Shown here: in pieces, positions 1-10,316 of the stretch
How the letters are laid out: the number at the start of each line of letters is the position of its first letter
Position numbering within the stretch: the first letter of the stretch is position 1
Assembly: GCA_902795765.1 (NCBI GenBank)
Contig: CADBMQ010000037.1
Span: 1-10,316, forward strand
Source: Oscillospiraceae bacterium
GTDB lineage: Bacteria > Bacillota > Clostridia > Oscillospirales > Acutalibacteraceae
Reading direction: 5' to 3'
DNA length: 10,316 bases
Notes under the pieces: model-generated
Database searches by the model: none
What the model saw: only the letters and a program-made list of their open reading frames with translations
Told to the model about the DNA's origin: nothing
Position numbers and translations under genes: made by a program

Positions 1-1
1 T

Positions 2-73
2 GATTATTCGTGGGATAAAAAAGATATTTTTGCCGTTTTTGCGTATGAATTCGAACTCTTACAATTAATTTAA
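2..73 (+). CDS. Possible C-terminal tail of an unidentified plus-strand gene (partial)
   Basis: From the window edge this frame reads 23 sense codons and ends in TAA at 71-73, twelve bases before the stop of the convergent methyltransferase gene. The translated tail is rich in acidic and aromatic residues (it contains AYEFELLQLI), which is plausible for a real C terminus. The frame one base over is also open to about base 66, so coding cannot be decided from this length. No function can be assigned. If real, it would be a gene converging on the restriction-modification locus. Confidence 0.35.
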   Translation, partial: DYSWDKKDIFAVFAYEFELLQLI

Positions 74-85
74 ATCATATCTAAT

Positions 86-910
86 TTACAAGATTTGTTT
101 CAAACGCTCTTTCGCAATATCACACCAACGCTGTTCAAGTTCAATTCCGATCCAGCGGATCTTGTGACCCTGTTTATTCAACTTTTCACAGCAGACGCCC
201 AATGTACCAGAACCATGAAAGGGGTCAAGTATAATCCCTTCATAAAACCCATCGTTATTCTTTGGACAATAAGCCTTGATCAACTCTGTTATTAAGGATT
301 CTGGTTTTTGTGTTGGATGCGGCGTCTTTTCTCCTTGGTATAATTTTCCTGCAAGAGTTGGGAAAGCCCACACGTCGCCACGCATTGCACCTAACGGATT
401 GGGTTCCCATTTTACACGTTCTCCGCGAGAGTTTTTATAATAAACGGGATTTTTTAATCGTTCCGTACTCTTATAGGGGACACGCACATCATCAACATTA
501 TAGGTCCATTTTTTAGGAGATTTGGAAAACCACAAAAAAGGTTCATACTGAGTCAAAGGTGCGGTGGTCAGCCTACTGAATCCATTTTCATAATACCAAA
601 TGTTCATGCGCCTATAATTCAATCCGGATTCATACATAATAGACTGCACAAAACCAATATAGTGATGAATTCCGAACCAGATAAGACTACCGTTTTGGCA
701 GAGGAGATCTCGGCAAAGCGCGATTCTTCTTCGGGTTACGGCCAAAAACTCATCCAGCGACAGCTTATCGCTGTCATTGCCAAAGTCCTTATTTAGGTTA
801 TATGGTGGATCTGTTAAAATAAGATCAACTTTCAATCCGCTATCAAGCATTTCTTGCAGAAGGATATCAGAGTCGCCGCATATAATTCCATTGTAATTCA
901 TGCCGATCAC
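86..910 (-). CDS. Beta-class site-specific DNA methyltransferase (second methylase of the R-M locus)
   Basis: This is an S-adenosylmethionine-dependent DNA amino-methyltransferase of about 274 residues, expected to methylate N6 of adenine or N4 of cytosine. The catalytic motif IV DPPYNL lies at residues 34-39, motif X HPTQKP at about 198-203, and the SAM-binding motif I DPFHGSGT at 229-236. Catalytic motif before SAM motif, with the presumed target-recognition stretch between them, is the beta-class order. DPPY slightly favours adenine, but the base cannot be proven. The start overlaps the upstream methylase stop: GTG at 910-908 shares bases with that gene's TGA at 909-907 and has an AAAGGA six bases before it. 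The ATG at 901-899 is an alternative start. Either way the two methylases are translationally coupled. Two distinct methylases next to one nuclease locus usually mean that each strand of an asymmetric site is modified by its own enzyme. Confidence 0.93.
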   Translation of the reverse strand: MIGMNYNGIICGDSDILLQEMLDSGLKVDLILTDPPYNLNKDFGNDSDKLSLDEFLAVTRRRIALCRDLLCQNGSLIWFGIHHYIGFVQSIMYESGLNYRRMNIWYYENGFSRLTTAPLTQYEPFLWFSKSPKKWTYNVDDVRVPYKSTERLKNPVYYKNSRGERVKWEPNPLGAMRGDVWAFPTLAGKLYQGEKTPHPTQKPESLITELIKAYCPKNNDGFYEGIILDPFHGSGTLGVCCEKLNKQGHKIRWIGIELEQRWCDIAKERLKQIL

Positions 911-2046
911 TTCTTATCCTTTCTGAAAATCAGAATATATTGATGGTGGATATTCTCAACATAAGCGAAAGGATAACCGTAAGGGAGCAACGTTTTGTGG
1001 TTTTGCAGAAGAACTTTAACGCCCTGTAAAGTCACTCGATACCCATCGCTGGTTTCGCGTTTGTTCATTGCCTGTATTAAATCACTATGAAAGCTGATGA
1101 ATTCAGATTTGTTTCTGAAATCAGAAACAACTAAACACATATATTTCTTAGGGCGCAAAACACGTGCACACTCCATAAATATATCATCGACCAAAATCTC
1201 AAGGAATTCTTCGTACGATCCTACATTTGCCAAATCGTTTTCATCGTCGTCAGAATAGTTCGTAGCAAGATTGTTGGCCACGCGCTCCTTCATAACTTTA
1301 TGATCCGCTTTTTTATTGAGGATGGACCAATATGGAGGGCTGGTTACCATAAAATCAAATGAGCTACTAGGGAAGCGTTTTAATTCCTCTCTCGAATCGC
1401 CCAAAATGAATTCGTGTTTTTCTGAGGTTCCTTCACCAACTTCAACCTCAAGGCGCTGAACAGCTAAGTCTCGCCAGCGGGGTTGCAATTCTATGCTTGT
1501 GCATAGACGGCCCTCTAATTCACAGGCTTTGGCAGTAGAGCCTACACCACCAAAGGGATCCAAAACGCGCATACCCTTTTTTGTGAAAAAAGTAATGAGA
1601 TGCGCTATATCCTGGAAAGAGTAAGGTGCAGGATGTTGACGCTCGATTTGAGCGTGTGGATGTTTTGCCCCTAACCCTTTTTGATAAAAAAAGCTTTTTG
1701 TTTCCGGCAACCATTGTGAGCCGTTCAAATCATTCAATGTGTTTCTGGGATCAACAGGCTTGTCATCTGCAGCAGGGATCTCATCTTCGATATCAGCGGT
1801 ATCGGTCATTGAAGGCATTGAACTCTCTGTTTCTGCCGTAGGCTTTAACATATACGGGTTTTGAGGAGCTGTAATATCTTTGCTGCTTTCTTTAAACGCC
1901 TTTAATTGAGCAACCTCAAAACGACGCTGCCCTCCTGGGGTCTTTGAGGGTTGGAGAATGCCCTGTTCAATCATTCTGTAAACAGTAGAAATACTAACTC
2001 CAAGTATTTCTGCTGCTTTTTTTGTTCCAACTATTTTATCGGACAT
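907..2046 (-). CDS. DNA methyltransferase with N-terminal excisionase/MerR-like HTH domain
   Basis: This 379-residue protein joins a DNA-binding domain to a DNA methyltransferase. Residues about 4-51 form an excisionase/MerR-like helix-turn-helix (VGTKKAAEILGVSISTVYRM, then a PGGQRRF wing). An acidic, low-complexity linker of about 50 residues follows. A motif X-like HPAPYSFQDI lies at about 138-147, the SAM-binding motif I DPFGGVGST at 163-171, and the catalytic motif IV TSPPY at 235-239. TSPPY is common in N4-cytosine methylases and is also found in N6-adenine ones. The frame is open up to base 2118, but I chose ATG 2046 because the HTH begins there, an AAAGG lies about 11 bases upstream, and a strong promoter at 2087-2115 would start transcription near 2080, after the upstream start at 2118. 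An ATG at 2076 would be almost leaderless. The HTH may repress its own promoter, as the N-terminal HTH of M.SsoII and M.EcoRII does, or may help target binding. Confidence 0.9.
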   Translation of the reverse strand: MSDKIVGTKKAAEILGVSISTVYRMIEQGILQPSKTPGGQRRFEVAQLKAFKESSKDITAPQNPYMLKPTAETESSMPSMTDTADIEDEIPAADDKPVDPRNTLNDLNGSQWLPETKSFFYQKGLGAKHPHAQIERQHPAPYSFQDIAHLITFFTKKGMRVLDPFGGVGSTAKACELEGRLCTSIELQPRWRDLAVQRLEVEVGEGTSEKHEFILGDSREELKRFPSSSFDFMVTSPPYWSILNKKADHKVMKERVANNLATNYSDDDENDLANVGSYEEFLEILVDDIFMECARVLRPKKYMCLVVSDFRNKSEFISFHSDLIQAMNKRETSDGYRVTLQGVKVLLQNHKTLLPYGYPFAYVENIHHQYILIFRKDKK

Positions 2047-2086
2047 AAAGTAATCTGCCTTTCTATGCGTTAACATTACGACTATC

Positions 2087-2115
2087 AGTATACCACTATA
2101 GCTGAAACTTGTCAA
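2087..2115 (-). promoter_or_regulatory. Sigma-A-type promoter for the two methyltransferase genes
   Basis: On the minus strand a perfect -35 TTGACA (2115-2110) is followed by a 17-base spacer and a -10 TATACT (2092-2087). Transcription would begin near 2080, leaving a leader of about 34 bases before the ATG at 2046. The promoter lies between the iron-sulfur protein gene and the methyltransferase, so the modification genes can be transcribed apart from the nuclease genes. No terminator separates it from the upstream operon, so read-through is also likely. Confidence 0.8.
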
Positions 2116-2141
2116 CACTATTCAACACTTATCAAACATTT
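2112..2141. repeat. Three tandem 10-bp direct repeats over the methylase promoter -35
   Basis: On the plus strand the units are TCAACACTAT (2112-2121), TCAACACTTA (2122-2131) and the degenerate TCAAACATTT (2132-2141). The 10-base period places the units on the same face of the helix, as in an operator bound by repeated protein units. The first copy overlaps the -35 of the methylase promoter. The array exactly fills the space up to the stop codon of the iron-sulfur protein gene (2142-2144). Its role as an operator is inferred; the methylase HTH domain and the Xre regulator are the candidate ligands. Confidence 0.5.
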
Positions 2142-3185
2142 CTATTTCATGGGCTCTAAAATCCCCAACAGTTTATCGCTTACTTGTATATCTCTGTCAA
2201 GTTGCCAAGCTATAACCGAGCGAAGATCCATATTGTCATAATCTAAGTAATAAGTAACATCATCTGGCATAAGTAAGCAGCCGTTCCAGTTCAACAACAT
2301 TAAAGCACCAATTGTTATAGTGCTGATAGGAATATCCTCAACGGTTTTTACGTCTTTTACTACCTGCCAATATCCCTGTCGAGCATTGGGAAGTTGTAGA
2401 CATATAACCAGAGGCGTATTCTCATCTTTTTCAATACCGTACCTTGTATATAGCACTGCGATGTCATCCAGAATTCCGCGAGAAGCATCTAATGTTTCTC
2501 GGCCAAATTCAACTTCTACAGCACCGAAACAGTTATCCGCGGAAGCATAAACTGCATCCATTCTGGTATACACATCTCCAATACGACGCATGGCACTTCG
2601 GCAGCCGAGAGAAATCAGAAGATTTCGTGCAATGATATTATGGTAATTACTTCTAATGCCCATCAATTTTTCATAGATACCCTCGAGAGGCTGGTCGGAC
2701 TCCATGACGGAGATCCCACTTTTTCTAATATCCTCAAGTTCCTCGATTTGCTGCTTCTGCAATATAACTGTTGCATTATCGGTGCTACGTCGAATTTGAT
2801 TATCCGAGATGTCTTTATTTACTTTGACAACGCCATCGAAATAAACGGCACCTATTGGGCATCGATTGATGCATATGCCGCAATTTATACATTTTTGTGT
2901 ATCTATGATAGGCGTGTCGGAATCGGAGTCCCATTGGATTGCTTCAACGGGGCATACATCCAACGACTTGTCATTGGGAAAGTTTTCTACCTCTCCACAC
3001 ATAATATCTTTAGGATCAAAACGCATACATTTAGGGTTCGTGCAACCAATACACCCCAACTGCATATTGCGGCCATCAGGGAAGTGCGCTATTGCCGGAG
3101 CGTCAGGCCTATATTCAATGTGCGAGGGTATCGCTTGAAGAATGGAAATGTTTCTTCTATTAGCAGTTTTCGAGAATACGCGCAT
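2142..3185 (-). CDS. Two-cluster ferredoxin domain fused to a possible PD-(D/E)XK-like nuclease subunit
   Basis: This 347-residue protein starts with an iron-sulfur domain. Cysteines lie at 45, 48, 53 and 63, a CP pair at 78, and a classic CxxCxxCxxxCP at 99-110 (C99, C102, C105, C109). Eight of these nine would ligate two [4Fe-4S] clusters in a bacterial ferredoxin fold. The rest, about 130-347, is not ferredoxin: a charged helical stretch (about 139-155), then a helix-strand region with TRMD (D210), GAVEVEF (E224, E226), and TPLVICLQL. D210 followed 14 residues later by E-V-E resembles an ExE variant of the PD-(D/E)XK core and parallels D452...E465-I-K467 in the upstream neighbour. The start overlaps the end of that nuclease gene by 26 bases and has GGAGGG eight bases before it. 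I infer a second subunit of the restriction enzyme. The iron-sulfur assignment is solid; the nuclease assignment was made by eye and is tentative. An electron-transfer or redox-sensing accessory protein is the alternative. Confidence 0.85.
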   Translation of the reverse strand: MRVFSKTANRRNISILQAIPSHIEYRPDAPAIAHFPDGRNMQLGCIGCTNPKCMRFDPKDIMCGEVENFPNDKSLDVCPVEAIQWDSDSDTPIIDTQKCINCGICINRCPIGAVYFDGVVKVNKDISDNQIRRSTDNATVILQKQQIEELEDIRKSGISVMESDQPLEGIYEKLMGIRSNYHNIIARNLLISLGCRSAMRRIGDVYTRMDAVYASADNCFGAVEVEFGRETLDASRGILDDIAVLYTRYGIEKDENTPLVICLQLPNARQGYWQVVKDVKTVEDIPISTITIGALMLLNWNGCLLMPDDVTYYLDYDNMDLRSVIAWQLDRDIQVSDKLLGILEPMK

Positions 3186-4887
3186 TCATCAATCCCTCCA
3201 ATTCATATAATTTTTCTTTGTCAAATCCCTTTTCATCTACTAAAATGCTTATGGATAGTGAAAGCAAAGAGTTCAGATCAATTACGCCTATTTTGTAACC
3301 GTAGGTTGCTTTAATATCTGAAATCAATCTACTGACCTCAGCACGTTCATTAGGCATATGATACCCAACAGCAAGAGTAGACACTTCGGGGGTTGTAGAA
3401 TGAGTCTGACGTGAAAGAAGAATTATTTTGTTCTCCAGCGCCTGCCGGATCGCCTTGATCGAAAGATGTTGTTCTTCTGTAGGAGATTTAATCTCAATTG
3501 GAATACTCCGAACCGGATCATCAATAATAGCGTCCCATCGCGCACCATTATCACCAGGTCGAGAGAACGAACATTTGAATCCCATTATTTTAAAGAGTGT
3601 AGCAATTAAGGGATAAAAAGTTGTCTGAGTAGCATCTGAATAATATTCAAAAAGCAGAGCTACAATTTCGTTGCTGGAATAGCCGGATGCCAACAAATCA
3701 TTGACTCGACCAAGGAAATCAACATCTTCGGGTTCTGTCAATAGCTCTGTGGCGGCACCTTCCGGAATGTTTAAGTTCCATACCTGCATTGCCGCAAGCG
3801 CTTCACGCTCATTTACAGCGCTTTCAAATGTATCAAAACTGTGATGTGAATCAGTTCCGACTCCCAGCTGGATACCAAGGGCAGCTTCAACACGCTGCCG
3901 TTTCAATGTCTGGCAGGGAGAGAACAGTAAATCTTTGTTGCCGATTATGTGCATACAAGCAGACTTGTCTGCCTGTATTTCTTCTTCCACGCTGGACATA
4001 TCATAGCCAGATCTTTGCAACATGGAGTAGGTACCTAACCGAATTAAAGCTTTTTGAGTGTCCTCGTCAAGCTGCTCATATTCGTCCAGCCGCATATCAT
4101 GCATATCCTTAATCGCATCATATACTTCGCGTCCATGTTCCGTGATACGAAGGCAGGACATTGATCTTCCATAAAGTGTTCTGTCAGTTACGCTTTCAAC
4201 CCAATTGCAGCTTTTCATAAAAGCAATAGGCAGACGTGTGCAATTATCCACAGGATCAAGTTTCACACCAAGGCTATCAGCCAAATCCGAAAAAGCGCTC
4301 ACCAAACGACGCTTATCTCCACGGATAGAGCGAATAAAACGAAGCATATTTTGATATTCATCCTCATCTTCGTCGTTAATGCTCATAGGGCCTAGACATA
4401 GTTCGTGTTTATACATCATACCGTCTAGATCAATAAGTGTTCTGAGAGCACATTTGAAAAATCGAACTTTTTCAGTATAGCTCATGTTGTCAGTCAATTG
4501 TGTGGGATTATTAATTCCGAGAACACACTGTTCATACAAGCGTGAACAATCTCCAACAGACAGAGCTACATGGATACCAATGTAAGTAAATACCAGCGGA
4601 TATGAAGATTCTGTACTATATGGTGTTACCCACCCAAGCATACGAAAAACTTCCGCATACATCTTTGCGTTCATTTTTGCGGAATTCATGCTCTCTTGAT
4701 CGGTATGGCTAAGACGTATAGCATCGTCGCCAGCATAACCGTACGCTGTCATCAGTTTACTTTGGGCAATGACCACTGCCATATCATCTAACGTAAAATA
4801 TGCTTGAGACCCAAGCGCAGCATAGAGCTGTTTTATCACCTGGATCTGTGTGGAATACTGCGTACCGGGATTTCTAAATCTAATCAT
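3160..4887 (-). CDS. Type II/IIS-like restriction endonuclease, PD-(D/E)XK
   Basis: This 575-residue protein is the likely cleaving enzyme of the locus. Near the C terminus, helix FYPLIATLFKIMGF (424-437) precedes RWDAIIDD (D452) and IPIEIKSPTEE (E465, K467), then a helix SIKAIRQALENKIILLSR. D...ExK after an amphipathic helix is the PD-(D/E)XK restriction-endonuclease core. The long N-terminal part (about 1-400) is mostly helical, with winged-helix-like stretches at about 30-110 (including FRMLGWVTPY) and 230-260 (LRITEHGREVYDAI). It is the likely recognition region. An N-terminal recognition part and a C-terminal nuclease are the layout of many type IIS enzymes; AlwI-like enzymes come to mind but I cannot confirm that family. 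The ATG at 4887 has AGGAGG seven bases upstream and begins 20 bases after the regulator's stop. The gene's 3' end overlaps the next gene by 26 bases, which suggests matched synthesis of the two proteins. Confidence 0.85.
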   Translation of the reverse strand: MIRFRNPGTQYSTQIQVIKQLYAALGSQAYFTLDDMAVVIAQSKLMTAYGYAGDDAIRLSHTDQESMNSAKMNAKMYAEVFRMLGWVTPYSTESSYPLVFTYIGIHVALSVGDCSRLYEQCVLGINNPTQLTDNMSYTEKVRFFKCALRTLIDLDGMMYKHELCLGPMSINDEDEDEYQNMLRFIRSIRGDKRRLVSAFSDLADSLGVKLDPVDNCTRLPIAFMKSCNWVESVTDRTLYGRSMSCLRITEHGREVYDAIKDMHDMRLDEYEQLDEDTQKALIRLGTYSMLQRSGYDMSSVEEEIQADKSACMHIIGNKDLLFSPCQTLKRQRVEAALGIQLGVGTDSHHSFDTFESAVNEREALAAMQVWNLNIPEGAATELLTEPEDVDFLGRVNDLLASGYSSNEIVALLFEYYSDATQTTFYPLIATLFKIMGFKCSFSRPGDNGARWDAIIDDPVRSIPIEIKSPTEEQHLSIKAIRQALENKIILLSRQTHSTTPEVSTLAVGYHMPNERAEVSRLISDIKATYGYKIGVIDLNSLLSLSISILVDEKGFDKEKLYELEGLMNARILENC

Positions 4888-4907
4888 GCTGAAACCTCCT
4901 GGTTATT

Positions 4908-5114
4908 TTATAGACCGGCAAACAATTCACTTAATGAAACGCCCAGTCCATCAGCGATCTTCTTAATATTGCATATGGATATATTTCGCTTCCCGGCCTC
5001 AACAGAAGCAAAATATGTTCGGTCCATCCCTATGCTTAGTGCAAATTTTTCTTGACTAATACCGATTTTATTACGCGTCTCTTTAATGCGCTCTCCAAGT
5101 TCCTTTGTAATCAT
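4908..5114 (-). CDS. Xre-family HTH regulator, likely restriction controller (C) protein
   Basis: This 68-residue protein is almost entirely one Cro/C1-type helix-turn-helix: ELGERIKETRNKIGISQEKFA, then SIGMDRTYFASVEAGKRNIS, ending in LGVSLSELFAGL. The size and pattern (ISQE, RTYFASVEAGKRN, LGVSLSELF) match controller proteins of type II restriction systems, which bind an operator at their own promoter and time nuclease expression. The frame extends upstream to 5165, but ATG 5114 is chosen because GGAGG lies nine bases before it, because the HTH starts there, and because the proposed -10 at 5142-5137 would sit inside the longer reading. It is the first gene of the operon, 20 bases before the nuclease gene, as in many C-R pairs. 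Control of the methylase promoter as well is possible but not shown. Confidence 0.88.
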   Translation of the reverse strand: MITKELGERIKETRNKIGISQEKFALSIGMDRTYFASVEAGKRNISICNIKKIADGLGVSLSELFAGL

Positions 5115-5136
5115 AAAGATACACCTCCGATATAAT

Positions 5137-5165
5137 ATTATACAAGTATACGGATTATAAAACAA
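5137..5165 (-). promoter_or_regulatory. Promoter and candidate operator of the regulator-nuclease operon
   Basis: On the minus strand a -35 TTGTTT (5165-5160) is separated by 17 bases from a perfect -10 TATAAT (5142-5137). Several symmetric or repeated sequences overlap it: a 12-base perfect palindrome TATAATATTATA at 5131-5142 over the -10, a GTATAC palindrome at 5146-5151 in the spacer, and two copies of ACGGATT (plus strand, 5150-5156 and 5165-5171) spaced 15 bases apart. Such clustering fits a controller-protein operator; which element is bound cannot be told from sequence. Confidence 0.6.
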
Positions 5166-5183
5166 CGGATTTTAAGCAACAAT

Positions 5184-5201
5184 ACGAAATAAGCATTTCG
5201 T
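5184..5201. repeat. Inverted repeat upstream of the regulator promoter
   Basis: ACGAAAT (5184-5190) and ATTTCGT (5195-5201) form a perfect 7-base inverted repeat around AAGC. It lies about 20 bases upstream of the -35 of the regulator-nuclease promoter and about 135 bases before the transposase gene. It could be a distal operator half-site pair or simple AT-rich symmetry. No matching copy was seen beyond the transposase, so it is not supported as an element end. Confidence 0.35.
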
Positions 5202-5307
5202 TACCATACTGTTATATTATTAACCTGAATCAATATAGCTGAAAATTTATATTGTAATACTTTGCTGATCAAATTAACAACTAAATTTCAATAATATGGA
5301 GGTATGT

Positions 5308-5328
5308 TATAATCATCTCTTAAAGGAG
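5308..5328 (+). promoter_or_regulatory. Extended -10 promoter and RBS of the transposase gene
   Basis: TATAAT at 5308-5313 is preceded by TG one base upstream (TGTTATAAT), an extended -10, which can compensate for the absence of a good -35. AAAGGAG at 5322-5328 lies eight bases before the ATG at 5337. Transcription from this -10 would start near 5320, so this ribosome binding site would sit at the very 5' end of the message; a start further upstream may also exist. Confidence 0.4.
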
Positions 5329-5336
5329 TTGAAAAC

Positions 5337-6476
5337 ATGAGAACTTACACCCAAGAAGAAAAGCAAGCGGTCATTGACTGTGTTATATCCGGTGAGCCGT
5401 CGGCGCGTATCCTTGCTGACACCGGCATACCCAAGAGTACATTTTACAATTGGTTACGCATTTATAGAGGGGAGCAAAACGCTGCCAACAGGAGAACAGT
5501 GGACATCCGCAATTTTCATTTGCTTGAAAACAAAGTTACACGTTTGGAGAGTATCGTTGAAATTCTCAAATCTGCAACCTGCACGTCGAGATCACCATTG
5601 AGACAACGGCTATATGCTGCTGAACAGCTTTACGGCAAATATAATGTGCATGTAATCTGTGATGCATTTGACATTCCCCGCGGAACATTTTACAACCACG
5701 TTCTCCGTAACAAGAAGGACAACACGTGGTATGCGAAACGTCGGGAAGAACTACGGCTTCGCATACAGGAGATATACGATGAAAGCAATCAGATCTTTGT
5801 TGCTGCCAAAATTGCGGCAGTTATGAAAAGCGAAGGATTCAAAGTCAGTAACGAAATGGTACGCACGCTTATGCGTGATATGGGGTTAGTCAGCATTCGT
5901 CAATCGGCGAAGAAATTATACGAGGACGAAGGACGCAAATACAAAAATCACCTCAACCAAGAGTTTGACACGTGCAAGCCGAACGAAGTGTGGGTTAGCG
6001 ATGTTACATATTTCAAGTACGGAGAAAACGCTTATTACATTTGCGTGATTATTGACTTGTTTTCACGTATGGTCGTGGGCTATAAAATCGGAAAGACCAA
6101 CAGCACGCAAATTGTAAAATCAACTTTTCAAATTGCCTATAAAGCTCGTCAGCCAGATTCGAGTTTAGTTTTCCATACCGACCGTGGCGGTAACTACCGT
6201 TCCAAAACGATGAACGACTATATGCGGTCACTGCACATCACGCACTCCTTTTCAAGAGCGCACGTGCCGTATGACAATTCTGTAATGGAATCGTTCTTTG
6301 CTTCTTTGAAGCGCGAGGAATTGTATCGGACGAAGTATCGTTCGGAGGCAGACTTCCGAAGTGCGGTGGACAAGTACATAGTTTTTTACAATACCAAGCG
6401 ACCACACAAGAAGCTGCAATACAAGACTCCCGAACAGAAGGAAGAGGAATATGCCTTGAAGGACGCGGGTTTATAA
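5337..6476 (+). CDS. IS3-family transposase, OrfA and OrfB in one reading frame
   Basis: This 379-residue DDE transposase catalyses cut-and-join movement of an insertion sequence. An HTH lies at residues 8-42 (ILADTGIPKSTFYNWLRIYR), followed by a short coiled stretch (about 62-78, LENKVTRLESIVEIL) typical of the OrfA leucine zipper. A second HTH-like HTH_21 region lies at about 105-185 (CDAFDIPRGTFYNHV ... MVRTLMRDMGL). The rve integrase core has D222 (VSDVTYF), D282 (HTDRGGNY) and E318 (NSVMESFF). The D282-E318 gap of 35 residues is the IS3 D35E hallmark, and YNTKRPH at 351-357 is the usual C-terminal signature. Most IS3 elements need a -1 frameshift to make OrfAB; here it is one continuous frame and all catalytic residues are present, so the protein looks intact. 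Confidence 0.93.
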   Translation: MRTYTQEEKQAVIDCVISGEPSARILADTGIPKSTFYNWLRIYRGEQNAANRRTVDIRNFHLLENKVTRLESIVEILKSATCTSRSPLRQRLYAAEQLYGKYNVHVICDAFDIPRGTFYNHVLRNKKDNTWYAKRREELRLRIQEIYDESNQIFVAAKIAAVMKSEGFKVSNEMVRTLMRDMGLVSIRQSAKKLYEDEGRKYKNHLNQEFDTCKPNEVWVSDVTYFKYGENAYYICVIIDLFSRMVVGYKIGKTNSTQIVKSTFQIAYKARQPDSSLVFHTDRGGNYRSKTMNDYMRSLHITHSFSRAHVPYDNSVMESFFASLKREELYRTKYRSEADFRSAVDKYIVFYNTKRPHKKLQYKTPEQKEEEYALKDAGL

Positions 6477-6578
6477 GACACGTGCAGATAGACTGATGGG
6501 TTCGAAAAGGTTTGTTTTTTAATCTTCTAATTGCAAAATTTAAGATTTTCTGTTTTTAGTCCATCTGATAAAAAGAAA

Positions 6579-6600
6579 ATGCGACCTCGAAAAGCCGCAT
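6579..6600 (-). terminator. Rho-independent terminator downstream of the tRNA operon (distal)
   Basis: Read on the minus strand, ATGCG pairs with CGCAT and the stem continues through G-T, C-G and T-A type pairs to a TTCG tetraloop. It is followed directly by TTTTCTTTTTAT. The T-run is on the minus-strand side only, so it terminates transcripts coming from the tRNA genes rather than from the transposase. Confidence 0.7.
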
Positions 6601-6623
6601 AAATACTGGGTTTTATAATAAAA

Positions 6624-6666
6624 ACACCATTGAGTCTGAACCCCTGGGTTCAGATTTCAATGGTGT
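6624..6666 (-). terminator. Long hairpin terminator just after tRNA-Tyr
   Basis: ACACCATTGA (6624-6633) pairs with TCAATGGTGT (6657-6666), and inside it TCTGAACC pairs with GGTTCAGA around a small CCTG-like loop, with one bulged T. The minus-strand read continues as TTTTATTATAAAA, a terminator tail. The plus-strand read continues as CTTTATAT, so weak termination of rightward transcription is also possible. It begins eight bases after the CCA end of tRNA-Tyr. Confidence 0.75.
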
Positions 6667-6673
6667 CTTTATA

Positions 6674-6758
6674 TGGTGGGAGCGGGTGGATTCGAACCAC
6701 CGAAGTCAGAGACAACAGATTTACAGTCTGCCCCCTTTGGCCACTCGGGAACACTCCC
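6674..6758 (-). tRNA. tRNA-Tyr (anticodon GTA)
   Basis: The minus strand folds as a tRNA of 85 bases with the CCA end encoded. Acceptor GGGAGTG pairs with CGCTCCC, with an A discriminator. The anticodon stem carries the loop CTGTAAA with anticodon GTA (plus-strand TAC at 6722-6724). The long variable arm is the class II feature of bacterial tRNA-Tyr. The T arm is GGTGG-TTCGAAT-CCACC. It is the second gene of a two-tRNA transcript. Confidence 0.97.
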
Positions 6759-6790
6759 ACATATTAAATTTTTTGCTTATAAAAAGCAAA

Positions 6791-6866
6791 TGGAGCTGGT
6801 GGACGGACTCGAACCCCCGACCTGCTGATTACAAATCAGCTGCTCTACCAACTGAGCTACACCAGC
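6791..6866 (-). tRNA. tRNA-Thr (anticodon TGT)
   Basis: The 76-base minus-strand gene has acceptor GCTGGTG paired with CACCAGC, a T discriminator and an encoded CCA. The D arm contains AGCTCAGTTGGTAGAGC. The anticodon stem GCTGA/TCAGC holds the loop TTTGTAA with anticodon TGT (plus-strand ACA at 6831-6833). The T arm has the standard GGTTCGAGTCC. It lies 32 bases upstream of tRNA-Tyr in the same transcript. Confidence 0.97.
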
Positions 6867-6880
6867 GTTAACGCTTAATT

Positions 6881-6909
6881 AATATATCACAATTTAAAGG
6901 CTTTGTCAA
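6881..6909 (-). promoter_or_regulatory. Sigma-A promoter of the tRNA-Thr/tRNA-Tyr operon
   Basis: A perfect -35 TTGACA (6909-6904) and a -10 TATATT (6886-6881) are separated by 17 bases on the minus strand, ending 14 bases before the mature 5' end of tRNA-Thr. This is the strong, simple promoter expected for stable RNA genes. Confidence 0.8.
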
Positions 6910-6987
6910 GGGTTTTTTATAATTTTTCTAAAAAAAATAAATTTCAACAATAAAGCATATAAAAGACGATAAAATACGCACCAAGTT

Positions 6988-7020
6988 ATGACATAAACCC
7001 CACGACCACCTAAATATAAT
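6988..7020 (+). promoter_or_regulatory. spoIIGp: Candidate spoIIG-type promoter with unusually long spacer
   Basis: A perfect TATAAT lies at 7015-7020, 32 bases before the spoIIGA ATG. No -35 lies at normal distance; the best is ATGACA at 6988-6993, giving a 21-base spacer. The Bacillus subtilis spoIIG promoter is known for an abnormally long spacer of about 22 bp and needs phosphorylated Spo0A for activation. I see no convincing TGTCGAA-type Spo0A box, so the assignment is tentative. Confidence 0.4.
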
Positions 7021-7052
7021 ATAAGTATAAGATAGCGAAGAGGTGCAAACAA

Positions 7053-7859
7053 ATGACCGTGTATGCGGACATACTTTTTGCCACAAATTTGGTGGTAAAC
7101 TATCTGCTTTTAGCGTTGTCAACGCAACTCGTTCGGCAAAATCCAAAACGACTGCGACTGCTTATCTCTGCCGTTGTTGGAGCAATAGGCTCGTTTGAGA
7201 TGCTGTTCCAACTGCCAATCTACATATCAATACCGTTCAAATTCATTTTATGTATGTCAATGACTGCCATAGCAAACGGCATCAGCAACCGAAAAATGTA
7301 CCTAAAATCAACACTTGCATTTTTAATAGTCAGTTTCTCGCTCGGTGGAACTCTGACTGCCGTTTTAAACCTGATAAACACAAGCAATGCAAGTGCAACC
7401 TTGATGGGAGTCTATTTCAATATCAGTCCACTTGTGCTGATAATCCTAACTGTGTTGGCATATATAATCGTGCTTGTTTGTCAACGGCTCACGATGAAAG
7501 TGCAGATAAAAAATGACCGCTACAACATTGTGATTACTTGCACCGACCAAACGCTGAAATGTATGGCGCTACTCGATACAGGCTCGTCAATCCACGATGT
7601 ATATACAGGCAATCCAGTCGTAGTGGTGTCGTCCGATCTTCTAAATCAACCACTAACAAACCAAAACGGCTATCGTTTTATACCGTATTCAACAGTTGGC
7701 GAAAACGGAGTGCTTGAAGCGTTCCGACCAAAGTCGGTGGAAGTCGAGATAGATGGCAAATTTGTCACGTTTGAAAATGTAACGGTTGCAAAAAGTGCCG
7801 AACCACTTCAAAACGGATTAGGTGCTTTGTTGCCGTCAGATATGGCAATAAAGTTATAG
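7053..7859 (+). CDS. spoIIGA: Pro-sigma-E processing protease SpoIIGA
   Basis: SpoIIGA is the membrane-anchored aspartic protease that removes the pro-sequence of sigma-E in the mother cell after asymmetric septation, triggered through forespore-made SpoIIR. The N-terminal part has about five hydrophobic membrane segments (roughly residues 4-22, 35-52, 56-73, 86-107 and 126-144). The soluble C-terminal domain carries the aspartic-protease motif LLDTGSS with catalytic D175. Its 268 residues are somewhat fewer than the roughly 309 of Bacillus subtilis SpoIIGA but contain both domains. The ATG at 7053 follows AGAGGTG by eight bases. sigE starts 16 bases after its stop, the conserved arrangement, so protease and substrate are made together. 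A spore-forming host is strongly implied. Confidence 0.95.
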
Positions 7860-7875
7860 AAAGGACTTGTCTTAT

Positions 7876-8592
7876 ATGAAACTGTTCAAAACAATAATCG
7901 AAAAATTTATGGCATTTATGGAAAAAATCGATCCGATGCCGGTGTATTACATAAATGGACCTGTCAATCTGCCCGAACCACTAACAACGGAGGAAGAGCA
8001 GTATTGGCTATTAAAATACGGCGAAGGCGACCTTTCAGCACGAGATATGCTTATAACCCACAATCTGCGACTTGTCGTATATATTTCACGCAAATTTGAC
8101 GCACCGGGGGCGAATATCGAAGACCTGATTTCGATTGGCACAATAGGACTCATCAAGGCAGTCAATACGTTCCGTCCCGATAAAAACATAAAACTCGCAA
8201 CGTACGCCTCACGCTGTATCGAAAACGAAATTTTGATGTTTATGCGCAAAACCTCGCAGTATAAGAATGATGTCAGCATAGACGAGCCACTCAATGTCGA
8301 TTGGGATGGAAATGAATTGTTGCTCTCCGATGTGCTTGGAAGCGATCCCGATGATGTGTCACGGGGAATAGAGCGAGAGGACGAGCGAAATATTGTAAAA
8401 CAACTCGTCAATCGACTTCCCGAGCGAGAAAAACAGATAATGCAGATGCGGTTTGGATTTAACGGCTATCGAGAGCATACGCAAAAACAGGTAGCAGAGT
8501 CGCTCGGCATTTCCCAAAGTTATATCTCACGGCTTGAAAAGAAAATTCTCGTCCGTTTGAAACAAGATTACGAAAGGAGTGTAACAGTATGA
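7876..8592 (+). CDS. sigE: RNA polymerase sporulation sigma factor pro-sigma-E
   Basis: Sigma-E directs early mother-cell gene expression during sporulation. The 238-residue product has an N-terminal amphipathic pro-sequence (about 1-20) before [12 protein letters not shown], the same place where the Bacillus protein is cut by SpoIIGA (its VYYI motif). Region 2 has [12 protein letters not shown] and the highly conserved [19 protein letters not shown] and [16 protein letters not shown] at about 63-122. [22 protein letters not shown] at 134-155 is diagnostic of sigma-E. Region 4 ends with the [30 protein letters not shown] at 7867 also opens the frame, but it would lie one base from the ribosome binding site; ATG 7876 is ten bases after AAAGGA (7860-7865), which itself overlaps the end of spoIIGA. 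sigG, the usual next gene in Bacillus and many clostridia, is absent here. Confidence 0.97.
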
Positions 8593-8622
8593 AAAAAGGA
8601 ACGCTTTAAGCGTTCCTTTTTT
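8592..8622. terminator. Bidirectional terminator between sigE and the esterase gene
   Basis: GGAACGCTT and AAGCGTTCC form a perfect stem flanked by six A on the left and six T on the right, so it works as a rho-independent terminator on both strands. It overlaps the last base of the sigE stop and ends one base before the stop of the convergent esterase gene, serving both transcripts. Confidence 0.92.
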
Positions 8623-8623
8623 G

Positions 8624-9637
8624 TTAGAATTCAACTTTTAAATCTTTAAGTCTGCAAAGGAATTTTGAAAACGCAGTATAGTGGTCGTTCACATTCGGGT
8701 GCCAGTCGCCACCAAGTTGGTTACATTGAAGTTCCTTAACAACGTATGAGTTTTCGTATGTTTCGTTAAGACGTTCGTACAAAGACGGAATATCAATTTT
8801 TTGATTTTTGAGCGGATAATCGTTAATGCCGTAGTTAAAAATAAGTTTGCAGTCGGGATTTTTTGCTCTAATGTCATCAATAATCTTCTTTGCGTTTGCA
8901 AACATATCGTCAGTCGAAATAGTAGCATCGTGATTTTGAGTGAAATTCCAATCGTTCGAGCCGAGATTGATAAAAACAGCGTCAGCCTTGTAGTTGTCGA
9001 AATTCCATTCAACGCCTTCTTTCGGCAAAGCCTTGTCATAAAAGTCAGCCCAAATGCGGTCAGTACCTTCGCAGTCCTTGAAAATGCCGTAACCCGAAGC
9101 CGCTGCAACAGTCATTTCTGCATTAAAGTGGTTGCACAAAAGCGATGCAAAAGTGCGATAGCCGTGTTCGTAGTTGTTGAACGGACTCGGATGGTTGCGG
9201 TTTGGATGAAGGTTGCCGTATCCACAAGTAAGCGAGTCGCCGTAGAATTCAAATTTAAGTGGCTTGTCAGCAGGGCGGTCGAGCAATTCGCCATCAAATT
9301 CGATTGAGTCGAAGCACACGCCGTTACGGTTGAACTCATTGAGTTTAACAATCTTAACGATATGCTCACCTGTAACACCACTCAAAGCGGTAAATTCGGT
9401 AGCATCGAGCGGAACGAGAAAATTCTTCATATCATCATAGTTGTTGTCAACCATAACACCAATATGAACATCCTCAACCTCTGCGTAGTTTACAAATTTA
9501 CATTTAACAATAACGTCACTTTTCAAGTTAGCGTGAAATTCAAAACCTGCACCGGTGCATTCGCCTTTAAGCGAGTCGCCATCATAGGCGTATCTGCCAA
9601 TAGGCTTAATTTTGCTATCATTTAGTTTTATGTTCAT
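8624..9637 (-). CDS. SGNH/GDSL esterase, carbohydrate esterase family 2-like
   Basis: This 337-residue hydrolase probably removes acetyl groups from a carbohydrate. Residues about 1-125 look like the N-terminal beta-sandwich of CE2 acetylesterases. The SGNH hydrolase domain follows: block I FYGDSLTCGYG with nucleophile S135, a block II glycine in AASGYGI (about 182), block III LGSNDW with N228, and block V GGDWHPNVNDH with D311 and H313. All four catalytic blocks are present, so it should be active. No signal peptide or membrane segment is visible, so it is expected in the cytoplasm, whereas many CE2 enzymes are secreted. The ATG at 9637 has AAAGGAAG about eight bases upstream. It is a single gene with its own promoter and converges on sigE. 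The true substrate (xylan-derived oligosaccharide, another acetylated sugar) cannot be read from the sequence. Confidence 0.88.
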   Translation of the reverse strand: MNIKLNDSKIKPIGRYAYDGDSLKGECTGAGFEFHANLKSDVIVKCKFVNYAEVEDVHIGVMVDNNYDDMKNFLVPLDATEFTALSGVTGEHIVKIVKLNEFNRNGVCFDSIEFDGELLDRPADKPLKFEFYGDSLTCGYGNLHPNRNHPSPFNNYEHGYRTFASLLCNHFNAEMTVAAASGYGIFKDCEGTDRIWADFYDKALPKEGVEWNFDNYKADAVFINLGSNDWNFTQNHDATISTDDMFANAKKIIDDIRAKNPDCKLIFNYGINDYPLKNQKIDIPSLYERLNETYENSYVVKELQCNQLGGDWHPNVNDHYTAFSKFLCRLKDLKVEF

Positions 9638-9666
9638 ACAAAAGCTTCCTTTATAGTTTTTCTTTC

Positions 9667-9695
9667 ATTATATCAAACCTTAAAAATGATTGCAA
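9667..9695 (-). promoter_or_regulatory. Sigma-A promoter of the esterase gene
   Basis: On the minus strand TTGCAA (9695-9690) and a perfect TATAAT (9672-9667) are 17 bases apart, with the ATG about 30 bases downstream of the -10. No operator or catabolite-repression site was recognised in the 142-base gap shared with the divergent ATPase gene. I could not pick a clear promoter for that gene. Confidence 0.65.
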
Positions 9696-9779
9696 CAATT
9701 TATATAAAAAAATTGGATAAAATCACAAATTTTAGAATTTTGAATAAATTATAAAAGAAACAGAAAACGGAGTGATTTT

Positions 9780-10316
9780 ATGAGTGAACTTAAAGATATG
9801 CCAAAAGTGTTTTTGGGAGCGACAAGCGAGAACGGATTTGTGAATAGATTTGCAGATGTGTATAAAGAAAAAGACTGGCGAGTCTACATAATAAAGGGAG
9901 GACCGGGATGTGGAAAATCCACTTTTATGAAGCGAATAGCAAACGATTTTGCCGACAAAAATCCAATACTTTGCCATTGTTCGTCCGATGTTGATTCGCT
10001 TGACGCAGTAGTTTTCTCTGATATAAAAGTGATGATTGCAGACGGCACATCTCCACATATTTTAGAGCCGAAACTCCCTGCTGTCAAAGAGCGAATTTTG
10101 AACTTTTTCGATATACTCGATAGCGAAAAATTATATAAAAAGCGATATGAAATTGAAAAGGCATTTTGCGAAAATGCGTCATATCATAAAACTGCCGCAA
10201 ACTATATAAAAACTGCGGGTGTTTTGCTTCGTGACCGATTGAAAACTGCCAAGCATAATTTCAATCAAACCAAGGCGGAAAACTACGCAAAATCACTTGC
10301 AAAGCGTTTGATAAAA
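9780..10316 (+). CDS. P-loop ATPase of the PRK06851 type (partial, runs off the window)
   Basis: The frame is open from ATG 9780 to the window end (179 codons seen). A Walker A motif, IIKGGPGCGKSTFMKRI, lies at about residues 37-53. CHCSSDVDSLDAVVF at 65-79 and ADGTSPHILEP at 87-97 follow. A serine/aspartate-rich CSSDxDSLD stretch after the P-loop and a DGTxPH motif are what I recall from PRK06851-like ATPases, conserved in clostridia and of unknown function. The part from about 115 is helical and charged. GGAG at 9769-9772 lies seven bases before the ATG. It is divergent from the esterase gene. The C-terminal half is outside the window, so completeness cannot be judged. Confidence 0.85.
   Translation, partial: MSELKDMPKVFLGATSENGFVNRFADVYKEKDWRVYIIKGGPGCGKSTFMKRIANDFADKNPILCHCSSDVDSLDAVVFSDIKVMIADGTSPHILEPKLPAVKERILNFFDILDSEKLYKKRYEIEKAFCENASYHKTAANYIKTAGVLLRDRLKTAKHNFNQTKAENYAKSLAKRLIK

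Follow-up and report, generated by a model that had tools for sequence, protein, structure and literature searches.

In the window, a 10,316-nt stretch of DNA from an Oscillospiraceae bacterium, the gene lying between a large restriction-type nuclease (R1) and two DNA methyltransferases (M1 and M2) encodes a protein, R2, in which a complete ferredoxin domain, predicted to hold two clusters, is followed by a nuclease domain of predicted PD-(D/E)XK fold. R2 is very probably the nuclease subunit of a two-subunit restriction-modification (R-M) enzyme. The fuller proposal, in which R2 is the catalytic small subunit of a heterodimeric Type IIT/IIS-like enzyme and the ferredoxin is its docking module, is favoured with moderate confidence.

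Five minus-strand genes occupy positions 86-5165 of the window and are read in the order regulator, R1, R2, M1, M2 (Table 1). The R2 frame (3185-2142 on the minus strand) begins with ATG and overlaps that of R1 by 26 nt, and seven stop codons interrupt the plus strand over the same interval. An HTH_3 controller-type gene directly precedes R1, and a similar gene is found ahead of R1 in loci L001 and L002. The regulator end of the operon is adjoined by a transposase with an integrase core (rve, HTH_21; 5337-6476, plus strand), which we take to be of the IS3 type; tRNA-Tyr and tRNA-Thr are encoded at 6674-6866 on the minus strand, and a plus-strand ORF running across both (6686-6871) is probably spurious. 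SpoIIGA and a sigma-70 family factor are also encoded beyond the regulator, so the host is probably a spore-former or the descendant of one. It shares its class with the apparent source of L002, an uncultured Clostridia bacterium. Its assembly comprises 268 contigs and is incomplete.

Table 1. Genes and domains of the operon, in window coordinates
Feature	Position	Strand	Description	Evidence
HTH_3 regulator	4908..5165	-	85 aa from TTG, 68 aa from internal ATG	ORF list, Pfam
R1, large subunit, 575 aa	3160..4887	-	predicted recognition region and C-terminal PD-(D/E)XK domain (D452, E465, K467)	
R2, putative small subunit, 347 aa	2142..3185	-	ferredoxin and predicted PD-(D/E)XK nuclease domains	ORF, Pfam Fer4, model/fold, conservation
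R2 ferredoxin domain, residues 36-125	2811..3080	-	predicted ligands C45, C48, C53, C78, C99, C102, C105, C109	
R2 nuclease domain, residues 166-347	2145..2690	-	D210, E224, E226	
M1 methyltransferase, 403 aa	907..2118	-	N-terminal HTH_17, SPPY motif	
M2 methyltransferase, 274 aa	86..910	-	N6_N4_Mtase, DPPY motif	

A sequence-only reading of this DNA had claimed a two-cluster ferredoxin cysteine set for R2. All of these cysteines lie where it placed them, and the region scores 28.7 bits for Fer4_7 and 26.4 bits for Fer4, above the respective Pfam cut-offs of 27 and 21.1. The predicted fold of the N-terminal part matches ferredoxin subunits in a fold search, and the best NCBIfam stretches fall within residues 28-153 or nearby ferredoxin residues (25 of 94 matches listed). 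The motifs CX2CX4C and CX2CX2CX3C co-occurred in one of 100,000 letter shuffles of R2, which, together with their conservation in homologues, rules out chance cysteines. The pairing of the eight cysteines into two clusters presumably follows that of canonical ferredoxins.

The fusion is not peculiar to the source genome, since 332 homologues of R2 were found at E <= 1e-3 (best 120 of 332 listed). Across 121 aligned rows, C45, C48, C53, C63, D210 and E224 are each present in 120, and C78, C99, C102, C105, C109 and E226 in all. When only the nuclease part served as query, 120 matches were obtained under a length rule that leaves out full-length proteins, and the homologues from both searches were combined with ten further loci into a 249-row alignment. 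All eight cluster cysteines are found there in 150 of the 162 rows spanning residues 45-226, L017-L019 having been removed beforehand. Each of the other 12 is short of at least one; by eye, six look like truncated starts (P0279, P0289, P0315, P0329, P0331, P0332), five like scrambled or chimeric sequences (P0247, P0270, P0326, P0340, P0357), and one like an internal deletion (P0263). The eight ligand cysteines occur in ferredoxin order in all 11 ferredoxin-bearing loci described below. Of the pair C53/C63 named in the sequence-only reading, C53 is kept as a predicted ligand; C63, which is Cys in only 5 of these 11 loci and another residue in 6, is rejected as a required one.

Outside its ligands, the ferredoxin domain drifts faster than the nuclease domain (0.589 vs 0.781). 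Estimates of dN/dS by domain were uninformative, with synonymous sites mostly saturated, and the ferredoxin domain ranges from -9 to +1 in net charge across the 11 loci, a mixture that is neutral on DNA binding. One ferredoxin-bearing R2 (L033, 5846-6868) lies on a viral contig with a GC content of 0.61, whose portal gene matches proteobacterial phages at <60% identity; on this account, the domain may not be limited to Clostridia-like anaerobes.

With regard to the C-terminal half, the active site proposed earlier (D210 and E224-x-E226) is correctly positioned and conserved, and fold prediction and fold search place it as the acidic active site of a PD-(D/E)XK core. The three residues are present in 225 of the 237 rows that cross the active site. 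In five of the 12 exceptions, a single residue differs within otherwise normal surroundings (P0092 E224K, P0093 D210N, P0273 E226K, P0284 E226D and P0288 D210G), and the remainder are deletions, scrambled rows and one very weak match (P0358). P0273 (185 aa) is thus a natural relative with E-I-K rather than E-x-E, E-x-K being the textbook form; Glu at the PD-(D/E)XK Lys position also occurs in BamHI. In a diverse set of 27 rows, which share 28-73% identity with the R2 of the window, C78, C99, C102, C105, C109, D210, E224 and E226 are invariant; C195 and C262, within the nuclease domain, are variable (149/232 and 195/245). No Pfam family matched the C-terminal half, and no restriction-enzyme family appeared among the Pfam families listed for the nuclease half (25 of 32; 64 members scanned). 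Profiles A2, A3 and A5 reached no solved nuclease, the likeness to solved nucleases being one of fold only. BFVD gave a single match with E under 0.001, to a 292-aa phage protein named 'restriction endonuclease' and covering 129 columns.

The R2 pattern had also been likened to D452/E465/K467 of its neighbour, and the two domains indeed prove homologous: the R2 nuclease domain aligns with the C-terminal catalytic domain of R1 at an hhalign E of 7e-14, with none of 200 shuffles coming near. It is a diverged paralogue of that domain. No recognition domain was recognised in R2. The structure model of R1 is poor, probably because its 28-row alignment is too uniform. In one further protein, P0270 (290 aa), the first ~110 residues resemble the R1 N-terminus and the remainder the R2 nuclease domain; it represents either a deletion fusion of neighbouring R1 and R2 genes or an assembly artefact.

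The R-M setting claimed for R2 recurs in the other loci that were read. Fourteen loci were compared: the window, L001 (Oscillospiraceae), L002 (Clostridia), L003 (Selenomonadaceae), L012, L013, and the viral contigs L015-L019, L026, L031 and L033. L027, whose genes are those of L026, was merged with it; L030 and L040 were dropped, as R1 is cut by the contig end. L006 and L039 appear to repeat L002, L004 and L008 correspond to the window, L007 and L023 fall within L013, and L009, L010 and L014 within L012; L020-L022, L024, L025, L028, L029, L032 and L034-L038 repeat L015-L019. L005 and L011, which match the ferredoxin part only, were not counted. In all 14 loci, R1 and R2 are adjacent, their frames overlap (8-41 nt, from the first start codon), and the R1 D/E/K and R2 D/E/E motifs are present. 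M1 and M2 were recognised by eye, from likeness to the window pair, in 13, the contig of L017 ending after R2. The order is R1-R2-M1-M2 in the window and L001-L003, M1-M2-R1-R2 in L012, L018 and L019, and R1-R2 facing M2-M1 in L013, L015, L016, L026, L031 and L033; by eye, the flanks mostly differ between loci. Possible defence genes beside the module encode an OLD-like ATPase/TOPRIM protein (L001, 8104-9714), AAA_13 (L003, 732-3071) and AAA_23 (L017, 3181-5004).

The system is rare and patchy. It was detected in 3 of 391 genomes of the class and R1 in 2 of 398 of the phylum, both counts including the centre genome; other genome sets gave 1/63, 1/206 and 2/147, each including the genome centred on. 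A first scan of viral contigs with the close family returned no relative, and neither R1 nor R2 had a tblastn match among plasmids and phages. As for the methyltransferases, M1 is possibly of the N4-cytosine type, and the solved relatives named for M2 include the adenine enzymes MboIIA and DpnA. The HTH_17 domain of M1 is of the excisionase type; in both L016 and L026, M1 has a separate, small HTH-like gene as its neighbour. M1 also resembles the PADLOC models mad1 and mad2.

The ferredoxin is carried by R2 in 11 of the 14 loci and is absent from L017, L018 and L019, which form one clade. Their R2 proteins (214-215 aa) have the same nuclease domain with D/E/E behind a short N-terminus; Pfam found nothing in the L019 protein, and four ferredoxin-bearing relatives scanned alongside scored as Fer4. 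In a joint tree, which carries long-branch warnings, and provided that its root falls between R1 and R2, the 11 ferredoxin-bearing R2 proteins group together (96/89), as do the three without it (96/92). Either a single gain or a single loss could account for this pattern. The genes at 2963-4834 of L013, beside a ferredoxin-bearing copy, and at 7443-9308 of L019, beside a ferredoxin-less one, are closely similar by eye, so both versions can sit in the same kind of element; Clostridia-type prophages may have a cargo slot in common here. Other proteins of 100-318 aa that seem to lack the ferredoxin were not counted, as several look by eye like starts inside longer genes (P0265 vs P0308; P0312 vs P0311 and P0318), and the claim of absence is confined to L017-L019, whose DNA was read. 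Because this clade does without it, the chemistry probably does not require the ferredoxin, which is nevertheless strictly kept where present.

The window operon fits, by analogy, the plan of heterodimeric Type IIT/IIS enzymes such as BspD6I, BsrDI and BtsI. According to a Type II review, the larger subunit of these enzymes recognises the sequence and cuts one strand, the smaller, which lacks specificity, cuts the other, and two methyltransferases generally accompany them (PMC4081073). It was also reported that ss.BspD6I is active only with catalytically active Nt.BspD6I (PMC6261011). BsrDI and BtsI were compared by description rather than sequence: as here, they have unequal subunits, two catalytic sites and, as a rule, two methyltransferases (PMC4081073, PMC2909958), and the passages available on them describe no Fe-S domain. 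Profile searches found no sequence-level similarity to R.BspD6I/BstNBI (Nt.BspD6I and ss.BspD6I), and the 50 fold-search matches listed for R2 did not include 2p14, the structure of the small subunit. ss.BspD6I has 186 aa, and no Fe-S domain is mentioned in the text available, whereas the larger R2 has a ferredoxin and E-x-E.

Cas4, AddB and Dna2 are likewise nucleases with iron-sulfur cysteines in DNA processing or defence. Cas4 and AddB have a RecB-type domain and four cysteines, of which three are C-terminal and the fourth lies near the N-terminus (PMC3466216); R2, in contrast, belongs to an R-M locus and has eight in a separate N-terminal domain, all preceding the nuclease domain. A Cas4/AddB-like arrangement is thereby rejected, in agreement with the contrast drawn in the sequence-only reading. 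Bacterial ferredoxin domains of the 2[4Fe-4S] kind (Fer4_7; WOR5 small subunit, HycB3) resemble the N-terminal part of R2 in cysteine pattern and predicted fold, but R2 differs from them in its nuclease fusion and in a first motif, CX2CX4C, that is followed by a long stretch before the CP cysteine. PADLOC assigned BrxP alone to R2, as a weak match (E 0.007, residues 96-125). BrxP of type 4 BREX is a defence protein described as having a 4Fe-4S ferredoxin-type region (PMC12839542); unlike R2, it is a PAPS reductase.

In the proposed scheme, R1 would recognise an asymmetric DNA site and nick one strand through its C-terminal D452/E465/K467 centre, R2 would dock onto the R1-DNA complex and cut the other strand through D210/E224/E226, and M1 and M2 would protect one strand each of the recognition site. 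The 2[4Fe-4S] domain ahead of the R2 nuclease would serve, in most loci, as a cluster-dependent folding and docking module that holds R2 in the assembled complex, and loss of the clusters would leave R1 as a nickase. A structural or docking role of the ferredoxin is given an even chance; it is preferred because the domain retains its ligands although its other residues drift faster than the nuclease, a pattern of clusters that hold a contact or a conformation. The same pattern is also expected from a redox switch that keeps the heterodimer, in which the clusters gate R2 and oxidation (by oxygen, nitric oxide or infection stress) turns the double-strand cutter into a nickase or the reverse. Such a switch is rather unlikely, but it agrees with the strict retention of eight ligands over wide divergence, and, since the large subunit of such enzymes can nick by itself (PMC4081073), loss of R2 activity would give a defined output. 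Against it, inspection of the loci's ORF lists by eye showed no gene for a redox partner, and the similar prophage neighbours of L013 and L019 indicate that a switch is not needed in that setting.

The other explanations, which are not all mutually exclusive, are less probable still. That the cysteines bind zinc, or one cluster and zinc, as a plain structural knob has a precedent in the DUF3799 family of RecB-type nucleases, where a zinc ion replaces the cluster in one such enzyme (PMC3466216); the 4Fe-4S ferredoxin motifs, with scores above both Pfam cut-offs, and the fold match to ferredoxin subunits make it improbable here. R2 might instead have ceased to be a nuclease and act, from within an R-M operon, as a regulator or electron carrier built on its ferredoxin, as could be read from Glu at 226, where Lys is usual, and from the few relatives named other than 'hypothetical protein' (ferredoxin, 4Fe-4S binding protein, PreA subunit, hydrogenase component). 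It is, however, the least credible of the alternatives, given the near-universal D/E/E, a nuclease domain better conserved than the ferredoxin surface, and ferredoxin-less R2 proteins that retain exactly the nuclease domain. Finally, the heterodimer is a prediction, and R1 and R2 could each be a restriction enzyme in its own right or assemble otherwise than BspD6I does, as with an R2 homodimer that cuts both strands. Overlapping frames in all 14 loci, homologous catalytic domains, only two methyltransferases and an R2 in which no recognition domain was recognised leave this little likelihood.

The sequence-only reading had named no well-described type II enzyme with a ferredoxin domain; in agreement, no Fe-S or ferredoxin restriction endonuclease was found described in the available text of the open-licence papers searched, and the portion of the Type II review available contains no word starting with iron or Fe-S (PMC4081073). 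The nearest counterparts found are Cas4/AddB, with four cysteines and a RecB-type core (PMC3466216), and BrxP (PMC12839542), and the architecture is best placed as a variant of heterodimeric Type IIT enzymes and not as a new kind of system. Restriction enzymes are among the best-studied DNA cutters, though a complete ferredoxin lies within this predicted catalytic subunit in at least 150 sequences, and the source names of a few relatives suggest that labels taken from electron transfer may conceal a family of nucleases. It is debated whether the Fe-S clusters of DNA enzymes have a structural or a regulatory role (PMC3466216), and the ferredoxin-less operons offer a natural control on this question. 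It is conceivable, though doubtful, that a branch of two-subunit restriction enzymes makes second-strand cleavage depend on a redox-active two-cluster ferredoxin, with the state of the clusters deciding between a break and a nick. If true, such redox-dependent second-strand cutting would be the first case of an iron-sulfur-controlled restriction endonuclease.
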